From: Chitinivibrionales bacterium
Lineage (GTDB): Bacteria > Fibrobacterota > Chitinivibrionia > Chitinivibrionales > FEN-1185
NCBI GenBank assembly: GCA_035516255.1
Contig: DATJAL010000052.1
Span: 62,001 to 126,000, forward strand
DNA: 64,000 nucleotides
Reading direction: 5' to 3'
A model generated the notes under the pieces. That model saw nothing but the letters and a program-made list of their open reading frames with translations, was not told where the DNA came from and did not search any database. Of this stretch, positions 1 to 64,000 are shown piece by piece. Both the position numbers and the translations under genes were made by a program. Within the stretch, counting starts at the first letter, position 1, and the number at the start of each line of letters is the position of its first letter.

Positions 1-312
1 CCCGGCGCGTTCCATGAGCGCCTTGGTCGCGGCGGTGCAGTCCGCGAAATAGGTGGGTGAGCCGAGGATGATGGCGTCGGCGTCGCGCATTTTCCCGATG
101 AGTTCATTTGCGCAATCGTCACCCTGCGCGCAACGGCCGTTTTTGGAGTCAAAGCATTTGTAGCAGGCAATGCATCCGCTGATTTTTTTGCCGCCGAGCT
201 GGATCAGTTCCGTCTGGATTCCTTCTTTTTCCAGTTCAGCAAGCACGCGGTTTATCAGAATGGCGGTGTTGCCGTTGCTGCGGGGGCTGCCGTTGATGGC
301 AAGGGCTTTCAT
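1..312 (-). CDS. Flavodoxin-fold NAD(P)H-dependent FMN reductase family protein (partial, C-terminus off the window)
   Basis: The visible 104 residues begin MKALAINGSPR and continue to GNTA, the phosphate-binding loop of the NADPH-dependent FMN reductase / iron-sulfur flavoprotein group. A Cys-rich stretch follows (CIACYKC, then C near NGRC and DDC), then the GSPTYFA strand that usually contacts the FMN ring. Such proteins are cytosolic, bind FMN, and reduce quinones, metals or an Fe-S partner. The extra cysteines favour the iron-sulfur flavoprotein-like subgroup, but the substrate cannot be told. The ATG (complement of 310-312) lies next to a GGAG-like ribosome site. The gene runs off the left edge, so about half is missing. 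Confidence 0.85.
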   Translation of the reverse strand, partial: MKALAINGSPRSNGNTAILINRVLAELEKEGIQTELIQLGGKKISGCIACYKCFDSKNGRCAQGDDCANELIGKMRDADAIILGSPTYFADCTAATKALMERAG

Positions 313-418
313 GTGAACTCCTTTATTCAATGGAAATCACAATTTGATGATCATGAAAAATACTTTCGGATTTGAGATCAAAGTGAATGCGCGGAAAAAA
401 ATGAGGATGAATGGCGGA

Positions 419-997
419 TCAGCGCCTGCAAAAGGAAAAAACAAGGTCCTTGGTGGGCATGAACACCTTCTTAGAAAAGAAATACACCGTTGAATCTTTG
501 CGCGTAAAAACCGAGTCGCTTTCGTAGGATAAGAAATTAAGGATGGCATGCGACGGAACGGTAATAAAATAATTGCTGTTGCCGAGCGGCTTCCGCCAGG
601 TCTGGGTGGTGGTGAGGATGTAACGTCCCGAGTTCTTTTTGAGTTTCTGGCGATACACGACGGTGGTTTTGCCCGTGTCGTTTTTGGCGATTGAGACCGG
701 GATGAGGATCATCGCCTGCCCGGGATTGGATTGAAAGGCGACCGGTCCGGCCTTGTCGCGCACGCGTATCAAGCAGGGAAAATTGATGGACGAATCAACA
801 GGAAAGGGGTACATGACCGTCGTGTGGATGGCCGAACCGTCCGTGGAGGCAAAGAAATATTCGCCCTTGACGCACATGGTGTCGGGAAGGACGAGGGAGA
901 TGAAGATGTTTTCCTTGACAAAGTCGATGTTGCCGGCAAAATTGCGCGCGGGGGCAAGAAGTAAAAAGATTGCAATAACGGAAAGCGCGCGGATCAT
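419..997 (-). CDS. Secreted protein of unknown function, 192 aa
   Basis: I do not recognise a family. A hydrophobic N-terminal segment (MIRALSVIAIFLLLAPARNFA) followed by A-G is a plausible signal peptide, so export is likely. The rest is beta-rich in appearance, with two Cys (around residues 42 and 75) and many Ser/Thr, and no catalytic motif that I can name. Its ATG overlaps the stop codon of the upstream gene as ATGA, so the two are very probably translationally coupled in one operon. It could be an accessory or chaperone for the larger secreted protein, but only the operon arrangement supports that. Confidence 0.6.
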   Translation of the reverse strand: MIRALSVIAIFLLLAPARNFAGNIDFVKENIFISLVLPDTMCVKGEYFFASTDGSAIHTTVMYPFPVDSSINFPCLIRVRDKAGPVAFQSNPGQAMILIPVSIAKNDTGKTTVVYRQKLKKNSGRYILTTTQTWRKPLGNSNYFITVPSHAILNFLSYESDSVFTRKDSTVYFFSKKVFMPTKDLVFSFCRR

Positions 998-2073
998 CTG
1001 ATTGAAAAGCGTTTTTCAATCGAAGATGATGGGGATTGGATTCTGGCGACATAGGTCCCCGACGGCGGTGCATTGTACCAACTGACAGAATACGTGCCAG
1101 GGCCTGAGTTGAAAACTGTTGTGGAATGCATCCTTTTCCCGTTGAGGGAAAAAATATCAATGGTATAGTCGCCGGTTGCATCACCGCCATTAAAAACTAT
1201 AAGTGCGCCAGCATTGGTTTTCGTGACGCCAACTATCTTTATCGAGGAGGGGGTTGAACGAAAAACCGGATTGTTCGATGCTGTTGCGATGTAATCATCA
1301 AACTTGCACACCACGCTGAGGGTGCATTCGGGAACCACGGAAAAGGGGCCGAAATTGCCGCCATACTTAGAAGAGAAAAATGAAAACTTGTATGACGAAA
1401 CCAGATTTGGCCAAAAGAAACGCCCGTTGGTGTCTGTTTTAATAGACATCTGCATACCGTTAAGGAGTCCGGGAAACGGATTGTAATATGCAAGTTGAAA
1501 ATTCGGAATTGGAATACTATCACCGTCGCAAACAAGACCTTTTAGACAACCGTAAATACCGGTTGAATCATTTGCATATCCTAACGTCGGAGTTGCATCC
1601 AAACACCAGAGAACGCTTGCGTACGTTCCGTAACCACCCTGGTAAAATCCCTGGTACGCTGCCATGGATTGCGTCGGCTGAAGCCTGCGGTCTATAATAC
1701 ATTCCCAGTTAAAGCTGCCAAAGTGATTCCATTGAAGCGTGACCGTGTCGCCCGGATGGAGCTGCAGCGTGGGATATTGTTGAGGAGTTATGAGGCCATA
1801 GCCGTTCTTTTTTATTGGGATTTTCGGGTGATAGCTTGTATCAATGCTCTTGTTTACAAGCGAAAAATCGTAGGTAAAGGTATCGGACAAAAGGGTGACG
1901 GCATTGAACTTGTTCGAATAAAGAAACTCCACCGTCCAGTGAGTGGGGTCAATAATCTGAACTTCCGACAGCACAACGTACTGAGTCGGAGAAATCGGGT
2001 TGGCAAACACGGCAGTAGCCCCAAAAACAGCAGCCGCCTGAATCACTGCGGAAATTATGCGTCTTTTTTGCAT
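994..2073 (-). CDS. Secreted protein with C-terminal sorting-domain-like module, 359 aa
   Basis: The start is set at the ATG complementary to 2071-2073 because a GGGGGG purine run lies just upstream, and the N-terminus MQKRRIISAVIQAAAVFGATAVFA reads as a signal peptide. An internal region around residues 170-270 looks like a carboxypeptidase-regulatory-type beta-sandwich (GCLKGLVCDGDSIP... FWPNLV). The last 85 residues (IDIFSLNGKRM, then GTYSVSW, then GTYVARIQS) match the pattern of type IX/Por secretion C-terminal sorting domains. No catalytic domain is recognised. It is first in an overlapping pair with the 192-residue secreted protein. Surface location is inferred. Confidence 0.65.
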   Translation of the reverse strand: MQKRRIISAVIQAAAVFGATAVFANPISPTQYVVLSEVQIIDPTHWTVEFLYSNKFNAVTLLSDTFTYDFSLVNKSIDTSYHPKIPIKKNGYGLITPQQYPTLQLHPGDTVTLQWNHFGSFNWECIIDRRLQPTQSMAAYQGFYQGGYGTYASVLWCLDATPTLGYANDSTGIYGCLKGLVCDGDSIPIPNFQLAYYNPFPGLLNGMQMSIKTDTNGRFFWPNLVSSYKFSFFSSKYGGNFGPFSVVPECTLSVVCKFDDYIATASNNPVFRSTPSSIKIVGVTKTNAGALIVFNGGDATGDYTIDIFSLNGKRMHSTTVFNSGPGTYSVSWYNAPPSGTYVARIQSPSSSIEKRFSIR

Positions 2074-2242
2074 GGTACCCCCCTTTACTTTCAGCGCAGA
2101 AAAATTCCAGAAAATCGTCTTTCCTATTACTAAATATACCACTGGAACAAACGATATTCCCTAATTACGTTACGTTCCCGATAAAAAGTGTTTTCTGCTG
2201 GAAAACCCCTGTAGGAGGATGAAGAAAAGGCGGTACAGGGTA

Positions 2243-2974
2243 TTAATGGCGTTCGATGCTCGCCTCGTCCATCAACCTGCACCCTTCCATGAGCAGCATG
2301 GTGGTGCTTGCGCGAAAACGGGGCTTTTCCCCGATGTCGGCGCGCGGCGCGAACGAAAAGGTTCCGCTCATGCACTTGAGCACCTCATAAACGGCGCTCT
2401 CGTCACGTGTCTTTCCGAACTGGGCCGAAATCACGTTTCCCTTGACAAAGTTGAACGTCCCGTTCCCGACGTCGGAGGTGAGCGTGAGGATGCCGGTTTT
2501 CCTGCCGTATTCCAGCATCTGGAACAGCTCCACGGCGCACAGGTGCTCGAGGTCTCCGAGGAACGCCGACTGGCTGATCGCGGACTTGATGTCGGCGACA
2601 TTGATGACGTCGGTGGCCTGTAAATGGATTTGCGAACTGAGTTCCTTGAATTCACGGCTGATTTCGGCAGGATCGTTGACAAAACGCACGGAGAACACGC
2701 TCGAGGCGACGCGGATCTTGTCCCCGTCGGCAACGGGCGTCGGGGCAAGGGCATAGAGTTTCCGGCCGTTTAAATAGGTGCCGTTTGCGCTCCCGAGGTC
2801 GCTCACGGTAAATGCCTTCGACGAATATTGGTATTCGATCTGCGAATGGAAACGGCTGACGCGGGGTTCGATGAGGACGATGGTGTTCGTTTCGGCGCGG
2901 CCGATGGTCACTTTTCCCTTTTCAGGGACGGGCACGGGCGCCTCGGGATATCGTACCAGAAACAGGTTCGCCAT
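2243..2974 (-). CDS. FHA domain plus DUF4388 (PATAN-like) protein, 243 aa
   Basis: Residues 20-95 form an FHA phosphothreonine-peptide binding domain. The conserved GR (25-26), SRFHS (40-44), N64 and NG (69-70) are all present, so ligand binding should be intact. Residues about 135-225 (FLGDLEHLCAVELFQMLE, then GKTGILTL, then FNFVKGNVISAQ) are DUF4388, a module found with response regulators and gliding-motility or gene-regulation proteins. There is no kinase, phosphatase or membrane segment, so it probably acts as a cytosolic adaptor downstream of a Ser/Thr kinase encoded elsewhere. It stands alone, facing away from the GreA-tailed gene. Confidence 0.85.
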   Translation of the reverse strand: MANLFLVRYPEAPVPVPEKGKVTIGRAETNTIVLIEPRVSRFHSQIEYQYSSKAFTVSDLGSANGTYLNGRKLYALAPTPVADGDKIRVASSVFSVRFVNDPAEISREFKELSSQIHLQATDVINVADIKSAISQSAFLGDLEHLCAVELFQMLEYGRKTGILTLTSDVGNGTFNFVKGNVISAQFGKTRDESAVYEVLKCMSGTFSFAPRADIGEKPRFRASTTMLLMEGCRLMDEASIERH

Positions 2975-3275
2975 AAAAAGAAAAATACGATATGGAGTTT
3001 ATCGGACAAGGGAAATTAGTGGTCTGAAATGATTACTTTTTCAGGATCAGGCGATAAGTATTTTTTAAATTTGATAATTAAATAATATTGCGGATGGGGG
3101 AGGTATCCCCCTCGCTGCGGCCCGGTCGCGCTCCAGGTTGTTTTCTACAATTGCATCCTAGAACCAGCGCGGCCGGTGCCGCCTGCTGCAAGATATTTGC
3201 ATCCGCTGGGCGCACCCGCGGAGAGCAGTTTCTTTGGGACGCGTCATTCATTATTTACAAATGGAAAAATAAATA
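2975..3275. other. Intergenic region between two divergent genes
   Basis: About 300 bases between the FHA gene (left, minus strand) and the GreA-tailed gene (right, plus strand). The centre (3100-3200) is GC-rich and holds fragments that resemble the 3' block of the dispersed GC-rich repeat found elsewhere in the window (GGTCGCGCTCCAGG, CAGCGCGGCC), but too diverged to call a copy. The flanks are AT-rich and must carry both promoters. No clear -35/-10 pair was found, and no convincing small gene. Confidence 0.4.
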
Positions 3276-5396
3276 ATGTCCAACACATTCAATTGGGATG
3301 ATGGGGTCCTGCATCAGGATAAGCCCTTTTTTAAAACCACGCCGCCGTATCAGCCGCTTATTGACAAAAGCGATTTTGACGGACTTGAGGCCGCGCTTCT
3401 TGAGCACTTGGACGCCTCGCCGCAGGACACCGACTATTATCTTCCGGCGTACCGGTTTTTCGTGAAAAGAAAGGAGGCCGACCGCGCATCGGCCCTCCTG
3501 CAGCTGCATATCGACGGCCTGCGGGAAAAAAGCGGGGACGCCGAAGTGGCGGCCCTGCTGCAGGCGGTATTGGGGATCTGGCCCGACTGCGTCATTGCCA
3601 GAAACGGCTTGCTCGCGTTTCTTAAGGCATTCTACGCGGCAAGCCCGCATTATGAAGCATTTGTCAAGCACATACATGCGCAGGAAAACCCCGGCACCGA
3701 GACCCTGCGCCTGCTCGAAGCATGGCTGCGCTACGACGAAGGCAGGCCGGTGTACATGCCGGGAAAAGGCGCGGGGCGCGTAAAGGAAGTCAATCTTTCC
3801 CTGGAAGTGCTTCGCATCCTGTTTGAAAACGGCGAGCAGGTTTCCTTCAAGATTGACGAAGCGGAACGGTTGTGCCGATCATTGCCGCAGGAGCATTTTT
3901 TGAGCAGGAAGCTCGATTCGGCCGCGGAGTTTTCGAAGATGGCGGAAGCGGATCCCGGCGCGCTGCTCGGCCTGCTTTTCTCCAGCGTCAAGAAAAATCT
4001 TTCCCTTGCCGAATTGCGCGAGATGCTCGGCGGCGTGGTACCGGACGAGAAATGGGCCGCCTGGTGGGCGCGCGCGCGCAAGGACAGGCGCCTCACCGTG
4101 GGCAGCGGAGCAAAACCGGCCGTCACCTGGAGCGATTCCAGCACCGACGCCGAAGCGGCGATCGCGAAACAGTTTGAAACGGCTTCACCCATGGAGAAAC
4201 TTCACCTGATGCAGAAGCACGCGGGCCGCTCAAAGGAACTCGCGGCAACCATGCTTGCCGGTCTTGTAAAGGACGCGCAGGCGCTGAAAGATTCCAACCC
4301 GTCGCTGTGCCTTGAAATCGCGCTGTCGCTCGACAAGGGAGGGCAGTCCGCGCTTTCATTCTCACCCCAAGAGGTGCTTTTGCGCGGCAGCGCCGCAGAC
4401 ATCATTGCCGGAATCGCCGACCGCCTCACGCGCAAAAAGGCCATGGCGCTCACCGCCGAGGTGCGCGAAGACTGGCCGGACATTTTTGCCAGGCTCATGC
4501 AGAACGAGCAGGACGGCCAGGCGCTGGGGTTTCTCTATGATTCGTTGCGTCAAAAAGGAAACGCCGAAAAGTGCGACAAGGCGGTCTCGCAGGCGCTTTC
4601 TGATCCGTCAACCGCCCCGCGCTTCTATGCCTGGCTCTGCCGCGAAATTCCCTCGCGGCCGGAGCTGCTCGGCCGCGCCAACGTGGAATTCCTCCTGGGA
4701 CTGCTGCGCGTCCTTGACAACAAGGCATTCAAGGGTCTTCACGCGTCGCTGCGCAGGCTCTTTGACCCGGGCGAGGCGGCCGACAAGGCCGCCTCGACGC
4801 TCGACGCTGCCGGCGCGACCCGCGTGCTCGACGCGCTCAACCGCGACTCCGGGCTCGAGGACTACCGCAAGGACCGCGTCCGCGAACATGTTTTCGCCAT
4901 GCACCCGCACCTGCACGGCGAAAAGAAACAGTACCTGTATGTGACAAAGGAGAAACTCGAGGAAAAACGCGAGGAGCTTTCCCGGCTCATGACCGTGGAC
5001 ATCCCGCAGAACAGCAAGGAAATCCAGCGCACGCGCGAGTACGGCGATCTGCGGGAGAACTTCGAATACCACGCGGCGCGCCACCGCCAGGAAATGCTCT
5101 CGTCCCGCGCAAAGTCATTGCACGACGAGCTTGCCGTGACCCGCGACATAGACCCCAAGACCGTCGACGCTTCGAAAATATCGGTGGGCACGCGCGTGGC
5201 GCTCTCGGATACTGCCGGACAGAACGCCGGGATTACCCTTACTATTTTGGGGCCTTGGGATTCGGACCCTGCAAAAAATATCCTTTCCTATACTTCCGCG
5301 GCGGGAGCTGCACTGCTGGGCGGCAAAATTGGCGGGACAGTGAAGTTTAATGAAAAGGAATACAAAGTTGAAAAGATTGAGGTGTGGAAAAAATAA
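3276..5396 (+). CDS. Long GreA-type transcript cleavage factor with large N-terminal helical region, 706 aa
   Basis: The last 150 residues are a complete GreA/GreB-like unit. A coiled coil runs from about 554-625 with the tip sequence GDLRENFEYHAA, in which D591 and E594 are the acidic pair that positions Mg2+ in the RNA polymerase active site, followed by a FKBP-like C-terminal domain (630-706). The first 550 residues are mostly alpha-helical and TPR-like. Ordinary GreA is about 158 residues; very long GreA-tailed proteins are known from spirochaetes and relatives. The protein should bind RNA polymerase in the secondary channel and rescue backtracked complexes, and the helical region may add a partner interface. 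It is monocistronic. Confidence 0.85.
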   Translation: MSNTFNWDDGVLHQDKPFFKTTPPYQPLIDKSDFDGLEAALLEHLDASPQDTDYYLPAYRFFVKRKEADRASALLQLHIDGLREKSGDAEVAALLQAVLGIWPDCVIARNGLLAFLKAFYAASPHYEAFVKHIHAQENPGTETLRLLEAWLRYDEGRPVYMPGKGAGRVKEVNLSLEVLRILFENGEQVSFKIDEAERLCRSLPQEHFLSRKLDSAAEFSKMAEADPGALLGLLFSSVKKNLSLAELREMLGGVVPDEKWAAWWARARKDRRLTVGSGAKPAVTWSDSSTDAEAAIAKQFETASPMEKLHLMQKHAGRSKELAATMLAGLVKDAQALKDSNPSLCLEIALSLDKGGQSALSFSPQEVLLRGSAADIIAGIADRLTRKKAMALTAEVREDWPDIFARLMQNEQDGQALGFLYDSLRQKGNAEKCDKAVSQALSDPSTAPRFYAWLCREIPSRPELLGRANVEFLLGLLRVLDNKAFKGLHASLRRLFDPGEAADKAASTLDAAGATRVLDALNRDSGLEDYRKDRVREHVFAMHPHLHGEKKQYLYVTKEKLEEKREELSRLMTVDIPQNSKEIQRTREYGDLRENFEYHAARHRQEMLSSRAKSLHDELAVTRDIDPKTVDASKISVGTRVALSDTAGQNAGITLTILGPWDSDPAKNILSYTSAAGAALLGGKIGGTVKFNEKEYKVEKIEVWKK

Positions 5397-5427
5397 TGTC
5401 TCAGGATTGATGCACCGAAGAGAAAAT

Positions 5428-5512
5428 AGCTGGAAGTTGAAGGTTGAAAATTGAAAGTGAAGAATTGAACAAAACCCGTTTATCTTTCAACTTCCACTCA
5501 TCCTCAACTATG
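5428..5512. repeat. GTTGAA-type simple repeat flanking convergent gene ends
   Basis: The stretch reads TGGAAGTTGAAGG, then TTGAAAATTGAAAG, then on the far side CTTTCAACTTCCA, so the two ends form a 13-base near-perfect inverted repeat about 60 bases apart. Similar GTTGAA/TTCAAC heptad-like arrays lie at 55470-55550 and near 46446 and 32460. It sits between two convergent genes and could act as a bidirectional weak terminator, but there is no clean stem plus T-run. Confidence 0.45.
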
Positions 5513-6202
5513 GGATGATAGGTTATCACGTATCGCCTCCATCACCGCTTCAGTGTCCGCCAGATTATCAAACACCACATCAGCCCCAGCGGCCAGCAGA
5601 TCTTGCTTTGTGGGATACCCGGTTGCCACTCCGACAGCGAGTGCGTCGATAGACCGCGCCGCTTCCATGTCGTAGGGCGTGTCGCCGAACAGAACGGCTC
5701 TATTGCTAACGGTCATATTGTAAAGGGCGCCGCAGCGCTTGAGTGCAAGCGCCGCCATTTCCCTGCGTTCGCCGCTGTCGGAACCGAACCCGCCAAAAGT
5801 GAAATAATGCCCGACACCGGCTTTCTTGAGTTTTGCCCGGGCGATTTCTTCGAGGTTGCCGGTGACAAGCCCGATATGCGCTCCTTGTTTCTTGAGCGCC
5901 TCGAGCAAATCGAAAACGCCGGGAAGAAGCTCAATGGTGTCTGCGGGATTCAATTCGTTGAACCGCTCGACCATCACCCGCATGCAGCGTTTGATCCCGT
6001 TATCAATTGTTTTTTCGTCAAGCCCCTTGACCCGCAGCACTTCCCGGATGATCTGCTGGTCGGTCATGCCGTAGTGCTTTATCACATTTGCCTCGGCCTC
6101 AACGCCGTATACGGCCTTGAGCGACATGAAAAACGCCCTGAGATGCGCGGACGAGCGGGCGATGAGGGTTTTGTCGATGTCGAAGAGGGCGATGAGCGGC
6201 AT
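5504..6202 (-). CDS. HAD-superfamily phosphatase (phosphoglycolate phosphatase-like), 232 aa
   Basis: Motif I is FDIDKTL near the N-terminus (D8 nucleophile, D10 acid/base), motif II is VTGN, and motif IV is FGDTPYDMEAA, all intact. The cap insertion after motif I fits the HAD_2 / Gph-PGMB type. It should hydrolyse a small phosphomonoester in the cytosol; the exact substrate is not readable. I start at the ATG complementary to 6200-6202, since the upstream extension is basic and unrelated to the family. A strong hairpin lies upstream and separates it from the GH3 gene. Confidence 0.8.
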   Translation of the reverse strand: MPLIALFDIDKTLIARSSAHLRAFFMSLKAVYGVEAEANVIKHYGMTDQQIIREVLRVKGLDEKTIDNGIKRCMRVMVERFNELNPADTIELLPGVFDLLEALKKQGAHIGLVTGNLEEIARAKLKKAGVGHYFTFGGFGSDSGERREMAALALKRCGALYNMTVSNRAVLFGDTPYDMEAARSIDALAVGVATGYPTKQDLLAAGADVVFDNLADTEAVMEAIRDNLSSHS

Positions 6203-6270
6203 GAAAGACTTCTCGCAAAGCTTGCCCCCGCGAAAGCGGGGGGACGCAAAGAATTTTAATAATAAAATAC

Positions 6271-6299
6271 AAAAGCCACACCGGTTTGGTGTGGCTTTT
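6271..6299 (-). terminator. Rho-independent terminator of the GH3 gene
   Basis: A perfect 12-base stem AAAAGCCACACC / GGTGTGGCTTTT with a 5-base loop lies 27 bases after the GH3 stop codon on the minus strand. On that strand it is followed by the T-rich run TTTTGTATTTTATT. The symmetric A/T tracts mean it could also work in the other direction, but no gene on the plus strand ends here. Confidence 0.85.
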
Positions 6300-6325
6300 G
6301 TCAAATGACCATTCGCGATAAACGG

Positions 6326-8743
6326 CTAATACGTCAATCCGAAACCATACTGATACAGCGGGGCGGATACGTCGCTGCCGACCGCGTCTCCCATAGTGCC
6401 CTCATTGACGGGCTCCTGGTTGTTGTTCGCCGGCCAGGTATAGGGGAGTTTGCCGACAAAATTATAGTCGCCGAACAGAACGTCGGAAACGCCTTCGCCT
6501 TCAGTGCCAGGCAGCCACGCGGCGACAAGCGCGGTACTGTTGTCGGGAATGGTGCCCAGAACATTGGGTCTTCCGGTGAGCAGGATGGTGATCACCGGTT
6601 TCCCCACACTGGCACAGGTCTGCACAAGGGCCGCTTGGTCCACACCGTTTTGCGTACCGAGCGTTATATCCGCTCTGTAGCCTGCATCTTCGGCATAGGG
6701 CGTTTCGCCCACGACCACCACGATCTTGTCAACGGTATTGGGAATACCCGTTCCGTTGGCGTAATAGGTGATGCTGCCGCCGCCGGCCGTGTTGATTGCC
6801 GCCTGCATGCCCTGGAGAATGGTGGTTGCGCCGGCAATGCCGTGCGCCGTTGTCGATCCCTGCCATGCGTCGCCGCCCGTTTCCGACCAGCCGCCGCACT
6901 GCACGCCCATATTGTCGGCCCACGCGCCCACCACGGCGATCTTTGCCGTCTTGCTGAGCGGCAGAGCCGAATTGCTGTTTTTAAGCAGCACAATTGCCTT
7001 GCGCACGCAGGCGCGGGCGACGTTCCGGTAAATGGCGTCGGAAAAGAGGGTGCCTAGGGTCTGGTTCGGCATCTGGGTGGTAAAAAGTCCCATTTCCAAT
7101 TTTACGCGGATGCACCTTTTCGCCGCGTCGTCGATCCTCGCCTGGGGGATCTGGCCGCCCGCCGCTCCCTTGAGCGCGTTGATATACGCGTCCGTATTGT
7201 CGGGCTGCATTGCCACGTCAAGACCTGCATTCAACGCATTGATCGGTCCCTGTGTGGTGCCGCCCACGCTTGCGTCGGTGCCCATGTCCCAGTCCGATAT
7301 CACATACCCCGTGAATCCCCACCCGTTCTTGAGCGTGTCGGTGATCAGGGTCGTGTTGCAGGTCATGGCGAGCTGGGCGTTGTTTGTTGACGAAGTGGGA
7401 AAAGAGTTGTACGAGGTCATGACGGCGGCGGCGCCCGCGTCGACCGCTGCGTGGAACTGGGGCAGGTGGATCCTGCAGAGAACGTCCCACGTGCCGGTGG
7501 CGGTCTGTCCCCGCATGATGCCGTCCGTTGTTCCGCCCGCGCCCGCAAAATGTTTGCACGTCGCGATGATGGAGTAATCGGACGAAAGGTCGGAGCCCTG
7601 CAGACCGCGGACCGCGGCACGGGCGAAATGCTTCGTAACGTCCACGTTCTCGCCCCAACCTTCGTAAACGCGTCCGTTCTTGTCGTTGCGCGGCACGTCG
7701 ATGCAGGGCGCGAAGTTTTCGTTGTTGCCCTGCCTGCAGCATATGCCGCAGATGCGGTAGGCAAGCTCGGTGAGGAGCGTGTCGCCGGTCGTGGACATGC
7801 CGACGTTATGCGGGAAATATACCATGGGGCCGCCGTGCACATAGTCGGTGCCAATGGTGACCGGGATCTTCATGCGCGTTGACATTGCGGCAGTCTGGTT
7901 CGACTGCTGCGCGGCCCAGGTGCTGCCTTTAAGGAACGAACCCGCAAAGGCCGAGGTTATATAAGCGGCATTCGACACCTGCACGCACTGGCCCACTTTT
8001 TCAGCCACCGTCATGAGCGCGAGGATCGAGTCCGTCTTGGCTTCGATATTGATGGACGTAATGGCGACATCGCCGACATTGTCGGAATAAGTCGTAAGGT
8101 TTACGATTTTCGGCGTGTACCCGGTTTTGCCCACTCGCAGCTGGTCGATGGCTGCTATTTTCTTGAGCGTCGGTGACGGCGTGGCCAGTGCTTCTGAAGC
8201 TGGTCCAAAGGCGTTCCGGCCCATATACGGCAGGCTCACCGAGGCCGTCTTCGCACCGTCGCTTATCCGTATGACGTAGGTCTGCTGTGTCACTTTCTCG
8301 AATTGTGCAAAAGGATTGAGGGAATAGCTGCCCTCGCCAAGCTGTTTGTCAAAGACGCGGGCCACGTGTTTCCCGGCAATGGTGAAAATATCCGCGGTTA
8401 TTTTACTGCTTCCCTTGCCTACGGAAAAGAGTATTGCGGAACCGCGGAGCATAACGTTAAATGCCGGGACTGATGCGTTTGATGCAGGAAATTGATGGAC
8501 CGCCGTGACACACGATTTATACATCGGCGGATCGGCAAGGTTCCATTCCGTGGGAGACGGCAGGCAGAAATCACCGTTTGGATTTGAGTAGACATAATCC
8601 AGCCGGTTCGCAATGCTGGTGTAATACACCATTGCGTCGGGAACCGGATTGCCGCTGCCGTCAACAGCGCGGCCGGTTACCATGGCGCCGGCAGGGACGC
8701 TCAGAAGGGCAACACAAAGTATTGCCTGGATCCATTGCTTCAT
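6326..8743 (-). CDS. Secreted glycoside hydrolase family 3, probable beta-glucosidase, 805 aa
   Basis: A signal peptide (1-20) is followed by a carboxypeptidase-regulatory-type beta-sandwich (21-100), a sorting-domain-like module (about 112-175, IFTIAGKHVARV to TYVIRISDG), and a full GH3 pair of domains (about 235-805). Catalytic landmarks are intact: KHF at 397-399 in the substrate site, and VISDWDMG at 481-488 with nucleophile D484. Expected activity is release of glucose from the non-reducing ends of beta-glucans or cello-oligosaccharides outside the cytoplasm. The sorting-like module is internal rather than C-terminal, which is unusual. The ribosome site GGGGGAGG sits 8 bases before the ATG. 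It follows another GH3-like gene in the same direction, about 200 bases apart. Confidence 0.9.
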   Translation of the reverse strand: MKQWIQAILCVALLSVPAGAMVTGRAVDGSGNPVPDAMVYYTSIANRLDYVYSNPNGDFCLPSPTEWNLADPPMYKSCVTAVHQFPASNASVPAFNVMLRGSAILFSVGKGSSKITADIFTIAGKHVARVFDKQLGEGSYSLNPFAQFEKVTQQTYVIRISDGAKTASVSLPYMGRNAFGPASEALATPSPTLKKIAAIDQLRVGKTGYTPKIVNLTTYSDNVGDVAITSINIEAKTDSILALMTVAEKVGQCVQVSNAAYITSAFAGSFLKGSTWAAQQSNQTAAMSTRMKIPVTIGTDYVHGGPMVYFPHNVGMSTTGDTLLTELAYRICGICCRQGNNENFAPCIDVPRNDKNGRVYEGWGENVDVTKHFARAAVRGLQGSDLSSDYSIIATCKHFAGAGGTTDGIMRGQTATGTWDVLCRIHLPQFHAAVDAGAAAVMTSYNSFPTSSTNNAQLAMTCNTTLITDTLKNGWGFTGYVISDWDMGTDASVGGTTQGPINALNAGLDVAMQPDNTDAYINALKGAAGGQIPQARIDDAAKRCIRVKLEMGLFTTQMPNQTLGTLFSDAIYRNVARACVRKAIVLLKNSNSALPLSKTAKIAVVGAWADNMGVQCGGWSETGGDAWQGSTTAHGIAGATTILQGMQAAINTAGGGSITYYANGTGIPNTVDKIVVVVGETPYAEDAGYRADITLGTQNGVDQAALVQTCASVGKPVITILLTGRPNVLGTIPDNSTALVAAWLPGTEGEGVSDVLFGDYNFVGKLPYTWPANNNQEPVNEGTMGDAVGSDVSAPLYQYGFGLTY

Positions 8744-8946
8744 TTAAAACCTCCCCCTTGAAAAATGAAAAAGTTGAAAAGATTTTGATTTTTGATTGAA
8801 AATATCAGTCGATGAAACCTCATGCACGCCAATGATATTTGGCCGTTCTGGTCCAACTAGAAATATAATACTAATTGGAAGATTTTTTAAGTTTTTTTAT
8901 GACAAAAAGCCTCCTTTTGCGTTGCAAACACCATGAAAAACCCTTT

Positions 8947-11706
8947 TTATTTTCCCCAACCTTGTATTCCAAACCCATATTGATAAAGAGGATCACCGTA
9001 TAAAGAATCGCCGGTACCGGTGTTGCACGGCCGGCCTGTGGCGATAAGCCCGCGAATTTTCTGTCGTTCTTGGCCCGTTGCGCCTATATCGTAGGGAAGG
9101 TCCCATTGTTCGATTGCGGATTTCGGGTCATTGAGCCCGATCTGGTCTATCGACCGGGGCAGTTGCCACGGCAACCTTCCTCCAGGCGTAAAGTCTCCAA
9201 ATACGAGCCCCGCAACCGCAGAGCCGCCGCCGTCGCCCAGACGGTACGCCGCAACGAGCGCGTCGGCGCTGTCGCTCGGCCACCCAAGCGCATAGGGCCT
9301 CGGCATGATTATCACGACTATCACCGGAATACCTGCATGTTTATAGCTTGTGATGAGTTCGAGATCAGGGAGCGGGATGTCAACGGTGTTCGCGCCCCAC
9401 GAAGGAATATTGGTATAGTTCTCCTCGCCGATCACGCATACCGCGGCCTTCGCGTTCGTGTGTACTGCCACCGCGGAATCGTACACCGCCCCGGCTTGCA
9501 CGGCGGCGGCGCGTTTACTTAATGTCAACCAGATGGTGGTGTCATGAAACGAACTGCCCCAGCCGGTATAGCTATTGCCGTCGTTGGCGCGTTCGCCGGC
9601 CACGATAAGCGTGTCGCCTGCCGACAGGGTGAGTGGCAGAACGCCGTTGTTCTTGAGCAGGGTCAAGGATGCCTTTGCCGCGTCCCTGGCGAGCTGTGCA
9701 TGGGCAGGGTCGGTTTGCACCGCGTTGTTCCAGTCGGCGTTGCCGTAGGGATTTTCAAACAGCCCCATTCTGAATTTCACGGACAGGACCCTCGCGCAGG
9801 CGGCGTCGATAACACTGTCGGGCACCTGCGACGCGAAGGTCGGGAGGTCAACGTCTCCGGGGCTCGCGCCGGTGAGCACGTCGGCGCCCGCGAGCAGGCA
9901 GTCGAGCCATAACGATTTGTCAAGCCATTCGGTGAAGATGGGGCCGTCAAACCGCAGCGAATCGCGCAGGAACCCGAGCATCTGGCGGTTGGTGCTGGCG
10001 CCGTTGGTGTTGGTGAAGTAGGCGCTGTTGGTGCCGAGCCCGGCCATGACCGCGGCCGCGCCCGCGGCGAGCGCGGCGCGCCACGGTTTGAGGTGATAGG
10101 CGATGGTGACGGTGTCGAACGGGATGTCATCCTGCCCCGCCAGCCAGTGGCCGGGTATGGCAAGGAGCGAGCGCGGGTTGAGCTCCGGGCCGTCGTGGCA
10201 CGCGGCGACCATGGCCTTTATCATTGCGGCGCCGAAATCGGCGTTCTCGCCGCACCCGTCGCCGATGCGCGCGTACAGCACCTTGGTCCCCACCTCGGCG
10301 GTGGGGGAAAAGGTGCCCTTGTACGCCTGGATGAGCTGCTCGTCGCGCTGCATGGCGGCGCATTTGTAAATTATACCCAGGTCGCGCGTGGCCGCCAGCG
10401 CCGCCTGCGAGGGGAACGTGGTGGTGTACCCGCTGATGAAGTCGGACGCGGGGACCACCGGGATGCCCCATTTCGCCTGCGCGGCGCGGATCTGCACGGT
10501 GTGCAGGTCGCCGATACTGAGCGACGACGACCAGCCTGCGCCGGGATAGTTGAACGCGTTGAAAAACAGCTGCATGGCTTTTTCGGTCTTTGACATGCGC
10601 GACAGCAGGTCGCGCACGCGCACGGCCACGGGCAGCCGCCAGTTTTCATACGGCTCGATGGTGCCGTTTTTATTCAGGTCCCTGCACCCGTTGATGACGG
10701 CCACGCTGTCGTAGGCCGTGGCCGACGTGTCGATGGTGGGATTATACACGCTGAACGTGCGGAGGGCCGAGGCCTTCCGGTTTCCCGCCCCGTCAACCGA
10801 CACCACGTACCACCGGTACGTCCACCGGTCGGGGAGCGCCGGCGCGATGATGCTGTCGTCGGGCGTGCCCGCGGCGATCTGTGTGTAATTGTCAAGCAGG
10901 CTCGCGCCGGTGTCCGCCCAGTTGTAATCGGTTCTCGAAAGATTGAGATACACATCGTAGCTCACCGCGTTGGTGTCTTTTCCCCACTTGAGCACGGGCT
11001 TGCGCGTCGCGGTCACCACGGCGCTGTCGGCGGGGGAGAGGAGGGCGAACACGGTCTTCTCCAAAGTAAAGTTATAGATTCCGGCATAGGAGGAAATCAC
11101 CGAGCGCGCCCGTGCATATCCCTGCGCCCATACGAGAATGGTGTCCACGGCCGTGCTCCGCCGTGCAAGGTTGCTGGGGATTTTATCTTCATCTAAAAGC
11201 GCCAGGCGGCTTTGTCGCGGCGCCTGCCCAGGAAAAGGCGGCGCCTTGAGCACGGTTTTCTGCGATCCCGTCTTGACGCGCACGAAACATACCTGCGCGG
11301 TTCCGCGCGGCAGAAAAGCGGTAAGGGCGTAATTTCCCCGGAGAAGCGTCGCATTGACGGCCGCGCTTATCCGCCTGCCCGACAGGGTGAACGTTTCGAT
11401 GCACACCTGCTCGGCCGCGCCGTAGACGCCGAAGTACAGCGTGTTGTTGACAAATGCCGGAGCCTCAAGCACGGCGTTTTGCGCGCTGCGGGGCAGAGCG
11501 GCGAGCTTCTGGATGATTGAATAGGCACCGTTTGCGTCGGTGTGCACCGTGGCCTTTGCGTTCGCAAGGCTGACGCTGGCGCCCGGGATTCCCGTGCCGT
11601 TTACGGTCTTTACGGTTCCGGTGAGGTGGATATCCTGGCCAAACGAGGCGAAGCTTGAGCATGAAAGGCAAGCAAAAGCGAGGGCTGCTCTGATCCGAAA
11701 GGTCAT
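8947..11706 (-). CDS. Secreted GH3-like protein with substituted catalytic residues, 919 aa
   Basis: Order of parts: signal peptide (1-23), carboxypeptidase-regulatory-like domain (26-70), sorting-domain-like module (about 103-155), fibronectin-III-like domain (about 225-320), then GH3 N-domain (about 360-640) and C-domain (to 919). The C-domain is well conserved. In the N-domain, the SDW nucleophile motif reads TEW (592-594, so Asp becomes Glu593) and the KHF site reads GHW (519-521, Lys becomes Gly). These are the residues that make the covalent intermediate and hold the sugar, so classic retaining hydrolysis is doubtful. It may be a binding protein, use another mechanism, or have another substrate. 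It lies upstream of the intact GH3 and is probably co-regulated. Confidence 0.85.
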   Translation of the reverse strand: MTFRIRAALAFACLSCSSFASFGQDIHLTGTVKTVNGTGIPGASVSLANAKATVHTDANGAYSIIQKLAALPRSAQNAVLEAPAFVNNTLYFGVYGAAEQVCIETFTLSGRRISAAVNATLLRGNYALTAFLPRGTAQVCFVRVKTGSQKTVLKAPPFPGQAPRQSRLALLDEDKIPSNLARRSTAVDTILVWAQGYARARSVISSYAGIYNFTLEKTVFALLSPADSAVVTATRKPVLKWGKDTNAVSYDVYLNLSRTDYNWADTGASLLDNYTQIAAGTPDDSIIAPALPDRWTYRWYVVSVDGAGNRKASALRTFSVYNPTIDTSATAYDSVAVINGCRDLNKNGTIEPYENWRLPVAVRVRDLLSRMSKTEKAMQLFFNAFNYPGAGWSSSLSIGDLHTVQIRAAQAKWGIPVVPASDFISGYTTTFPSQAALAATRDLGIIYKCAAMQRDEQLIQAYKGTFSPTAEVGTKVLYARIGDGCGENADFGAAMIKAMVAACHDGPELNPRSLLAIPGHWLAGQDDIPFDTVTIAYHLKPWRAALAAGAAAVMAGLGTNSAYFTNTNGASTNRQMLGFLRDSLRFDGPIFTEWLDKSLWLDCLLAGADVLTGASPGDVDLPTFASQVPDSVIDAACARVLSVKFRMGLFENPYGNADWNNAVQTDPAHAQLARDAAKASLTLLKNNGVLPLTLSAGDTLIVAGERANDGNSYTGWGSSFHDTTIWLTLSKRAAAVQAGAVYDSAVAVHTNAKAAVCVIGEENYTNIPSWGANTVDIPLPDLELITSYKHAGIPVIVVIIMPRPYALGWPSDSADALVAAYRLGDGGGSAVAGLVFGDFTPGGRLPWQLPRSIDQIGLNDPKSAIEQWDLPYDIGATGQERQKIRGLIATGRPCNTGTGDSLYGDPLYQYGFGIQGWGK

Positions 11707-12044
11707 AATAGCCGCCGGGTTTATATGCGTTCACCACAACGGCGCGTCGGCCCGGCCGGATACTTTCCCGCGGTGGGTCCCCCCCAATGCTCACCGGTCA
11801 AGTGAGCAACCCGCTTAGTTGCGAAAGTATCCGGCGTAGCCGGTGCGCGGCCGCGGCAAAAAGCCGGCAGGGCCTTTTCCTGTTTGAAAAGACCCCGCCG
11901 TTCGTAAAAGAAAGGAGCCCCCCCTCTTTCTTTCACTTTGTTAAAGAGCGCCGCGCCCCCTGTCTCCCCCCAAAACCCTCAAGGAGACGCGGCGGAAATT
12001 TCAATAATCCCCACGCGCGCATTGAACGGAAAAGTTAGAATCCG
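11707..12044. other. 338-bp gap upstream of the GH3-like gene
   Basis: Between the GH3-like start and the end of the lectin-lipoprotein gene. The half nearest the GH3-like gene contains a nested inverted-repeat structure (11756-11834, separate entry). The rest (11835-12044) is pyrimidine-rich with homopolymer tracts and no convincing coding sequence. The lipoprotein gene transcript must end here, yet I see no stem plus T-run. Confidence 0.5.
11756..11834 (-). promoter_or_regulatory. Candidate structured 5' leader of the GH3-like gene
   Basis: Outer arms CCGGATACTTTC (11756-11767) and GAAAGTATCCGG (11823-11834) are perfectly complementary over 12 bases. They enclose a second hairpin, TGCTCAC (11788-11794) with GTGAGCA (11802-11808). 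On the minus strand the enclosed loop carries GGGGGGGACCCA. The element lies 50-130 bases before the ATG of the GH3-like gene, where a cis-regulatory RNA would be. A similar purine string occurs in ydaO-type (c-di-AMP) riboswitches, but I cannot fit the remaining consensus, so no class is assigned. A processed transcript end or a mobile remnant are alternatives. Confidence 0.4.
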
Positions 12045-13709
12045 TCATTTTTCAATCGTAATCCCAACCGTTTTCTGTCCCGGCTTCTGGTTTTCGTATG
12101 AAAACAGTATCCAGTCGCTTGACCGCGCCGTCTTTGAAATGTGCATCTCGTCAAGGAAGCCGTTCAGATACTGGATGCCGTTGTACCCGATACTCACCGC
12201 GTCGCCGGCATTGTCCCTGGCGGCAGCCGTGTAGGTGCTCGTGATGCCGGTCTCGCTGCTGTCAAGGAAGAACGCGGCCGTTCCCGATGTGCCCGACTCC
12301 CAGTTCCACCGGAATACGAGGTAATGCCAGCGGTTGTCGAGCGGCAGGTCCCGGTCCGCGAACGCGTAGCCGTTGCCCTTGCCCGAGAACGACGGCCGCA
12401 GTCCGCTCGCGCCGTTGGGCGTGCCGTCGCTGAAGTACAGCTGTTTTTCCCCGCCGTTCTGCACCATGTTCTCCTTGCCCTTGCCGCAGACCACGCCGCC
12501 CGCCGCGGCGAGGTTCACCCATGCCGCGATGGTCACGCTGCCGGCGGCCATCTCGGTGACGCCGCTGTTCGTGGAGATCTTGTCGCTGCCGGCAAATGAA
12601 TGGCCGCAACCCACCACGCCGCTCTGGTCGGTCGAGGAAATCCAGTCGTCGCCGTCCGCGCCGGCGGGGGTTGCGTCTTTGTAAAGCCCGGGCGTGCCCA
12701 CGCCGCTTTTTTCCTCCTCCAAGTGCCACACGGCGGCGAACCCGTATGCCGTGTCGAACACCGCGTTCGGGTTGGATGCGGACAACGCGGCGGTGTTGCC
12801 CCAGAACATTCGCACATATTGCGATGCGCTGTTGCCGTAAATCGTGTCAACGCTTACCCAGACAACGGCCTGCGAAAGCGAAGCGTCCCATCGGGCGGTC
12901 TCAAATGCGAGCGGCCTGCCGTTCGCCTTGGTGAAGCGGATGTCCGCGCCGCCCGGCAGGGTCTGACTGAAGTTGAAATTCGACGCGTCGAGCCGCACAA
13001 GGAGCGGAAAATGCCCGAGCGCGCCGGTGATGGCCGCTCCCGAAGCGGCGGAGGTGTTTATCGTGATTTTTGCCGAGTGCGGCCACGAATCATAGGGGCT
13101 GACGACCATTGTGCCCGGAGAATCGACACCAACATTCGCATAAAGCAAGGAAACGGAACCGGTGCTGTTTGTCATGAACTGCACGGAAGACAGCGTGCAT
13201 TGCGGCACCGAATCGAACACCACAGCGTCGGTGCCTGCGTAAACCTGCCGGCAGATCGGCGTGCCCTGCACATAGGCGTATCCGGATAGCGCGATGATGC
13301 TGTCGGGAAGGGGCAGCACCACGGTCGCGGTTTTTCTGAGCGAGTCGGGCGGGACAACAACGGGCTCCGTTGCCACTTTAATGTTGGTGCGCAAAAGCCG
13401 TGCTCCCTGTGCATTATTCACCGCGAACAAATTGTATTCGCCGGCACTGATGTTTTCAAAACGGTAATTTCCGTTCGCGTCCGTGATATGGATAGCAAGG
13501 CCGCTGTCGAATGCCGGGTTGTATGTTTGCGGAATAAACGACACCTGCGTGCCGGGATTGCCCTTGCCGTCGGCGGTGACGATGCGGCCGCTCACCTCGG
13601 TGTCCGAGCCGCCGCCCGCGAGCATGGGCGTGCAGGCGCACAGCGCGGCGAGGACGAGACCGGCCGCGCCAAAAAGCAGATGAAATACTTTTTTACTTTT
13701 TCTTTCCAT
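12045..13709 (-). CDS. Lipoprotein with DUF2341 and LamG-like concanavalin-fold lectin domain, 554 aa
   Basis: The N-terminus has a lipobox LCAC (cysteine about residue 25), so it should be lipid-anchored. Next comes a carboxypeptidase-regulatory-like beta-sandwich (about 38-110). A DUF2341 domain follows (about 205-310, ADIRFTKANGRPLAFE to YVRMFWGN). The C-terminal part (about 325-550, VWHLEE, SVTIAAWVNL, FLDEMHISKTARS) is a LamG/concanavalin-like jelly roll. DUF2341-LamG proteins are surface carbohydrate- or matrix-binding proteins. Its start overlaps the end of the TIGR02147 gene by 17 bases, so the two are translated from one message, with the regulator first. It probably presents a glycan-binding module on the outer surface. 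Confidence 0.8.
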   Translation of the reverse strand: MERKSKKVFHLLFGAAGLVLAALCACTPMLAGGGSDTEVSGRIVTADGKGNPGTQVSFIPQTYNPAFDSGLAIHITDANGNYRFENISAGEYNLFAVNNAQGARLLRTNIKVATEPVVVPPDSLRKTATVVLPLPDSIIALSGYAYVQGTPICRQVYAGTDAVVFDSVPQCTLSSVQFMTNSTGSVSLLYANVGVDSPGTMVVSPYDSWPHSAKITINTSAASGAAITGALGHFPLLVRLDASNFNFSQTLPGGADIRFTKANGRPLAFETARWDASLSQAVVWVSVDTIYGNSASQYVRMFWGNTAALSASNPNAVFDTAYGFAAVWHLEEEKSGVGTPGLYKDATPAGADGDDWISSTDQSGVVGCGHSFAGSDKISTNSGVTEMAAGSVTIAAWVNLAAAGGVVCGKGKENMVQNGGEKQLYFSDGTPNGASGLRPSFSGKGNGYAFADRDLPLDNRWHYLVFRWNWESGTSGTAAFFLDSSETGITSTYTAAARDNAGDAVSIGYNGIQYLNGFLDEMHISKTARSSDWILFSYENQKPGQKTVGITIEK

Positions 13710-14532
13710 CAGTGCTTTTACTCACCGGGAACAGGTTAAACGTGAATTGAAACACGCGGTTCTGCTCGTTGTCGAGCCGCGCGATTTCAAGAAGCTCCTT
13801 ACGGAACTCGCGCGTCTTCATTTTGAACAGCTCGAAGGTCGCCTTGGATATGCTGAACGTGGTAGAGGCGCTCATGCGGTCGCTTCGCGGCACGTTATCG
13901 TACGCCTTGAGCGCCATATCGAGCATTTCAGCCTGGAATTTCTCTATGATGAACGCGTCGGGCGCGTCGGGTTTCACTGCAATCACGTTGTCGGTCTGGT
14001 GATACAGGCCCTTTTCATCGCGCTCGAGGAACCCGAGACGCTCGAGCAACTCCACGGATTCCTGCGCTTCCTTTGCCGAGATTGGCGGAGTAAGATGCGA
14101 GGCGAGAAGACCGTAGTCGTCCTTGAAATCGACCATGGTGACGAGCTCGCGTATGATGCTGTGGTACCATTTACTGTAGAATTCATACCTGTCTTTAGCG
14201 ACCGTCGTGATGTCGATGGGCCTTCGGCATTCCACGATGCGGCCGTAATACATGGTCTTTTCCGCGATTGTCTTTGCCTGGTTGAAAAACACCAGGTTCT
14301 CGAAATAATCGTTTTCCTCTTTGGTGTGGCCGATGGCGCCTGAGATTTTGTCGATGCTTTTTTTGGTGAGGTTTCTTTTGCCTTCAATCACATAATAAAG
14401 GAAAGCGGAGGCGTTGATGCCCGCCTTCTTTGAGAAGTAACGGTAGGAGAAATAGCGTTTTGTTGCCTTCTGATCGTTGTAATAATCGCGAAGATAGAGC
14501 CGGTAATTTTGATATTCAAAAATATTGACCAT
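13693..14532 (-). CDS. TIGR02147 family protein, putative DNA-binding regulator, 279 aa
   Basis: The opening FEYQNYRLYLRDYY, the segment FSYRYFSKKAGINASAFLYYVIEGKRNLT (a helix-turn-helix-like region, about 30-60) and the downstream FY.KWYHSIIREL block are the hallmarks of TIGR02147, a family known almost only from Fibrobacter and relatives. Its role has not been established; the helical N-terminus suggests a transcription regulator. It is the first gene of an overlapping pair with a lectin-type lipoprotein, and such neighbours support control of a surface protein. This gene is the main phylogenetic pointer in the window. Confidence 0.85.
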   Translation of the reverse strand: MVNIFEYQNYRLYLRDYYNDQKATKRYFSYRYFSKKAGINASAFLYYVIEGKRNLTKKSIDKISGAIGHTKEENDYFENLVFFNQAKTIAEKTMYYGRIVECRRPIDITTVAKDRYEFYSKWYHSIIRELVTMVDFKDDYGLLASHLTPPISAKEAQESVELLERLGFLERDEKGLYHQTDNVIAVKPDAPDAFIIEKFQAEMLDMALKAYDNVPRSDRMSASTTFSISKATFELFKMKTREFRKELLEIARLDNEQNRVFQFTFNLFPVSKSTDGKKK

Positions 14533-14770
14533 GAATACCGGAAAATGAGGTTGTAATTGTTGATTGAAGGGAGTTCTGTGAACAGAATATACGCAATTTA
14601 TGGTTATTTTACCAGATTTTTATTCAAATTCGGTGAGGTCCGGTGAACGACGGGTATAATTCTTTGCTCATTAATGAGTTAGGCTTTAAAATCATTAGGA
14701 TTCTCTACATTAATATTAACGGATTATTATAGGGGCCGCTTAAATCAGCGAGCATTCTTGAGCCGGGATG

Positions 14771-15475
14771 CTACTCCCCGTACAGAACCTCGAGTTGGCC
14801 AACGGTAGGATAGCCGCTATATAATTCTCCCTGCGGCCCAAGATACCCTTCCTTGCATCGTACCAGTTTCACCCGCGAGAATTGGCCCTTTGCGTTCGGG
14901 ATGTTTATCATGAGCGTATCGTGGAGCGCGGGCCTTGGCTGCAGCGAGATCCCGTACGCGGCGTTCTGGTCTTCGCCGGCGTGGTTCGACTCTGCCGGTC
15001 GGCGATAGACATCGGAAACGGGGACATCGCAGATTTTCTGCGAGGTGTGCGTCATCTGGGTCTTCCACCTGTTTTTTTCCTTCTTGTAAATTTCGGTTAT
15101 GATCAGGTCGTTCTTGACGATGTCCTGCCGGTCCCTCACGATTTCCTCATCCATTTCGTATGTGGCGAACGCCATGGTCTCGTCCTCGGCAATAAAGGGC
15201 TGAAAGCTGAGGATCGTGCTCTGTTTGACCGGCGTTTCGGAATGAAGGGCGGCTTTTTTCAGTTCAGGCAGGGTCATCTGCACGCCCGCCGACGTGATGC
15301 TCAGGTAATTTTTCGTGCATACCCGGGAAAGCGTGCTGGTATCCTTGTTGGACATCGCGTCGATCCGATCCTTGAGCAGCAGCTTGAGGGCGGCCGGGAT
15401 GTCCTGCTGGCAGAACGCCGGGGGGAAGCAAAAGAATATGCTAAAAGTGATGAGAATGTTAAAGGGATGACGCAT
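14771..15475 (-). CDS. Exported protein of unknown function with NTF2/SnoaL-like region, 234 aa
   Basis: The start is fixed at the ATG complementary to 15473-15475, because AGGAGG lies 8 bases upstream; the next ATG upstream has no such site. The first 22 residues (MRHPFNILITFSIFFCFPPAFC) are a signal peptide. Residues about 30-140 (LKLLLKDRIDAMSNKDTSTLSRVCTKNY..) resemble the NTF2/SnoaL-like fold of ketosteroid-isomerase relatives, often found in exported proteins of unknown activity. The C-terminal 90 residues match nothing I know. It follows an alpha/beta-hydrolase lipoprotein gene 27 bases upstream, so the two are probably one operon. Confidence 0.6.
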   Translation of the reverse strand: MRHPFNILITFSIFFCFPPAFCQQDIPAALKLLLKDRIDAMSNKDTSTLSRVCTKNYLSITSAGVQMTLPELKKAALHSETPVKQSTILSFQPFIAEDETMAFATYEMDEEIVRDRQDIVKNDLIITEIYKKEKNRWKTQMTHTSQKICDVPVSDVYRRPAESNHAGEDQNAAYGISLQPRPALHDTLMINIPNAKGQFSRVKLVRCKEGYLGPQGELYSGYPTVGQLEVLYGE

Positions 15476-15502
15476 GATAGACGTCCTCCTATTCAAGCCG
15501 CA

Positions 15503-16321
15503 TCAGCGGACATTTTCCTGTATAAATTCCTTGATTGAACCCCAGAACGCCCTTGGGTCCTTGTCTTCCAAATTATTGTGGCCTCCGTCTTTAATGGTGA
15601 CAAATTTCTTTTTCACCGTGAGGCTGTTGTAAACCTTTTCCCCCAAGGCATACGGGATGATTTCGTCGGCTGTTCCATGGATGACCAGGCATGGACACGC
15701 GAGCTTCCTGCATTTTTCAACATTGTTGAATGCGCCGCCCGCCAAAAAAGAAATATACCCGATTCCGTGCGCCGCGGCATATTCTTTTCCGGTTGACAAC
15801 GGCGTGACGAGAATGAGTCCCGCAATGTTTTTTCCCATCGCCGTGTTGATCGCCGCGGTTGTCCCTATCGAGCGGCCGCACATGAAGATCTTTTCCGTTT
15901 TGTAACCAAGGGAATCCTTCGCGTAGTTGAACGCGGCGGCGCCGTCAAGATAAATGCCTTTTTCGCTCGGCCTGCCGGTGCTTTTTCCATATCCCCGGTA
16001 GCCAACCCCGAGCACGCTCACGCCGGAATGCCGCAGCATCCCGAGTTCCGGGATCCTTTGCCCTATGTTGCCTCCATTGCCGTGGAAATATAGCAGGATG
16101 TTTTTTGAATCCGGGAAGGGGAGAAAATAGCACTGCAGTTTTACCTCGTTGCCAGTTTTGATGAATACTTCCTTTACATCCGGCGGAAGGCTGGCGGCAG
16201 GGATCGTATCGGTGGTATCGGGAAAAAACGCCATGCGATTCACGAGCGGGTCGCAGCCGGACATGAAAAGCAAATATAAGAAACCGGCGATGAAAATCGT
16301 TTTTTTGGAGATCAGTTTCAT
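15503..16321 (-). CDS. Alpha/beta-hydrolase lipoprotein (Bem46-like serine hydrolase), 272 aa
   Basis: The N-terminus carries a lipobox FMSGC (Cys23), so the protein is lipid-anchored in the envelope. The fold landmarks are the oxyanion-loop HGNGG (80-84), nucleophile elbow CGRSIG (S151), acid in HGTADEIIP and His in DGGHNN, all in the right order for an active serine hydrolase. This is the Bem46/YfhR-like group (PF12146 or PF12695), usually esterases or thioesterases of unknown natural substrate. It forms an operon with the downstream exported protein. Confidence 0.85.
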   Translation of the reverse strand: MKLISKKTIFIAGFLYLLFMSGCDPLVNRMAFFPDTTDTIPAASLPPDVKEVFIKTGNEVKLQCYFLPFPDSKNILLYFHGNGGNIGQRIPELGMLRHSGVSVLGVGYRGYGKSTGRPSEKGIYLDGAAAFNYAKDSLGYKTEKIFMCGRSIGTTAAINTAMGKNIAGLILVTPLSTGKEYAAAHGIGYISFLAGGAFNNVEKCRKLACPCLVIHGTADEIIPYALGEKVYNSLTVKKKFVTIKDGGHNNLEDKDPRAFWGSIKEFIQENVR

Positions 16322-16485
16322 TTATCAATATTTTAGCATTTTATAGAGGGAAATGCAATTATTAGACGAGTTAAATAATTGCCCCGAAGATTATCGCACA
16401 CCAACCGGGGTATAAAATTCATAACTTCCCAAACCGGTCATTCTCGCGAAAGTATTCTCACAGTACAAGCGCCCGTTTCAACCAT

Positions 16486-17520
16486 TCACCGCACCGCACA
16501 CGCCGCACTACCCGTCTTCTCATCATACCGCTGATGATATTCCTCCGCCCGGTAGAATTCCGAGGCGGGCGAAATCTCTGTGACGACCGGTCTCTTGAAC
16601 CGGTGCGTCTTTTCCAGCGCGGCCTTCGAATCCCTTGCCGCCTTTTCCTGTTCCGAAGAGGTGTAGAAAATCACTGAACGGTAATTGTTTCCTATGTCCG
16701 GCCCCTGGCGGTTGACCGTCGTTGGGTCGTGGATGCTCCAGAACTTGTTAAGCAGCTCATTGTAGGAAACTTTCTGCGGATCGTAAATGATTTCCGTCAC
16801 CTCTGCATGGCCGGTCGTGTGCGTGCATACCTGCTCATATGATGGATTTTTAACCGTTCCGCCCATGAATCCGACCGCGGTGGCCTCCACGCCCTTGACT
16901 TTTCTGAATTCCTCCTCAACTCCCCAGAAGCACCCTGCGCCGAAAACCGCCTTGTGCAGGCCGTTCGGATTGCTGATCTTTTCATCAGGAACAAAGTGCA
17001 GCGCCGCAGAATTCATGCAGTAGCGCAGATGGGTGGGCGCAGGGCCGTCTTCGAACACGTGGCCCAGATGCGCGCCGCACCTTGCGCACAGCACTTCGGT
17101 CCGGTGCATGCCGTAGCTGTCGTCGGTTTTTTCAAGGATGTTTTCACTTGCAATGGGCGCGAAGAAGCTCGGCCATCCGGTGTGGGATTCGAATTTTGTC
17201 CCCGACGAGAACAGCGGCAGGCCGCAGTCCACGCAAAAGTAAATGCCGTTTTGGTGGTTGTTATACAGTGCGCCGGTAAACGCGCATTCCGTCGCCTGGT
17301 GCCGGGTGACATTATACTGGTCGGGCGTTAGAATACGGCGCCATTCAGCATCCGATTTTATCACCCTGTCCGAGCTCACCGGGCCGGTGATCGAGCCGTC
17401 GAAAAGAACAAGCCGGACATTGAGAAAGTCCATGGTCGCTCCCTTGTTTGCTGTAGAATTGGTTGAAAAACATTGCACAAAAAAACATGCAACGGATAAC
17501 AGAAATACTCCCTTTTTCAT
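16486..17520 (-). CDS. msrBA: Exported bifunctional methionine sulfoxide reductase, MsrB-MsrA fusion, 344 aa
   Basis: The true start is the ATG complementary to 17518-17520, with an AAGGAAGG ribosome site. It opens with a short signal/lipoprotein-like peptide ending FFVQC. MsrB comes first (about 45-165): zinc cysteines CVDC and CARC and the catalytic Cys in RYCMNSAAL are present. MsrA follows (about 175-330) with the catalytic GCFWG. Together they reduce both R and S diastereomers of methionine sulfoxide in periplasmic or surface proteins. The order B-A is the reverse of the A-B order of PilB and many Gram-positive fusions. It diverges from the rhomboid gene across a shared promoter region. 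Confidence 0.92.
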
Positions 17521-17623
17521 TGGCAACCCTTCCTTTCGGTTTCCCATTATGTATTCGAGGTGCCATGGCATAAAATTGCCTTCGGCGGATAGTTTTGCCG
17601 CGGATGACCGATCGAGATAGTAT

Positions 17624-17652
17624 TTGACAAATGCGATGATTGAAGGTATACT
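17624..17652 (+). promoter_or_regulatory. Sigma-70-type promoter for the rhomboid gene
   Basis: TTGACA (17624-17629), a 17-base spacer and TATACT (17647-17652) form a near-consensus promoter. Transcription should begin near 17659, which rules out an in-frame TTG at 17640 as the start codon and supports translation from the ATG pair at 17691/17694. Confidence 0.75.
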
Positions 17653-17690
17653 ATTTATCAAAGAGCGTTCGTCCTCTGGAAAACATCCTT

Positions 17691-19193
17691 ATGATGATAA
17701 TTCCCATCAGCACGGACCGCCATGACGGCAGCATCGGTCTAGCTTCGCTGATCATCATCGGCATCTGCCTTCTGGCACACATAGCCGTTGAACTCGACGC
17801 CCCGCGCATCGAGCGCCGCGCAAAGGAGGCCGGGAATGCCTATCGGGAGTCGCAATACCAGCTGCAAAACGACCATGCGTTTTCACTGGATTCGGCCGGA
17901 GACATCAGTGCCGCTCGAGTGCGAAAGGCGTACGATTCCGGATTTGCGGCACGCATTGATCACGGCGCGGATTCGGTGGCAAACAGCGTGCGCCAGCAGT
18001 CCCTGGAATACCGACTCATGTTCACGCCCGCGCATTTCAACATCGTGGCCATCTTAACGGCCATGTTTATGCATGGCGGATGGTGGCACCTCATCGGCAA
18101 CATGATCTTTTTTTACGTGTGCGGCGTGGCGATGGAGAAATACTGGGGGTTCGGCAGGTTTCTTATCGTGTATCTTTCCTGCGGCCTTGCGGCGTCCCTG
18201 TCGTACATGGGGTTCTGCGCGATCGACTGGCAGCGGATGGCCGGCACGCCGTGCCTTGGCGCATCGGGCGCAATCGCGGGGGCAATGGGCGCGTTTTTGG
18301 TCACGCATGCAAAAGCGAAAGTAAAGATGCTCTGGTTCATTTTCTGGTGGGGACGCGGGACTTTCAATGTGGTGGCATGGGCATATCTCGGGTTCTGGTT
18401 TCTTTCCCAGGTTGTTTTCCTGCTGCTTGACTTAAAGCAGACTTCGGGGGTCGCCTACACCGCGCATGTCGGAGGATTTCTGGCGGGCATGGCGTTCGGC
18501 TGGCTTGTCAAAGGCGAAGACGAGGCCTCCCTTGTGCAGCCTGCGCTGGCGGGCAAGGGCGCGGTGCGGCGCGCGGTTTTGCCCAGCCATATGACCGGCG
18601 GCGCCTCGTCATTCAACGCAAAGGCGGGAAATCTTTCGCTTATAGATCAGGCCGTGGAACGGGAGGCGCAGGCGATAAGGCGGGAAACGGGGCCACGGGT
18701 AGCCCAGAGCGAAACGGATGGGTTTGCGGCCTTGCAGCAGGGCGACCATGCCTCGGCCGCGCGGAGCCTGGCCTGCGCACTTGACAATTATCTTCAGGCG
18801 CCGCAGGAGCACAAGGACGCGATCGCGAGTATACTTGCGAAAATCCTGGAGGCCAAGCCGCCGCTTCCGGTTCCGGCCGCGCAGCTGTACCAGTGGGCAA
18901 AGGCGATTTACAAACTGGACCAAAAGGAGCTGGCGCTTTCGTGCCTCGACCGGGCGAGCCTTGACGCATCGAACCCGCATGTCCAGAAAAACAGCATGCT
19001 CAACGCGGCGGTCATACGGATACAAACCTACTACCAGCTCGAAACCGCAATCGAGGGCCTAAAAAAATTGCTCTTCATCGAACCTGACGGCATCATTGCG
19101 AACCAGGCAAAGCAGTATCTCGCCCAAGCGCAGCAGATGCGCGGGTCGTCAAACTTTTCCATTTCGCACTTCGGAGATCCGGGCGGAATGTAG
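17691..19193 (+). CDS. Rhomboid family intramembrane serine protease with TPR-like C-terminal tail, 500 aa
   Basis: Six or so membrane segments lie in the first 280 residues. The catalytic dyad is intact: GASGAI with S192 and AHVGGF with H259. The HGGWWHLIGNM motif in the N-terminal part is typical. Between TM1 and TM2 is a hydrophilic insert of about 80 residues. After the last membrane helix, 230 residues form helical, TPR-like repeats. Rhomboids cleave single-pass membrane proteins within the bilayer; the tail may select clients. I prefer the ATG at 17691 because it lies downstream of the promoter. It converges with the E2-like membrane protein gene, which has a single TM helix and could be a client (speculative). 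Confidence 0.88.
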   Translation: MMIIPISTDRHDGSIGLASLIIIGICLLAHIAVELDAPRIERRAKEAGNAYRESQYQLQNDHAFSLDSAGDISAARVRKAYDSGFAARIDHGADSVANSVRQQSLEYRLMFTPAHFNIVAILTAMFMHGGWWHLIGNMIFFYVCGVAMEKYWGFGRFLIVYLSCGLAASLSYMGFCAIDWQRMAGTPCLGASGAIAGAMGAFLVTHAKAKVKMLWFIFWWGRGTFNVVAWAYLGFWFLSQVVFLLLDLKQTSGVAYTAHVGGFLAGMAFGWLVKGEDEASLVQPALAGKGAVRRAVLPSHMTGGASSFNAKAGNLSLIDQAVEREAQAIRRETGPRVAQSETDGFAALQQGDHASAARSLACALDNYLQAPQEHKDAIASILAKILEAKPPLPVPAAQLYQWAKAIYKLDQKELALSCLDRASLDASNPHVQKNSMLNAAVIRIQTYYQLETAIEGLKKLLFIEPDGIIANQAKQYLAQAQQMRGSSNFSISHFGDPGGM

Positions 19194-19266
19194 GCGATCG
19201 TCAAGGGAAAAACACCGCACATGTTGCGGGCTCATCGTCCTTATTTTATAAAAAAATTGAGGGGGA

Positions 19267-21156
19267 TTATCGCTTTGTCGTGTCCGCGCCTGTCTTTGCT
19301 GCAGCCTCGGCCTTGTCCCGGGCGTCCCGTACCTGCCGCAAGCCGTCGAGCGCGTCGTCGTTCTTGGGATCAAGCGACAACACTTCCATATACTTGTTCA
19401 CCGCCTCATCGTAGGAACCGAGATTTTGGTACAGCTGTGCGTTTTTAAGGTCTTCCTCGATTTTGGCCTGTTTTTTAGCCGAAGACTGTCCGGTTCCCGC
19501 GCTCAGCTTCCTGGCAATGCCTTCAGCGGTCGGGGGAGGAGCGGCTTTTTTCACCGTGTCGGCGACCGGCGCCGGCTTGGGAACCGCGATAACAGGCGCC
19601 GGCGCGGTATCGGTCTTGACAACGGGAGCGGGTTTCTCCACGGCCGCAACAGGCGGTTTTACCTGCTCCTGACGGCCGGCCTTCTGCGTGAAAATGAACG
19701 TAATTCCAGCCGTGATAATAGCGAGCGGAATAATGATAAAGGAAGCGATCTGAATGATTTTGGCTGCGGATTGTTTTCCCGACTGTTCCGCCGGCGGTTC
19801 CTGCCACATCTTTGTGCCGCAATTGGAGCAGAAATTTGCTCCCCGGTGATTTCTGGCGCCGCATCGCCAGCAGAAAAATTCCTCGTCGGGTAAAGGTGCA
19901 ACTGGATCTTTGGGCATTGGTGGCTGACCTTTTGCCGCAGGCGCCTTGGTCTGGATTTCTTCGATCGCCGCCTGCTCGAATTCCACAATCTCCGGTTCCG
20001 GTGCGGGTTTCGGCTCTTCTCGGACAACCTGCTTGACCGGCGCCGGTTTTGGCGCGGCAGGCGCCTGCTTGACAGATGGTGTTTGCGCAGGTGCCGGTTT
20101 CGGTGCAACCGGAGCCGCCAGCTTGGCCGGCGGTGTTGCCGCCGGCGCTGGTTTCTGCCCGACCGGTGCGGCCTGCTTGGGCTGAGGCGCGGTCGGCGCG
20201 GGCGACGGTTTAGGCTCAACAGGTGATTCTTTCTTGACAGGAGCAGGCGCCGGCTTCGGGGCGGCAGGCGTTGCCTGTTGCGCCGGAGTCGGTGCCGCGG
20301 CCGGAGCCGCCTTTACCGCCGGCTCTACTTTCTTAACGGGAGGCGGTGTGGGCGCAGGCGCCGGTTTTGTCGCCTCACGGACTGCGGGTTTGGCGGGCGC
20401 GGGCGGCACGGTTTTTTTAGGCTCCGGAACCTCGGAAATGATTTTGGTTTCTTCCCCTTTGTCCAGCAACGCGGTTTTGCGGAAATCAACGGACTTGTCG
20501 CCCGAGGCGAGTTCTTCCACCATGGCAAACTGGGACGTGTCGGAGGCGATGACGATGCCCTCCGTCTTCCGCCCGTCTTCCGGCGGCGGCGTTTCGGAAA
20601 CAAGCTGGTCCTGAATGATCACCTCGGTGCCGGGCGCATCGTCGCCCGCTTCGGGTTCCTTGTAATTCAGATCCGCCTTGGACAGCGGCAGCAGCTCCTT
20701 GTTCCGGTCAGCCCATTTCGCCGCCTCGCTGTTGAGCGGGTTGGTGGTGTCGTATTTCTGGAACGCGATCATTCTGCCGAGCTGCACGATGAGGTCGGGA
20801 AGCGTCGCGCTGCCGCCCCAGATTCCTTTAATGTCAATTATCTCCGGCGCGATGTTGGGATGGAAAATGGGGGTGACGCGCGTGCACACCGGCTCGGCCT
20901 CGGGATATTTTTCAGGGAGCACGATCTCCACCACGTGCTCGTTTTTCGTTTCGATGGTGTTCTTGACCTTTTGCAGCCCGTCGATGCGGTACATGATGTG
21001 GTATTTGTCTGGCGGGGAGCCGAAGGTCTCCTTGACGGAAATGAACGGGTGCGACTTGAAGAGCCTGGAAACAAGCGTGAAATCGGACCGGAGCTGCTCG
21101 CCCCTGTCCAGTTTGCTCCTGCCGGAAGATGGCTGCTTTTTTTTGAAATTGAACAT
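19267..21156 (-). CDS. Membrane protein with E2/UBC-like domain, Pro/Ala-rich linker, zinc ribbon, TM helix and TPR, 629 aa
   Basis: Residues about 18-150 look like a ubiquitin-conjugating (E2) fold. The core strand-turn YPEAEPVCTRVTPIFHPNI corresponds to the E2 YP..PP...F....HPN signature, and NPLNSEAAKWADRNKELL matches the E2 C-terminal helices. However, the segment after HPN reads IAPEIIDIKGIWGG and has no cysteine, so thioester chemistry is unlikely. Residues 170-425 are a Pro/Ala/Lys-rich linker. A zinc ribbon with two Cys pairs (CWRC and CSNC, about 428-445) follows, then a TM helix (about 467-489) and a C-terminal TPR unit (about 573-610) outside. The start is chosen at the ATG complementary to 21154-21156 (GGGGA upstream); one 14 codons earlier is possible. 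Function unknown; it may be a scaffold or sensor. Confidence 0.7.
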   Translation of the reverse strand: MFNFKKKQPSSGRSKLDRGEQLRSDFTLVSRLFKSHPFISVKETFGSPPDKYHIMYRIDGLQKVKNTIETKNEHVVEIVLPEKYPEAEPVCTRVTPIFHPNIAPEIIDIKGIWGGSATLPDLIVQLGRMIAFQKYDTTNPLNSEAAKWADRNKELLPLSKADLNYKEPEAGDDAPGTEVIIQDQLVSETPPPEDGRKTEGIVIASDTSQFAMVEELASGDKSVDFRKTALLDKGEETKIISEVPEPKKTVPPAPAKPAVREATKPAPAPTPPPVKKVEPAVKAAPAAAPTPAQQATPAAPKPAPAPVKKESPVEPKPSPAPTAPQPKQAAPVGQKPAPAATPPAKLAAPVAPKPAPAQTPSVKQAPAAPKPAPVKQVVREEPKPAPEPEIVEFEQAAIEEIQTKAPAAKGQPPMPKDPVAPLPDEEFFCWRCGARNHRGANFCSNCGTKMWQEPPAEQSGKQSAAKIIQIASFIIIPLAIITAGITFIFTQKAGRQEQVKPPVAAVEKPAPVVKTDTAPAPVIAVPKPAPVADTVKKAAPPPTAEGIARKLSAGTGQSSAKKQAKIEEDLKNAQLYQNLGSYDEAVNKYMEVLSLDPKNDDALDGLRQVRDARDKAEAAAKTGADTTKR

Positions 21157-21314
21157 GTCGATGATCCCCGTTGGAGAACCCGTATTTGTCCTTACCATGA
21201 AATTATATTCTTCCGGAATCTATTTGTCAAAATGTTTGCTTTTTAGATGCTGAAAGCGATATTTTTTCCTGTACGGAGTGAAGAAAGGCTGGCTTTCGTA
21301 CGAACCTCACCATC

Positions 21315-22055
21315 GTGACCATACCGCTGCTTGCGGACAATTATGCCTGGATCCTCCACGACGGCACTTCCGCGATCGTGGTCGATCCCGGGCAGGCCGA
21401 GCCGGTGGTCCGGTTTCTCGGCCGTGCAAAGATCAGCCTGACGCACATCCTGTGCTCGCACCATCACACCGACCACTGCGCCGGGGTTGACGAACTCAAA
21501 CGCCAGTACAACCCTGCGGTGGTGGGCCCGGACGACGAGCGCATGCCCTTTGTCACCGACAGGGTTCGCGACGAACAAACGAGGAACATTCTGGGCCAGG
21601 AGATGATGGTCATCGCGACACCGGGGCATACCATCACCCATGTTGTGTATTATTTCCCCAGCATCCGGGCGGTGTTTACCGGCGACACGCTGTTTTCTGC
21701 GGGCTGCGGCCGCATCCTCGAGGGAACGCCCTCCGACATGCTGCAGTCGCTGATCAAATGCGCCTATCTCGAAGACCTCGCCTCGATCTACTGCGGCCAC
21801 GAATACACCGAGGAGAACCTTCTTTTCGCGACCACCGTGGAACCTGACAACAAGGACGTGTGGCAGCGTCTCTCGGATGTGGAGTTCATGGCGCGCCGCG
21901 GTATTCCCACGGTCCCGTCGCCCCTTATCACGGAGCGTTCGATCAATCCGTTTCTCCGCACCGGAAGCCCCAGCCTGCGCAAGAAGCTCGGCATGGAAAA
22001 GGCCACGGCGATAGAGGTGTTCGCGGAGCTGAGAAAAAGAAAAGACGGATTCTGA
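21315..22055 (+). CDS. gloB: Hydroxyacylglutathione hydrolase-type metallo-beta-lactamase fold (glyoxalase II-like), 246 aa
   Basis: The opening IPLLADNYAWIL and metal motif SHHHTDHCAG, followed by H in TPGHT, D in FTGDTLF, and H in CGHEYTEEN, match GloB closely. It should hydrolyse S-D-lactoylglutathione (or another thiol conjugate) to D-lactate with a binuclear Zn/Fe centre. The start is a GTG, because no ATG lies in frame between the preceding stop codon and the first conserved residue. The C-terminal domain that binds glutathione is present. It runs into the GC-rich repeat copy A. Confidence 0.9.
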   Translation: MTIPLLADNYAWILHDGTSAIVVDPGQAEPVVRFLGRAKISLTHILCSHHHTDHCAGVDELKRQYNPAVVGPDDERMPFVTDRVRDEQTRNILGQEMMVIATPGHTITHVVYYFPSIRAVFTGDTLFSAGCGRILEGTPSDMLQSLIKCAYLEDLASIYCGHEYTEENLLFATTVEPDNKDVWQRLSDVEFMARRGIPTVPSPLITERSINPFLRTGSPSLRKKLGMEKATAIEVFAELRKRKDGF

Positions 22056-22087
22056 GATTCTTTGTTTTCCATATTCATAAAATGTCT

Positions 22088-22310
22088 GGGCGTTCCCTCG
22101 CTGTGGAGGGGCGGTTCGCGAACCGCCCCTCCACAGCGAGGTCGGCCGTCCTTCCAGTCCACCCCTTCGGGTGCTTCTCCCTCGTCAGGGATTTCCAAGG
22201 GTCACAAGGGTCGTCGTCCTTCGGCTCGGGCCGCCACGGGCGCGAGGCCGCTTCGCGGGGCGCCGGGCGGCACCGCGCTCCAGCGCGGCCTCCAGTCCTG
22301 CCTAACGCGG
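22088..22310 (+). repeat. Dispersed GC-rich intergenic repeat, copy A
   Basis: About 223 bases, starting GGGCGTTCCC and ending CCTCCAGTCCTGCC. Positions 22141-22238 and the same stretch of copy B (43224-43321) differ at only about 3 of 98 bases, though both are non-coding. Shared blocks are GTCGGCCGTCCTTCC, TCGGGCTGCCACGG (C/T variable), and GCACCGCGCTCCAGCGCGG, the last a small hairpin. The copy sits between two convergent genes and carries a 46-base palindrome. The remaining gap to the Rieske gene (22311-22532) shows nothing else that I can name. Confidence 0.85.
22096..22141. repeat. 46-bp perfect palindrome inside repeat copy A
   Basis: The arm CCTCGCTGTGGAGGGGCGG followed by TTCG is mirrored exactly by CGAA and its complement, 23 bases per arm with no loop, centred between 22118 and 22119. 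As RNA it would fold to a very stable hairpin. It lies about 40 bases after the gloB stop codon, so it may protect or terminate that transcript, though no T-run follows. The other copies lack this insert, which suggests it was added by local inverted duplication. Confidence 0.85.
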
Positions 22311-22532
22311 CGGCAGAGTTCTGATGCGTCAACATGCTAAAGTAGCGCCGATCGGACGATAATACATCATGTGACGATAATTTTGTCCTGTCTGCTGGTA
22401 TTCAAAAGAATTTGAAAAATTAAAACACGATCGACATCACCCTCTAGACCTTTGAGCCGGGGGAATTAGCGGTATGCAGGTGAGGAATTTTATCATCGCT
22501 CTTATGGTTCAATAATGGCTGAAGAAAACAGA

Positions 22533-22916
22533 TCATACATCGACCCAGATATCCGAATCTTTGATCGTCACCTTGAACGTCTTCAAATCATATGTCTTTA
22601 TCTTCTCCGCCATCTCTTCCTTGTGCTCGAAAAAATACCTGAACTTTTCCGGCAATCCTTCCGGCTCAGACTTGATGAATGCCTTCTTGAGCATTTTTCC
22701 GGTGCGGATATCAAATTGCGCGTAATGCATGGGGCAGGTGAGGATATGCCCGCGCAACGTTCCCATCTCGCACGGCGCGTTCATGTGTCCGCAGCGGCGC
22801 TCCGCAGCATAGAATTTTCCCTCGACGTTGCCGATGAGGATTTCTTTTCCGTCAACTTCAAACGCCTTGACTCCGCCTTGAGCAATATCGTTCGCTGATG
22901 CGATCTTTTTTTTCAT
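22533..22916 (-). CDS. Rieske [2Fe-2S] domain protein, 127 aa
   Basis: The two Rieske ligand pairs are complete: C-G-H in AERRCGHMNAP, and C-P-M-H in LTCPMHYAQFD, about 16 residues apart. The FDIRTGKML strand after the second pair is typical. It is a small soluble Rieske ferredoxin-like electron carrier, with a C-terminal extension of about 35 residues (EKFRYFFEHKEEMAEK) not common in the family. It is the last gene of a redox operon (Rieske, glutaredoxin, FTR-like, Rieske), 97 bases after the FTR-like gene. Confidence 0.85.
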   Translation of the reverse strand: MKKKIASANDIAQGGVKAFEVDGKEILIGNVEGKFYAAERRCGHMNAPCEMGTLRGHILTCPMHYAQFDIRTGKMLKKAFIKSEPEGLPEKFRYFFEHKEEMAEKIKTYDLKTFKVTIKDSDIWVDV

Positions 22917-22929
22917 GCGAGCTGTCCTT

Positions 22930-23013
22930 AATCATTTTAATTATCTTTTCACTCTTTACTCTTCACCATTCACACTTCACTCTATTTTTCTCTGTGTCTC
23001 TGAGGCGTTTTTT
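22930..23013. repeat. Composite TTCACTTC/GACACAGAG-type intergenic repeat
   Basis: Reads CACTCTTTACTCTTCACCATTC and similar imperfect heptads, then TTTTTCTCTGTGTCTCTGAGG. Reversed, this resembles the block at 46411-46460 (GACACAGAG, GAGAAAAATA, then GTTGAAAA). It lies between the FTR-like and Rieske genes of the same operon. No hairpin with a T-run is seen, so read-through is likely. Confidence 0.5.
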
Positions 23014-23343
23014 TTATTTTACCGCCGACGCCGGAATCTGTTTCAGCTTGTCCGGATCGGTCACGTCCTTGTGCACGTACAGGCCGCACCAGCACCGCCT
23101 CATGGCGTCGTAATGCTTCCGGTGAAACGGGATGCAGGGGCACACGATTTTCATGTCATGCTCCCGGTTTCTCGTGATCGCCTGGCACGGGCAGAACGGT
23201 ATTCCGTGCTTTTCCTCGAGTCTGGCCTCCTGTTCAAGGCAGAAATCGACGAGCTCCTTGTCGGGTGAGAATTTGTACCCCAGCGCGTCAACGATGGGCC
23301 CGAAAAGGAATTTGAGGCCTTTTGCGCGGGACTTAACGGTCAT
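23014..23343 (-). CDS. Ferredoxin:thioredoxin reductase catalytic-subunit-like protein, 109 aa
   Basis: Three Cys pairs in the order CPC, CPC, CWC, plus one more Cys upstream (DFC), match the seven-cysteine pattern of the FTR catalytic (beta) chain, where a [4Fe-4S] cluster sits beside a redox disulfide; the plant CHC is CWC here. The small size and the HRKHYDAMRRCWCGLYVH block support the call. It should pass electrons from a ferredoxin to a thiol protein. The ATG overlaps the glutaredoxin stop codon as ATGA, which makes that glutaredoxin the obvious partner. No variable alpha chain is encoded nearby. Confidence 0.87.
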   Translation of the reverse strand: MTVKSRAKGLKFLFGPIVDALGYKFSPDKELVDFCLEQEARLEEKHGIPFCPCQAITRNREHDMKIVCPCIPFHRKHYDAMRRCWCGLYVHKDVTDPDKLKQIPASAVK

Positions 23344-23597
23344 TTTTTCTTTCCCAGAAGACGGGCATACTCGTCGGGATCGTACCCGCACACGCCGGAA
23401 TTTCCGATGATGGCGAACGGGAACTCCCCGGTGCCGCCGAACGTGTTCACCTCGTCCATGATGGCCTCCTGCTCCTCTTCGGAGACCAGGTCGTAATCAA
23501 CGACTTCAAAGGGGATCTTGTTCTTGGTGAAGTACGCCTTTGCCTTCCTGCACCACGGACAGGTGCTCAGGGTGTAGAGTTTCACTGTTTTTTTCAT
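23340..23597 (-). CDS. Glutaredoxin / NrdH-like redoxin, 85 aa
   Basis: The active site is CPWC at residues 13-16 in a thioredoxin fold. The cis-Pro strand reads EFPFAII and the C-terminal GYDPDEYARLL is typical of small glutaredoxin-like proteins that pair with FTR-type reductases. It should carry dithiol reducing power in the cytosol. It is translationally coupled to the downstream FTR-like gene by an ATGA overlap and lies 12 bases after the 99-residue Rieske gene, so the three form a tight operon. Confidence 0.9.
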   Translation of the reverse strand: MKKTVKLYTLSTCPWCRKAKAYFTKNKIPFEVVDYDLVSEEEQEAIMDEVNTFGGTGEFPFAIIGNSGVCGYDPDEYARLLGKKK

Positions 23598-23609
23598 GGA
23601 ATGTCCCGG

Positions 23610-23909
23610 TTAAAGGTCTATTGAAACATCGCCGTTTTCCGATTTGAGCGGATACGTTTGCAAACCGATTTCTTTTGCCTCGGTGAAACGTCCGGTAGCC
23701 AGGTCGAATTTCCAGTCGTGGCAGGGGCACTGGATCGTTTCGCCTTCCACGACCGCGCCGCCGAGCGAGCAGCCCATGTGCGGACAGTTTGACGAAAGCG
23801 AAAAAAGCCCTCCGTCCTTTTTGAAAATAAGGGCGGCGACGCCCCTTGGGTAAATCCGGTGAATGCGGTTGTCGCTGAGTTCGGTTTCTTTGATGGCAAA
23901 GGTCCACAT
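23610..23909 (-). CDS. Rieske [2Fe-2S] ferredoxin-like protein, 99 aa
   Basis: Ligand pairs are C-P-H in SSNCPHMGCSLGG and C-P-C-H in IQCPCHDWKFDLATG, with the two extra cysteines of disulfide-bearing Rieske folds (CS and CPC). The size is that of a stand-alone Rieske ferredoxin. It is the first gene of the operon with glutaredoxin and the FTR-like protein, and so a candidate electron donor for that couple, although this has not been shown for this family and is inference. Its closest relatives should be nitrite-reductase small-subunit-like or dioxygenase ferredoxins. Confidence 0.87.
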   Translation of the reverse strand: MWTFAIKETELSDNRIHRIYPRGVAALIFKKDGGLFSLSSNCPHMGCSLGGAVVEGETIQCPCHDWKFDLATGRFTEAKEIGLQTYPLKSENGDVSIDL

Positions 23910-24064
23910 GAAAACAATTCACGGTTGAAGAGATTGGATGATTAATTAAAATTATATGGTCGATGGCGGAAGGTCAAACAAATGAGGGATGACCGTTGGC
24001 GAATAAACCGTTCTCCATTCAGTGATTCGTATCCAATCATTATGCAAAGACCTATTTTTACCCC

Positions 24065-25312
24065 ATGAAACGCTCCGGCACCGCAGACCTTCCCCTGCAC
24101 GGCGGCCATGTGCCCGAATGGCTGCATTCGCGCATGACGCAGCTTGGCCGCGAAATCATCCGTGCGCTCGTGCACGAGTGCGGGGCGGCAGAGGTGCTCA
24201 CGCGGCTTTCCGACCCGTTCTGGTTCCAGGCGCTCGGCAGCGTGATGGGCATGGACTGGCACTCTTCGGGCGTCACCACGTCGGTGATGGGAGCGCTCAA
24301 GGCCGGCGTCAATCCGCTGTTCAACGAGCTCGGCCTTTACATCTGCGGCGGCAGGGGAAAACACTCGCTCAAGACGCCGCAGGAGCTTTTGGAATTTTCC
24401 AACCGCACCGGCTGCAACGGCGTCGCGCTTGTAAAGGCCTCCAAACTGAGCGCGAAGGTCGACAACACCTGCGTGCTTGACGGCTTCAGCCTATACCTCC
24501 ATTCCTTCGTGGTTTCCAAAACAGGGGAGTGGGCCGTGGTCCAGCAGGGCATGAACACGAAAACGAAAATGGCGCGGCGCTACCACTGGCATTCGGCAAC
24601 GGTGAAATCTTTTGTTGACGATCCACACTCGGCGATTGTCGGCGAAAACATGGGCCGGATCATGAACCTGAGCGATTCGCGCGCGGGAAAAAACAGAACG
24701 GGCATCGTGGAGTTCCTGTCAACGCACCCGGACAGGCAGCAGCGGGAGCTGCGGCGGCTCGTCATGGACCCCGGGCATGAGGTCCTGCCCCGCCATGTTG
24801 ACTCGAAGCGGCTCGGCGCGGTGCTCGCGCTCGCGTATGAAAAGCAGCCCCGCGAATTCGTTGACGCGCTGCTTCTGCCCGGCGTGGGGCCGCGCACCGT
24901 GCAGTCGCTCGCGCTGGTAAGCGAGGTGATCTGGGGCGGGCCGAGCCGATTCAGCGACCCGGCGCGCTTCGCGTTCGCGCACGGCGGCAAGGACGGCCAT
25001 CCGCACCCGGTGCCGCTCATGGTGTACGACGAGAGCATTGCGGTGCTGCGCAGCGCAATTGACCGAGCGAAAATAGACCGCAGCGACAAGCTGCGGAGTA
25101 TCGAGGCGCTCGGCCGACTGGCGCGGCTCATCGAGCGGCGCTGCGACCCATTCGCGGATGTCAATAAAGTGATACGGTATGAGCGCGAGCACTCTCATGA
25201 ATTCGGCGGAATGACCGTTTACGGAAAGGCGAAACGGCCGGAGAAATCTCCCGCGGTTCAGCAGTTGTCCCTGTTTGATCCCGCCACGGAAAACCTGTCC
25301 CGAACTTCCTGA
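24065..25312 (+). CDS. DUF763 family protein, 415 aa
   Basis: MKRSGTADLPLHGG at the N-terminus, SDPFWFQALGSVMGMDWHSSG, and WAVVQQGMN.....RRYHWHS are the signature blocks of DUF763, conserved in archaea and scattered bacteria. A helix-hairpin-helix-like LPGVGPRTVQSLAL lies about residue 275, so nucleic-acid binding is plausible, but the biochemical role is unknown. The gene is isolated on the plus strand. Its end overlaps the convergent thioesterase gene by 55 bases, and the shared region encodes the last 18 residues here. Confidence 0.9.
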   Translation: MKRSGTADLPLHGGHVPEWLHSRMTQLGREIIRALVHECGAAEVLTRLSDPFWFQALGSVMGMDWHSSGVTTSVMGALKAGVNPLFNELGLYICGGRGKHSLKTPQELLEFSNRTGCNGVALVKASKLSAKVDNTCVLDGFSLYLHSFVVSKTGEWAVVQQGMNTKTKMARRYHWHSATVKSFVDDPHSAIVGENMGRIMNLSDSRAGKNRTGIVEFLSTHPDRQQRELRRLVMDPGHEVLPRHVDSKRLGAVLALAYEKQPREFVDALLLPGVGPRTVQSLALVSEVIWGGPSRFSDPARFAFAHGGKDGHPHPVPLMVYDESIAVLRSAIDRAKIDRSDKLRSIEALGRLARLIERRCDPFADVNKVIRYEREHSHEFGGMTVYGKAKRPEKSPAVQQLSLFDPATENLSRTS

Positions 25313-25683
25313 CCCACGCGCGCCGGCCTGCCTGTTTTAGCGTCCAGCGGGCACCACAGTGTGCGCGCACGCGCGAGGACCTTGCGGTCGGCGGCCCGCA
25401 GAATTTCGGTAAAGCGTTCGAACGTGGTGTTGGTGGCGGTTCCCACCCAGGTAACGGCGATGATCGAGTCTTCGGCACGGGCCGAACGCTTGTAATCTAT
25501 TTCGTGGCGCACCACGACCCAGGTAATGTTCTCCTGCTCGTTTTTTGAGGCAAGGGTGCGCCAGTGCGCCACGGCCGCATCCTGCACCCAGCGCAGATAC
25601 ACCACGTTGTTCACGCGGCCCTGCACGTCGATGTCGGCGGGAGAGATGGCGATGGAAAGCTCGAATTCGCCGTGCGTTTCCAT
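25258..25683 (-). CDS. Acyl-CoA thioesterase, 4HBT hotdog fold, 141 aa
   Basis: The motif DIDVQGRVNNVVYLRW corresponds to the YbgC/FadM active-site region (D.D..GHVNN..Y). The usual His in GHVNN is Arg here, and the Asp of DIDVQ is kept. Hotdog thioesterases release acyl groups from CoA in the cytosol. The missing His is seen in part of the family and leaves activity likely. It is the last gene of the operon with OsmC, radical SAM and PCP_red-like genes, 19 bases after the last of these, and it overlaps the convergent DUF763 gene. Confidence 0.8.
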   Translation of the reverse strand: METHGEFELSIAISPADIDVQGRVNNVVYLRWVQDAAVAHWRTLASKNEQENITWVVVRHEIDYKRSARAEDSIIAVTWVGTATNTTFERFTEILRAADRKVLARARTLWCPLDAKTGRPARVGQEVRDRFSVAGSNRDNC

Positions 25684-25702
25684 AATTCTTCAGTGGAATT
25701 TT

Positions 25703-25969
25703 TTAGATTGCTGTTGAAATGTCCATCCCATGTTCAGCGAGTGTTTCCAAGCACACCTTTCGCACGCTTTCCGGGACGTTTTCATTCACCGATTTCAAGA
25801 CGTCTGCGGTTTCAACTTTTCCCGACGATCGTTCTATCGCGTTTTTCTCGCATGCGCTGATGATCTTGCCGAGCGCCCGTTTCCGCACGAACGGCGGTAT
25901 GAGGGTGACGCTGGCGCACAGCGCCTTCCACACCGGCTCGTCCCATTCCATGCTTCTGAGGCTCGGCAT
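25703..25969 (-). CDS. PCP_red-like small helical protein, 88 aa
   Basis: The pattern W..AL....IPPFVRKRALGKIISACEKNAIE, followed by a second helical pair, matches the PCP_red domain (PF08369), first seen at the C-terminus of light-independent protochlorophyllide reductase subunit B and also as stand-alone proteins beside Fe-S and radical SAM enzymes. Three bases separate it from the radical SAM gene upstream, so it probably assists that enzyme. A role in metal or tetrapyrrole handling cannot be proved. Confidence 0.6.
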   Translation of the reverse strand: MPSLRSMEWDEPVWKALCASVTLIPPFVRKRALGKIISACEKNAIERSSGKVETADVLKSVNENVPESVRKVCLETLAEHGMDISTAI

Positions 25970-25972
25970 GGG

Positions 25973-27073
25973 TCAGCCCTTTGCCCTGGTTTCTTCTTCT
26001 GTAAACCAGCAGGTGGGGTCTTCCGCCATCATGTCGCCGGTTTTTTCGTACGCCTTGCAGCGCGCGCCCGCGCAGGTGAGCTTGTAGGAGCATTTCCCGC
26101 ATTTGCCCTTGAGAAGGTCCCTGTTGCGCAGGGTTGCTAAGAGGGGCGAATGGTTCCAGATGTCCTTGAGGCTTTTCTCCCTGACGTTGCCGAGTTTCAC
26201 CTGAAGCACCATGCAGGGGATCACGTCGCCGTTCGGCAGTATGGTGATGTACCGCGTGCCCGCGGCGCAGCAGCTCCGCACGAATTTCAAAAGGATCTCG
26301 TCCTCGGGCACTGTTTTTTCCACCATCACCCAGTATTGGGGAAGTGCTATCACTCTGTAAATCATGTCGTTCTGGCGCTGGCGTTCGATGACCGTTTCTA
26401 TCAGCTGCCTGCGCTGTTCCGTGTCGAGTTCATGGTCGGTCTTCCCCTTGCCCCTGCCGGTCGGCACGTAATCAAAAATTTCGACCGCATCGCTTTTGTT
26501 CTGTTTTGCAAGGGCGATGATGTCTCCCAATTGACGGCAGTTTCCGGCGTGGAGCAGCGGCGCAAACTGGAACGCCAGGCCCGCGGCGGCGCAGTTTTTC
26601 GCGCCCTCAATGGTTTTACTCCACGCCCCTTCAACCCCGCGCCATGAATCGTGGGTGCGTGCGTCGGCGCCATCGAGACTGATCGCCACTCCCCTGCACC
26701 CGGCCTGCTTGAGCCGTGCCGCAAACTCCGCGGTGATGCCCATGCCGTGGGAGCCCGCCACCGTCCTAAGCCCTTGCTTCGCGGCGTACTTGATAAGATC
26801 GACGAAGTCGGGCCGCAGCGTTGGTTCGCCTCCGTCAAGGATCACGATCCTCGCGCCCAACCCCGCGATGTCGTCGATGACGCGTGCGGCCTCATCAAAG
26901 GTCAATTCCTGCGGGTCCTTATCTTTCGAGTCGGAATAGCAGTGGGGACATTTGAGGTCGCACTGGCGTGTGATGCCGAAACTGACTAGAATGGGTGAGG
27001 GGACATTTTTATGGACTTGTTTTGGATGATTCATGTGCGGCTCGCTTTTTCCTGATCTGTGGGTCATCAGCAT
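25973..27073 (-). CDS. Radical SAM / SPASM domain protein, 366 aa
   Basis: The radical SAM cluster motif is CDLKCPHC (C-x3-C-x2-C), with the glycine-rich GGEPTLRPDF strand for SAM binding. The C-terminal half is a SPASM domain with cysteines CCAAG, PNGDVIPCM, CGKCSYKLTC and CKAYE, which can bind auxiliary [4Fe-4S] clusters. Relatives include heme maturases (NirJ, AhbC/D) and peptide-modifying enzymes; no precursor peptide is visible nearby. Two starts are possible: 27073 (coupled to the OsmC stop codon) or the ATG complementary to 27032-27034. It belongs to the OsmC, radical SAM, PCP_red-like, thioesterase operon. Confidence 0.85.
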   Translation of the reverse strand: MLMTHRSGKSEPHMNHPKQVHKNVPSPILVSFGITRQCDLKCPHCYSDSKDKDPQELTFDEAARVIDDIAGLGARIVILDGGEPTLRPDFVDLIKYAAKQGLRTVAGSHGMGITAEFAARLKQAGCRGVAISLDGADARTHDSWRGVEGAWSKTIEGAKNCAAAGLAFQFAPLLHAGNCRQLGDIIALAKQNKSDAVEIFDYVPTGRGKGKTDHELDTEQRRQLIETVIERQRQNDMIYRVIALPQYWVMVEKTVPEDEILLKFVRSCCAAGTRYITILPNGDVIPCMVLQVKLGNVREKSLKDIWNHSPLLATLRNRDLLKGKCGKCSYKLTCAGARCKAYEKTGDMMAEDPTCWFTEEETRAKG

Positions 27074-27074
27074 T

Positions 27075-27473
27075 TCATTTCTGCAGCATCACTTGGACCT
27101 GCGGTGGCGCGGCAAGATGCTTTTTCACCGTGCACGATTCTGCCGCCCTTACCACCGCATCTTTGTATTTATCAGGAAAACCAGCGGGCAAGGATAGGGT
27201 AATCACTATTTTTTCAACAAAATGCGTCGTGTCGTTTCTTACAACGGTCTGCGACATTTTTATTCCCTCAACCGGAATATCGCGCGCATTGCAAAATGCG
27301 ACGACGAAATACCCGGCGCAGGTGCCGAGCGACGCGAGGAACAATTCAAACGGCGCGGGCGCGCTGTTTTCCCCGCCGTCGGAAACCGGCTGGTCGGTCG
27401 CGATGGTGAAGTCGCGCATGCCGATGGTGACCTTAGTGCCGCCGGCAAGGGAAATTGGGTAAGTTGTTTCCAT
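27075..27473 (-). CDS. OsmC family protein, 132 aa
   Basis: The fold landmarks are present: GENSAPAPFELFLASLGTC with the reactive Cys of the C-x~60-C pair, and AAESCTVKKHL with the second. This pair makes OsmC proteins thiol peroxidases or disulfide-linked handlers of hydroperoxides. The length and the YhfA-like sequence suggest the short OsmC/YhfA branch. It is the first gene of the radical SAM operon, one base from the next start codon, so redox protection of that enzyme is a reasonable inference. Confidence 0.88.
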   Translation of the reverse strand: METTYPISLAGGTKVTIGMRDFTIATDQPVSDGGENSAPAPFELFLASLGTCAGYFVVAFCNARDIPVEGIKMSQTVVRNDTTHFVEKIVITLSLPAGFPDKYKDAVVRAAESCTVKKHLAAPPQVQVMLQK

Positions 27474-27507
27474 TGGAAATCTCTGGGGTTTGCAGCTTAA
27501 TTATAAT

Positions 27508-28266
27508 TTATTTAAAACGATTTGTTTCATAAAAGTCAGTATTCTCAAACGTGCTGTTTACAAAGTCATAAGTTGCGCATGCCCAGTGATCAACTTTACT
27601 CGAATCTCCAACTGGAATGCATGAGGAACCGCCAATTCTTCCAATTTTTATCGATGTCAGTTTTGTATTGACCCAAATTACATAATCCATTTGCATCTGA
27701 ACGCATTCTTTATCTTCCGGATGGCTTGCAACTGCTGCTGCAACGCTTGCAACGACAGTGAGCGGCATAGCAGCGGAAAAAATCATGGGTGCGTTTGAAC
27801 TCGCACCGATGTGGCTGTTTAACATAAGATTACTCATAAAAAGGATATAGTCTGGTTTTTCTCCATCAAAGATGATTCTTTGACCAGGATCAGGAACCAG
27901 AATATAATCTTTTGGCCCAGGAGTAAGTCCTCCAAATGAGCGAGACCTTGGCGTTCCAGGAAGAATTTGCCCCGTGGTCCTTACTTTTTCATTAGGAAAA
28001 TAAGAAAAGATATTTCTGAATTTAGTGAGATTTCGCATATCTTGCGTCAAGCCAGTATCTATCGCTGTCCAGATTCGGTCTGCTTGCCCGGTATCTACAG
28101 GATGATTGTGGTAATAGGCCGTTAATTTTTGAGAAATACAAATGATGGCAATTGATTGTGAAGTAATACTTATTTCTTTTATTTCTCTATCATCGGTATA
28201 ATCTTCAGCTGGTAACTTCTCAAAGCTGGCGCAATGTAAAAATAGAAAACCGTTGTTAGAAAACAC
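27508..28266 (-). CDS. AT-rich orphan gene, 252 aa, possibly N-terminally frameshifted
   Basis: No family recognised. Base composition is clearly more AT-rich than its neighbours. The predicted start is a GTG, and the N-terminus MFSNNGFLFLHCASF has a lipobox-like HC but lacks the charged N-region. An ATG in another frame 39 bases upstream begins MFHYFLTTCFLTTVFYFYIAPA, which looks like a signal peptide, so a one-base frameshift (real or from sequencing) may have split it. The middle shows VVASVAAAVAS, a possible membrane or small-residue stretch. Horizontal origin is plausible. Confidence 0.5.
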   Translation of the reverse strand: MFSNNGFLFLHCASFEKLPAEDYTDDREIKEISITSQSIAIICISQKLTAYYHNHPVDTGQADRIWTAIDTGLTQDMRNLTKFRNIFSYFPNEKVRTTGQILPGTPRSRSFGGLTPGPKDYILVPDPGQRIIFDGEKPDYILFMSNLMLNSHIGASSNAPMIFSAAMPLTVVASVAAAVASHPEDKECVQMQMDYVIWVNTKLTSIKIGRIGGSSCIPVGDSSKVDHWACATYDFVNSTFENTDFYETNRFK

Positions 28267-28499
28267 GTTGTCAAAAAATAATGAAACATAGCCTTCGCAC
28301 TGTCCTTAGAAAGAGATAAAATATTAATAATTGCATGGTTTTAATAATTCGCTTACTGATAAAATACCGTTTTATCGTTTCATCCGCAATGTGGACGGTT
28401 TTATATCCGTAGTATCATCGTAGTTTTGGCGCTTTTTTTAACAGTTAAATTTTTCAGATGTATTTTATGCATAACGATGAAAAGAAAAGGAGCGATTTT

Positions 28500-29576
28500 G
28501 TGAAACAAAAAGAATCCATTTCCCGTCGCGATTTCCTTTCCTCTGCTACTGGCGCCACCGCCGGCATCCTTGCCTCGTCCGCCGTTTCCGCCTTCGGTGA
28601 CGAAATCAAAGGCGGCTGGACCAACGGCAAGCGGATCAATCCTTCCATCGATAACCTCCGCGTGGTGTGCTGTATCGATCCCGCGATGATGAAGTCGGAT
28701 CCGAAGTCATGGGACATCGTGTCGCAGAACGAACCCGTCGACCACGAAAAAGTGCTCCGTACCATGGACGCGATGGCATGCGCACTTGCGCAGAAAAACT
28801 CGGCGCACGAGGCGTGGGGGAGCATTTTCCGCAAGCCCGCGTCAAAGGAATGGCAGGACGTCACGGTGGCGATCAAACCGAATTGCTTTATGCCCAACAA
28901 CCCTCGCGTTGCGGTCATCGACGCGGTGTGCAAGGCGCTCATCGGCCTGGGCGTGCAGCCGGCCAAGATCATCATTTATGACGGCTGCGGCGGCGCAAAG
29001 GAGAAGTTCGGCGGTTTTGCAGGCACCAAGCTTCCCGCCGGCGTGGTGATGAGCAACAAAAACGACGTGCTCGGCGGCACGATCGACGCTCCTGTTCCCG
29101 CGCCGCATGCGGGCCATTTCAAGTGCTCGGCGGCGATCGCGAAAGGCTCCATCGACATCCTGGTCAACATCGCGGTGAACAGGGGCCACCACCTTGCGGG
29201 CACTTCCATGACCATGAAAAACCACGCGGGCACGTTCGAGGCCATGCCGATTCATCTGGGCGGAGGGCTCAATTATATCATCGCGTTTAACAAATCGGAG
29301 GCGATCCTCGGCGGGGAACCGGTGCGCCAGCAGCTCTGCGTCGTTGATTCGCTGTGGGCGCAGACCAAGGGCCCCATGGGCGCGCCCAACAAGCGGCCCG
29401 GCGCACTCGTGATGGGGACTCTTTCACCCGCGGTCGATTATATCACGGCGCGCCGCATCCGCGAGCCGCTCATGGGATGCACCCATCCGCCGGAACTCGG
29501 CCGCCTCATGTCGGATTTCGGGTATTCGGACCTTGAAAAGCTTGATTTTGTCAAGGTCGAGCCGGTGAAAGGGTGA
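28500..29576 (+). CDS. Tat-exported DUF362 domain protein, 358 aa
   Basis: The start is a GTG at 28500, because AAGGAG lies 7 bases upstream and the peptide then opens with the twin-arginine signal SRRDFL (residues 8-13) followed by a hydrophobic stretch with A-x-A. DUF362 proteins are Fe-S-associated or metal-associated proteins often found with ferredoxin domains; this one has VAIKPNCFM, the family's KPN block. There is no 4Fe-4S ferredoxin motif here. It is exported folded, with a cofactor, to the periplasm. The DUF6599-like gene follows, 80 bases on. Confidence 0.83.
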   Translation: MKQKESISRRDFLSSATGATAGILASSAVSAFGDEIKGGWTNGKRINPSIDNLRVVCCIDPAMMKSDPKSWDIVSQNEPVDHEKVLRTMDAMACALAQKNSAHEAWGSIFRKPASKEWQDVTVAIKPNCFMPNNPRVAVIDAVCKALIGLGVQPAKIIIYDGCGGAKEKFGGFAGTKLPAGVVMSNKNDVLGGTIDAPVPAPHAGHFKCSAAIAKGSIDILVNIAVNRGHHLAGTSMTMKNHAGTFEAMPIHLGGGLNYIIAFNKSEAILGGEPVRQQLCVVDSLWAQTKGPMGAPNKRPGALVMGTLSPAVDYITARRIREPLMGCTHPPELGRLMSDFGYSDLEKLDFVKVEPVKG

Positions 29577-29656
29577 TCGTTGAAAGCATACGGACAGAAT
29601 TTTTCCGGATTATTGATGTACGGTCAAAACAACATTCGTCGCTGAGAGGTTCAGTC

Positions 29657-30208
29657 ATGAGAAAACTGCAATCATGCCTCCTGTTGTATGTGGCCCTTCA
29701 TCTAGCAGCGTCCGCCATTTACGCAGGGGAAAAACCGGACTCCGCCAAGTTCGTTGCTTTCCGGTCCTCGGTCAGCGCTTGTGCCGGATGGACCGAGCAG
29801 AAGGACCAATACCGGTATTTTGTCCCGCATGGCCTGTACGACATCATCGACGGGGGAGCGGATGAATACATCAAGATGGGCATGGTCGACGGCATCGTGG
29901 TGAAGCTTGACAGCGCCGGAAAGAAGACCGCGGAGTTATATATCGAGGATTTCAACAAACCCGGCGGCGCGCAGGGAATGGTCAACCACCGGCAGGCGAC
30001 CGCTTCCGAGCCGAAACCGCTGGCGGGGCTTGCGGCGCTGGGCGCTTTTTATGATGAGGTCATCGGCGGGTGCGAGGTGTGTTGTTACAGCGGGACGTTT
30101 TACTTTGAGATGAACTTGACCGGATACGACAAGCTGGACCCCGCCTTGAAGGACGCGCGGGCGCTTGTCGCGGCCCTCACCGCAAAGAAGAAAGAAAAAG
30201 GGAAGTAG
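29657..30208 (+). CDS. Exported DUF6599-like protein, 183 aa
   Basis: The ATG at 29657 is chosen because GAGAGG lies 8 bases upstream and the peptide opens with a signal sequence (MRKLQSCLLLYVALHLAASAIYA). The block LYDIIDGGADEYIKMGM resembles the DUF6599 signature (Y..I.GGA..Y..YG). The rest, with AQGMVNHRQA and a C..CC cysteine group, fits a small periplasmic protein. Function unknown. It probably forms a pair with the upstream Tat-exported DUF362 protein. Confidence 0.6.
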   Translation: MRKLQSCLLLYVALHLAASAIYAGEKPDSAKFVAFRSSVSACAGWTEQKDQYRYFVPHGLYDIIDGGADEYIKMGMVDGIVVKLDSAGKKTAELYIEDFNKPGGAQGMVNHRQATASEPKPLAGLAALGAFYDEVIGGCEVCCYSGTFYFEMNLTGYDKLDPALKDARALVAALTAKKKEKGK

Positions 30209-30260
30209 TCGTTTGTTTGGCAGGACTTTGCTTCATTCGGTACGTTTTTCGTAACGGGTT

Positions 30261-32294
30261 TTATTTTACATTCACCGCCGCGACGTTGCTTGACGTCATA
30301 GAATTGTTTTCACCGCCCAGCGAAACCCTCACGACGTAGACTCCCGGGCTTAATCCATTGACAGGACAGACATACTCGTTCCCGCCGTGCGGAGCAATTT
30401 GCCGGCGCTTCATCACCGCTTGTCCAAGCGAGTTAAAAAGCGAAATCTCAGCCGATGCTTTGGCGCCTTCCACAAAATAGCCGACATGCAATCCATTTTG
30501 GAAATGAACGGCCAAGAATTTATTGGCGTTTACGGATGATACCGCTTGCCGCTTGACATCCGACGCCGGCAGCGTATCCGGGAACCCGCTATTGTGTCCG
30601 AACGTCACCTTGAAGGTGGACGGCGCGTCGTTTTTGTATGCGAGCTGGCCGGGAACCCGGTTGACAAGAGCGTTGGAATCGAAATACGCCGAGCCAACGG
30701 CGCCGGGCTGCACATAGATTGCGGTCTGCGCCGGGTGGTCTATGATGTTGCCGGGCCTAACGTTCATCACCACGCTGTCGCTTCCGATCAGCATGCCGTA
30801 GAACTGCGCGTCCCTGATGGTGTTGTCCGCGATGGTCACGTTCACGAATTTGGCGCCGGGTGAGGCGTTGATTGCCATGCCGGCCGGGTCGCGCCTGCCG
30901 CCGCAGCGCAGCACCACGTTGCCGGTGACCACGCAAGAGTCAAGGTTGTTCCCATCGGAACCGAACACGCCGATGTAAATGCCGGACTCCTTGACGTCGT
31001 CCATGATAAGGTTGTTTTCCGCGCGCACGTTTTTACCGCCCGCGATGCGCAGGCCGTTGGCCCACCACATGGCCACCGTGGTGTTGTTGCGCAGCGTGGC
31101 GCCGTTGATTTCCTGGGATGAGGACACCGAATAAACAGTGGCGCCGTCGTCGCCGCAGCCGCGAGTGAAGTTGTTCTGGGCCAGGAGGTTGGTCCCCACG
31201 TTGTTGCCGGCGGAGCCGTTATTGAGGTTGAGGCCGTCGCCCCAGCATATTGACGAACGGCAATTCTGGATGGTGCCGTTGGTGCCGCAGGCCCAGAAAC
31301 CGGCCCAGCAGCCGTGGATGGCCCATACCCGGTCGATGAGCCAGTTGGTTCCCGCGATGTTCACTCCGCCCATGCCCTGGTCGCGCTGCACGGTCACGGC
31401 GTCCACGCAGAAGTCCTGCAGCGTGCACGACACGGCCTGGATCTGGCCCATGGTGAAGTACAGCGTGGTGTACCACATTCCCGCGCCCGCTATGGTGACG
31501 CCGTTCGGGCTGAAGTTCGAGTTGAAGTAGTATGTTCCGGCGGGGACCCAAACGGTCTTGCCCTGCGATTTCGCCGCAGAGCAGCAGTTGTTGAAAGCCG
31601 TGTTGACATTTGCGGTGTCGGTCCCGGTCGCGCCGTAATCCGCCACCGACAGCGAGTTTGCCGGACGGGGCTTGGGCGCGGCGCTCTCGAGGTCGATGCA
31701 ATCGATGTAATAAAACGCCGCAATGTTCGCGGCATCTTTTTTGAGCATGATGGTTGAACCCTTTGCGATTGCCGCGCCCTGGATGTGCACGCGCGCCTCG
31801 TCGTAGAACACATGCGGCCCGCCCGTTGCAGGGTTCTGGTCCATGCCGTTGTTGTTGCCGTTGGTGCCGTCGTACACCCAGGTCTGGCGCGACGTGAGCG
31901 GGACCGCCTGGCGAAGCGCGCCGTCAACGTACAGGTCAAGTGTCGCGTCGATCCCGCCGCCGGCCGGCGCGTCGGGGATGCTTTCGCGTATGACAAGCGT
32001 GTTGGCGCTGTCCACCGGGTTTGTCCAGGAGACCGATTCGCCGGTTGCGTTCAATTCAACGAATGCCCTTCCCGAGGCTTCGAGTTCCGGGCTTGACAGC
32101 GCGTTGGCCGGGATGGTCTGCAAAGCGCGGACGGCCGCCCCGCCGGAAAGCGTCCCCGCTTCTGCTTCGAGCGTAGTGAACGGCGTGGTGGCGCCAATGG
32201 TCTGGGCGGTGGCAAATTGAGAGTTCAGGAAAAGAAAAAATGATATGATAATCGGAAAGTTGGATACCTGTTTGAAGTGAGGGATTGAAAGCAT
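30261..32294 (-). CDS. Secreted right-handed beta-helix protein with N-terminal CBM-like domain, 677 aa
   Basis: A signal peptide (1-30) is followed by a CBM35/CBM6-like beta-sandwich (about 36-205; LEAEAG opening and FYYIDCIDLE end). A parallel beta-helix of pectate-lyase type follows (about 215-560; VADYGATGTD, VWVPAGTYYF, then repeated N..N..D turns). The C-terminal 90 residues (ISLFNSLGQAVM, GVYVVRVSLGG) are a type IX sorting-domain-like module. The arrangement resembles GH87-type alpha-1,3-glucanases and related polysaccharide lyases; catalytic residues cannot be assigned, so the activity remains open. Target: extracellular polysaccharide. Confidence 0.75.
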   Translation of the reverse strand: MLSIPHFKQVSNFPIIISFFLFLNSQFATAQTIGATTPFTTLEAEAGTLSGGAAVRALQTIPANALSSPELEASGRAFVELNATGESVSWTNPVDSANTLVIRESIPDAPAGGGIDATLDLYVDGALRQAVPLTSRQTWVYDGTNGNNNGMDQNPATGGPHVFYDEARVHIQGAAIAKGSTIMLKKDAANIAAFYYIDCIDLESAAPKPRPANSLSVADYGATGTDTANVNTAFNNCCSAAKSQGKTVWVPAGTYYFNSNFSPNGVTIAGAGMWYTTLYFTMGQIQAVSCTLQDFCVDAVTVQRDQGMGGVNIAGTNWLIDRVWAIHGCWAGFWACGTNGTIQNCRSSICWGDGLNLNNGSAGNNVGTNLLAQNNFTRGCGDDGATVYSVSSSQEINGATLRNNTTVAMWWANGLRIAGGKNVRAENNLIMDDVKESGIYIGVFGSDGNNLDSCVVTGNVVLRCGGRRDPAGMAINASPGAKFVNVTIADNTIRDAQFYGMLIGSDSVVMNVRPGNIIDHPAQTAIYVQPGAVGSAYFDSNALVNRVPGQLAYKNDAPSTFKVTFGHNSGFPDTLPASDVKRQAVSSVNANKFLAVHFQNGLHVGYFVEGAKASAEISLFNSLGQAVMKRRQIAPHGGNEYVCPVNGLSPGVYVVRVSLGGENNSMTSSNVAAVNVK

Positions 32295-32497
32295 CGTACT
32301 TTCTCCGGCTTTTGATTATTTCTTGAAATGGATCTGTAATCTATGAATAATAATAATTACCGGTGGTAGCGAAAGAAGGGAGATTGACATTACTCTGTTT
32401 AGGAAAGCTATATATAATTAAATTGAGCGCGAAGAAGGATTATTCTATCTGGTGCTCAATTTTTGAAGAGTCAACGTTAAACTTCCAGCTCTCAATT

Positions 32498-33301
32498 TTA
32501 TTCCTTTGTCGCTTCCTTGAACTTTTTCACGCTGTCTGACAGCAGACGAATCATCCTCGGTTTGTTCTTCAGGTTATCCTCAATAATTTTCACCAGCGCG
32601 CTTCCCACGATCGCCCCGTCCGCGCCTGCCGCCTTCATGCGTTGCACATGCCCCGGCGTTGAAATCCCGAACCCCGCGCACAGCGGTTTATCGGTGACGC
32701 CGCGGAGTCGGGCGAGCGTTTTGTCAACCGTGACATTGATTTTTTTCTGAACGCCGGTGGGGCCGAGCCGCGAAACTACATACACGAACCCGGAAACGTG
32801 TTTGCAGATATACCGCATGCGCTCGGCCGGGGTGAGCTCCGAGACGATGTAAACGGTCTTGAGTCCGCGCTTTCTCATTGAGGACGCGAGGCCAACCGAT
32901 TCTTCGGGGGGCATGTCTGCAACAAGCAGGCTGTCTATTCCCGCGTCCGCCGCGCGTTTACAGAAAACATCGTAGCCGAGGTGACGGGCCGAATTCGCGT
33001 ACATCAGGATTCCTATGGGACAATCGGCGTAGGAACGGATCTTTTCAACGAGCTTGAAAAACGACGCGTGCACAAGCCCGCAATTGATGGATCGTATCGC
33101 GGCGCGCTGATTGATAGGGCCGTCTGCTACGGGATCGGAAAAAGGATACCCGATTTCAAGGACATCGGCGCCGCCGTCGATGTATGCCTTGAAAATCGCC
33201 TCGCTGGTTTTCAGGTCGGGGTCACCCGCAACAGCAAACGGGATAAAGGCGATTTGCCCTTTCCGCTTCAATGCCGCAAATGTCTTCTGATAACGATTCA
33301 T
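32498..33301 (-). CDS. trpA: Tryptophan synthase alpha chain, 267 aa
   Basis: The catalytic acids E49 (VLEIGYPF) and D60 (VADGP) are present, as are the phosphate-binding loop GFGIS and GAIVGSA. It converts indole-3-glycerol phosphate to indole and glyceraldehyde-3-phosphate, passing indole to TrpB. It starts 37 bases after trpB, so the pair is translated from one message. It lies at the end of an operon led by lepA. No other trp genes are present here. Confidence 0.97.
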   Translation of the reverse strand: MNRYQKTFAALKRKGQIAFIPFAVAGDPDLKTSEAIFKAYIDGGADVLEIGYPFSDPVADGPINQRAAIRSINCGLVHASFFKLVEKIRSYADCPIGILMYANSARHLGYDVFCKRAADAGIDSLLVADMPPEESVGLASSMRKRGLKTVYIVSELTPAERMRYICKHVSGFVYVVSRLGPTGVQKKINVTVDKTLARLRGVTDKPLCAGFGISTPGHVQRMKAAGADGAIVGSALVKIIEDNLKNKPRMIRLLSDSVKKFKEATKE

Positions 33302-33337
33302 GTGATTATTGGATTTCCACGTTATTGTTTTTCCCTC

Positions 33338-34528
33338 TTATACCTTCATCCCCAAATAATCCGCCACATGGAATATGTCTTTGTCCCCCCGTCCCGACAG
33401 ATTGACAATCATGATCTTTTCTTTTCCCATCTTCGGCGCTTGTTTCATCGCATAGGCAAACGCATGCGCCGACTCCAGCGCCGGAATGATGCCCTCGCAT
33501 TCGCAGAGCATGCGGAACGCGGCAACCGCCTGCTTGTCGGTAGCATACGTATATTTCGCCCGGCCGCTGGTATACAAATGGGAATGCTGCGGTCCCACGC
33601 CCGAATAGTCGAGCCCCGCGGAAACCGAATGCGTGACGGCGATCTGGCCGTTTGCGTCCTGCAGCACGTAGGAAAGCGAGCCGTGCAATACGCCGGGACG
33701 CGACAGTTTTGTCGGCGTGAGCCGAGTGGCGTGCTTGTTCGTGGCAAGGCCGAACCCTCCGGCCTCCACGCCGGTGAGCTTCACCTGCTTGTCTTTCAGG
33801 AACGTCGAGAAGATTCCTATGGCGTTCGAGCCGCCTCCAACGCATGCGACGATTTCGTCGGGAAGCCTTCCGGCCTGGGCTATTATCTGCCGCCGCGTTT
33901 CCTTGCCGATCACGCTTTGAAAGTCCCGCACGATGGTCGGGAACGGGTGGGGCCCGAGCGCGGAGCCGAATACATAATGCGTGTTCGGGCAGGAAAGCGT
34001 CCAGTCGCGCAGGGCCTCGTTCACCGCGTCCTTGAGCGTCTTGTTGCCGCTTTCCACCGGGACCACCGTTGCGCCGAGCAGGTCCATGCGGAACACGTTG
34101 GGCCGCTGTCGCGCCATGTCAACCGTGCCCATGTAAATGTCGCACGAAAGGCCGAGGAGCGCGGCGGCCGTGGCCGTGGCGACGCCGTGCTGGCCCGCGC
34201 CGGTCTCCGCGATAACGCGCGTCTTTCCCATGTATGTTCCGAGAAGCGACTGGCCCAGGGAATTGGTGATCTTATGCGCGCCGGTATGGTTGAGGTCTTC
34301 GCGTTTTATGTAGATCTTCGCGCCGCCGAGACGTTTCGTGAGACTTTTCGCAAAGTAAAGCGGCGTGGGGCGGCCGCAATAGTCATGGAGAAGCGAGTGG
34401 AATTCGTTTATAAATGCCTTGTCGCGTTTCGCGGTATTGTACGCCTTTTCGATGGCCGCGAGCGCGGGCATAAGGGTTTCCGGCGCATACTGGCCGCCGA
34501 ACGATCCGAAATATCCTTTGGTCTTCAT
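33338..34528 (-). CDS. trpB: Tryptophan synthase beta chain, 396 aa
   Basis: The PLP lysine is in [10 protein letters not shown] (K86). [10 protein letters not shown] and [10 protein letters not shown] are the family's substrate and phosphate-binding loops, all intact. The length is that of the common TrpB1 form. It condenses indole with serine to tryptophan together with TrpA. It begins 30 bases after the LepB-like gene, and so belongs to the lepA operon. Confidence 0.97.
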
Positions 34529-34558
34529 AGTTGATTCATCAATCCGAAAAATTCTTTT

Positions 34559-35506
34559 TTATTTGATGATTTTAAACAAACGGTCGATTCTGAAATAAGA
34601 TTTCCCTTCCACGCTTTTTCCAAAACTCCACAGAACACAAATAATTCTTCCCTTGACAGATGATGAAACCACCGGCCCGAAATAGCGCGAATCGAATCCC
34701 TTCTGCCAATCATCGGCAATAAGGAATATACCTGTTTTTTTAAAGGTGTAATCGTACATTCTCGCCCCGTTTCTCTCGAGGGCGAAACACAACTGCACGT
34801 TTTTGCCGTTGTTTGATTTGACAAGATAATCGCGCATCCTGTCCCAGAAAAACCAGTCGTACTCGAATTTTGCGGGCACGGAATCGAGCCGGCCCTTGTA
34901 GAGATAAAAGTCCTTGACGACAAAGCTGTCCGCCGGCGTCCCGTCGAAGAACACCGCCGGTTTCATCCGAAAAATATCGCCTGGATTTTCCTGGTGAATG
35001 AGCGAAGCGGCAAAGAAAAAGTCCCGCAGGGAAAGCGAATCTAGGGAAACTGTGGCGCCCTTTCGCGGCAAACAATACGCCGGCATTGAATCGCGGGGCG
35101 AATAGTCGGGCGGCAGCAGTTCCTCAAACGGCGACTTTGACGAAAACGCCGAAGTATGCCGGTTGAGGATGAGGCATTTGCCGGAGCTTATCACGATGCT
35201 GTCGCCCGAGACCGCGGCGACGCGCAGGCACGACGGCTTTCGGCCCGTCTGCGGGTTGGCGAATACCACTGGGCTTTTACGAAGCGGAACCAAAAAAACA
35301 TTAAACGGCCAGACGTGAAGTGTTTTGAATACCACGACGCGGTCGCCGTCTTTGATGGCGGGATCCATCTGGTCGGTGCGGACCGGGAACGTGTCGAGCA
35401 GGAAAAACTTTATCGCGAGCGCGACCAGCGCAACGAGAAAGGTGAACTTGACAATGCGGTAAACTGCGACGCGGCCGTCCACCGGCGCTGCAGAATTGTA
35501 GGCCAT
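34559..35506 (-). CDS. Signal peptidase I-like protein lacking the Ser/Lys dyad, 315 aa
   Basis: The start is the ATG complementary to 35504-35506. A membrane helix (about 15-38) precedes the region where LepB has SxSMxPTL: here it reads TDQMDPAI (44-51), so the nucleophile Ser is Gln46. The general-base Lys of the KRVVGxxGD motif is replaced: CLRVAAVSGDSI, with Leu94. The remaining S26 fold, including the C-terminal GRIICVLWSF...YFRIDR strand, is kept. It starts 2 bases after the lepA stop codon, the usual lepA-lepB arrangement. It is most likely a non-catalytic relative, perhaps binding signal peptides or regulating the active enzyme. Confidence 0.75.
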   Translation of the reverse strand: MAYNSAAPVDGRVAVYRIVKFTFLVALVALAIKFFLLDTFPVRTDQMDPAIKDGDRVVVFKTLHVWPFNVFLVPLRKSPVVFANPQTGRKPSCLRVAAVSGDSIVISSGKCLILNRHTSAFSSKSPFEELLPPDYSPRDSMPAYCLPRKGATVSLDSLSLRDFFFAASLIHQENPGDIFRMKPAVFFDGTPADSFVVKDFYLYKGRLDSVPAKFEYDWFFWDRMRDYLVKSNNGKNVQLCFALERNGARMYDYTFKKTGIFLIADDWQKGFDSRYFGPVVSSSVKGRIICVLWSFGKSVEGKSYFRIDRLFKIIK

Positions 35507-35508
35507 GG

Positions 35509-37308
<1,800 letters not shown>

Positions 37309-37376
37309 CGACAAATGCTCCGGAAAATTTTCAATTTTAATTTGGATGACGCTTAAAAATACAAAATGGGGGAGAG

Positions 37377-37404
37377 GTATTAAAGGACGCAAATAATAAA
37401 TCAA
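37377..37404 (-). promoter_or_regulatory. Candidate promoter for the lepA operon
   Basis: On the minus strand TTGATT (37399-37404), a 16-base spacer and TAATAC (37377-37382) resemble a sigma-70 promoter. Transcription would start near 37370, 60 bases before the lepA TTG. The spacer is one base shorter than ideal. No competing promoter is visible in the AT-rich leader. Confidence 0.5.
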
Positions 37405-37414
37405 AATATAAAAA

Positions 37415-37556
37415 TGGGCGCCTGCCTCCGGCACCGGCCCTCCTTCCGGGCTCGGCCCTTGGCCTCGTTGCCGGACCGCCCCGATGCCTATCGGCGGGGT
37501 CGGCCGGCAATTCGCTCCAGCTCACCACTCCAGTCCGGCCTGGCGCGCGGCAAACG
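37415..37556 (+). repeat. Dispersed GC-rich repeat, diverged copy D
   Basis: Starts GGGCGCCTGCC and holds GGCCCTCCTTCCGGGCTCGG, TCGGCCGGCAATTCGCTCCAG, and CCAGTCCGGCCTGGCG. The order of blocks follows copies A and B, though with many differences, so this is an older or partial copy. With two other repeats (37601-37634, 37747-37792) it fills the gap between lepA and the Mur-like gene (37309-37821), where no gene is visible. Confidence 0.6.
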
Positions 37557-37600
37557 GATCACTGCCGCAATCCTGTTAATTGGCATGAGCAAATAGTCAA

Positions 37601-37634
37601 TGTCATTGCGAGGAGGTGACGACGAAGCAATCTC
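37601..37634 (+). repeat. REP-like GTCATTGCGAGGAG repeat
   Basis: GTCATTGCGAGGAGGTGACG followed by ACGAAGCAATCTCCCG matches a short dispersed repeat seen in many bacteria (GTCATTGCGAGGAG...GAAGCAATCTC), where ATTGC pairs with GCAAT to make a small hairpin. Only one copy is visible in this window. Typical roles are transcript-end stability or none. Confidence 0.65.
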
Positions 37635-37746
37635 CCGTTGATACAAGAGCAGAATATTGATGATTGATTAAATCTGATATTTATCAAACCGCGAAGCGGC
37701 GGTATATTTGCAGCCCGGGGCATGCGAGTCTGTTGAAGTTTTATTT

Positions 37747-37792
37747 CCCCTCTCCGATTCGGAGAGGGGTGGCCCGGAGGGCCGGGGTGAGG
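37747..37792. repeat. CCCCTCTCC...GGAGAGGGG hairpin repeat, copy 1
   Basis: A 10-base perfect stem CCCCTCTCCG / CGGAGAGGGG around ATT, then GGCCGGGGTGAGG. The same sequence type lies at 43508-43542 just after argS. This one is 30 bases after the Mur-like gene stop codon (on its downstream side). Similar elements occur widely in bacteria at gene ends. It may stabilise the transcript end. Confidence 0.7.
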
Positions 37793-37821
37793 TCTCAACG
37801 CGCAATCCAAATCCAACCAGT

Positions 37822-39195
37822 TTACTTCATTTCTTCCAACGCTTTTTTTATCTCCTCCACCAGCCCCGGCAGCGACGGGTCCCGCGCGCCCATCACCAGC
37901 ACCGCGTCGCCCGGCTGGGCATTTTGCTTTATGAGGGAAACGAGTTCTTCTCGGGAGTGAACCGAAACCGCGGTCTTGCCTCGCCGCTTTACAAGGGATA
38001 CTATCTGTTCCGATGAGATATCCTTGGTCGCCGTTCCTCCGGCGTAATAGATGGGGAGCAGGAACAGCGTGTCGTCATTCGTCAATTCCTGCGAGAACAT
38101 GGCAACGAGGTCGTCCTTGAGAAAGCGCGTGGGGCCGAAGCCGTGCGGCTGGAACACGGCGAGCACGCGCTTCGCAAACCCGCGCGCGGTCTGAAGCGCG
38201 GCCTTTATCTTTTCGGGATTGTGCGCGTAATCGTCGATCACCTTGATGTCGCGGGGCAGGGTTGAAACGGCGAACCTGCGCTTGACGCCGCGGTAACCGG
38301 CGACCGACTTGACCAGGCTCGCGTCGCTGCACCCGAGAAAGTCGCATACCGAAAGGGCAGCGAGCAGGTTCGAAAGGTTGTGCTGGCCGGGAAGCGGCAG
38401 GGAATAGCTGACGGTTTCACGCATGAATGAAACCCGGGGCGTCACCGAAATCACGCTGGAAGGCGCGTAGGTCCCGGCCGCGCCGAAGGTGCGGGAGGGC
38501 TTGAGGATGTCAAGCTGGCGGTCGTCGGCATTGGCAAAAACGATTTGTGACTGCCGCGCGAGCGTCACGAACAGCTCAAGCGTCTCGGCAACGGGCTTGT
38601 GGTCTTTCGAAACATTGAGAAAAACGCTCAGGTACGGCTTGTACTTGGCGCAGGTGCCGTCGCTTTCGTCGGCCTCTATGACGAGAAGGTCGGACGAGCC
38701 TTTGTGCGCGTTGCCGATGTGCCCCTGCTCCTCGAGCCTTAAAAGCCCCGCGCCGGTGATCAGCGACGCGTCCTTGAGACAACCCTGCAGAAATTCCCAA
38801 ATCATGGCCGTGACCGTTGACTTGCCGCTCGTGCCCGCGACGGCGATGGTCTTTTTTGTTTCCGCGATCGCAGCGAGCACGTCCGACCGGTGGAACACGG
38901 GAATGCCGCGCTTGCGCGCGGCCGCGATGTCCGGATTTGATTCCTCTATGGCGGTTGACACGACCACGGCGTCGGCCGCGGCAGCGCCCGAACCGTCTTG
39001 GGGAAACAGGGCGCAGCCCAGCGCGGCGAGCTTGTCCTCGGTGTCCTTGACTTCCGGGGAACCGATCAGCCGGTCAGATCCCGAAACGGTCAGGCCGTCC
39101 CACGCACAATACTGCGCGATCGCGCTCATGCCCGAGCCGAGCACGCCGGTAAAATGCAGGCCGTTGCAGGATGTCGCGTTAATCAATAAGGACAA
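37822..39195 (-). CDS. MurC-like Mur ligase with altered P-loop, 457 aa
   Basis: The Rossmann start HFTGVLGSGMSAIA, the substrate loop GSD, EADESDG, and the C-terminal DDYAHNP.KI..AL are all MurC-type. The ATP loop reads GTSGKST (121-127) where MurC usually has GTHGKTT, so His123 is Ser. MurC adds L-Ala to UDP-MurNAc; Mpl adds tripeptide. Which substrate is used here is unclear, and the variant P-loop suggests a subfamily of its own. The gene begins inside the L,D-transpeptidase gene (17-base overlap), so the two should work together in the cell wall. No other mur or fts genes are nearby, which also argues against a normal MurC. Confidence 0.75.
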   Translation of the reverse strand: MSLLINATSCNGLHFTGVLGSGMSAIAQYCAWDGLTVSGSDRLIGSPEVKDTEDKLAALGCALFPQDGSGAAAADAVVVSTAIEESNPDIAAARKRGIPVFHRSDVLAAIAETKKTIAVAGTSGKSTVTAMIWEFLQGCLKDASLITGAGLLRLEEQGHIGNAHKGSSDLLVIEADESDGTCAKYKPYLSVFLNVSKDHKPVAETLELFVTLARQSQIVFANADDRQLDILKPSRTFGAAGTYAPSSVISVTPRVSFMRETVSYSLPLPGQHNLSNLLAALSVCDFLGCSDASLVKSVAGYRGVKRRFAVSTLPRDIKVIDDYAHNPEKIKAALQTARGFAKRVLAVFQPHGFGPTRFLKDDLVAMFSQELTNDDTLFLLPIYYAGGTATKDISSEQIVSLVKRRGKTAVSVHSREELVSLIKQNAQPGDAVLVMGARDPSLPGLVEEIKKALEEMK

Positions 39196-39700
39196 CGGTG
39201 CCCTCCGGGACGATGTCGAACAAATCTATGACGTCGCTGTTTTTCATGCACACGCACCCGTGCGACGCGGGCGAGCCGACCGCCGCCTCGTTGTTGGTGC
39301 CGTGGATGTAGATGTACCGCTCGTACGAATCAATGCCGGATCCGCGGTTAACGCCCTCTTCGCACCCCTCGAGGCGCAGGATGCGCGATAGGATCACGTT
39401 GCCGCCGGGAGCGCCCACGGGCCAGTCTTCGCCTGTGTCAAGACGGTCGCGGAACACCCTTCCGGCCGGCGCGCCGTGCCCGTATTTTTCCCTCACCCGG
39501 TGCACGCCCCTGGGCGTCTTGAAGGAGCCCTCGTTGTTTCCCGTGCCGAACTTGGAGGTTGAAACAGGGTATTCTTTGACTAATGCGCCGCTTTCTATGA
39601 CAGACAATCGCTGTTTCGACGTGTCAACAAGCAGAAAGCGTTCCGGAACGGAGCCGAGCGCCCGTTTGATTTTATTTTCCGCCGATGAGTAATCCCTCAT
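39179..39700 (-). CDS. L,D-transpeptidase (YkuD domain), 173 aa
   Basis: The active site reads IHGTN (H133) then SHGCVCM (146-152) with nucleophile Cys149 and His147. The Arg that normally follows (SHGC-x-R) is Cys151. YkuD enzymes make 3-3 cross-links or attach lipoproteins and other amines to peptidoglycan. There is no signal peptide, so it may act in the cytoplasm on precursors, or use a missed upstream start; the first 20 residues are charged. It overlaps the Mur-like gene by 17 bases. Confidence 0.87.
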   Translation of the reverse strand: MRDYSSAENKIKRALGSVPERFLLVDTSKQRLSVIESGALVKEYPVSTSKFGTGNNEGSFKTPRGVHRVREKYGHGAPAGRVFRDRLDTGEDWPVGAPGGNVILSRILRLEGCEEGVNRGSGIDSYERYIYIHGTNNEAAVGSPASHGCVCMKNSDVIDLFDIVPEGTVVLID

Positions 39701-39743
39701 GCAGCCGATTTCTCTTAAGGAAAAATATCAGCCAAGGTTGTCA

Positions 39744-39772
39744 TAGACATATTTTACGTAATAAAATATAAT
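39744..39772 (+). promoter_or_regulatory. Sigma-70-type promoter for the LOG gene
   Basis: TAGACA (39744-39749), a 17-base spacer, TATAAT (39767-39772). The -10 hexamer is perfect. Transcription should begin near 39779, about 31 bases before the ATG. Confidence 0.7.
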
Positions 39773-39809
39773 CAATATCCGCAAACGATACGGCAAAACA
39801 GAAAGGCTC

Positions 39810-40496
39810 ATGCTCATGAATGACAAGCCAGTTTCCCTGAACCAGCCGCCGTCACACGAAGACACGTGGCGCATCTTCCGCATCATGGCCGAATTCGTCG
39901 AGGGGTTCGAGACGCTTTCAAAGGTCGGGCCGTGCGTCACCATATTCGGCTCAGCGCGCATGCCCGAGGGCGACCCCTATTACGAAATGGCGCGCTCGGT
40001 CGCGTCGCATGCGGTGAAAAACGGCTACGGCGTGATTACGGGCGGCGGCGGCGGCATCATGGAGGCGGCGAACAGGGGAGCATTCGAGGCGAACGGAACG
40101 TCCATCGGCCTCAATATCCAATTGCCGTTTGAACAGGTTCCCAACAAATACATCAAGCTACTGTTGAGCTTCAGGCATTTTTTCTGCCGCAAGGTGATGT
40201 TCCTCAAGTACACCTCTGCGGTCATCGTGCTGCCCGGCGGGTTCGGCACCATGGACGAGCTGTTCGAGGCGCTCACCCTCATTCAGACGCACAAGATCGA
40301 CACGCTGCCGGTGGTCATGATGGGGAAAAAATACTGGGAGGGCATGCTTTCCTGGATGCGTAACGGTATGCGCAGCGCAGGTTACATTTCCAAGGAGGAT
40401 TTGGATCTTGTCAAGCTCACCGACGACCCGAAGGAGGCGGTGGCGATTATCAATGCGTTTATGAAGAAGCGGCAGACGCAGGTAAATTTCGCCTGA
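39810..40496 (+). CDS. LOG family protein (TIGR00730), 228 aa
   Basis: The motifs VTIFGSARM near residue 45, ITGGGGGIMEAANRGA, and PGGFGTMDELFE define the LOG (Lonely guy / cytokinin-riboside 5'-monophosphate phosphoribohydrolase) family. It cleaves the N-glycosidic bond of nucleoside 5'-monophosphates, with the active-site Arg and Glu in the GGGGGIMEA and PGGxGTxxE loops. The N-terminus has a 40-residue extension. It is preceded by a strong promoter and an AGAAAGG ribosome site. It is monocistronic. Confidence 0.9.
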   Translation: MLMNDKPVSLNQPPSHEDTWRIFRIMAEFVEGFETLSKVGPCVTIFGSARMPEGDPYYEMARSVASHAVKNGYGVITGGGGGIMEAANRGAFEANGTSIGLNIQLPFEQVPNKYIKLLLSFRHFFCRKVMFLKYTSAVIVLPGGFGTMDELFEALTLIQTHKIDTLPVVMMGKKYWEGMLSWMRNGMRSAGYISKEDLDLVKLTDDPKEAVAIINAFMKKRQTQVNFA

Positions 40497-40572
40497 TAAA
40501 TTATCTGGTGGGGGAAGCTCAGCCTGTCTCATAACTGCCTAAATAATCATAGCGCATGCCGGTCACGGCACC

Positions 40573-40686
40573 GGTTCTTCCTCCGGTCTCGCCTTCGGCT
40601 CGGGCTGCCACGGCGCGAGGCCGCTTCTCGGCGGCGTCCGGGCAGCACCGCGCTCTAGCGACGGCCTGCGGTCGCCCCTAACGCGG
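40573..40686 (+). repeat. Dispersed GC-rich repeat, shorter copy C
   Basis: About 114 bases, matching the 3' half of copies A and B: CTTCGGCTCGGGCTGCCACGG, CGCGAGGCCGCTTC, GTCCGGGCAGCACCGCGCTC, then CCCCTAACGCGG, the last shared with copy A. It sits in the gap 40497-40982 between the LOG gene and tex. The rest of that gap is AT-rich, with a candidate promoter near its end, and holds no gene that I can support. Confidence 0.8.
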
Positions 40687-40874
40687 AACATCATCCTCTT
40701 TTTTTCAAACTCAATAAAGAACAAGGATAGAGGTCTACTAAAAACTGCGCACAAAACTACCACTATTGAAGAGGATGCACAAAAAAGCATGTGGAGCTTC
40801 GTTAATGGAACGGATAATATTCGGCGATAAATCTTTTGTCGGCCTTCAATGCAAAATTCATACTGTATAAGAAG

Positions 40875-40903
40875 TTGCAATACATTCTGGCATCTTTTAA
40901 TTT
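40875..40903 (+). promoter_or_regulatory. Candidate promoter for tex
   Basis: TTGCAA (40875-40880), a 17-base spacer and TAATTT (40898-40903) precede the tex-like ATG by 80 bases. Both hexamers depart from consensus by two bases or so. No better candidate lies nearby. Confidence 0.4.
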
Positions 40904-40982
40904 AAATCCGCGCTAAAAATACCTTTTCACTGGTGTCATCCGGGAAAGCTGTTCACTGGAGACACGCCCCATTAGCCTGGTA

Positions 40983-43178
40983 ATGAAAGAATTTTCCAAA
41001 TACATCGCGGACAAATGGAACATTTCCGAGCCTCTTTCAAAAGAGTTGTGCGAGTGCTATGAGAAGGGATATTCTCCGTGGTACTGCGCCGACTACCGGC
41101 CGAACGTCGCCGCCGAGCTCGAAACGCCGGGCGTGTGGAGCATCTACGATTTCCTCCGCTCCATGGCCGAACTGGCGCCCAAGAAAAAGCGCCTGCTCAA
41201 CGCGCTCAAGAAAAGCGGCAAACTCACCGATGAGCTTGAGAAGCAGATCACCCTCAACACCAATTCCAACGAGCTTGACGACATGCTGCTTCCCGAGCGC
41301 GTCAACCCGCGGAGCAAGGGGCAGCTCGCGCTGAAAAAGGGCCTCGGCGAATGCGCCGACGCCATCCTCCGCCAGGAGGAGGGCGCCGCGTCCCTCGACG
41401 ACATCGTCGCCCCGTACGTCGGCAAGGACCCGTCGCTGGCGTCCGCGGACGACGTAGTTGCAAATGTCAAAGACATCATCGCCGAACGCTTCGCCTACGA
41501 CGAGACCGCCCGTACCATGGTGCGCGAGTTCATGTACGACGACGGTTTTTTTGAGATCACCATGAAATCGAAAACGCCGGAGGCCGAACGTTTCGCGAAG
41601 TTCGCCGGTAAATCCCTGCCCGTAAAGACGCTTGCGAAAGAAGACCTGCTGATGTTCCTCGCCGGCGAGGACAAGAAACTTGTTCGCGTCAAACTCACGG
41701 TGCAATTGTTCCGCATCACCGAGCTGCTCAAGCACCATTTCGTGGTGAACCCGGATTCGCCGGGGTTTTCCGTCATCAGCGAGGCCATCGACGACAGCTG
41801 GCTGCGCCTTTTGCAACCCATCGCTGAACGTGACGTGAAACAGCGGCTGCGCACCGAGGCTGAAAGCTGGGCGCTTTCCGAAATGCACGTCGCGCTCGAA
41901 AAGCAGCTGTCGCTCGAAGGGGACGAGAAGGCCTGTATCGCCTGCGGCATCGCCGATAAAAAGAGTTTCGCCGTGGTCGCCTGCAACGACAGGGGCCGGC
42001 TGTTCGGCGCGGCGCTCGAGAAAAAGATTCCTCTCGACCGGCCCGTGGTGAGCGAGCGGCTCAGGCAGTTCGTGTCGCGCTACCGGCCCGAACAGATCAT
42101 ATGCGCCGACAACGAGAGCGCACCGCTGGCCGAGGCGATCATTGCAAAATCGATCGACGGGTTGACGTTGAATCCGAAAATCGTAAAAGTAAAGCACGGC
42201 GAGGGCCGGCCCGACCTCGCGGCGTCGGCCTGGATGAAAAAGGAATTTGCCGACCTCGAGGAGCCCATGCAGAAGGTGCTTGCGGCCGCGATCATGCACC
42301 TCCAGCCGCTGCGCCTGCTTCCAAAAATCGGACCAGAATATTTTTCGTTGCACCCGCTGCAGCCGTATGTTTCGTCAAGCCGCCTCGCCGAATATATCGA
42401 GCGCATTATCTCCGGAAGGGCGCTTAGCCGCGGCCTTGAGTCGAGCTTGCTCGCCGAAACGCTTCCCGCTTTATTGCTCGAGCCGTACGTGAGCGAGGCG
42501 GCCAAGAAGGAAATCACGAGCTGCAGCCTCAAATCACCTTTCGAAACAAAGGACGATCTTCTCAAGGTGCCCGGCATCACCGAAAGCGCGTTCCGGTGTC
42601 TCGCGGGATACCTGCTCATCCCGTCCGCACCGTTCGCCCTCGACCGCACCATGGTGCATCCCGATCATTTTTCGTGGCTCGCCGAAATGTGCGACCACCT
42701 GCAGCTCCCGCCCGACGCGCTTGTCAATGATCCCGAGGCGGTGCGGTCGTTTCCGGAATCCGATTTCGCCAAGAAGCTCTTCATCGAGAAAAAGCTCATT
42801 CCGCAGCTCCAGGCCGGCCGGCGGCAGGCCGCCGCCGGTGCGGCAACACGGCCACGCCACAAGCTCAAGCTCACCGAAATCCAGGAAGGCTCGGTGGTGA
42901 CCGGCCGCGTCACCAACATCACGCCATTCGGCGTGTTTGTCAACATCAATGCCGTGTGCGATGGCCTGATCCACATCTCGCAGGTCGCCGACACCTATGT
43001 GGAGTCCGCCGACCAGGTGGTGAGCGTGGGCGACACGGTGAGCGTCCGCGTGCTCAAGGTCGACATCAAAAAGCGCAGGATCTCCCTCTCCATGAAGGGG
43101 CTGGGACATCAGGGTCCCAAGGCCGCTCCCTCCAAGCGCCAGCTCTCCGATTTGGCAAATCACTTCCAGAATCGCTGA
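40983..43178 (+). CDS. Divergent Tex-like RNA-binding transcription accessory protein, 731 aa
   Basis: The order of parts follows Tex: a helical N-terminus, an RNase H-like (YqgF) region (about 305-400), a helix-hairpin-helix section (about 520-545, DDLLKVPGITESAFRCLAGYLLI), the D.T.VHPDHF block that in Tex reads VHPExY, and a C-terminal S1 domain (about 640-705, GSVVTGRVTNITPFGVFVNI). The YqgF core lacks the D-P-G start of canonical Tex (IACGIADKKSFAV instead), so nuclease-type residues appear lost. Tex binds RNA polymerase-associated RNA and is needed for virulence or stress in others. It stands alone with a weak upstream promoter. Confidence 0.85.
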   Translation: MKEFSKYIADKWNISEPLSKELCECYEKGYSPWYCADYRPNVAAELETPGVWSIYDFLRSMAELAPKKKRLLNALKKSGKLTDELEKQITLNTNSNELDDMLLPERVNPRSKGQLALKKGLGECADAILRQEEGAASLDDIVAPYVGKDPSLASADDVVANVKDIIAERFAYDETARTMVREFMYDDGFFEITMKSKTPEAERFAKFAGKSLPVKTLAKEDLLMFLAGEDKKLVRVKLTVQLFRITELLKHHFVVNPDSPGFSVISEAIDDSWLRLLQPIAERDVKQRLRTEAESWALSEMHVALEKQLSLEGDEKACIACGIADKKSFAVVACNDRGRLFGAALEKKIPLDRPVVSERLRQFVSRYRPEQIICADNESAPLAEAIIAKSIDGLTLNPKIVKVKHGEGRPDLAASAWMKKEFADLEEPMQKVLAAAIMHLQPLRLLPKIGPEYFSLHPLQPYVSSSRLAEYIERIISGRALSRGLESSLLAETLPALLLEPYVSEAAKKEITSCSLKSPFETKDDLLKVPGITESAFRCLAGYLLIPSAPFALDRTMVHPDHFSWLAEMCDHLQLPPDALVNDPEAVRSFPESDFAKKLFIEKKLIPQLQAGRRQAAAGAATRPRHKLKLTEIQEGSVVTGRVTNITPFGVFVNINAVCDGLIHISQVADTYVESADQVVSVGDTVSVRVLKVDIKKRRISLSMKGLGHQGPKAAPSKRQLSDLANHFQNR

Positions 43179-43201
43179 TCTTCATGGAATTTAAGAAATG
43201 C

Positions 43202-43392
43202 GGGCGTTCCCCCGCTTCGCGGGGTCGGCCGTCCTTCCGGTCCACCCCTTCGGGTGCTTCTCCCTCGTCAGGGATTTCCAAGGGTCACAAGGGTCGTCGT
43301 CCTTCGGTTCGGGCTGCCACGGCGCTATGCCGCTTCGCGGCGGCCGTCCGGGCAGCACCGCGCTCCGGCGCGGCCTCCAGTCCTGCGCACGG
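43202..43392 (+). repeat. Dispersed GC-rich intergenic repeat, copy B
   Basis: About 190 bases, starting GGGCGTTCCC and ending CGGCCTCCAGTCCTGC. The core (43224-43321) is nearly identical to copy A. Where A has the palindrome, B has only CCGCTTCGCGG, a short hairpin. It begins 24 bases after the tex stop codon, between two convergent genes (tex and argS). The rest of the gap (43393-43507) is AT-rich and without evident features. Confidence 0.85.
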
Positions 43393-43507
43393 CATACGGT
43401 TTACTGCCGTAACCAAATAAACTTCACAAGAGAGAACTCGTGGATGAGTTTAAGTCACGTAGTGGCGGTATGTTTATAGAAAAACGGTTCTGGGGAAATA
43501 ATGTTTT

Positions 43508-43542
43508 CCCCTCTCCTTGTGGGAGAGGGGGCTGGGGTGAGG
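43508..43542. repeat. CCCCTCTCC...GGAGAGGGG hairpin repeat, copy 2
   Basis: A 9-base stem CCCCTCTCC / GGAGAGGGG with loop TTGTG, then CTGGGGTGAGG, directly next to the argS stop codon. It shares its layout with the element at 37747-37792. Both lie on the 3' side of a minus-strand gene, so they may act at the ends of those transcripts. Confidence 0.7.
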
Positions 43543-45216
43543 TTACATCCGTTCCGGAGCCGAAACTCCCAATAAATCCAATCCTAATCTAATCACATTC
43601 CTTACCCCGCACGTCAGCAGCAATCTCGCGCATGACAAGGGCCTGTCTTCCGTCACGATCCGGTGCTTCTGGTAAAAGACGTGGAACTCGGCGGCAAACG
43701 CCTCGAGAAAGGCGGGAATGCGCTGCGGCTCAACGGCGAGCGCGGTCTGCACGAGCAGGGTGGGGAATTCGGCGATGCGCTTCATGAGGTCGAGTTCTTC
43801 GGCCGCGGCCAGCAGCGCCGGCGAGGCAGCGGCGATTTCTTCATCGGTAAAGCCCTGCTGCCGCGCGTGCACGAGCAGGCTGCACGTGCGCGCATGGGCG
43901 TACTGCACGTAATACACCGGGTTCTCGTCGCTCTTCTTTACCGCGAGCGACATGTCGAAGTCGAAATGGCTCGACAGCCGGCGCATGAGGAAGAAGTACC
44001 GCGCCGCGTCGACTCCCACTTCGTCAAGCAGGTCGGAGATGGTGATGAAATCGCCCTTGCGCTTCGACATCTTGAACGGCTTGCCGTCGCGGATGAGGTT
44101 CACCTGCTGGATGATGAAGTTCCTGAACACGGTCGCGCCGGGCGCAAGCACCTTCACCGCGGCCTCGAGCCGGGGAAGATAGCCGTGGTGGTCGGGCCCC
44201 CAGAACGTGCACGACTCGTCGTATCCCCGCGAGGCCTTGTGCAGATGGTACGACAGGTCGGCGAGAAAGTAGGTGGGCGAGCCGTCCTGGCGCACGAGCA
44301 CCCGATCCTTCTCGTCCCCGAACTGCGCAGCCGTGAACCATTTCGCGCCGTCCTTCACTTCCACGAGTCCCTTCGATTCGAGCAGCCCGAGCGTCCGTGA
44401 CGGGGCGTCCGATTTGTGAAGTTCGCTTTCGCGGAACCACCGGTCGTACGTAACGCCGTAGTGTTCGAGAATGTCCTTCTGCTGCGCCATGATGCGCTCC
44501 AGCGCCTCGCGGGTGAACAGCGCCGCTGCCTCGCCATCTTCCATCCGGCCGACCTCGGGATGGACTTGGGAGATTTCGATTGCCAATTCGCGAATGTAAT
44601 CGCCCTCGTATCCTCCTTCGGGGATGGGACGGTCCTGGCCCGACGCCTGTTTGAAACGGCAGAGGATCGATTTGCCGAGCAGTTCCACCTGGTTGCCGTG
44701 GTCGTTGACGTAGTATTCGCGCTCCACGGCGTTGCCGATCCATGCATTGACGCGCGCGACCGTGTCGCCGATGGCCGCGGCCCGTCCGTTCACCACGACC
44801 ATGGGGCCGGTGGGATTGGCGCTCACGAACTCGAACAGCATCCGCTTTGCCGGGTCTGCCTGGTTGCGGCCGAAAGCCTGCGGCGACGAGACCGCCTCAT
44901 GCAAAACGCTGTGGAGAAAGGCGGCGCTCAGCCTGAAATTGATGAAGCCGCCCGTGACCGTTGATTTCAAACCGGGGTCCGGCCGCACGAACGCATCGTC
45001 CCAGGAAAATCCCGCCATTATTTTTTTCGCCACAACCGGGGGGCTTTCCTTGACGACCTTCGCGAGCCCCAAGGCAACGGGCGATGAAAGGTCGCCGTAC
45101 GATTTTGTCTTGGGTTTTTCTATGGAAATGTCCAAGCCGCCGGCAGCGCCGCCGTACGCTTTGTCAATGGCGCTTTTCAGGCTTCGGGAAAGGTGCCGGT
45201 AAACGGACTCACTCAT
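43543..45216 (-). CDS. argS: Arginyl-tRNA synthetase with variant HIGH motif, 557 aa
   Basis: The overall family match is clear: N-terminal Arg_tRNA_synt_N domain (about 5-90), class Ia core (about 120-420) and anticodon-binding DALR domain (about 440-557). KMSKRKGDF is present. The HIGH-type motif, which in most ArgRS reads SANPTGPLHVGHGRGA, here is SANPTGPMVVVNGRAA, so the two His are missing (Val140, Asn143). ArgRS of some bacterial lineages are reported to vary here, and this may be a valid lineage trait rather than decay. It charges tRNA-Arg. Its ATG overlaps the rsfS stop codon region by 8 bases. Confidence 0.92.
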   Translation of the reverse strand: MSESVYRHLSRSLKSAIDKAYGGAAGGLDISIEKPKTKSYGDLSSPVALGLAKVVKESPPVVAKKIMAGFSWDDAFVRPDPGLKSTVTGGFINFRLSAAFLHSVLHEAVSSPQAFGRNQADPAKRMLFEFVSANPTGPMVVVNGRAAAIGDTVARVNAWIGNAVEREYYVNDHGNQVELLGKSILCRFKQASGQDRPIPEGGYEGDYIRELAIEISQVHPEVGRMEDGEAAALFTREALERIMAQQKDILEHYGVTYDRWFRESELHKSDAPSRTLGLLESKGLVEVKDGAKWFTAAQFGDEKDRVLVRQDGSPTYFLADLSYHLHKASRGYDESCTFWGPDHHGYLPRLEAAVKVLAPGATVFRNFIIQQVNLIRDGKPFKMSKRKGDFITISDLLDEVGVDAARYFFLMRRLSSHFDFDMSLAVKKSDENPVYYVQYAHARTCSLLVHARQQGFTDEEIAAASPALLAAAEELDLMKRIAEFPTLLVQTALAVEPQRIPAFLEAFAAEFHVFYQKHRIVTEDRPLSCARLLLTCGVRNVIRLGLDLLGVSAPERM

Positions 45217-45580
45217 GCGGCGGCCTGTTCTGGCTCCGAGGCGGCGACGCCGGCCACAGCTCTTCGAGCGCGTAATACTCGCGGACCAGCGGGATCATGA
45301 TGTGGACCACGACGTCGGAATAGTCGATGAGGATCCACCTGCCGTCCTGCTCGCCCTCGGAGTGCCACGGAAAAACGCCGCGCTCGCCGAGCTCGTCCAC
45401 GATGCTGTCGCGTATCGCCCTGTTGTGGTGCGGGTTGTCCCCCTGGCAGATCACGAAATAATCGGCGATGCCGGATTCACGCTTGAGGTTGAGCACCGTG
45501 ACGTCGTCTGCTTTTTTGTCAAGCGCCGCCTCGGAAATGAGGGGGATGAGCTCCTTGCCTCTGGGGATTCCTTTGGCCAT
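45209..45580 (-). CDS. rsfS: Ribosomal silencing factor RsfS (iojap-like), 123 aa
   Basis: The core IADYFVICQGDNPHHNRAIRDSIVDEL and HSEGEQDGRWILIDYSDVVVHIM is the RsfS/Iojap signature. It binds ribosomal protein L14 and blocks joining of the 50S to the 30S subunit when nutrients are low. It lies 2 bases after the LytR_C gene and overlaps argS by 8 bases, so LytR_C, rsfS and argS are co-translated. This arrangement suggests that their levels are coordinated with translation capacity. Confidence 0.95.
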   Translation of the reverse strand: MAKGIPRGKELIPLISEAALDKKADDVTVLNLKRESGIADYFVICQGDNPHHNRAIRDSIVDELGERGVFPWHSEGEQDGRWILIDYSDVVVHIMIPLVREYYALEELWPASPPRSQNRPPHE

Positions 45581-45582
45581 TG

Positions 45583-46011
45583 TCAGCGCACATGCTCCTT
45601 GAAATCGGCGCCCACGAACACGGTCACGTCGTACAGGTCGCTCCCGTTCCGGATGAGGACCACCGTTTGAACGCCGAGCGCCTGCGCAACCTGCCGCGCG
45701 ACGGCCTGATCCTTGGTGTGCGAGACCACCATGGTTCTGGCATAGTTGTCGGTCTTCGCGTTGCCCTCGTCCTTGACGTCGAATTTCCTCGCGCGCAGGA
45801 AATTGGCCATGGTTTTTGCCGCGCCGTCAATGCCGCACCCGTTGAGCACCTGGATTCTGCCGATAGAAGGGACCTTCTGGTCGGCTTCGGATTTCTGCGG
45901 CGCGGGAGTTTCCGCCGGCGCCGCACCCTTTGCGGAAGTGCCGGAAAGGCCCGCGACCATGGCGATGATGAGCACGATGCCGGTGACAAGAAGAATTACT
46001 GCGTTTTTCAT
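45583..46011 (-). CDS. LytR C-terminal domain protein, single TM, 142 aa
   Basis: A membrane helix (about 4-24) anchors the protein with its C-terminal part outside. Residues about 50-140 (IQVLNGCGIDGAAKTMANFLRARKFDV, then DVTVFVGAD) match the LytR_C domain, which often follows LCP domains in cell-wall ligases but here stands alone. The Cys in NGCG is typical. It may sense or bind wall polymer. It is immediately upstream of rsfS, 2 bases apart. Confidence 0.85.
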   Translation of the reverse strand: MKNAVILLVTGIVLIIAMVAGLSGTSAKGAAPAETPAPQKSEADQKVPSIGRIQVLNGCGIDGAAKTMANFLRARKFDVKDEGNAKTDNYARTMVVSHTKDQAVARQVAQALGVQTVVLIRNGSDLYDVTVFVGADFKEHVR

Positions 46012-46034
46012 ACGCTACCTGCTTTTGGTCACGG

Positions 46035-46367
46035 TCAGTTGTTCCCGCTCACGACGCGCGGCGCGTGGAACGGGATTTCGTTTTCCGTCAGATAGACAAA
46101 TGACAATACCATGATCCGGTTTCCCACCTTGCCGAGGAGCGCGGCGGGGCCGTTGAGCTCCACGGTACCCGAGCCGCGCTTTCCCTTGATGACGTAGGTG
46201 GTGAATCGGTTGCCGTTGTCGAGGTTGAGGACGTGCACCTCCTCGTAGGGAAGGATGCCCGCCTGCTCGAGGTAATCCTCGTCGATGGTGATGCTTCCCT
46301 CGTATTCGAGGTGGGCGCCGGTCACCATGATATCGCGTATTTTCGCCTTTAAAAAACTTCGCAGCAT
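46035..46367 (-). CDS. panD: Aspartate 1-decarboxylase, 110 aa
   Basis: Residue Ser25 in EYEGSITID is the self-cleavage site that forms the pyruvoyl cofactor; the G24-S25 pair is intact. Lys9, Tyr22 and Tyr58 (NRFTTYVIKG) positions are present. It makes beta-alanine for pantothenate and CoA. It lies 23 bases upstream of the LytR_C gene, so the operon order is panD, LytR_C, rsfS, argS. Confidence 0.95.
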   Translation of the reverse strand: MLRSFLKAKIRDIMVTGAHLEYEGSITIDEDYLEQAGILPYEEVHVLNLDNGNRFTTYVIKGKRGSGTVELNGPAALLGKVGNRIMVLSFVYLTENEIPFHAPRVVSGNN

Positions 46368-46402
46368 TGTCAGCTCCGTTTACCAGTCAAAACAAAAAAA
46401 CC

Positions 46403-46529
46403 TTTGCCACAAAGACACAGAGGTATCGAGAAAAATAAAATAAAGTTAGAAGGTAGAGGTTGAAAATTAAAAGACCGGAAATCCGCCGTTGAATCATTAT
46501 TCATCTAGGCACTGTGTCACCGTGGCAAA
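46403..46529. repeat. MITE-like element with imperfect 18-bp terminal inverted repeats
   Basis: TTTGCCACAAAGACACAG (46403-46420) and CTGTGTCACCGTGGCAAA (46512-46529) are complementary at 15 of 18 positions and bracket 127 bases without a gene. AAAAAAA and TTTTTTT outside continue the symmetry. The GACACAGAG start resembles a composite repeat that is also seen, reversed, at 22985-23010. It lies just upstream of panD, so it may carry or disturb its promoter. Confidence 0.6.
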
Positions 46530-46544
46530 TTTTTTTTATCCGGA

Positions 46545-47162
46545 TCAAAACGAAAAACAAAATCTCATGCCGATATCTTCCGGAACAAATAATGCTGCGC
46601 CCTGCCGTTTTTGCCGTGCCACCTGCACGCTCATGTCAATGCCGCTCCACAGCAGGTCCGGGACCAGCAGGCACAATCCGAGCGGCTGAAACCGCGCACT
46701 GCGGTAATTCTGCGCGGCGAGCAGGCCGAGGGAACCTGCCGCCACGGCCACCATGAGCCAGCCCCTCACGGGCTGGTCGCGCCTGATCTGGTTGAACCCG
46801 GGAATAAAAAAACTCTGCACCGCGCTTCCCGCGTTGATCGTCCGCTTCTGTGAAATCCTTTCGCGGACCTCCGCGTCGGAATTGCCCGCCCTGCGCAGTT
46901 TGATATAGTCCTCTTCCGATATGAAAAGCTCTTTCCACGGATACCTGAAATACTCCGAAACCGTGATGCCGCTGGCCATTATTTCGTGTACTTTCGACAG
47001 CGGCAGGTTCGCGTCCTTGATTTTGTTCCATTCGGTTTCCGAAAGCCCGAGCTTCTCATACGCCTCCTTGTCGGCCGGCGTCATGTTGGCAGCTCCGCAG
47101 AGCAGGCCGAATAAAAGTACAACAGGTGCGCTGAGATGCGGAAAATATTTTAATGTATGCAT
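46545..47162 (-). CDS. Membrane-associated protein of unknown function, 205 aa
   Basis: A signal-like segment (about 8-24, SAPVVLLFGLLCGAA) is followed by a helical, charged region (30-115) with two similar half-repeats (LSETEWNKIKDANLPLSKVHEIMASG and ISEEDYIKLRRAGNSDAEVRERIS). The C-terminal third has two membrane segments (about 140-180). The SAVQSFFIPGFNQIRRDQPVRGWLM stretch is typical of small P5-like or DUF5683-type membrane proteins, of which the function is unknown. It has no close operon partner. Confidence 0.55.
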   Translation of the reverse strand: MHTLKYFPHLSAPVVLLFGLLCGAANMTPADKEAYEKLGLSETEWNKIKDANLPLSKVHEIMASGITVSEYFRYPWKELFISEEDYIKLRRAGNSDAEVRERISQKRTINAGSAVQSFFIPGFNQIRRDQPVRGWLMVAVAAGSLGLLAAQNYRSARFQPLGLCLLVPDLLWSGIDMSVQVARQKRQGAALFVPEDIGMRFCFSF

Positions 47163-47390
47163 GATTGGATAAAATCAATCGCACGGGGAGCGTGTGATCC
47201 GTTTCGCATATTTCAAGGGTAAAAATACTTAATTTTGCATAGTTCTCAAAGTGCGTTATTGATTTAATTGGATGAAAAAGCGGCCGGATTTGATGGTTTA
47301 TTTATCCGTTTCGTTTTGATTTCACAATTGACGGTGGCATTGCGGTAACGGGTACACTGATTTTCCACGAAAGTTTGCCCGCGCGTTAGT

Positions 47391-47511
47391 AGGCTGTTGA
47401 AAAACTCCATAGGGGGTGTAAAATTGCTTGACTTTATGGCATGAAATGGCGATTTTATTTCGCCAGCGCATTTGTCAAGAAAACACCTCAAAACGAGTTT
47501 TTCAACAGTCT
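47391..47511. mobile_element. 121-bp MITE with 17-bp terminal inverted repeats
   Basis: Left end AGGCTGTTGAAAAACTC (47391-47407) and right end GAGTTTTTCAACAGTCT (47495-47511) are complementary at 16 of 17 positions. The CTGTTGAAAAACTC end is a common terminus of transposase-bearing insertion sequences in several families (IS1182-like or IS4-like). No coding sequence lies between. GTTAG occurs just outside both ends (one base further out on the left), so a 5-base duplication is likely. The right end abuts repeat copy E. Confidence 0.75.
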
Positions 47512-47515
47512 GTTA

Positions 47516-47660
47516 GGCGGGACTGGAGGCCGCGCTGGAACGCGGTGCTGCCCGGCCCTCGCCGAAGGCATATTGGGACCGTGGCAGCCCGAGGCAAAGC
47601 CGAGACCTGAAGGACGGCCGGCCCGAGCATGAGCAAAGCGAAGGCGAGGGGAACGCCCAG
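47516..47660 (-). repeat. Dispersed GC-rich repeat, copy E (inverted)
   Basis: In reverse orientation it begins GGGCGTTCCCC (complement of 47648-47658) and ends GCGGCCTCCAGTCCCGCC. The blocks GGCCGGCCGTCCTTC, CTCGGGCTGCCACGG, and GGGCAGCACCGCGTTCCAGCG follow the order of copies A and B. It fills the space between the MITE and the BFN gene, in a 521-base gap (47163-47683) whose left part (47163-47390) shows no gene. Confidence 0.8.
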
Positions 47661-47683
47661 ATTTCGCAATTTTATTTGATGGG

Positions 47684-48271
47684 TTAATTCGAACTCGTCA
47701 TCTTTTTCAGCTCATCACGCAGCTTCGCCGCATCTTCATACCGCTCCTCCTCGACGGCCTTTTCGAGTTTCTGCTTGAGCGCGTCGAGCGGGGACAATTT
47801 CAGCTGCGGTTTTTCCGGAGCCTCGGGCTCTGCCGGCGGGAGCTCGGGCTCGCCGCCCTCCTCGGTGATGATGATTCCCGCCTTGTCCATTACCTTTTCG
47901 GCAACATACATCGGCGCGCCGAAGCGCAGGGCGAGGCAGATGGCGTCGCTGGGCCGCGCGTCAAAATCGAGGATCGTCCCCTTGAAATCGATGATGAGGC
48001 GCGCGTAAAACGTGTCGTCGATGAGGTCGGAGACCTCGATGCGGAGGATCTCGGCGCCGAGCGAGTCGAGCACCGACTTGAACAGGTCGTGCGTGAGGGG
48101 ACGCGGGACTTCCACTTTGTTAATCTGGATGATGATGGACTGCGCCTGCTGGTCGTCGATGAAAATGGGAAGCGCGCGCTTGTCCGTGGTGCCTTTGAGA
48201 AAAATGACAAAGCGTTTGTTGAGAAGAGCGACGTTGACGATTTCGACGGGAAGCATGTTTTTTAAATCCAT
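47684..48271 (-). CDS. Bifunctional nuclease (BFN/DUF151) family protein with UVR motif, 195 aa
   Basis: Residues about 1-135 are the DUF151 fold, with the IFIDDQQAQSI and RPSDAICLALRFGAPMYVAEKVM blocks. Then comes an acidic, Pro-rich linker, and the C-terminal 40 residues (LKQKLEKAVEEERYEDAAKLRDELKKM) are a UVR domain, the motif of UvrB/UvrC contacts. A protein of this family from Mimosa and homologues has been reported as a nuclease; in bacteria the activity is uncertain. It may aid DNA repair. Its start has no close upstream gene. Confidence 0.87.
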   Translation of the reverse strand: MDLKNMLPVEIVNVALLNKRFVIFLKGTTDKRALPIFIDDQQAQSIIIQINKVEVPRPLTHDLFKSVLDSLGAEILRIEVSDLIDDTFYARLIIDFKGTILDFDARPSDAICLALRFGAPMYVAEKVMDKAGIIITEEGGEPELPPAEPEAPEKPQLKLSPLDALKQKLEKAVEEERYEDAAKLRDELKKMTSSN

Positions 48272-48594
48272 TTTCTTGATGAAAAATTAGCCGCTGAAAA
48301 AATACTTCATGGGCAAATACGAGAGAGCTATTAGAAAAAATGTGATGAGGCCGAAAAAGAGGTCTCGGCAGGGGCCGCTGAAGCATGTTGACAAAGCGAA
48401 GCATGACGACGCGTCAGGGCGGACTGGAGGGTGAGCAAGAACGAATTGTCATTTTCATTCCATGAGGTAAGGAAATTGCGTTTTTTATTATGCCGTTTGC
48501 CTCATGCCGGCCATCAAATCGCCCGGTCGTCGAGTAGCCGCTGTTAAGCCGCGTATCGAGACGCGGGCGGTCCGCCCAGTTTATTTGAGAAATC
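48272..48594. other. 323-bp gap with traces of the GC-rich repeat
   Basis: Between the BFN gene start and the purA stop codon. Near 48413-48430 the stretch GTCAGGGCGGACTGGAGG resembles the end block of the dispersed repeat in reverse. GACGCGGGCGG near 48570 adds to the GC-rich patches. The rest is AT-rich. No gene or clear hairpin with a T-run is visible. Confidence 0.45.
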
Positions 48595-49881
48595 TTATAA
48601 CGGCTCTACTTCTATCGTCTGCGTCCTGTCCGGTCCAATCGAAACCAGCAGCAGCGGAAGATCATAGCATAATTCCTGCAGCCGCTTGACATACTTCAAT
48701 GCGTTTTTTGGCAGGTCGGAAAGCTTTTTGCACTTCGACAGGTCCGTTTTCCATCCGGGCATGGTTTCGTAGCAGGGCCTTGCCTTTTGCGCGGCCTCTA
48801 TGGTGGTGGGGAAGACATCGACTTTTTTGCCGTCGATCTCGTAATGAGTGCAGATTTGTATTTCGTCAAGCGAATTGAGCACGTCGAGCTTGGTGATGGC
48901 GAGCCGCGTAAGGCCGTTGAGCTGCGCCGAGCGCCGCAAGAGCACGCTGTCGAACCAGCCGCAGCGCCGCGGCCTTCCCGTGGTGGCGCCGAATTCGCCG
49001 CCCTCGGCGCGGATGCGCTCGCCGAGCGCGTTATCAAGCTCGGTGGGGAACGGTCCGTTGCCCACGCGGGTCGTGTATGCCTTGACAATGCCGACAACGT
49101 GGTGAATGAGGGACGGGCCAACGCCCGCGCCCGTGCACGCCGCGCCGGCAATGGTGTTCGACGAGGTGACGAACGGGTAGGTGCCGTGGTCGATGTCGAG
49201 AAACGTCCCCTGCGCGCCTTCAAACAAAAGGTTTTTTCCGTTTTTTGCCGCGATGTTAAGCAACCCGCTCGTGTCCGCGATAAAGGGAAGCATGCGGTCG
49301 CGCAGTCCTTTGTACCGCTTCAGCATTTCGTCGAGGGAAGGTGACATCGGCTGTTTGTAAAATGACAGCAGCTGTTTCTTTATTTCGAAATTGTTCCGGA
49401 GTTTGTCGGAGAATGCCGCCCATTCCACCAGGTCGCCCACGCGAAGGCCGGTGCGCGAGGCCTTGTCTGCGTAGGCGGGGCCGATGCCGCGGCCGGTGGT
49501 GCCGATTTTTCCCGCGCCCATCGCCGATTCATTTGCGCTGTCCTGCAGTTTGTGGTAGGGCATGACCAGGTGGGCGAGGTCCGAGACAAAAAGCCTTCCG
49601 TCAACCGTGATGTTTTTGCCGCGGAGCTCGTCCACTTCCTTGAGAAACTGCTCGATGTCGAGCACCACGCCGTTGCCCACCACGCAGAGTTTCCCGGGAT
49701 ACATGATGCCCGAGGGGACCAGATGGAAAACGAACTTTTCCCTGTTGGCGATCACGGTGTGGCCCGCGTTCGCCCCGCCGTGGAACCGCACGACGATGTC
49801 GCAAAACCGGGCAAGGTAGTCGATCACCTTGGCCTTGCCTTCGTCCCCCCACTGCGTGCCAACAATCACTGCATTCGGCAT
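48595..49881 (-). CDS. purA: Adenylosuccinate synthetase, 428 aa
   Basis: The P-loop reads GDEGKAK (the usual form is GDEGKGK) near residue 12, followed by GGANAGHT and TTGRGIGPAY. The Asp13 and His41 positions that attack and protonate the 6-O of IMP are kept. It converts IMP and aspartate to adenylosuccinate with GTP. AAGGAG lies 8 bases before the ATG. A strong hairpin is located 26 bases upstream. No other adenylate-branch gene is adjacent; purM lies 5 kb away. Confidence 0.96.
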   Translation of the reverse strand: MPNAVIVGTQWGDEGKAKVIDYLARFCDIVVRFHGGANAGHTVIANREKFVFHLVPSGIMYPGKLCVVGNGVVLDIEQFLKEVDELRGKNITVDGRLFVSDLAHLVMPYHKLQDSANESAMGAGKIGTTGRGIGPAYADKASRTGLRVGDLVEWAAFSDKLRNNFEIKKQLLSFYKQPMSPSLDEMLKRYKGLRDRMLPFIADTSGLLNIAAKNGKNLLFEGAQGTFLDIDHGTYPFVTSSNTIAGAACTGAGVGPSLIHHVVGIVKAYTTRVGNGPFPTELDNALGERIRAEGGEFGATTGRPRRCGWFDSVLLRRSAQLNGLTRLAITKLDVLNSLDEIQICTHYEIDGKKVDVFPTTIEAAQKARPCYETMPGWKTDLSKCKKLSDLPKNALKYVKRLQELCYDLPLLLVSIGPDRTQTIEVEPL

Positions 49882-49906
49882 GACGCGATTCTCCTTAAAA
49901 AAGAAA

Positions 49907-49932
49907 ATACCGCTTTTTTTAAAAAGCGGTAT
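49907..49932 (-). terminator. Terminator-like hairpin just upstream of purA
   Basis: ATACCGCTTTTT / AAAAAGCGGTAT with a 2-base loop, perfect over 12 bases. On the minus strand it is followed by TTTTCTTTTTT and then the purA ribosome site, so it looks like an intrinsic terminator placed in the purA 5' leader. No minus-strand gene precedes it, so attenuation of purA itself is the simplest reading. The right half also precedes the XPB-like gene on the other strand. Confidence 0.7.
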
Positions 49933-50135
49933 GGGAATAATCTGTTTCCTGTGTTGCTGGTGACAACGGATTATAAATTACTAATTGTAAAAACAATAGT
50001 CAATGGTGCAGGACTTGAACCCTTTGGATAAAGAGAGGTTTTTCCACTGGAAATATTTGGAATATATCAAATAATGGTTTAAAAAAAATCACCCATGAGT
50101 TATTTTCCGAAGCTTGTAAAAAAAGAAAAAGAATC

Positions 50136-51812
50136 ATGCCGACAAACCTGAATAATCCGCTCATCGTCCAGAGCAACAGCACGCTCCTGCTCGAGGTGAA
50201 CAACCCGCTGTTTACCGATGCGAGGGACGCGATCACCCTTTTTGCGCATCTCGAAAAAAGCCCCGAACACATACACACCTATTCCATAACTCCCTTGTCT
50301 TTGTGGAACGCGGCCGCGTTAGGCATGACGCCCGCCCGCGTCGTTGAACTCCTCGAAACATTTTCCAAATACGAATTGCCCCAGAACGTTCCCGAGGGAA
50401 TTTCCGAGCTGATGGCGAGGTTCGGCAAGCTCATCCTGGAAGCGTACGGAGACGGGCTTGCGCTGCGCTGCACCGACGCGGACATGATCAGGCACCTCGC
50501 GCGCAACCAGAAGCTTGCCGGCCTCATCGGCGACCCCATCGACGCATACCGGTACGGCGTGCCTCCTCAGAACCGGGGGGTGATCAAGCAGGCGCTCATT
50601 TCGCTCGGCTATCCCGTGCACGATGTCGCCGGGTATGTGGACGGCGACGCTTTTCCGCTCTCGCTCAAGAAAATCATCGGTGAAAACGTGACCTTTGTCA
50701 TACGCGAATACCAGAAGCAGGCCGCCGAAAGCTACGCGGGCAACCCGCAGATGCCGGGCGGCAGCGGCGTGGTGGTGCTGCCGTGCGGCGCGGGAAAAAC
50801 CATTGTCGGCATGTACGTGATGTCGCTGCTCAAGCGGCGCACGCTCATCCTCGTCACCAACGTCACGGCGGCCCGCCAGTGGAAACGCGAGCTGCTTGAC
50901 AAGACGGACATTGCGGAAGGCGACATCGGCGAATACAGCGGGGAATCGAAAGACGTCAGGCCCGTCACCCTGGCCACGTACCAGATCCTTACTTACCGCA
51001 AGAAAAAAACAGACCCGTTTCTCCACTGGGGACTTTTTAATTCGCAGAACTGGGGACTCATCATCTACGACGAGGTGCACCTGCTGCCCGCGCCGGTGTT
51101 CAAGTTCACCGCCGATATCCAGGCGCGCCGAAGACTCGGCCTCACCGCCACGCTCATCCGGGAAGACGGTCACGAGAACGACGTGTTCACCCTGATCGGC
51201 CCGAAAAAATTCGACGTGCCGTGGAAGGATCTCGAACGCCAGGGATGGATCGCGACGGCGCGTTGCGTTGAAATCCGCGTCGACCTTGCGCAGGAGGAAA
51301 AGCTCAAATATTTCGGCATGACCCCGCGCGAACAGATACGGCTCGCCTACGAAAATCCGCGCAAAATCCCTATTGTCAAGGAACTCCTCGAAAAACACAA
51401 AAACGACCAGGTGCTCATCATGGGGCAGTATTTGTCCCAGCTCGCCATGTTCGCGGCGGAGTTCGACGAGCCGGTGATCACCGGCTCAACGCCCAATGAC
51501 CGGCGCGACGAGCTGTACGAGCGGTTCCGGAAGGGCGACATCCGCGTGCTCATCCTGTCCCGGGTCGGCAATTTCGCGGTTGATTTACCGGATGCGAATG
51601 TCGCGATCCAGATATCGGGCTCGTTCGGTTCGCGCCAGGAGGAGGCGCAGCGTCTCGGACGCATCCTTCGCCCGAAAAAACAGGGGGATCAGGCGGTGTT
51701 TTATTCCATCGTGACGCGCGAGAGCAGGGAGCTGGATTTCGCCATGAACCGGCAACTGTTTCTGACGGAGCAGGGGTATTCGTATGAAATACGGTACCGG
51801 GAATTTGATTAG
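50136..51812 (+). CDS. XPB-like superfamily 2 DNA helicase, 558 aa
   Basis: The first 160 residues carry the helicase C-terminal/XPB-Ssl2 N-terminal domain (about 40-130). The motor follows: PCGAGKT (K221), DEVH (about 314-317), LTATLIRED, and motif VI QEEAQRLGRILRPK (about 502-515). LGLTATLIREDG and the RED-like motif are typical of XPB. Archaeal and bacterial XPB unwind DNA in repair; the partner Bax1 nuclease is not seen nearby. It stands alone and transcribes away from purA. Confidence 0.93.
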   Translation: MPTNLNNPLIVQSNSTLLLEVNNPLFTDARDAITLFAHLEKSPEHIHTYSITPLSLWNAAALGMTPARVVELLETFSKYELPQNVPEGISELMARFGKLILEAYGDGLALRCTDADMIRHLARNQKLAGLIGDPIDAYRYGVPPQNRGVIKQALISLGYPVHDVAGYVDGDAFPLSLKKIIGENVTFVIREYQKQAAESYAGNPQMPGGSGVVVLPCGAGKTIVGMYVMSLLKRRTLILVTNVTAARQWKRELLDKTDIAEGDIGEYSGESKDVRPVTLATYQILTYRKKKTDPFLHWGLFNSQNWGLIIYDEVHLLPAPVFKFTADIQARRRLGLTATLIREDGHENDVFTLIGPKKFDVPWKDLERQGWIATARCVEIRVDLAQEEKLKYFGMTPREQIRLAYENPRKIPIVKELLEKHKNDQVLIMGQYLSQLAMFAAEFDEPVITGSTPNDRRDELYERFRKGDIRVLILSRVGNFAVDLPDANVAIQISGSFGSRQEEAQRLGRILRPKKQGDQAVFYSIVTRESRELDFAMNRQLFLTEQGYSYEIRYREFD

Positions 51813-51826
51813 CCTTTGCCGCCCTC

Positions 51827-51854
51827 TTGATTTCATCCGAGCGTGGAGTATATC
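51827..51854 (+). promoter_or_regulatory. Candidate promoter for the small lipoprotein gene
   Basis: TTGATT (51827-51832), a 16-base spacer, TATATC (51849-51854). The ATG is 53 bases on. The match is moderate and the spacer one base short. Confidence 0.4.
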
Positions 51855-51906
51855 TTTTAGTAAAAGCTGAGTTTTTTCCTGTTTGGGATTTCAAGGAGTA
51901 TAAATC

Positions 51907-52263
51907 ATGAAAATTCGAATGGGTATTGCCTTCGTCGCCGTGGTTCTCGTTGCGTGCGTGAGTGAGACCAAAACCGCTTTGGATCTCACGATCATCCAGC
52001 CGCCTTATTATAAAGACCATATCGATACCATCGCCACGGATACGATCATCGTCGAAGGCGTGACCACCGTCGGCGCGATGGCAATGATCGGCGCAACGGA
52101 AAATCCCACCATACCGGTCGCTGTGGACAACAGCGGCCATTTCATCGGCCAGTTCGTCGTCGAGGATATGGAGGGGAATTATTCCGCTTTTGTCAAGGTT
52201 TCAATGGCCAATCACGATCCGATTCTCGAAAGCAGGTCGGTGTACTACAAGCCGCTGCATTAA
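51907..52263 (+). CDS. Small lipoprotein of unknown function, 118 aa
   Basis: The N-terminus MKIRMGIAFVAVVLVACVSE has a lipobox LVAC (Cys17). The rest (about 25-118) is beta-rich and looks like an Ig-like or carboxypeptidase-regulatory-like fold (IIVEGVTTVGAMAMIGATENPTIPVAVDNSGHFIGQFVV). There is no catalytic motif. AAGGAG lies about 12 bases before the ATG. It precedes the TRAP permease by 54 bases and may share its transcript; the TRAP binding protein is absent, but this protein is too small to be one. Confidence 0.65.
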   Translation: MKIRMGIAFVAVVLVACVSETKTALDLTIIQPPYYKDHIDTIATDTIIVEGVTTVGAMAMIGATENPTIPVAVDNSGHFIGQFVVEDMEGNYSAFVKVSMANHDPILESRSVYYKPLH

Positions 52264-52317
52264 GCCTTGCCCGACTGGCGGCGTAACCTTCGCCCACGAC
52301 ATCCCTTCATCCCCGAT

Positions 52318-54132
52318 ATGAAATCAAAACTTTTACCGTTGAAAATTTTCCATTTCACGGAAGACATCCTCTCCTCCCTTTCACTCGTCCTCACCGCCTT
52401 GTTTCCGGTGCTCGAGGTGATCGCCCGCGGCGTATTCCACACCGGCGTTTACAGCTCGGCGGAATACGTAAAGCACCTGGTAATTTTCGTCACGTTTCTC
52501 GGCGCCATGATCACCTCCCGGGAAGACCGCCATCTCTGTTTTGCGGTTGGCATAGAGCACGTTTCCCCTCCGTGGAAAGAATGGATCCAGACCGCAAACG
52601 CCATGCTTTCGGTGGTGGTGACGCTCTTCATCGGGTGGAGTTCCGTCTCGTTTATCAATACCGCATTTTCCCCTTCCGACAAACTCGGATTTTTCCCGTT
52701 GCAATGGGCGATGTACGTGATGCCGCTGGGTTTTACCGTGATGCTGCTCAGGTTCGTTTCGCACGCGCCGAAGGGGGTGCTTTTTAAAATCATCGCGGCA
52801 AGCGGAGCGGGCGTTATCGCATTACTCGGATTTATTTGCGGCCCCTATCTCCATTTCATGGCATGGCCCGTCGCTGTGGTACTTTCGGCAGGCCTTTTTC
52901 TCGGGACGCCGGTCTTTATCGTTGTCGGCGGTTTTTCACTTTTATTTTTCGGACTTTCACAGGGTTCGTTTGAAATAATACCCAACGAGGCATACACGCT
53001 GCTCACCGGGCCCAACATTCCCGCGATACCGCTGTTCACCCTTGCCGGGTTCATCCTGTCCGAAAGCAAGGCAGGGGAGCGGCTGGTGAAACTTTTCAGG
53101 GAACTTTTCGGATGGCTCCCGGGCGGGCTCGGCATTGCGGCGATCCTCATCTGCACGTTTTTCACCTCGCTTACCGGCGCGTCCGGCGTCACCGTGCTCG
53201 CCTTGGGCGGGCTGCTGCTGTTTATTCTCATGGAAAACGGTTACAAGGAAAAGTTCGGAACCGGCCTGGTAACGGTAAGCGGCGTGGGCACCCTGTTCCC
53301 GCCGAGCATGCCGCTCATCATGTACGGGATCGTTGCGCAGATCAACATCAAGCACCTTTTTATCGGCGCGTTTTTCCCGGGCTGCATCATGGTGATCGCG
53401 CTCGCCGTTTACGCCTTTATGACCGCGAAAAAGGACGGAGTCAAACGGGTGCCCTTCAATGCAAGGAACGCGATACTGTCGCTGCGCGAATCACTTTGGG
53501 AAGTGCTGCTCCCTGTTCTGATATTAGTTGTTTTTTTCAAGGGGATTTGCACCCTTGTCGAAACTGCGGCAATCGCGGTGCTCTACCTGATTGTCGTGGA
53601 AACGCTTGTCACACGCGACATCCCTCTGCGCAAGCTGCTCACCGTGTGCGTCAAAAGCATGCCGGTGATGGGAGGCGTGCTCATTCTGCTCGCCGTGGCC
53701 ATGGGACTTTCCTATTATCTGGTAGACGCGCAGATCCCGCAGCACCTGGCCGGATTTACGCAGCGGTATATCCATTCCAAACTACTTTTCCTTCTCATCC
53801 TGAATATGCTGCTGATCGTCGCCGCAAGCCTCATGGACGTGTACGGCGCCATCATCGTGATCGCGCCGCTTGTCATTCCGCTCGGCAGGGCGTATGGGAT
53901 TGATCCCGTCCACCTGGGCGTGATCTTTCTTGCCAATCTCGAGCTTGGCTATCTCACTCCTCCATTGGGGCTTAATCTTTTCCTCTCGTCATTCCGCTTT
54001 AACAAACCGCTGCTTTCCATTTCCCGCTCCATCATTCCGTTTTTTATCGTGCTTTTCATTGCGCTTATGGTAATCACCTATGTTCCGGCCGTGACCACAG
54101 GAATTTTCCCCCTGCTGCATATCAGCCGGTAA
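52318..54132 (+). CDS. TRAP transporter permease, fused DctQ-DctM, 604 aa
   Basis: Four membrane segments in the first 170 residues correspond to DctQ, the small subunit (IFVTFLGAMITSREDRHLCFAV). The remainder is DctM with about 12 segments, including AIPLFTLAGFILSESKAGERL, VTVSGVGTLFPPSMPLIMYG, and LGYLTPPLGLNLFLSS, all typical. TRAP transporters take up dicarboxylates, sialic acid or related acids with Na+ coupling. They need a periplasmic DctP; none lies next to it. I start at the ATG at 52318, since the in-frame upstream region is basic and lacks a ribosome site. It is the last gene before a 291-base gap without a visible gene. Confidence 0.9.
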   Translation: MKSKLLPLKIFHFTEDILSSLSLVLTALFPVLEVIARGVFHTGVYSSAEYVKHLVIFVTFLGAMITSREDRHLCFAVGIEHVSPPWKEWIQTANAMLSVVVTLFIGWSSVSFINTAFSPSDKLGFFPLQWAMYVMPLGFTVMLLRFVSHAPKGVLFKIIAASGAGVIALLGFICGPYLHFMAWPVAVVLSAGLFLGTPVFIVVGGFSLLFFGLSQGSFEIIPNEAYTLLTGPNIPAIPLFTLAGFILSESKAGERLVKLFRELFGWLPGGLGIAAILICTFFTSLTGASGVTVLALGGLLLFILMENGYKEKFGTGLVTVSGVGTLFPPSMPLIMYGIVAQINIKHLFIGAFFPGCIMVIALAVYAFMTAKKDGVKRVPFNARNAILSLRESLWEVLLPVLILVVFFKGICTLVETAAIAVLYLIVVETLVTRDIPLRKLLTVCVKSMPVMGGVLILLAVAMGLSYYLVDAQIPQHLAGFTQRYIHSKLLFLLILNMLLIVAASLMDVYGAIIVIAPLVIPLGRAYGIDPVHLGVIFLANLELGYLTPPLGLNLFLSSFRFNKPLLSISRSIIPFFIVLFIALMVITYVPAVTTGIFPLLHISR

Positions 54133-54423
54133 ATTTCGGGTATGCCGTTTCATTATATGTAATGGAAGAGAGAATATTGACTTTATTCCTCGCCAGACCT
54201 ATTTTTGAAAGATTCGCAATGACCCCGCTGGTGGGAAAAAACCGTAAATCCCGGGGTATCGCTGTCTGAATTTTTTCCGTTTTCGCCCCCTGAAAATCTT
54301 CGCGTTTTTTGTAAAGGCTTTTTGTATGCCTCGATAAAAATCTGTTTGTAGCAAACGGGAAACGACATTGTATCATTTTGTAAATCAACCACTTTCATCA
54401 TGGTCAGGAAAAAAGAATAGGCT

Positions 54424-55461
54424 ATGAGTACCCCGCTGAGTTATGCCGATGCAGGCGTTAATATTCCGGCCAAGACCGCTGCAAGAAAGCGCATTGTCAA
54501 GCTCGTTGAATCCACCTTCAATAAAAACGTTGTCGGCAAGTTCGGGCACTTCGGCGGCATGTTTTCAATTGCCGCGCTCAAGGGGTACAAGAAACCAATA
54601 CTCGTGTCTTCGGTTGACGGCGTGGGAACCAAGCTCAAGATCGCTGCGGAGACCGGCGTACACCACACCGTGGGCATGGACATTGTCAACCACTGCATCA
54701 ACGACATCCTCGTGCTCGGCGCAAAGCCGCTGTATTTCCTCGACTACATCGCGACGGGAAAGCTCGAGCCCGACGTGTTTATCAAGGTCGTTTCCGGGCT
54801 CGCCAAGGCGTGCAAGGCGGCCGACTGCGTGCTGATCGGCGGCGAAACCGCAGAAATGCCGGGCATGTACCAGGCCGGGGAATACGACATCGCGGGCACC
54901 ATCGTGGGCGTCGTTGACGAAAAAGACGTAATTGATGGAAGCGAAATACGAAAAGGAGACGTCATCATCGGCCTGCGTTCCGACGGCCTGCACACCAACG
55001 GGTACAGCCTGGCGCGGAAGATCGTGAAGGACGTCGCCCGAAAGACCTACTTCGACGTTCTCCCCGAAACCGGCCGCACCCTCGGCGAGGAACTGCTCCG
55101 GCCGCACCGGCCCTACAGCCCGGTGCTCGGCCTGATGCGAAAGGGTCTCATCCGCGGGTGCGCGCACATCACGGGCGGCGGATTCGTCGACAATGTAGAC
55201 CGCATTCTTCCCAAGGAGTGCGATGCCGCCATCGACTGCCGCACGTGGACGCCCGACCCGATTTTCACCTGGATGCAGAAAACGGCCAATGTTCAAAATC
55301 ATGAGATGTACCGTACTTTCAATATGGGAATAGGCATGGTGCTCGTAGTCAAGCCTATCGATACGGACAAGGTACTCGGGGCAAAGGAGATTTCAAGGTT
55401 TGAACCGCGGGTGGTGGGAACAATAACACAGGGAAAAGGGAAAGTTAATCTGACGTTTTAA
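54424..55461 (+). CDS. purM: Phosphoribosylformylglycinamidine cyclo-ligase, 345 aa
   Basis: SVDGVGTKLKIA (residue ~60), MDIVNHCINDILVLGA, GGETAEMPGMY, and GLRSDGLHTNGYSLAR are the four family blocks. It closes the imidazole ring of AIR, step five of purine synthesis, with ATP. The length is normal. The cysS gene follows 115 bases on, separated by a GTTGAA-type repeat, so they may be separate transcripts. Confidence 0.96.
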   Translation: MSTPLSYADAGVNIPAKTAARKRIVKLVESTFNKNVVGKFGHFGGMFSIAALKGYKKPILVSSVDGVGTKLKIAAETGVHHTVGMDIVNHCINDILVLGAKPLYFLDYIATGKLEPDVFIKVVSGLAKACKAADCVLIGGETAEMPGMYQAGEYDIAGTIVGVVDEKDVIDGSEIRKGDVIIGLRSDGLHTNGYSLARKIVKDVARKTYFDVLPETGRTLGEELLRPHRPYSPVLGLMRKGLIRGCAHITGGGFVDNVDRILPKECDAAIDCRTWTPDPIFTWMQKTANVQNHEMYRTFNMGIGMVLVVKPIDTDKVLGAKEISRFEPRVVGTITQGKGKVNLTF

Positions 55462-55469
55462 GCAAGTTA

Positions 55470-55550
55470 AAAGTTTGAAGTTGAAAGCGAGAATCTCAAT
55501 AGCAACAGGTATATTTTTTTTCTTTCAACTTTCCACCTCTAACTCTAACA
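55470..55550. repeat. GTTGAAA/TTTCAAC simple repeat between purM and cysS
   Basis: GTTAAAAGTTTGAAGTTGAAAG on the left and CTTTCAACTTTCCACCTCTAACT on the right form an imperfect inverted repeat around an AT core with a T-run (GTATATTTTTTTTC). It resembles the array at 5428-5512. A terminator for purM is possible, given the T8 run. Confidence 0.5.
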
Positions 55551-55576
55551 ATTTGTAAATTTTATCAAAATTGACC

Positions 55577-57058
55577 ATGTTTAAAAAATTCTTGATTTTC
55601 AACACCGCCTCGCGGCAGAAGGAGGAATTCGTTCCCCTTCACGATCCGGTGTCCATGTATTGCTGCGGCCCGACAGTGTATAACTTCGCGCATATCGGCA
55701 ACCTGAGGACCTACATTTTCGAGGACGTGCTCAAACGCGTGCTTCTTGCGCTTGGCTACAAGGTGAAGCATGTCGTCAACATCACCGACGTGGGGCACCT
55801 GACCTCCGACGCCGACACCGGCGAGGACAAAATGGAAAAAGGCGCCAGCCGCGAGGGGAAAACCGTGTGGCAGATCGCCGAGTATTATACCGGTGTTTTC
55901 AAGCAGAACTTAAAAGACCTCAATATCATTGAACCCCAGGTGTGGCCCAAGGCCACCGACCATATTCCCGAAATGATTAAAATGATCGCGGCGCTCAAGG
56001 ACAAGGGGTTTACTTATAAGACCGGCGACGGGATTTACTTCGATACCACAAAGTTTCCGGCGTACGCCGATTTTGCGCGGCTCGACATCGACAACCTGCA
56101 GGCGGGAAGCCGCGTTGACATGGGCGACAAGCGCAGCGCAACCGATTTCGCGCTGTGGAAATTCTCTCCCAAAGACAAAAAGCGCCAGATGGAATGGGAC
56201 AGCCCGTGGGGAAAAGGCTTTCCCGGATGGCACATCGAGTGCAGCGCCATGTCGCTCAACTACTGCGGCCAGCCCATCGACATACATTGCGGGGGCATGG
56301 ACCACGTGCGCGTGCACCATACCAACGAAATAGCCCAGGCCGAGGCCGCGACCGGCAAGCCGTTTGTCAAGTACTGGCTCCACGGCGAGTTCCTGGTGCT
56401 CGACAAGGGGAAAATGGCGAAGTCGTCCGGCGATTTTCTGACACTCGATTCCGTCAAGCAAGCGGCCGTTCCTCCGCTCGCCTACCGGATGTTCTGCTAT
56501 ACCGCGCATTACCGGAGTCCCCTTATGTTTTCGTGGGACGGCCTTAAATCGGCGGCGCAGGGTCTTGCCAACCTCAAGAAACTGATTTTTTCCGAGACGA
56601 AAAAACCAGCGGCAACGGGCTCCGTATCGCACGAGACCGTTGATCGCATTCTCGGGCCGTTTTACGACGCACTTTGCGACGACATGAACATGCCGGTCGC
56701 CTGCGCGCATGCGTGGACGGTTCTCAAAGACAAGGCGCTCAGTGCAGAGGAAAAATACGAGGCAATCGAAGCGGCCGATACGGTACTCGGCCTTGATCTT
56801 CTCAAGGATGACCGCGCAAAAGAAATAATCTCTGAAGTCGAGAAGAACGATGTGCGCCTCAAGCTGATATCGTCTTCCATTCTTGAAACGTCGCTGATAG
56901 ACAAGGTCGTGTCGCTCGCTGCGGCGCGCCAGGAGGCGCGACGCAGCAAGGCCTTTGACAAAGCGGACCGCATCAGGAAGGAATTGGCCGGCCTCGGCGT
57001 GGAAATCAAGGACCTGCCGGGCGGGATAGCCGAGTGCCGCGTGGCAGCCCGGCCGTAA
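55577..57058 (+). CDS. cysS: Cysteinyl-tRNA synthetase, 493 aa
   Basis: CCGPTVYNFAHIGNLR carries both the first zinc Cys (Tyr-Cys-Cys-Gly-Pro) and the HIGH motif. C, H and E zinc ligands follow in HIECSAM and CGGMDHVRVHHTNEIAQ. The KMSKS-type loop reads KMAKSSGDF. It charges tRNA-Cys. I use the ATG at 55577 rather than the TTG two codons earlier. The family length is about 460; the extra residues are at the C-terminal DALR domain. ClpP follows 28 bases on, so one operon is likely. Confidence 0.95.
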   Translation: MFKKFLIFNTASRQKEEFVPLHDPVSMYCCGPTVYNFAHIGNLRTYIFEDVLKRVLLALGYKVKHVVNITDVGHLTSDADTGEDKMEKGASREGKTVWQIAEYYTGVFKQNLKDLNIIEPQVWPKATDHIPEMIKMIAALKDKGFTYKTGDGIYFDTTKFPAYADFARLDIDNLQAGSRVDMGDKRSATDFALWKFSPKDKKRQMEWDSPWGKGFPGWHIECSAMSLNYCGQPIDIHCGGMDHVRVHHTNEIAQAEAATGKPFVKYWLHGEFLVLDKGKMAKSSGDFLTLDSVKQAAVPPLAYRMFCYTAHYRSPLMFSWDGLKSAAQGLANLKKLIFSETKKPAATGSVSHETVDRILGPFYDALCDDMNMPVACAHAWTVLKDKALSAEEKYEAIEAADTVLGLDLLKDDRAKEIISEVEKNDVRLKLISSSILETSLIDKVVSLAAARQEARRSKAFDKADRIRKELAGLGVEIKDLPGGIAECRVAARP

Positions 57059-57086
57059 AAATCATCCAACAAGGAGCTGAACCGTG

Positions 57087-57674
57087 ATGAATGAAAAAGA
57101 GAATTCGCTGTCAAACGATCTGAGAAAAATGCTGGTCGGCAGCGAAATCGAAGAACAGATGATGAAGCGCAGGGAAATATTCCTGTGGGGCGACATCAAC
57201 GACGAATCGGCGGCCTCCGTGGTGCAGAAGATCATCTATTTCGACGGCCAGAGCAACGAGGACATCACCCTGTTCATCAACAGCCCCGGCGGCATGATAA
57301 GCTCGGGGCTCGCCATCTATGACGTCATGCAGTATGCGAAATCCGACATCAGAACGGTGTGCATGGGGCTGGCCGCGAGCATGGGCGCCGTCGTACTGTG
57401 CGCCGGCGCAAAGGGAAAACGCCAGAGCTGGGAAAACGCCCGCATCATGATCCATCAGCCGCTTATCGCCGGCAATTTTTTCGGCCCGGCTTCGGAAATC
57501 AAAATACAGGCCGAGGAAATGCTGAAGGTGCGTGAACGGCTCAATGAGATATTGGCCGAGCATTCGGGCCAGACGCTCAAAAAGATAGAGGAGGACACCG
57601 ACCGGGACTATTTCATGTCGGCGGAAGAGGCTGTGAAATACGGCCTTATCGACACCATTGTAAAAAAATTATAA
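57087..57674 (+). CDS. clpP: ATP-dependent Clp protease proteolytic subunit, 195 aa
   Basis: The catalytic triad is complete: Ser98 in GLAASMGAVVL, His123 in RIMIHQP, and an Asp at the usual C-terminal site (DRDYFM). The protein should form the barrel that degrades substrates fed by ClpA/X/C; none of the ATPases lies here. The start could be GTG 57084 or ATG 57087; AAGGAG is well spaced for either. It is just downstream of cysS and the tRNA cluster begins 66 bases on. Confidence 0.95.
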   Translation: MNEKENSLSNDLRKMLVGSEIEEQMMKRREIFLWGDINDESAASVVQKIIYFDGQSNEDITLFINSPGGMISSGLAIYDVMQYAKSDIRTVCMGLAASMGAVVLCAGAKGKRQSWENARIMIHQPLIAGNFFGPASEIKIQAEEMLKVRERLNEILAEHSGQTLKKIEEDTDRDYFMSAEEAVKYGLIDTIVKKL

Positions 57675-57688
57675 TAAATTATAATATT

Positions 57689-57718
57689 TTGACATTAAAT
57701 TCCAACATATAGTATATT
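57689..57718 (+). promoter_or_regulatory. Promoter of the tRNA-tuf operon
   Basis: TTGACA (57689-57694), an 18-base spacer, TATATT (57713-57718). The -35 hexamer is perfect and the tRNA-Thr gene begins 22 bases downstream of the -10. This should drive the four tRNAs and the tuf gene. Confidence 0.75.
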
Positions 57719-57740
57719 TACAAAACTTTTTCGCTAAAAC

Positions 57741-57813
57741 GCCGATGTAGCTCAGCTGATAGAGCATCCGATTTGTAATCGGATGGTCGGGGGTTTGAAT
57801 CCCTCCATCGGCT
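57741..57813 (+). tRNA. tRNA-Thr (anticodon TGT)
   Basis: Acceptor GCCGATG pairs with CATCGGC; the anticodon stem TCCGA / TCGGA encloses TTTGTAA, so anticodon TGT. T-arm GGTTTGAATCC is present. The CCA end appears to be encoded (57814-57816). It is the first of four tRNA genes in a row before tuf. Confidence 0.97.
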
Positions 57814-57850
57814 CCAATAGTGGAACAGCGGCGCAAGTCAACAATCAGAT

Positions 57851-57933
57851 GGGTAGGTGCCCGAGTGGTTAAAGGGGATGGACTGTAAATCCATTGGCTG
57901 ACGCCTACGGTGGTTCGAAACCATCCCTACCCA
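57851..57933 (+). tRNA. tRNA-Tyr (anticodon GTA)
   Basis: Acceptor GGGTAGG pairs with CCTACCC; the anticodon stem ATGGA / TCCAT encloses CTGTAAA, giving GTA. It has the long variable arm of a class II tRNA (GGCTGACGCC). T-arm GGTGGTTCGAAACCATC. CCA is not encoded. Confidence 0.97.
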
Positions 57934-57942
57934 GATAAACAT

Positions 57943-58015
57943 GCGGGCATAGCTCAAGTGGTAGAGCTCCACCCTTCCAAGGTGGCTGTTGTGAGTTCGA
58001 GTCTCATTGCCCGCT
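57943..58015 (+). tRNA. tRNA-Gly (anticodon TCC)
   Basis: Acceptor GCGGGCA pairs with TGCCCGC; the stem CCACC / GGTGG encloses CTTCCAA, so anticodon TCC. D-arm and T-arm (GTGAGTTCGAGTCTCAT) are complete. Confidence 0.97.
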
Positions 58016-58028
58016 TATGCAAACTATC

Positions 58029-58102
58029 GCCCATGTAGCTCAGTTGGTAGAGCACATCCTTGGTAAGGATGAGGTTCACCGGTTCGATCCCGGTCGTGGG
58101 CT
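58029..58102 (+). tRNA. tRNA-Thr (anticodon GGT)
   Basis: Acceptor GCCCATG pairs with CGTGGGC (one G-T); the stem CATCC / GGATG encloses TTGGTAA, so anticodon GGT. The order Thr, Tyr, Gly, Thr, then tuf is the classic arrangement in many bacteria, including E. coli. Confidence 0.97.
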
Positions 58103-58168
58103 TTTCGGAAATGAACCAGGGTAGATACTAAATAAACCTTTTCACCTCACTATACCAAGGGGAGTGTC

Positions 58169-59374
58169 ATGGCAAAGGAAAAGTTCTCACGCACAAAGCC
58201 GCACGTGAATGTCGGGACCATCGGTCATGTCGACCATGGTAAAACCACGTTGACAGCCGCGATTACGCGGGTGATGTCGTCCAAGGGCCTGGCCAAGTAC
58301 ATCTCTTACGACGAGGTCGCGAAGGCGTCCGAGTCACAGGGCCGTCGTGACGAGACCAAGATCCTCACCATCGCCACGTCGCATGTGGAATACGAGACCG
58401 AAAACCGCCATTATGCGCACGTTGACTGTCCCGGACACGCGGACTATGTCAAGAACATGATCACGGGCGCGGCCCAGATGGACGGCGCCATCCTCGTGGT
58501 GAGCGCGGCCGACGGCCCCATGCCCCAGACGCGCGAGCACATCCTTCTCGCCCGGCAGGTGGGAGTTCCCTATATCGTCGTCTTCCTGAACAAGGTGGAC
58601 ACCGTTGACGATCCAGAGCTCCTTGAACTCGTCGAGCTCGAGGTGCGGGAGCTGCTTTCCAAGTACGAATTCCCGGGCGACCAGATCCCCATCATCAGGG
58701 GAAGCGCGATCCAGGTGTTGCAGAACCCGGACGATCCGGCGAAGCAGAAATGCATCCTCGATCTCATGGCCGCCATCGACAAGTATATCCCCACGCCCAA
58801 GCGCGAGACCGACAAGCCGTTCCTCATGCCGGTTGAAGACGTGTTCTCCATCACCGGCCGCGGCACGGTGGCCACGGGCAGGGTGGAGCGCGGCACGGTC
58901 AAGGTTGGAGACGAGATCGAGATCGTTGGCATCAAGGACACGCGCAAGACCGTGGTGACCGGCGTCGAAATGTTCCGGAAGCTGCTTGATAAAGCGGAAG
59001 CCGGCGATAACATCGGCTGCCTGCTCCGCGGCGTGGAGAAAGACGACATCGTGCGCGGCATGGTGCTCGCGAAGCCGGGTTCCATCACCCCGCACAAGAA
59101 ATTCAAGGCGCAGGTATACGTGCTTTCCAAGGAGGAAGGCGGACGCCATACCCCGTTCTTTTCCGGGTACCGTCCCCAGTTCTACTTCCGCACCACCGAC
59201 GTCACGGGAAGCCTCGTACTCGACAAGGGCGTCGAGATGATCATGCCCGGCGATAACGCGGCGCTCGAAGTGGAGCTCATCGCGCCCATCGCCATGGAAA
59301 AATCGCTGCGCTTCGCCATCCGCGAGGGCGGACGCACGGTTGCTTCCGGCGCGGTATCGGACATTGTCGAATAA
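58169..59374 (+). CDS. tuf: Elongation factor Tu with non-standard switch I, 401 aa
   Basis: GHVDHGKT (19-26), DCPGHAD, and NKVD are intact, and the domains 2 and 3 ([22 protein letters not shown]) are normal. The effector loop differs: where most EF-Tu have an ARGITINT-type sequence before SHVEY, here it reads [18 protein letters not shown] (58-75). The Mg-binding Thr is kept as T67, but the RGI part is replaced by KIL. Some bacterial lineages have similar loops. It is the only tuf seen and lies in the standard cluster, so it should be the working factor. Kirromycin or EF-Ts contact may be altered. Confidence 0.95.
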
Positions 59375-59455
59375 CGGAGAACACTCGAGGATGCGCCCGG
59401 CGGCGCATCATCGGTTTACAAGCGGTAACACTTTAAAAACGTATCGGCGGTACAA

Positions 59456-59608
59456 ATGCCCAGAGAGATGATTTCGTTGGAATGCACGTCATGCAAGAGA
59501 ACCAATTATTCGCTCATGAAAAACAAACGCAAGCATTCGGAGCGTCTCGAGCTGAAAAAATACTGCCCGTTCGAACGGAAACGTACGGTTCACAAAGAAG
59601 CGCGTTGA
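59456..59608 (+). CDS. rpmG: 50S ribosomal protein L33, 50 aa
   Basis: MPREMISLECTSCKRTNYS with a CTSC pair (10, 13), then KNKRKHSERLELKKYCPFERKRTVHKEAR. The length is right for L33. The zinc-form has two pairs (CxxC, CxxC); here the second is CPFE (37-40), so the fourth ligand is missing. This falls between the C+ and C- types. It is located between tuf and tRNA-Trp-secE, the usual order. Confidence 0.93.
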   Translation: MPREMISLECTSCKRTNYSLMKNKRKHSERLELKKYCPFERKRTVHKEAR

Positions 59609-59737
59609 GTACCCATTCTCTCTTAGTTTTCCCTTTGTGCCAGTCGCAGCGGCGTAGCGGAAGTGTTGCAACGTACCTCGCCGGAAAAAAATGGCTCTAT
59701 GAAAAATTGTAAACCGAACATGACGCTGAAAACGTTT

Positions 59738-59810
59738 AGGTCTGTAGCTCAATTGGTAGAGTAGTGGTCTCCAAAACCATTGGTTGGGGGTTCGAGTCCC
59801 TCCAGACCTG
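59738..59810 (+). tRNA. tRNA-Trp (anticodon CCA)
   Basis: Acceptor AGGTCTG pairs with CAGACCT; the stem GTGGT / ACCAT encloses CTCCAAA, giving CCA. The T-arm GGGGGTTCGAGTCCCTC is complete. It lies just before secE, as in many bacteria. Confidence 0.97.
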
Positions 59811-59833
59811 TTACCTCTGACAGTGGAAGACGT

Positions 59834-60025
59834 ATGAATAAACTAATTCAATATCTGAAGGATGTCAGGGCGGAGATGGGCAAGGTGAGCTGGCCCGCGC
59901 GCAATGAATTGATGGGCGCCACTTGGCTCGTGATTGTTCTCAGCCTTCTCATGGCTATTTTTGTTTACACGTGCGACCAGGTGATAAACCGGATCATCGG
60001 TTTGTTGCTCAAGATCAACCTGTAG
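59834..60025 (+). CDS. secE: Preprotein translocase subunit SecE, 63 aa
   Basis: The motif YLKDVRAEMGKVSWPARNEL then one TM helix (about 27-55, TWLVIVLSLLMAIFVYTCDQVI) matches the short SecE form. It clamps SecY. ATG at 59834 is used; GGAAG lies 7 bases upstream. The nusG gene follows 21 bases on. Confidence 0.95.
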   Translation: MNKLIQYLKDVRAEMGKVSWPARNELMGATWLVIVLSLLMAIFVYTCDQVINRIIGLLLKINL

Positions 60026-60046
60026 AAACGCTCACGAGGATTTTTC

Positions 60047-60577
60047 ATGGCAAAACGCTGGTATGCCGTCCATACATACTCGGGCCAGGAAGCGCGGGTG
60101 ATGGAAGTCATCACCGACCTTATCGCCGCAGGCGAGATGAAGGAACAGATCGGCCAGGTGCTCATGCCGACGCACGACGTGGTCCACGTGAAAAACGGCA
60201 AGAAGATCAAGACGACGCGCAAGTTCTTCCCGAGCTACATCCTGGTCGAGCTTGAATTGAACAAGGATACGTCGCATTTCATCAGGAACATCAACGGCGT
60301 CACCGGCTTCGTGGGAGGGAAAAAGCCCCAGCCGCTGCGCGACGAGGAAGTCGCGCGGATCCTGGGACAGACCGAAAAAAGCACGCGGCAGCAGATTTCA
60401 GAGGTACCATACGAGATCGGCGACGCGGTGAAAATCAAGGAAGGGCCATTCAAGGATTTCGACGGCGTGGTTGACGAAATACACCCGGAAAAAGGGAAAA
60501 TAAAGGTCATGGTGAGCGTGTTCGGAAGATCCACGCCGGTCGAGGTGGACTTCATGCATGTCAATCCGATCAGTTGA
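60047..60577 (+). CDS. nusG: Transcription termination/antitermination factor NusG, 176 aa
   Basis: N-terminal NGN domain (about 3-110, RWYAVHTYSGQE, LMP, FFPSYILV, GVTGFVGG) and C-terminal KOW (about 122-176, FEI-like GDAVKIKEGPFKDFDGVVDEI) are complete. It binds the RNA polymerase clamp and links to Rho or ribosomal S10. secE-nusG are translated together. Confidence 0.97.
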   Translation: MAKRWYAVHTYSGQEARVMEVITDLIAAGEMKEQIGQVLMPTHDVVHVKNGKKIKTTRKFFPSYILVELELNKDTSHFIRNINGVTGFVGGKKPQPLRDEEVARILGQTEKSTRQQISEVPYEIGDAVKIKEGPFKDFDGVVDEIHPEKGKIKVMVSVFGRSTPVEVDFMHVNPIS

Positions 60578-60601
60578 CGGTGATTAAATTGATTAATGTG
60601 A

Positions 60602-60630
60602 TTGACAGGATTTTAAATAGAGAATAAATC
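60602..60630 (+). promoter_or_regulatory. Promoter of the rplK operon
   Basis: TTGACA (60602-60607), a 17-base spacer, TAAATC (60625-60630). It lies in the gap after nusG, about 66 bases before the rplK start. The -35 is perfect, the -10 moderate. Confidence 0.6.
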
Positions 60631-60696
60631 TTTTTCGATATTTGAAATCACGGCCATCAAAAGAATCATGTAAATCATAGTTAGGGGGCAAGTACC

Positions 60697-61122
60697 TTGG
60701 CTAAGAAAGTAAGCGCAATCATAAAGCTGCAGATCCCGGGCGGTCAGGCGAACCCCGCGCCGCCGGTGGGACCCGCGCTGGGCCAGCACGGTGTCAACAT
60801 CATGGAATTTTGCAAGTCGTTCAATGCGAAAACAAAAGACGCGAACGGCATGATCATCCCGGTGGTGATCACCGTTTACGCAGATCGGTCGTTTACGTTC
60901 ATCACCAAGACCCCGCCGGTGTCTGTGCTCATTCTCAAAGAGCTCGGCCTCGAAAAGGGGTCGGGCGTGCCCAACAAGGACAAGGTGGGAACGCTCAACA
61001 AGGCGCAGGTAAAGAAAATCGCGGAAATCAAGATGCCCGACCTTAACGCGGCAAGCCTCGAAGCAGCAATGAACACGGTCGCGGGAACGGCGCGGAGCAT
61101 GGGCGTCAACGTCGCGGACTGA
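60697..61122 (+). CDS. rplK: 50S ribosomal protein L11, 141 aa
   Basis: [30 protein letters not shown] and KEL... [14 protein letters not shown] are the L11 signature. It forms the GTPase-associated centre with 23S rRNA and L10. The start codon is TTG, with AGGGGGC upstream. The length is typical. Confidence 0.97.
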
Positions 61123-61151
61123 AGCGAAGCACACAAAGGGAGTTCTGATAC

Positions 61152-61850
61152 ATGAAACGTCACGGCAAGAAGTGGAAGGCCTCGCGGGCAAAGATCGACA
61201 AGACCAAGGAGTATCAAATTCCGGAGGCCGTGGAATTTTTACGTACCAATAAAACCGGCAAATTCGACGAGACGCTTGAAGTCGCGATCAACCTCGGCAT
61301 TGATCCCACGAAGAGCGACCAGAACGTCCGCGGCGCGGTGGTGCTGCCGCACGGCCTTGGTAAAACCGTGCGCGTGCTCGCGTTTGCCCAGGGCGCAAAG
61401 GCCGAAGAGGCAAAGGCGGCGGGCGCCGACCACGTGGGCGCTGAGGACATGGCCGAAAAAATAAACGGCGGGTGGCTGGAGTTCGACGCCTGCATCGCGA
61501 CGCCCGACATGATGAAAGTGGTGGGCAAACTCGGAAAGATCCTCGGCACGCGCGGACTCATGCCCAACCCCAAGGTGGGCACGGTCACCATGGACATCGG
61601 CAAGGCGGTCAAGGAACTTAAAAAGGGCAAGGTCGAGTTCCGCGCGGAAAAAGGCGGCATCGTCCATGCTCCGCTGGGCAAGCTCTCGTTTGACGCGGAC
61701 AAGCTTATTGAAAATGTAAAGACTTTTCTCGAGGCGCTGGCAAAGGCGAAGCCCTCGTCCGCAAAAGGGCAGTTTCTCAAGAAGGTGGTATTGAGCAGCA
61801 CCATGGGGCAGGGCGTCAAGCTGGTGACGGCGACCGAAGCCAAGGCCTGA
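61152..61850 (+). CDS. rplA: 50S ribosomal protein L1, 232 aa
   Basis: [30 protein letters not shown]-like (PNPKVGTVT), and [17 protein letters not shown]. It lines the L1 stalk and in many species represses its own operon. The RBS is GGAG before ATG. It lies 29 bases after rplK. Confidence 0.97.
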
Positions 61851-61918
61851 CGAGGACTTCCCGGATTTCATAGAAAAAAGAATCATTGTAGAATCACCAA
61901 GCAAAGGCATACCAGATC

Positions 61919-62485
61919 ATGTCGACAAAAACCGAACGGACAAAAACCATAGAGGTCCTGGAAAAGGAATTCAAAGAGGCCAAGGGCATCTACCTCACCG
62001 ACATCAATAAAATTGATGTGGAGAAGATCACCAGGCTGCGCAACGATATCCGGAAAAAAGGGATGAAGTACATCGTTGTCAAGAACACCCTTGCGCGGAT
62101 CGCGCTCGAGCGTTGCGGGAAAAAAGACCTCACGCCGTTTTTGAAGGGACAAATCGGCGTGGTAGTGGCTCCGCAGGAGGGCATGGCGCCGGCGAAAATC
62201 ATCCGTGATTTCCAGAAGGAGTGCGCGAAACAAAACAAGGAGCTCGAACTGCTTCCCGTCAAGGTGGCCTACATCGACGGCACCACGTTTGACGGGAAGG
62301 AGACGGCGCGTCTTGCCGACATCCCGCCGCGTGACGTGCTGCTCTCCCAGTTGCTCGGCGTGCTGCAGGCGCCCATGGCGAAATTCGCCGGAACGCTCAA
62401 CGGCGTTCTCACCACGTTTGCGGCGACGCTGGATGCAGTGAGAAGTAAAAAGGAGTCGGAAGCTTCCGCTCCCAAGTCCAACTGA
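61919..62485 (+). CDS. rplJ: 50S ribosomal protein L10, 188 aa
   Basis: The start MSTKTERTKTIEVLEKEFKEA, RNDIRKKGMKYIVVKNTLAR, and LLSQLLGVLQAPMAKFAGTLNGV are all L10. The C-terminal helix binds L7/L12 dimers. The 68-base spacer after rplA may hold the L10 leader. Confidence 0.96.
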   Translation: MSTKTERTKTIEVLEKEFKEAKGIYLTDINKIDVEKITRLRNDIRKKGMKYIVVKNTLARIALERCGKKDLTPFLKGQIGVVVAPQEGMAPAKIIRDFQKECAKQNKELELLPVKVAYIDGTTFDGKETARLADIPPRDVLLSQLLGVLQAPMAKFAGTLNGVLTTFAATLDAVRSKKESEASAPKSN

Positions 62486-62524
62486 AAACTAAAACTTAAA
62501 CTTATCTCATAGGGAGGTATTACC

Positions 62525-62908
62525 GTGGCGACTTTAACGAATGAAGAACTGGTTGAGGCAATTGGCGGTAAAACAGTACTTGAGCTGTGCGATCTGATCA
62601 AGGCCATCGAAGACAAATTCGGCGTCAAGGCCGCTGCGCCCGTTGCAGTGGCGGCGGCTCCCGCCGCGGGCAGCGCGGCGGCACCGGCCGAGGAGAAGAC
62701 CGAATTCTCCGTGATCCTCAAGGACGGCGGCGCGAAGAAGATCCAGGTGATCAAGGTCGTGCGCGCGATAACCGGTCTCGGGCTCAAAGAGGCAAAAGAC
62801 CTTGTTGAAGGCGCGCCCAAACCGGTCAAGGAAGGAATTCCCAAGGCAGAGGCCGAAACGATTAAAAAGCAGCTGGAAGAAAACGGCGGCGTTGTCGAGA
62901 TCAAGTAA
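62525..62908 (+). CDS. rplL: 50S ribosomal protein L7/L12, 127 aa
   Basis: The N-terminal dimer domain (1-35), an Ala/Pro-rich hinge (38-58, [20 protein letters not shown]) and a C-terminal factor-binding domain (62-127, [24 protein letters not shown]) are present. It recruits translation GTPases. The start is GTG with GGGAGG upstream, 40 bases after rplJ. Confidence 0.97.
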
Positions 62909-62983
62909 GCGGGGCGCTCATTCCAACATTAACGAATGCCGGTTGTTTGCATCCTTAAAAAAACAGTCATTCACGTAGCGGAC

Positions 62984-63013
62984 GCACGGAATGCCCGCAA
63001 GAGCATTTCGTGC
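62984..63013 (+). promoter_or_regulatory. Hairpin in the rplL-rpoB spacer
   Basis: GCACGGAATGC / GCATTTCGTGC form an 11-base stem (one G-U) with an 8-base loop, in the 200-base gap between rplL and rpoB. A partial attenuator or RNase III site lies at the same place in E. coli and sets the ratio of L12 to RNA polymerase. The absence of a T-run fits processing or attenuation rather than full termination. Confidence 0.6.
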
Positions 63014-63108
63014 TCGCTATTGGAAAAAACGGATTCATCCTGCCCGTTTTCGGCAAACGCGCCGAAACGTGCGCGGATAATTTCCTATAAACCCGAGGGG
63101 ACACGCGA

Positions 63109-64000
63109 ATGGTAGAACGCACAAGCTATTCCCGCATTAAAAAAGTCATGGATTTGCCGGATCTTCTGGAGATCCAGACCGAATCCTATGCCGCCTTTTT
63201 ACAGGCCGACATTTCCCCCCGACAGAGGAAGAAGCAGGGACTTCACGGCGTTTTTCACAGCCTCTTTCCGGTCAATGACGTGAAAGGGTATTACTCGCTC
63301 GAGTACGACGGGTACAAACTCGGGGTTCCGAAATATACCATAAAAGAATGTAAGGAGCGGGGAATGACCTTTGCCGCGCCCCTTAAAGTCGATATGTCGC
63401 TCCTGGTGTACGAGCAGGACGGCGAGGTCAAGAAGTTCGTCGAGAAGATCACCAACGAAGTGTACGTGGGCGAAATCCCGCTCATGACCGAACGCGGCAC
63501 CTTCGTGATCAACGGCGCCGAGCGTGTGATTGTGAGCCAGCTGCATCGTTCGCCGGGCATCACCTTTGACGAGGAGGAGCAGCCCAACGGCGAGAAGGAG
63601 ATGACCGCGCGCATCATCCCGCAGCGCGGATCATGGGTCGAGATGATCCTCGACGCCGACGACGTGCTCACCATAAACATCGATCGCCGCAAGAAGATGC
63701 CCGCCACCATCCTGCTGCGCGCGCTCGGCTATTCCACCGACGAAAAGCTTCTTGCGCTGTTCCATGAACGAGAAAACGTCGACGTTGGCGCAAAGGGAAA
63801 GGAAAAAATAGTCGGAAACGTCAACGCCGTAACGTTGTTCAACAAGGAAACCGGCGAAATCATCCTTGACGCCAACGAGATCATCACCGAGGAAAAATAC
63901 GCGAACCTTGTCTCGAATAAAATCGGCGAGGTGCAGATCCTCGCCAACGTCCCGAATCCCGAAAACATGATCATCCGCAACACCATCGAGCGGGACCCGA
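63109..64000 (+). CDS. rpoB: RNA polymerase beta subunit (partial, N-terminal part only)
   Basis: MVERTSYSRIKKVMDLPDLLEIQTESYAAFLQ matches the RpoB N-terminus; VYVGEIPLMTERGTFVINGAERVIVSQLHRSPG is the most conserved N-terminal block. About 297 residues are visible before the right edge. GAGGGG lies 8 bases before the ATG. It continues rplK-rplA-rplJ-rplL-rpoB-rpoC order. Confidence 0.98.
   Translation, partial: MVERTSYSRIKKVMDLPDLLEIQTESYAAFLQADISPRQRKKQGLHGVFHSLFPVNDVKGYYSLEYDGYKLGVPKYTIKECKERGMTFAAPLKVDMSLLVYEQDGEVKKFVEKITNEVYVGEIPLMTERGTFVINGAERVIVSQLHRSPGITFDEEEQPNGEKEMTARIIPQRGSWVEMILDADDVLTINIDRRKKMPATILLRALGYSTDEKLLALFHERENVDVGAKGKEKIVGNVNAVTLFNKETGEIILDANEIITEEKYANLVSNKIGEVQILANVPNPENMIIRNTIERDP

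Follow-up and report, generated by a model that had tools for sequence, protein, structure and literature searches.

The question raised by the locus analyzed here is what an E2 domain can do in a bacterium once its catalytic Cys has been lost. In eukaryotes, pseudo-E2s are a familiar class that is usually interpreted in the context of ubiquitin. Within the window, i.e., the complete stretch of 64,000 nucleotides of Chitinivibrionales DNA considered in this study, such a protein is encoded on the minus strand, with an ATG at position 21156 and a stop codon ending at 19267. An alternative, longer reading from an ATG at 21198 exists; the start at 21156 is supported by both orthologues, which begin at the same point (MFNF / MALF / MVNP). 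The features of the gene are as follows:

19267..21156, minus strand: whole gene, 629 amino acids, encoding pseudo-E2, Pro/Ala linker, zinc ribbon, TM helix and TPR
20686..21105, minus strand: UBC/E2-fold domain, residues 18-157, predicted from Pfam, PDB sequence search and an AlphaFold2 model with E2 enzymes as best PDB matches
20854..20862, minus strand: HPN motif, residues 99-101, kept in the alignment
20833..20835, minus strand: Asp108 in the catalytic Cys column; Asp in the alignment for window protein, two orthologues and paralogue
19897..20451, minus strand: Pro/Ala-rich linker, residues 236-420, 50% P+A, poorly conserved
19807..19875, minus strand: zinc ribbon, residues 428-450, CxxC...CxxC (Pfam, 1.1e-6)
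19693..19749, minus strand: single TM helix, residues 470-488, mean Kyte-Doolittle value 2.45
19477..19686, minus strand: short Pro/Ala linker after the TM helix, residues 491-560
19348..19440, minus strand: TPR motif, residues about 573-603 (Pfam), with 77% identity to the G001 orthologue across this region

An initial sequence-only reading of this DNA had noticed an E2 core pattern, and this pattern proved to be real. The Pfam profile UQ_con (PF00179) matched residues 71-154 of the window protein (1.6e-5, 25 bits against a curated cut-off of 27) and scored above the cut-off for the orthologues, for a paralogue and for the window E2 domain as searched in its genome. Screening of the PDB by means of phmmer returned E2 enzymes, at 3e-4 and weaker, and the Pfam UEV profile (PF05743) gave no match in the window protein up to E = 1. 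Furthermore, the E2 domain was modelled with AlphaFold2, template-free and from an alignment of 37 relatives, resulting in a pLDDT of 91.1 and a pTM of 0.85. The model includes a helix (residues 18-33), meandering strands and two further helices (119-130 and 143-151). All 50 PDB matches listed by Foldseek represent E2 enzymes, either on their own or as part of a complex, with E-values from 9.6e-8 to 6.7e-6, a probability of 1.00 and moderate TM-scores of mostly 0.5-0.7, so that no non-UBC fold ranked ahead of them. Profile, PDB search and model with Foldseek together rule out a chance match to the HPN motif; as judged from sequence comparison and modelling, residues 18-157 are a genuine UBC/E2-fold domain.

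The remaining architecture was likewise borne out by Pfam and hydrophobicity. The zinc ribbon cysteines C429, C432, C443 and C446 are kept in both orthologues, the TM candidate at residues 470-488 is the most hydrophobic stretch of the protein, and one TPR follows. NCBIfam gave weak matches only, to this TPR (Amuc_1098 family), and as a candidate defence system the protein was dismissed, having no PADLOC match. The long Pro/Ala-rich stalk, which had been listed together with the outer TPR, was misplaced: residues 236-420 connect the E2 domain to the zinc ribbon and presumably lie in the cytosol, and the stretch following the TM helix (491-560) is shorter. The zinc ribbon and the E2 domain would most naturally be cytosolic and the TPR periplasmic. 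The positive-inside rule is clear for the paralogue only, with five K/R before and none after its TM helix. Overall, the view of a membrane-anchored pseudo-E2 is supported; the signalling or quality-control scaffold also suggested there would be no more than a candidate role.

Bacterial and archaeal species genomes were scanned, yielding 193 relatives, of which 80 were readable. The catalytic column corresponds to residue 108 and holds Cys in 77 of these 80 (in L081 it is shifted by the alignment), within FHPNIxPxxICIGDHW or a modified form of this signature. As had been claimed, no Cys follows the HPN motif of the window protein. Asp occupies the column here (IDIKGIW), in the orthologues L010 of G001 (IDIKEYW) and L011 of G002 (IDIRHIW), and in the paralogue L006 (IDIKEEW), which is encoded at a distance of 58 kb within the window genome and is devoid of a TPR. 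An active E2 with a displaced Cys was rejected, as the alignment puts Asp into the Cys column; C91 is a separate conserved Cys also found in active relatives. Among 33 active rows, no variation occurs at C108, D111, R125 and S139, and conservation is 82-88% at R86, R92, G110, H112 and E117; all nine are changed in all four members of the window family. The fold residues G46, PP48-49, Y52, YP84-85, FHPN98-101, W113, Q133, P140, AA145-146 and W148 are kept in all four. Accordingly, the active site, together with conserved surface residues, was lost and the fold was retained. Further variation was observed among the Cys relatives. L049 and L082 form a subgroup with VCTSDFH in place of ICIGDHW, and the genome of L082 (G172) contains the Cys, with no operon JAMM found. 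In Armatimonadetes (L081:2927-7495), a diverged E2 domain ends an ORF of 1522 amino acids, the rest of which resembles an NTPase with WD40 repeats, possibly representing a fusion or a missed start.

The third Cys-less row among the 80, L076 (titled Deltaproteobacteria), also possesses Asp and lost the same residues except G110. It groups with the window family in two trees (support 99/90 and 96/93), on a long branch. A search around its phylum revealed a relative in six additional genomes, five of which encode proteins of about 790-820 amino acids (L112-L116) arranged as E2, TPR, TM and TPR, in which Cys is replaced by Arg or Ala and HPN by HPD or HPA. The corresponding loci L118-L122 (G455, G226, G262, G291 and G189; about 7-10 kb per locus) all share parts of one neighbourhood, namely genes resembling dsrAB, kpsF, a biotin ligase and secDF (named by eye), and no ubiquitin-type gene was seen beside the five E2 genes. 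These proteins seem to represent more degenerate pseudo-E2s that were inherited vertically. The best tree separates them from the window family; grouping both in one clade is also compatible with the data (p-AU 0.131). Like the window protein, the members of this second group (L076 and L112-L116) combine an N-terminal dead E2 domain, a TM helix and a C-terminal TPR in genomes without the operon JAMM. They differ in having TPRs on both sides of the TM helix and no zinc ribbon that could be found, as well as in the residues at the Cys position (Asp in L076, otherwise Arg or Ala) and in the HPD/HPA motif of L112-L116.

Relatives retaining the Cys are encoded in conjugation operons. At locus L014, the gene order is ThiF E1, JAMM with TM, a multi-TM FHA protein, Prok-RING_1 with TM, RING-trypsin and E2 with zinc fingers, and the operon at L065 opens with a YukD-type Ubl. 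A JAMM gene adjoins the E2 gene at 25 of 36 Cys loci having at least 6 kb upstream, as deduced from a crude motif count. One component of the L014 operon (5646-7037) combines a RING-type zinc finger, a TM helix and a trypsin-like protease in one protein and would couple conjugation to proteolysis by an envelope protease.

Regarding the window protein, the absence of neighbouring ubiquitin-pathway genes, already remarked upon from the sequence, was confirmed and extended to the whole genome. The operon JAMM, the operon RING protein and YukD gave no match in the window genome (G000), in a relative of the same genus (G001) or in one of the same family (G002), and the FHA-TM protein of the operon was matched over its FHA part only in all three. 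The window genome contains merely short ThiF-fold matches (61 and 35 bits), and the broader Prok-JAB family was not found there. Its UQ_con proteins are two in number, the window protein and the paralogue, both Cys-less. For comparison, G029, a genome of the same order with a Cys E2, features JAMM (465 bits), RING (298 bits), FHA-TM (544 bits) and the end of an E1; the YukD search in G029 was without match. The operon JAMM is present in none of nine genomes with a Cys-less E2 (G000, G001, G002, G168, G189, G226, G262, G291 and G455) and in seven of eight with a Cys E2 (G029, G169, G170, G171, G173, G174 and G175, but not G172), counts that refer to MAGs, which can be incomplete, and to genomes that are not independent samples since some are related. 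G251 encodes a more distantly related Cys E2, with a weak JAMM match located 2 kb from it. The E2 domain is rare in the phylum to which the window belongs, being found in 4 of 168 genomes.

Since almost no matching machinery was found in the genome, the dead E2 probably took on a new role in docking. On balance, we favour the explanation that the E2 domain became an orphan when its conjugation cascade was lost and persisted, tethered to the membrane, as a module for binding comparable to UEVs, i.e., a transmembrane adaptor. Its ancestor would have been the E2 of a bacterial E1-JAMM-RING-E2 conjugation operon; the lineage would then have lost the cascade, the catalytic Cys would have become Asp, and the E2 domain would have been kept for binding. 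The protein may be tethered to the inner membrane, its single TM helix separating a cytosolic part (E2 domain, flexible linker and zinc ribbon) from a periplasmic part (short linker and TPR). Its E2 face would dock a cytosolic partner and its TPR an envelope partner, with the flexible linkers providing reach, in a working mode resembling that of eukaryotic UEVs such as Peo/AKTIP. The recurrence of the dead E2, TM and TPR architecture in L076 and L112-L116 speaks for this proposal; counting against it is a stand-alone Prok-JAB gene beside a MoeB-like E1 gene in G001 (C34) and G002 (C117; loci L095, L096, L124 and L125 for both genomes), which probably represents a sulfur-carrier operon of sulfur metabolism.

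The same JAMM-E1 pairs would suit a different explanation, in which the protein functions as a UEV-type subunit within a hidden Ubl system, directing conjugation by binding a Ubl or an unrecognized active E2 at the membrane. Eukaryotic UEVs such as Mms2 and Tsg101 work in this way, binding Ubl or active E2. However, the window genome was found to contain neither Prok-JAB nor the YukD Ubl, its UQ_con complement is limited to the two dead proteins, and no Ubl or E1 gene was seen beside the orthologues. Moreover, the conserved surface residues R86, R92, E117 and R125 are lost, and a hidden system therefore appears unlikely.

The gene neighbourhood was also inspected for partners. In the window, the pseudo-E2 gene is flanked on the opposite strand by genes for a rhomboid protein and a metallo-beta-lactamase-fold hydrolase; the orthologue at L007 is accompanied by EF-P/EarP-like genes and that at L008 by a flavoprotein-like gene (named by eye). 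The rhomboid-family membrane protein (17640-19193, plus strand) is encoded convergently with the pseudo-E2 and is absent beside the L007 orthologue. The two adjoining genes were discarded as partners, being located on the other strand and not common to the orthologues. As the neighbourhood differs between orthologues, the suggested adaptor role draws on architecture and on analogy.

A possible cytosolic partner, weakly linked, is an FHA-DUF4388 protein. Its gene (L006:9281-10162, plus strand) follows that of the pseudo-E2 paralogue directly on the same strand, and a paralogous FHA-DUF4388 protein is encoded in the window (2243-2974, minus strand). The adaptor could hence pair with this protein in a phosphorylation-dependent membrane signalling module, and active E2 operons also include an FHA protein. 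The latter, however, has a different, multi-TM architecture, the window copy is located 16 kb from the pseudo-E2 gene, and neither L007 nor L008 has an FHA-DUF4388 gene close to the orthologue, making such a module decidedly improbable.

Selection on the E2 domain bears on a further explanation, namely that it is a decaying remnant, drifting since the loss of the cascade, and that zinc ribbon, TM helix and TPR do the work. The missing cascade and the freely diverging linkers (17-29% identity) would be expected in this case. Yet the E2 domain is 64% and 50% identical to those of the two orthologues and its fold core is intact. Comparison of the window with G001 resulted in a dN of 0.25 and a dS of 1.16, the latter near saturation, giving a dN/dS of about 0.2 (Nei-Gojobori), which indicates that the domain is maintained under purifying selection. 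Asp108 is, moreover, the same in four members, including the paralogue without a TPR, and decay is considered very unlikely. Finally, Asp108 might itself be catalytic in an enzyme of a new kind, as its identity in all four family members and L076 could suggest, but D111, H112, R125 and S139 were lost along with the Cys, the more distant Cys-less group features Arg or Ala at this position, and we know of no such activity, so that this idea is hardly credible.

Several known systems resemble the proposed orphaned adaptor in part. E2/RING operons have been described for Planctomycetes, Acidobacteria and Actinobacteria (Burroughs et al. 2011, as cited in PMC4197634). The E2s of E1-JAMM-FHA-RING-E2 operons (Planctomycetota, Riflebacteria and others) share the same E2 domain (about 35-45% identity), the HPN motif and the core residues, often with zinc fingers behind the E2 domain; they possess the Cys, the ICIGDHW signature and the rest of the cascade in adjoining genes, whereas the window protein features Asp, a TM helix and a TPR, with no cascade found in the genome. 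Eukaryotic UEVs (Tsg101, Mms2 and AKTIP/Peo) also represent UBC folds without a catalytic Cys. In the Drosophila AKTIP homologue Peo, a UEV that binds other proteins, the same Cys-to-Asp change occurred (PMC4481407). UEVs act by binding proteins, and binding is what is proposed by analogy for the window protein; unlike them, it descends from bacterial E2s, has no Pfam UEV match and resides in a cell without ubiquitin. Inactive bacterial E2/RWD-like domains are known from polyUbl operons of type 6e (Iyer et al. 2006, PMC1779556). These are likewise UBC-fold domains without Cys, but they are encoded beside or fused to polyUbl with JAB-E1, none of which was seen near the window gene, and the window domain bears a far greater similarity to active UQ_con E2s. 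The term "novel", as used in the sequence-only reading, has been toned down because the close relatives are active E2s belonging to published operon types; for an orphaned, membrane-tethered pseudo-E2, no description was found in the limited open literature searched.

Retention of the E2 fold under selection, in genomes for which the searches did not recover most of the cascade, would demonstrate that it can serve for docking in its own right. More broadly, and with somewhat less than even confidence, it is proposed that bacteria repeatedly made E2 into a membrane-anchored, non-catalytic adaptor of the pseudo-E2, TM and TPR type, without ubiquitin, E1 or E3, as a counterpart of UEV/AKTIP with its own cytosolic and periplasmic ligands. 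Since active relatives with complete operons exist in other bacteria, binding by a dead E2 and its domestication after loss of the cascade would be testable in a simple setting.
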